NCBI GenBank assembly: GCA_003695725.1
Contig: RFHX01000033.1
Location: 1 to 7,160, forward strand
Direction of reading: 5' to 3'
DNA: 7,160 nt
Source of the DNA: J061 sp003695725 [NCBI: Candidatus Schekmanbacteria bacterium]
GTDB taxonomy: Bacteria > Schekmanbacteria > GWA2-38-11
Made by a program: the position numbers and the translations under genes. Below the pieces are notes generated by a model that was given only the letters and a program-made list of their open reading frames with translations, was not told where the DNA came from and ran no database searches. Positions 1 to 7,160 of the stretch are shown here, piece after piece. Numbering within the stretch: position 1 is the first letter of the stretch; each line of letters starts with the position of its first letter.

Positions 1-10
1 AAAGAAAAAA

Positions 11-331
11 ATGAACAAAAAAAGTAAAGCTCTCTACAATGCGAAAGCAAAAATAGTGAAGGCGTTAGCACATCCCACACGTTTGTATATAACTGAGAAA
101 CTGGCAGAAAGAGAACATTGCGTTTGTGAATTTGTTGATTCTATTAATGTTGATTTTTCGACCATTTCAAAACATTTATCTATTTTAAAAGAAGCGGGTA
201 TTGTTGATGACGAGAAGCGCGGAAAACAGGTATTTTATAGGCTTAAGGTGCCATGCATCATAAATTTCGTAAAATGTATTGAAGATGTTATTAAATCCAA
301 TGCTGATTATCATATGGCGTTGATAAAATAG
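11..331 (+). CDS. arsR: ArsR/SmtB-family metalloid-responsive repressor (first copy)
   Basis: A 106-residue winged-helix repressor of the ArsR/SmtB family. It is expected to bind operator DNA as a dimer and to release it when As(III) or Sb(III) binds. The N-terminal part contains the family phrase KALAHPTRLYI (residues 17-27). The recognition-helix region is at about 48-65 (DFSTISKHLSILKEAGIV) and the wing is at 66-78. Cys37 and Cys39 in HCVCEF match the CxC metal site of E. coli-type ArsR (ELCVCDL). Cys82 and Cys89 near the C terminus are possible third ligands. ATG at 11 is taken as the start because it precedes a typical N terminus, but only ten bases lie upstream, no Shine-Dalgarno site is visible, and the frame is open to the window edge. 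The start and the gene's own promoter therefore cannot be settled. It lies 56 bases before the permease gene and probably controls that promoter through the dyad at 345-368. Confidence 0.9.
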   Translation: MNKKSKALYNAKAKIVKALAHPTRLYITEKLAEREHCVCEFVDSINVDFSTISKHLSILKEAGIVDDEKRGKQVFYRLKVPCIINFVKCIEDVIKSNADYHMALIK

Positions 332-349
332 TTTTTTTTGCTCTTTATT
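320..349 (+). promoter_or_regulatory. Possible sigma-70 promoter of the permease operon
   Basis: TTGATA (320-325) matches the -35 consensus at five of six positions. It is followed, at an 18-base spacing, by TTTATT (344-349), which matches the -10 consensus at four of six. The predicted start near 356 would lie inside the dyad at 345-368, a sensible place for repression. The -35 element overlaps the end of arsR1, and the -10 is weak. The genes may instead be read from a promoter upstream of arsR1, outside the window. Confidence 0.3.
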
Positions 350-368
350 TGGTAATTTTACCAAATAA
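345..368 (+). promoter_or_regulatory. Perfect inverted repeat, likely ArsR operator
   Basis: Two perfectly complementary 11-base arms, TTATTTGGTAA (345-355) and TTACCAAATAA (358-368), are separated by TT. Read as half-sites this is TTATTTGG, eight bases, then CCAAATAA. It lies 20 bases before the permease ATG and overlaps the putative -10. It has too little GC for an intrinsic terminator and no T-run follows it. The same 8-8-8 layout with a related half-site occurs before arsR2 at 3546-3569, which supports operator function. Direct binding by ArsR1 or ArsR2 is inferred. Confidence 0.65.
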
Positions 369-387
369 CAATATATAAGGGGTTGTT

Positions 388-1689
388 ATGAATTGGAAAG
401 ACGAATGGAAAAAGTTGGTATTGATCATGACGATTTTTATTTTTTGCTTCTATATGCCTATTGGCAACAAAGATTTTGATAATGCAGTTTTAGAGGCTTT
501 GCATCTCGTCAAATGGTATGCCAGGGAGCATGTACTCCTTTGCCTGGTGCCTGCTTTTTTTATCGCAGGCGCTATATCTGTTTTTATAAGTGAATCTTCC
601 GTAATTAAATATTTCGGGGCCAATGCAAATAAAATTCTTGCCTATAGCGTTGCATCTGTTTCCGGAACGATTCTTGCAGTCTGCTCCTGTACTGTTTTGC
701 CCTTGTTTGCGGGGATATATAAAATGGGAGCGGGAATCGGACCTGCAGTATCTTTCCTCTATTCCGGTCCTGCCATAAATGTATTGGCGATAATTCTTAC
801 TGCGCGTGTATTGGGGTTTAAGTTAGGTGTTGCCCGCGCCATAGGTGCCATTTTATTCAGTGTGCTTATAGGCATGATAATGCATTTAATTTTTCATAAA
901 GAAGAGAAAATAAAGACGCCAAAAGAAACATCCTTGTCAGGTGAGGAAGTCAGACGTCCTCTTTGGAAAAATATCCTTTATTTTGCTTCTATGGTTGGAA
1001 TCTTGGTTTTTGCCAATTGGGGGAAACCATTGGAGTCCGGAGGGCTTCAGGCATTTGTGTACAGTGAAAAATGGACATTGACATCATTATTTTCGACTGC
1101 GCTAGGCATTATGCTGGTTTTTTGGTTTGAACTGAAATGGTGGAAGGTTTTAGTTACTGCGCTATCTGTTGCTGTTTTAGTGTTTATTTTCCCGGAAATT
1201 CCATTAATCCCCTTTACGGCAGGGGTAATAGGGCTTTCATTTTTCACCAGTACGGATACGGGCGAGACTTCCGAATGGTTTGCATCATCATGGGCTTTTG
1301 CCAAACAGATTATGCCTTTGCTTTTGTTTGGTGTACTCATTGCAGGAGTATTGCTTGGGCGTGTTGGGCACGAAGGATTGATTCCTTCTAAATGGGTTTC
1401 TACTGCTGTGGGTGGCAATTCGCTGAAGGCAAACTTTTTTGCGTCCTTTGCAGGAGCATTTATGTATTTTGCCACGCTAACTGAGGTGCCAATTCTTCAA
1501 GGACTTATTAAAAACGGAATGGGACAGGGGCCTGCATTGGCTTTACTGCTTGCAGGTCCGGCATTAAGTCTGCCGAATATGCTTCTCATTCGTAAAGTGT
1601 TAGGCACAAAAAAAACAATTGTTTACGTATTTCTTGTAATTGTTATGTCCACGATAAGTGGAATCCTTTTTGGACAAATAAGCGGTTAA
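388..1689 (+). CDS. ArsP/DUF318-type permease with two internal repeats
   Basis: A 433-residue polytopic inner-membrane protein of the predicted permease family that includes ArsP (DUF318). Known ArsP proteins export trivalent organoarsenicals; the substrate here is not established. The fold looks duplicated. Residues 101-143 (CTVLPLFAGIYKMGAG..., SGPAIN, RVLG) align by eye with 364-406 (LTEVPILQGLIKNGMGQ..., AGPALSLPN, KVLG). The first repeat carries Cys99 and Cys101 (VCSCTVLP), typical of this family and a possible thiol site for metalloid. The second repeat has Thr-Leu-Thr-Glu in place of the cysteines. A charged cytoplasmic linker lies around 170-190 (HKEEKIKTPKE), with many hydrophobic segments before and after. 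ATG at 388 is preceded by AAGGGG (377-382) at a five-base spacing. It follows arsR1 and precedes the FmdE-like gene by 40 bases, so it is probably the first gene of a metalloid-induced operon. I give no symbol because arsP would assert an untested substrate. Confidence 0.85.
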   Translation: MNWKDEWKKLVLIMTIFIFCFYMPIGNKDFDNAVLEALHLVKWYAREHVLLCLVPAFFIAGAISVFISESSVIKYFGANANKILAYSVASVSGTILAVCSCTVLPLFAGIYKMGAGIGPAVSFLYSGPAINVLAIILTARVLGFKLGVARAIGAILFSVLIGMIMHLIFHKEEKIKTPKETSLSGEEVRRPLWKNILYFASMVGILVFANWGKPLESGGLQAFVYSEKWTLTSLFSTALGIMLVFWFELKWWKVLVTALSVAVLVFIFPEIPLIPFTAGVIGLSFFTSTDTGETSEWFASSWAFAKQIMPLLLFGVLIAGVLLGRVGHEGLIPSKWVSTAVGGNSLKANFFASFAGAFMYFATLTEVPILQGLIKNGMGQGPALALLLAGPALSLPNMLLIRKVLGTKKTIVYVFLVIVMSTISGILFGQISG

Positions 1690-1716
1690 AGCTAAAAATG
1701 ATTAACCTGTAACATT

Positions 1717-1723
1717 GGGAGGA
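1717..1723 (+). promoter_or_regulatory. Ribosome binding site deciding the FmdE-like start
   Basis: GGGAGGA lies six bases before ATG at 1730. An in-frame TTG at 1715 overlaps this site and would place the Shine-Dalgarno inside the gene, so the ATG is preferred. Confidence 0.8.
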
Positions 1724-1729
1724 AGTAAA

Positions 1730-2353
1730 ATGGTAAAAGCAAAAGATTTTTATGAAGTGGGACTTAAATTGCATGGTCACAAATGTCCTGCTATGCCGAT
1801 GGGGCTTCGTGCGGGCCAGGCAGCGATGAACAAGCTTGGCGTAGAACGTGCGAAGGACGGTCAGTTAATGGCTTTTGTAGAAATTGGCGAGAATCATTGT
1901 GCCACATGTTTTGCTGATGGTGTGCAAGTGATAACGGGATGCACATTTGGCAAGGGCAATATCAGCAAACTCCACTACGGGAAATGGGGGCTAATATTGA
2001 TTGACAAAGAAACAGGCCGCTCTGTAAGAGTGTCCCCCAAAGCAGAGATAATGCAGGAAAATAAAAAGACGGAATTTTTTACCGAATACCGTCAAAAAGG
2101 CATTCCCGCATCCAAGGTGCCTGATGAAATTGTGGCACCGCTCGTGGAAAAAGTGATGAGTGCGCCTGAAGAAGTATTATTTAATATTGGCGATGTGGTT
2201 TCATGGCAATGGGAAGAGCCCGTCCATTCCTTCGAAGGGTTTGTTTGTGACATTTGCGGAGAAATGACGGTGGAGCACTACGGGCGCATTTTGGGTGACA
2301 AGAAAGTTTGTATCCCTTGCAGGGAAAAAACCGCAGAAACGAGCAGAGAATAA
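1730..2353 (+). CDS. FmdE-family protein with C-terminal zinc finger
   Basis: A 207-residue soluble protein related to subunit E of formylmethanofuran dehydrogenase. FmdE relatives are widespread in non-methanogenic anaerobes, often near metal or molybdate genes, and their biochemical role is poorly known. The FmdE domain covers about residues 5-110. It has the HGHKCP motif (His15, His17, Cys19) and GENHCATCFADG with Cys57 and Cys60, followed by ITGCTFGKGN with Cys71. These residues are likely metal or thiol ligands. A separate C-terminal module at about 170-200 holds CDIC (Cys173, Cys176) and CIPC (Cys194, Cys197), a four-cysteine zinc-ribbon or treble-clef finger as seen in long FmdE proteins. 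No signal peptide or membrane segment is visible. No other methanofuran pathway gene is in the window, so a role in methanogenesis is unlikely. Its place between two membrane transporters under an ArsR suggests a metalloid, metal-binding or redox role, but this is inference. Confidence 0.82.
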   Translation: MVKAKDFYEVGLKLHGHKCPAMPMGLRAGQAAMNKLGVERAKDGQLMAFVEIGENHCATCFADGVQVITGCTFGKGNISKLHYGKWGLILIDKETGRSVRVSPKAEIMQENKKTEFFTEYRQKGIPASKVPDEIVAPLVEKVMSAPEEVLFNIGDVVSWQWEEPVHSFEGFVCDICGEMTVEHYGRILGDKKVCIPCREKTAETSRE

Positions 2354-2391
2354 AAAATGAGAGCATTGCTGAATATATCCGAGAGTAAATT

Positions 2392-3192
2392 ATGATAGCA
2401 CATCCCCAACTTATTTTGTCTGCCCTTTTTTTCCTTGTGTCAATTATATTTTCGATGATGGGACAAGGGGGAGGCGTAATCTACACACCTCTTCAAGTTT
2501 GGTTCAATATAGATTTTCATACAGCAGCCACAACAAGTCTTTTCCTCATATTGGCTGCATCCGTATCTTCCTCTCTTGTCTTTCGAAAAGCGGGAAAAAT
2601 CGATTGGCCTCTTGCCTTGGTATTGGAGACTTCGACAGGTGCAGGAGGATTTGCAGGAGGGTTTTGGTCAGAAAAATTTTCAAGCGTTTTCCTTTCCCTG
2701 CTCTTTGCAGGGGTAATCTTTGTCTCTGCGTTTTTTATGATCAACTCATTTAAGGGAAAGAAAGAAAATAAAACGGACTCTAAAGGATTGTTCATCTGGA
2801 AGCGGGTACTCAACAATGAAGCATATTGTGTTAACCTTTTGCTGGCTTTGCCCCTGTCCTTTGCAGCTGGAATAATAAGCGGATTGCTGGGAGTGGGGGG
2901 AGGCATACTGAAAGTTCCTTTGATGGTTATTCTCTTGGGAATTCCTATGGATATAGCAGTCGGGTCCAGTGCCTTTATGATAGGGATAACGGCTTTTGGC
3001 GGTTTTGCAGGGCATATAGCAAAAGGACATTGGGACTGGATAACTTCACTTGTCCTTGCTGTTGCGGTAATTGCCGGAAGCCAAATAGGAAGCCGCATTT
3101 CGGTAAATATTGATAAAAACAAATTGAAAAAGGCTTTTGGCTGGTTTCTTTTTGTTATTGCGATTTCAATGGTAATTAAGGCGTTATGGTAG
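2392..3192 (+). CDS. TauE/SafE-family membrane exporter
   Basis: A 266-residue integral membrane protein of the TauE/SafE (DUF81) family. Characterised members move sulfite, sulfoacetate or other small organosulfur anions across the inner membrane. The two family repeats are clear: GQGGGVIYTPLQ at residues 24-35 and GLLGVGGGILKVPLM at 164-178. About eight hydrophobic segments are split by a charged, lysine-rich cytoplasmic loop at 121-140. The length is normal for the family and both ends look complete. ATG at 2392 is preceded by a weak GAGAG (2381-2385), 38 bases after the FmdE-like gene, so it is probably co-transcribed. In an ArsR-controlled operon it could handle sulfite, thiosulfate or a thiolated oxyanion, but the sequence does not define the substrate. 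Confidence 0.88.
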   Translation: MIAHPQLILSALFFLVSIIFSMMGQGGGVIYTPLQVWFNIDFHTAATTSLFLILAASVSSSLVFRKAGKIDWPLALVLETSTGAGGFAGGFWSEKFSSVFLSLLFAGVIFVSAFFMINSFKGKKENKTDSKGLFIWKRVLNNEAYCVNLLLALPLSFAAGIISGLLGVGGGILKVPLMVILLGIPMDIAVGSSAFMIGITAFGGFAGHIAKGHWDWITSLVLAVAVIAGSQIGSRISVNIDKNKLKKAFGWFLFVIAISMVIKALW

Positions 3193-3244
3193 AAGTGGCA
3201 GAAAGAGAGGGGGTTTTCGATTTATGAGATTACAATTTTAAATT

Positions 3245-3249
3245 GGAGG
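3245..3249 (+). promoter_or_regulatory. Ribosome binding site deciding the thioredoxin-like start
   Basis: GGAGG sits eight bases before ATG at 3258. An in-frame TTG at 3243 overlaps this site and would add five residues (MEDVK) not expected of the family, so it is not used. Confidence 0.8.
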
Positions 3250-3257
3250 ATGTAAAA

Positions 3258-3491
3258 ATGAGGAAAATAAAGATTCTTGGGACAGGATGCGCTAGATGCA
3301 GACAAATGGAGGCGAATGCAAAAGCGGCGGCAAAAGAAGTAGGCATTGATTATGAATTGGAAAAAGTGACAGACCTACACGATATTATATCAGCTGGAGT
3401 TATGACAACTCCGGCGCTCATTGTGGACGGAGAAGTAAAAGTTGCAGGCAAGGTGCCTTCGATTGAAGAAATGAAAAAAATTTTATGTTAA
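3258..3491 (+). CDS. Small thioredoxin-like redox-active disulfide protein
   Basis: A 77-residue single-domain thioredoxin-fold protein of the type called redox-active disulfide protein 2, also named small archaeal-type thioredoxin or glutaredoxin. It begins with a beta strand (KIKILGTG) and the active site CARC (Cys11, Cys14). It continues with the cis-proline phrase MTTPALIVDGEV (Pro52) and ends in an amphipathic helix. The last residue, Cys77, is an extra unpaired cysteine. Proteins of this family are often encoded beside ArsP/DUF318 permeases, as here, which suggests a thiol-disulfide or metalloid-transfer partner for the permease; this is inferred. It lies 65 bases after the TauE gene and is the last gene of module A. 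It might also reduce the ArsC disulfide of module B, as thioredoxin does for this ArsC class. Confidence 0.87.
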   Translation: MRKIKILGTGCARCRQMEANAKAAAKEVGIDYELEKVTDLHDIISAGVMTTPALIVDGEVKVAGKVPSIEEMKKILC

Positions 3492-3523
3492 GTATGACAT
3501 TTCGTAATGGATAAAAAAAGATA

Positions 3524-3552
3524 TTGACTTTTTTTCTTTTATCTAATATTTA
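3524..3552 (+). promoter_or_regulatory. Likely promoter of the arsR2-arsC-arsD-arsA-acr3 operon
   Basis: TTGACT (3524-3529) matches the -35 consensus at five of six positions. At 17-base spacing it is followed by TATTTA (3547-3552), which keeps the first three -10 bases. The predicted start near 3559 falls inside the dyad at 3546-3569 and leaves room for a leader with the weak AAGAGA site before ATG 3589. A perfect TATAAT at 3567-3572 is not used, because its start point would fall within the ribosome binding site and it has no good -35. Confidence 0.5.
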
Positions 3553-3569
3553 GTTATTTAGCTAAATAT
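3546..3569 (+). promoter_or_regulatory. Inverted repeat, likely ArsR operator of module B
   Basis: The arms ATATTTAG (3546-3553) and CTAAATAT (3562-3569) flank eight bases (TTATTTAG). The inner copy of TATTTAG also forms a perfect 14-base palindrome with the right arm (3555-3568). Arm length and eight-base spacing equal those of the dyad at 345-368, and the half-sites differ mainly by A for G at one position. It overlaps the -10 and start region of the module B promoter, as expected for autorepression by ArsR2. Confidence 0.65.
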
Positions 3570-3588
3570 AATATTAAGAGAAATATAA

Positions 3589-3969
3589 ATGGATAAAATA
3601 GTGCAGGTCATAAAAAGCCTTTCAGACAAAAACCGCCTGCGGATAATTGCGGCATTGATGGAAAATAAAGAACTTTGTGCCTGTCAGATAACAGAATTAT
3701 TGAATATCAGAGGAGCAAGCGTTTCACGCCATCTATCCCAGCTTGTCAATGCAGGGATTTTGAAAAGCCGTAAGGAAGGGCGTTGGATTTATTTCAGCAT
3801 TAGAAATAGGAAGATGTCAGATGCTTTGCTTTCCTGCATTAAAGCTGAGTTATTGAAATCTGAGGAAATTGAGAGAGACAGGAAGGTGCTTAAAAAAATT
3901 CTTGCAACTGATGTAGAAGATATCTGCAGGAAACAGCGCGGTGAGAAGTGCTGTCCTAAAAAAAATTGA
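3589..3969 (+). CDS. arsR: ArsR-family arsenite-responsive repressor (second copy)
   Basis: A 126-residue ArsR/SmtB-family winged-helix repressor, expected to autoregulate the operon that follows. The conserved start [13 protein letters not shown] (residues 11-23) leads to ELCACQ with Cys30 and Cys32, the CxC arsenite site of classical ArsR. The recognition helix is at about 43-60 ([18 protein letters not shown]) and the wing at 61-72 ([11 protein letters not shown]). It is about 20 residues longer than ArsR1 and ends in a basic, cysteine-bearing tail with Cys113, Cys121 and Cys122 ([16 protein letters not shown]). Cys83 lies in the dimer-helix region. The two repressors are clearly different sequences and not a recent duplication. 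ATG at 3589 follows a weak AAGAGA (3576-3581). The dyad at 3546-3569 directly upstream is the likely operator. The arsC ATG begins eight bases after its stop. Confidence 0.93.
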
Positions 3970-3977
3970 AACAGACA

Positions 3978-4412
3978 ATGAAACAAAAAATAAAAATACT
4001 TTTTCTTTGCACAGGAAATTCCTGCCGCAGCCAGATGGCTGAAGGGTGGACACGCCATCTCAAAGCAGATGAAATAGAAGCGTATTCTGCCGGAGTGGAA
4101 ACACACGGACTAAATCCCAATGCAGTAAAAGTGATGGCAGAGGCGGGTGTTGATATCTCAAAGCATCGATCAAAGCATATTGATGAATTTAAAAATACAG
4201 AATTTGATTATGTCGTTACTTTATGCGGAAATGCGCAGGAAACATGTCCCGTTTTTCCCGGAAGAACGAAAGTTATTCATATTGGATTTGATGACCCACC
4301 AAAAATGGCAGAAAAAAAGGAAACACAAGAGGAAAAACTCAACTGCTACCGCAAAGTTAGAGATGAGATAAAAGAGTTTGTTGAAACATTACCGGAATCA
4401 TTGAATAAATGA
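3978..4412 (+). CDS. arsC: Arsenate reductase, thioredoxin-coupled low-MW phosphatase type
   Basis: A 144-residue cytoplasmic enzyme that reduces arsenate to arsenite for export. It belongs to the S. aureus/B. subtilis type, related to low-molecular-weight tyrosine phosphatases. The P-loop is CTGNSCRS (Cys11, Arg17). The resolving pair sits in [14 protein letters not shown] as Cys83 and Cys90, with the usual six-residue gap. FDDPP (Asp105) supplies the general acid. All catalytic residues are present and the length is normal. The cycle ends in a Cys83-Cys90 disulfide that thioredoxin reduces in known relatives. I use ATG at 3978 because family members begin just before the [11 protein letters not shown] strand. 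An in-frame TTG at 3966 would overlap the arsR2 stop. Neither start has a clear Shine-Dalgarno, so translation may depend on coupling to arsR2. Confidence 0.95.
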
Positions 4413-4425
4413 AAGGAGAAGAGCA

Positions 4426-4785
4426 ATGAAGACACTAAAAATTTATGATCCAGCACTATGTTGTTCTACTGGAGTATGTGGACCAAATCCTGATGAGAAA
4501 CTTGTTAAGCTTGCAGCTTTTCTTAAAGGATTGAATGAAAAAGAGTGTAAGGTGGAGCGATATAATCTAGCTCAACAACCAGAAGCATATAAAGAGAATA
4601 AAGTTGTCGCGAATTTGATGAAAAAGGAAGGAGTAAAGGCTCTTCCTATTTTTTTTATTAATGATGAAGTTGTTTTTTCAGGTGAATATCCCGATATTTC
4701 AGAGCTTGAAAAACTTTTGAATATAGCTTCTGTTGATGAGTCAGATGCTTCTTGCTGTGATTCTGAAGATTGCGGGTGCAGCTGA
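4426..4785 (+). CDS. arsD: ArsD arsenite metallochaperone
   Basis: A 119-residue thioredoxin-fold chaperone that carries As(III) from cytosolic thiols to ArsA and raises its ATPase activity. The essential triad is present as Cys12, Cys13 and Cys18 in DPALCCSTGVCG. The conserved mid-region VKALPIFFINDEVVFSGEYP is at 70-89. The C-terminal tail carries Cys110-Cys111 and Cys116 plus Cys118 (SCCDSEDCGCS), close to the vicinal cysteine pairs of E. coli ArsD. Such tails are variable in the family and not essential in E. coli. ATG at 4426 has a good AAGGAG (4413-4418) at seven bases. Its stop overlaps the arsA ATG by one base, so the two are almost certainly translated in step, fitting their direct interaction. 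Confidence 0.95.
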   Translation: MKTLKIYDPALCCSTGVCGPNPDEKLVKLAAFLKGLNEKECKVERYNLAQQPEAYKENKVVANLMKKEGVKALPIFFINDEVVFSGEYPDISELEKLLNIASVDESDASCCDSEDCGCS

Positions 4786-6554
4786 TGAACAATCTATTGG
4801 AAAAAACTCCAAGATTCATATTTTTTACTGGCAAAGGTGGTGTTGGCAAGACTTCAATATCTTGCGCTGTGGCTGTAGGGCTTGCAGATTCTGGGAAGAA
4901 AGTACTTCTGATTAGCACTGATCCAGCATCGAACTTGAGTGAAGTGCTTAATACAGAAGTTACTACAAAACCACAGCAAATAAAAGGATTACGAAACCTT
5001 TTTGCAATGAATATCAATCCCATTAAAGCAGCAGAGCAGTATCGTGAAAAAATGGTTTCACCATATCGAGGAGTACTGCCTGATGAAGCAATTGAGCAGA
5101 TGGAAGAACAGCTTTCAGGTGCCTGCACAGTAGAGATTGCAGGATTCAATGAATTTTCAAAATTTATTGGAGATGAGAATATTATAGGTGATTATGAGCA
5201 TATAGTTTTAGACACTGCACCAACAGGACATACTCTTCGTCTTTTGAATTTGCCTTCTGCATGGAACGATTTTATTGCTACAAATCAAACAGGAAGCTCC
5301 TGTTTAGGTCCAGTATCAGGCTTAAAAGAGCAAAAAGCACTCTATGAGAAAGTGCTAAGTGAACTGAAAAACCCTGAAAAAACTCTATTAGTATTGGTTG
5401 CTACAGCAGAAAAAATAGCTTTACTTGAAGCCGAGAAAGCAAGCCGTGAATTGAAAGAATTGGGAATAAAAAATCAACATCTTGTTATTAATGCAATCTT
5501 TGAAAATGGTTCAGATGATAAAATTGCAAAAGCCTTTGCGATAAAATCACAAAAAGCGCTTGAAGAAATACCACAAGAAATTGAAAATCTTCCTTCTACA
5601 CGGATTTCTTACTGTCCTAAAGGCATCATAGGGATAGAATCATTAAGAGAAATTTGTAAAGAGTCTGGTGATGCAATTGAAAAGGCAGATTACAAAAAAT
5701 TGAATTCATTTGTAAAAGAAATTTTGAAAGAAACTTGGGATTGGCATTCATTCATCGATGGACTTGAATCAAAAGGATATGGCGTCATAATGACAATGGG
5801 AAAAGGAGGTGTCGGAAAAACTACAATTGCCTCAGCTATAGCTGTTTCTCTTGCTGAAAGAGGTAATCCTGTGCTTCTTTCAACAACCGATCCTGCAGCG
5901 CATATTCAATATACAGTAGATTCTGATTGTCCAAATTTAGAAATTTCCAGAATCGACCCTAAGGCAGAGACCAATCGATATGTAAGTACTATTCTTGAAA
6001 GGAATAGGGAGAAGCTGTCTAAAAATGATATGGCACTTCTTGAAGAGGAGCTTCGTTCACCATGTATTGAAGAAGTGGCTGTTTTTGAGGCATTCGCAAG
6101 GACAGTGGCAAAGGGGAAAAACAAGTTTATAGTTCTCGATACTGCGCCAACGGGGCATACCTTGCTTCTTCTCGATTCAACACAATCCTTTCATCGTGAA
6201 GTTGAAAAAACATCAGATGGTTTGCCTTCAGAAGTGAAAGAACTTCTGCCTCTTATTAGGGATCCGAGTTTTACCTGCGTTCTCATTGTCACTTTGGCTG
6301 AAGCAACACCTGTGCATGAGGCGGCATATCTTCAGAATGACCTTCTGCGGGCTGGCATTAAACCTTTTGGTTGGATTATCAACAGGAGTTTTGCAATTTC
6401 TGATTCAAAGGATCCCTTGCTCTTTCAAAAAGGGTTGACTGAAATTCCTTATATAAATGAGGTTATAAATAAGCACTCATCAAAGACATTGATTCTACCA
6501 TGGATAACAGAAGATACATATGGAATTGATAACTTGAAGAGGATAACAGTTTAA
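4785..6554 (+). CDS. arsA: ArsA arsenite-stimulated ATPase (two-domain)
   Basis: A 589-residue cytoplasmic ATPase that energises arsenite/antimonite efflux through its membrane partner, close to the 583 residues of E. coli ArsA. The A1 half has P-loop TGKGGVGKT (15-23) and signature DTAPTGHT (143-150). The A2 half has GKGGVGKTT (339-347) and DTAPTGHT (452-459). The three metal-site cysteines are all present: Cys114 ([10 protein letters not shown]), Cys173 (GSSCLGP) and Cys427 (LRSPCIEE). A linker of about 30 residues joins the halves near 305-330. Both ATP sites therefore look intact. The chosen ATG at 4785 overlaps the arsD stop (TGATG). A TTG at 4770 would add five residues and lies inside arsD. 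By hand count of a few 60-base blocks, GC is about 30-38% in the first two-thirds and about 43-45% near the end. Pairing with ACR3 rather than ArsB is known but less familiar than in E. coli. Confidence 0.97.
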
Positions 6555-6561
6555 AAGGAGG
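6555..6561 (+). promoter_or_regulatory. Strong ribosome binding site of acr3
   Basis: AAGGAGG immediately follows the arsA stop and continues into a run of G to 6564, six bases before ATG at 6568. It is the strongest such site in the window and suggests efficient translation of the efflux pump. Confidence 0.85.
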
Positions 6562-6567
6562 GGGAAT

Positions 6568-7160
6568 ATGGGAAACGAAGTTTGCAATAACACTGAAGAT
6601 AGAAGAATGACAAGCATCTTTGAACGCTATCTGACTATCTGGGTTGGACTTTGCATAATTGCAGGTATAGTTTTGGGAAAAATTGCTCCCAATGTGGCAA
6701 AAACCTTGGATGGTATGTCAATCTTCGTCAACGGCGCTCCTGTCGTGTCTATTCCAATAGCAATATGTCTCTTTTTTATGATGTATCCTATTATGGTGAA
6801 GATAGACTTTGCTGAAGTGGTGAAGGCAGGTAAAAGTGGGAAACCTGTACTTTTGACCCTCTTTGTCAACTGGTGCATAAAACCCTTTACAATGTATGCA
6901 ATTGCCCTTTTTTTCCTTGGAATAGTATTCAGAGGATTTATCGGCGCCGAGGCGATGGATTATGTAAAGATGCCTTTTGGGCTTGACCTTCCACTCGGCG
7001 CTACCCACGGTGCCGGCACAGTGGTGATGCATAATGGTATGAAAATGCTTGAAGTGCCGCTGTGGCGAAGCTATCTTGCAGGATGTATTCTTCTTGGTAT
7101 TGCTCCCTGCACTGCAATGGTACTTGTATGGGGTTATCTTGCCCGTGGAAGTGACGGACT
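6568..7160 (+). CDS. acr3: ACR3-type arsenite efflux permease (3' end outside window)
   Basis: The first 197 residues of an arsenite exporter of the ACR3 (BART superfamily) type, cut by the window edge. Family landmarks are [18 protein letters not shown] (first membrane segment, about 20-37), [20 protein letters not shown] (61-80), [15 protein letters not shown] (93-107), and [19 protein letters not shown] (177-195). The last includes Cys181, the functionally important cysteine of the fourth membrane segment. That cysteine is usually near residue 130-140. Here an extra stretch of about 40 residues, roughly 124-166 (from [15 protein letters not shown] to KMLEVPLWR), sits between segments three and four. 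ATG at 6568 follows a strong ribosome site 13 bases after arsA, so the gene is part of the arsR2 operon and supplies the membrane channel for ArsA. The C-terminal half, including the conserved glutamate of segment nine, cannot be checked. Confidence 0.93.

Follow-up and report, generated by a model that had tools for sequence, protein, structure and literature searches.

The window analysed here is an entire contig of 7160 bases, with the DNA upstream of arsR1 and the remainder of acr3 falling outside view. It carries a five-gene module headed by one ArsR-type repressor and, downstream thereof, an ordinary ars operon headed by another:

11..331, + strand: arsR1, ArsR/SmtB repressor (HTH_5/ArsR 56 bits, 3.9e-15; HTH_metalloreg 87.5 bits, cut-off 55)
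345..368, no strand: perfect 11-2-11 palindrome in the arsR1-arsP gap, probable operator of ArsR1
388..1689, + strand: arsP, ArsP_1 permease of cluster 1, 433 aa (PF03773 246 bits, 6.4e-73)
1730..2353, + strand: fmdE, FmdE-family protein of the two-domain type (FmdE 115 bits; zf-dskA_traR 25.4, cut-off 24.9)
2392..3192, + strand: tauE, TauE/SafE (TSUP) permease, 266 aa (PF01925 168 bits, 5.1e-49)
3258..3491, + strand: arsE-like mini-thioredoxin with CxxC (TIGR00412 'MTH895/ArsE family' 106.5 bits, cut-off 62; Thioredoxin_3 96 bits)
3538..3577, no strand: imperfect inverted repeat upstream of arsR2
3589..3969, + strand: arsR2, first gene of the ordinary ars operon, with CAC at Cys30/Cys32
3978..4412, + strand: arsC, thioredoxin-type arsenate reductase (TIGR02691 168.3 bits, just under the cut-off of 174.3)
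4426..4785, + strand: arsD (NF033727 119 bits, cut-off 90)
4785..6554, + strand: arsA (TIGR04291 750 bits, cut-off 650)
6568..7160, + strand: acr3, truncated by the contig end (TIGR00832 151.5 bits, partial)

Profile matches establish the identities of the five module genes, all open frames on the + strand, and bear out the family names given in the preliminary description (ArsR, ArsP permease, FmdE with a zinc finger, TauE/SafE and mini-thioredoxin). Its statement that a classical ars enzyme is missing from the first module has to be qualified, however, because the mini-thioredoxin, well above the TIGR00412 cut-off, falls into the MTH895/ArsE family and thereby counts among the known ars gene types. 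The intergenic gaps among the five genes are 38–65 bp, which makes a single transcript likely; ATG 1730 and ATG 3258 are the favoured start codons of FmdE and the thioredoxin, respectively, with earlier TTG starts existing for both. A scan of the window gave 11 promoter-like sites (9.8 expected) and 7 terminator-like sites (4.3 expected); the stretch from the thioredoxin gene to arsR2 holds none of the latter, which leaves read-through into arsR2 possible. The inverted repeat upstream of arsR2, which differs from the palindrome at 345–368, may mark the start of a second unit. The arsR1-headed module is probably a second operon, regulated separately from the standard ars operon beside it.

ArsR1 combines an HTH_5 domain with a CxC motif (C37-V-C39) in the DNA-binding helix region, as in repressors of the As(III) type, and has further cysteines at Cys82 and Cys89; the position of the third cysteine of E. 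coli ArsR is occupied by V42. The 18-base core of the palindrome has no second exact match in the genome and one further site with 2 mismatches, while a reversed control pattern, at up to 2 mismatches, has 5 sites. The module does appear to be governed by an As(III)-type ArsR of its own, as had been proposed, and it has its own palindrome. Judging from the motif, binding of a trivalent arsenical to Cys37/Cys39 would make ArsR1 let go of the palindrome.

The ArsP of the window, the only ArsP_1 match in the genome, exhibits all features used here to define ArsP cluster 1, that is, (i) PF03773, (ii) a C(S/T)C preceded by LAV, and (iii) the motif Hv(L/I)xClvPAfFIAG, the two motifs being present as HVLLCLVPAFFIAG and LAV-CSC. 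By family, ArsP may export a trivalent, probably organic, arsenical, and methylated arsenic would be a fitting substrate. Export of trivalent organoarsenicals is reported for Campylobacter ArsP, which may or may not belong to cluster 1 (PMC6205960, in its available text). Since no ArsM above the family cut-off was found in this genome (six weak methyltransferase matches, the best with 41.8 bits vs 263), methylarsenite would need an outside source, and its production by this cell, which we considered, was given lower weight. An arsM gene is present in at least three related FmdE islands (L074, L081, L085).

FmdE is of the two-domain PF02663 type, comprising a thioredoxin-like core, in which H15, H17, C19 and C60 are the predicted metal ligands, and a zinc finger of the C4 type (C173, C176, C194, C197), and is 35% identical to PDB 2gvi (TM 0.84). 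The HHCC ligands of this solved relative are kept in 97 of the 98 FmdE proteins counted, the sole exception (L132) being devoid of both C60 and a TauE partner. A link to methanogenesis is ruled out, as the window's ten proteins include no fmd/fwd catalytic gene products. TauE belongs to PF01925, and transport of sulfur anions is suggested by the family name. The predicted TauE model has a pLDDT of 91.9; neither a sequence search (E <= 0.1) nor a fold search (E <= 0.001) found a solved relative, the best fold match being a weak BacA/UppP likeness (E 0.05). The mini-thioredoxin combines its CxxC with a score above the cut-off of a subfamily model, which makes an ArsE function plausible but does not prove it, and by the same family relationship it might supply reducing power.

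For the census, 98 FmdE loci were counted, 30 of them on stretches under 10 kb and 68 on stretches of at least 10 kb; from 573 matches, the search for relatives retained the best 80, ranked by resemblance to the window FmdE. Left out of the count were L119 (same contig as L081; there were no other duplicates), L115 (which overlaps L031), and those of L001–L015 for which the window or the longer copies L119–L132 stood in. A second, less biased sample comprised 14 genomes with a related and 15 with a distant FmdE, the weaker second FmdE of a genome being omitted. With neighbour profiles built from the same loci as were counted, TauE was found at most three genes from FmdE in 80 of the 98 loci, and in 58 the two are immediate neighbours on the same strand; the median gap, measured for 60 pairs, is 32 bp. 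In the second sample, TauE accompanies 11 of the 14 related FmdE vs none of the 15 distant ones (Fisher p 1e-5), which rules out that just any FmdE adjoins TauE. Conservation of the neighbourhood and the FmdE–TauE pairing are established by these counts, and the possibility, raised beforehand, that the arrangement is private to this genome is excluded by relatives in other genomes, several phyla retaining it beside their ars genes. It is thus very improbable that chance neighbours, or a loose genomic island without joint function, are being observed: partner set and gene order do differ greatly among loci, but the census largely contradicts such a view, with TauE so regularly close to FmdE and with ArsR, ArsP, TauE and thioredoxin all joining FmdE in 15 of 98 loci from several phyla.

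Linkage to ars genes is likewise established, although it may be overstated because the sample holds the best 80 of 573 by FmdE likeness: arsC, acr3, arsA or arsD occur in 28 of 98 stretches (21 of the 68 of at least 10 kb), none of them being in view at 70 loci, and the ars-linked total reaches 48 once arsP, ArsG-type and ArsF-type genes are added. Among 50 of these best 80 loci, each of at least 10.2 kb and located in 49 genomes, acr3 was observed in 14, where genome sizes would predict 0.20. ACR3 is not more frequent alongside a related FmdE in the second, less biased sample (7/14 genomes, vs 11/15 where FmdE is distant); an ACR3 above cut-off lies within 9 kb of the related FmdE in 2 of the 14, and a third genome has one below cut-off ∼9.5 kb away. 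ArsE-, ArsF- and ArsG-type genes as well as ArsM are found in the same islands as FmdE. On a plasmid of Citrobacter amalonaticus Y19, a permease, thioredoxin, rhodanese, FmdE, CDF and TauE are located beside arsD-arsA-arsC-ACR3; for a Kosakonia plasmid stretch, no place in E. coli genomes covered 80%, the ten matches listed being insertion sequences. The regulators are ArsR (41 of 98 loci), TetR (26) and Crp (11), with TetR and Crp replacing or accompanying ArsR; porin genes occur in 34, ArsG-type genes in 19 and ArsF-type genes in 12 loci, where the ArsF, ArsG, porin, TetR, Crp and rhodanese labels derive from one representative each compared with Pfam or NCBIfam. The CxC motif is present in 11 of 22 ArsRs followed by FmdE within five co-directional genes vs 2 of 26 other ArsRs of the same loci (p 0.002), a comparison whose groups were drawn post hoc, after inspecting the data, and whose p-value, like others of the census, is not one for independent cases, because many loci are from Bacteroidota or otherwise related and two genomes contribute two contigs each. 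Distance correlations do not support co-evolution of FmdE and TauE, since r is 0.30 for this pair and thus below the 0.54 for FmdE–arsC (FmdE–ArsR 0.31; 0 of 2000 permutations reach the value in each case), while FmdE–ACR3 (r 0.23; 119/2000) and FmdE–ArsP (r 0.08; 321/2000) do not stand out.

FmdE–TauE pairs are not confined to arsenic settings, as some occur with no ars enzyme in view and with CDF, porin, TetR or Crp partners. A divalent metal module, in which FmdE would be a Zn (or Cu, Cd) chaperone or sensor, ArsP, TauE and CDF would export the metal or anionic complexes, and the ars genes would only share the island, is nonetheless unlikely: the acr3 enrichment in the 50 loci drawn from the best 80 of 573 is hard to square with a generic metal-island context, a Pfam family search of the window's proteins revealed no CDF, ZIP or RND gene, and residues 1–36 of ArsR1 are devoid of Cys, whereas the Cd sensor CadC has two ligands there. 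Such a module would account for (i) CDF cation exporters being the commonest family (10) among the 87 otherwise unlabelled neighbours scanned, (ii) the FmdE-TauE-CDF-ZIP arrangement on a Halorubrum plasmid, (iii) the presence of RND efflux permeases at 18 of the 98 loci, (iv) the NCBIfam models nearest to ArsP, both of which it leaves below cut-off (SO_0444 Cu/Zn efflux, 112 bits vs 300; SaoE, 107 vs 325), and (v) most PF02663 genes adjoining metal-ion transporter genes (PMC2954224, in its available text).

We suggest instead that arsR1-arsP-fmdE-tauE-arsE constitutes a second, separately regulated accessory operon for arsenical detoxification, and assign a probability of about 0.5 to this reading including all steps of its mechanism. 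Complementing the functions considered above for ArsR1, ArsP and the thioredoxin, soluble FmdE would use its two-His/two-Cys metal site to bind or chemically modify, in the cytosol, a soft oxyanion containing arsenic or sulfur, which it would hand to TauE for export as an anion, as the nearly invariant FmdE site and the tight pairing with TauE, and sometimes ArsP, suggest. More specifically, but with low confidence, FmdE and TauE may be an undescribed pair of a chaperone or enzyme and an exporter for thio-oxyanions, on the arsenic side for thioarsenates: the metal/Cys site of FmdE would bind or form a thiolated arsenical, which TauE would export, its family being named for sulfur anions such as sulfite. 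A 2018 review states that a thioarsenate resistance route should exist and is yet to be verified (PMC6205960, available text).

It is also conceivable, though rather doubtful, that the pair provides relief from sulfur anions, with TauE exporting the sulfite or thiosulfate that accumulates as rhodanese-type reactions draw on sulfane sulfur to counter arsenic, and FmdE handling the sulfur. Consistent with this would be that the exporter belongs to TauE/SafE, that arsP and the ArsE-like gene flank a TsuA-like gene in L041, that some carriers are sulfur bacteria (Sulfuricella, Chromatiaceae), and that 2gvi has a thioredoxin-like fold with an unknown ligand at a Cys (PMC2954224, available text). 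Rhodanese genes are found in 13 of 98 loci, but the other 85 show none in view, and among the window's ten proteins there is neither a rhodanese nor a sulfur enzyme. Similarly, the second-best NCBIfam match of ArsR1 is BigR, described there as a sulfite-sensing repressor, yet its 62.7 bits are far under the cut-off of 155.

Returning to the accessory arsenical operon, the FmdE–TauE core is a good candidate for an undescribed arsenic detoxification route, because it recurs across many phyla, often in arsenic islands. No description of the pair in such islands was found in the literature searched, and no function was settled for FmdE proteins outside methanogens in the 2010 structure paper (available text of PMC2954224). 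One FmdE subfamily is now linked consistently with a partner, TauE, and frequently with one type of regulator, and is placed in a testable context, arsenic islands, among them that of the Citrobacter plasmid. Should fmdE-tauE prove to alter how any arsenical is tolerated, the ars list would gain a new resistance determinant, and the missing thioarsenate route could then be tested directly.

ArsP and thioredoxins in ars operons are already known: published operons share with the window an ArsP (of the ∼400 aa type by length) and a small redox-disulfide thioredoxin (TIGR00412), and the paper describing them contains none of the terms 'FmdE', 'formylmethanofuran dehydrogenase' and 'sulfite exporter'. 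A CcdA/ArsG-type gene is absent from the window. The arsEFG system, attributed to Chen, Zhang and Rosen (2019) and reportedly related in function to nitroreduction, has an ArsE-family thioredoxin in common with the window, which has neither ArsF nor ArsG; some FmdE islands of the relatives carry ArsF- and ArsG-type genes beside ArsP. The available text of PMC9144182 mentions arsEFG in one line. The window ArsP shares both motifs of cluster 1 of Yang et al. (2015; PMC4435449, partly available), where a table of 717 ars-operon transporters (8 hypothetical) contains no TauE and the available text neither 'TauE' nor 'sulfite'. The window TauE shares its TauE/SafE Pfam family with the Cupriavidus necator sulfite exporter TauE (mentioned in the available part of PMC5840216), but no sulfonate-gene product is among the window's ten proteins. 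FmdE and 2gvi have the fold, the metal ligands and the C-terminal zinc finger in common (PF02663; PMC2954224, available text). Unlike the latter, the FmdE of the window is paired with TauE and ArsP, with no formylmethanofuran dehydrogenase genes in the window. The metallochaperone ArsD is a cytosolic thioredoxin-fold protein serving an exporter. FmdE can be likened to ArsD by function only, since it differs in its circularly permuted fold (PMC2954224, available text) and its His/Cys metal site.

Unit 1 of the window appears to be an accessory operon for arsenicals, equipped with its own sensor. The window makes up a complete contig of 7160 bases. The source genome (2.77 Mb, 374 contigs, completeness 97.84%) is among the four representing its phylum in the comparison set, and the ten genes of the window, all on the + strand, form two units with the following features:

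11-3491, + strand: unit 1, with ArsR, ArsP_1 permease, FmdE with C4 zinc finger, TauE and mini-thioredoxin
345-368: perfect 11-2-11 palindrome between arsR1 and arsP
3538-3577: imperfect repeat before arsR2, unlike the palindrome at 345-368
3589 to the end, + strand: unit 2, with arsR2, thioredoxin-type arsC, arsD, arsA and acr3 (truncated by the contig end)

Family matches bear out the names that the preliminary description had given to the genes of unit 1 (ArsR, ArsP-like permease, FmdE, TauE, mini-thioredoxin). Its statement that the unit lacks a classical ars enzyme holds only in part: the mini-thioredoxin matches the NCBIfam ‘MTH895/ArsE family’ (106.5 bits, cut-off 62), and one known kind of ars gene is thus present. 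The permease, the only ArsP_1 match in the source genome, contains both ArsP cluster 1 motifs (HVLLCLVPAFFIAG and LAV-CSC) as defined by Yang et al. 2015 (PMC4435449). In unit 2, ArsC (3978-4412) scores 168.3 bits, just below the thioredoxin-type NCBIfam cut-off of 174.3, and the Acr3 fragment (6568-7158) carries a ∼50-residue insert, since its 180 residues span 129 model positions; some Acr3 genes of other genomes likewise exceed the model in length, with about 1115 nt against 327 positions.

ArsR1 exhibits Cys37-Val-Cys39, where E. coli ArsR has its As(III)-binding pair, a valine in place of the third cysteine of E. coli ArsR, and further cysteines at 82 and 89. Matching C-terminal cysteine pairs occur in ArsRs heading arsP or fmdE operons at the FmdE-bearing loci L041, L126, L045, L055, L063 and L090, and in the second ArsR of L038. 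The 18-base core of the palindrome has no other exact copy genome-wide and one further site at two mismatches, compared with 5 sites at up to two mismatches for the reversed control pattern. No terminator-like site was found between units 1 and 2, and from the two distinct repeats and the two distinct ArsRs we infer that the units are under different repressors.

The grouping of these families beside ArsR, to which the preliminary description had drawn attention, recurs in other genomes. An FmdE search matched 30 of 290 genomes, source genome included, and when the FmdE alignment was used to scan genomes, the best 80 of at least 573 relatives came (by record title) from Planctomycetota, Nitrospirae, Spirochaetes, Myxococcales, Acidobacteria, Bacteroidota, Proteobacteria, Gemmatimonadetes, Desulfotomaculum, a cyanobacterium, Zixiibacteriota and others; plasmid-borne loci are found in Citrobacter, Kosakonia, Sulfuricella and Halorubrum. 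Among 98 loci (window in, one duplicate out) annotated by profiles and a codon-based gene caller, the stretch contains TauE in 83, ArsR in 41, ArsP in 34 (in 7 only as short or split ArsP-like frames), ArsE-like thioredoxin in 26, ArsG-type genes in 19, ArsF-type genes in 12, and arsC and acr3 in 22 each. FmdE is accompanied by ArsR, ArsP, TauE and thioredoxin together in 15 of the 98, including those of a Spirochaete, a Zixibacterium, Pleomorphomonas, a Gemmatimonadete, a Myxococcale, the Citrobacter plasmid and two Prolixibacter.

FmdE is paired with TauE in most loci: TauE lies no more than three genes from the best FmdE in 80/98 loci, and the two genes touch on the same strand in 58/98 (median gap 32 bp over 60 pairs). 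Some of the 18 loci without a nearby TauE are short contigs or contig ends; in L042 TauE adjoins the other FmdE copy, in L092 it is four genes off, and in seven (L049, L058, L068, L079, L084, L086, L092) FmdE adjoins an ArsP or ArsP-like gene. As a control, the best matches in the 29 other genomes of the 290-genome search were divided at E 1e-30: TauE occurs in the stretch for 11/14 related and 0/15 distant FmdE (Fisher p 1e-5; a few stretches on each side are short), and the pairing thus marks a subfamily. TauE itself falls into several divergent clades. Since the window TauE shares 56–61% identity with three of the 43 others in its alignment and 20–32% with the remaining 40, while the window FmdE shares 59–73% with the 36 others in its own, the alignments suggest that FmdE retains a TauE partner even as TauE changes. 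Six loci, mostly from Bacteroidota (L066, L071, L072, L087, L107, L114), have the order TetR-FmdE-TauE-porin-FmdE, in which two FmdE flank TauE and a Porin_O_P-type gene.

Window FmdE and Thermoplasma 2gvi share 35% identity, and the model of window FmdE (pLDDT 92.7) superposes on 2gvi with TM 0.84. The paper on 2gvi (PMC2954224) describes (i) a circularly permuted thioredoxin-like core and a treble-clef zinc finger, (ii) the zinc ligands His16, His18, Cys20 and Cys61, (iii) an unknown ligand 1.8 Å from the Cys61 sulfur, and (iv) PF02663 genes mostly adjoining metal-ion transporter genes. The equivalents His15, His17, Cys19 and Cys60 are kept in 97/98 best FmdE copies; in the sole exception, L132 (genome G178), Gly replaces Cys60 and the 19 kb stretch contains no TauE. 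Divalent-metal handling is a serious alternative to an arsenical role, and CDF cation exporters (10) are the commonest among the 87 genes lying within two of the pair and lacking a profile label, followed by chromate transporters and alginate-export porins (4 each).

Other companions among the 98 loci are Porin_O_P-type genes (34), TetR-type (26) and Crp-type regulators (11), and rhodanese-type genes (13). Arsenic islands hold arsM (L085, 345 bits; L081, 324; L074, 339; cut-off 263), ArsF (91, cut-off 60) and ArsG (319, cut-off 200). The island on the mobilizable plasmid of Citrobacter amalonaticus Y19 (L034) includes a full ars operon, a permease, thioredoxin, rhodanese, DUF2703, FmdE, CDF, TauE, a sigma-70 family factor and trxB. 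In L041, arsP and the ArsE-like gene are separated by a Sulf_transp/TsuA-like gene (4613-5863), and a gene of ∼590 aa follows the common arsR-fmdE-tauE in two Planctomycetota (L045, 10903-12672; L055, 7044-8810). In L058, L084, L092 and L096, the ArsP-like permease beside FmdE is split into two adjacent frames (∼160 + 177 aa), in which no C(S/T)C motif was found.

Linkage to acr3 was assessed in 50 of the 80 loci taken from the genome scan. They come from 49 genomes, and 42 of these match ACR3 at some place in the genome (above cut-off in 40). Given stretch length, genome size and copy number, 0.20 loci with acr3 in the stretch would be expected and 14 were observed, an excess of about 69-fold among loci that were picked by likeness to one FmdE of an ars island and are partly related. 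The linkage is weaker in the less biased sample of 29 genomes: ACR3 occurs anywhere in 7/14 genomes with related and 11/15 with distant FmdE, and over cut-off within 9 kb in 2/14 (G107, G171) and 0/15, respectively, with sub-cut-off matches about 9.5 kb away in G023 (related) and about 9 kb away in G263 (distant).

As an accessory arsenical operon, unit 1 may, with ArsP and an ArsE-like protein, target organic or trivalent arsenicals. Campylobacter ArsP exports methylarsenite and trivalent roxarsone, not arsenite, according to PMC6205960. Since no ArsM over cut-off was found in the source genome, the substrate would be one supplied by neighbours; PMC11653729 gives the proposal that methylarsenite produced without oxygen acts against competitors. 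FmdE and TauE would contribute a soluble protein with a metal site and a permease for anions, and the two are best joined by a reading in which FmdE binds or modifies a soft oxyanion that TauE might then export. Thioarsenate would suit a sulfur-anion family as the substrate; relief from sulfite is a further serious alternative.

The 2015 survey of 717 ars-operon transporters (PMC4435449) lists two CDF, two chromate and 8 hypothetical transporters, and no TauE. One paper names FmdE together with arsenic; no mention of FmdE or formylmethanofuran dehydrogenase was found among the further matches listed, and no work naming both FmdE and TauE in a coverage that mostly excludes subscription papers. 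Unit 1 thus combines a known type of ars operon with a conserved and, on this coverage, undescribed FmdE-TauE pair.
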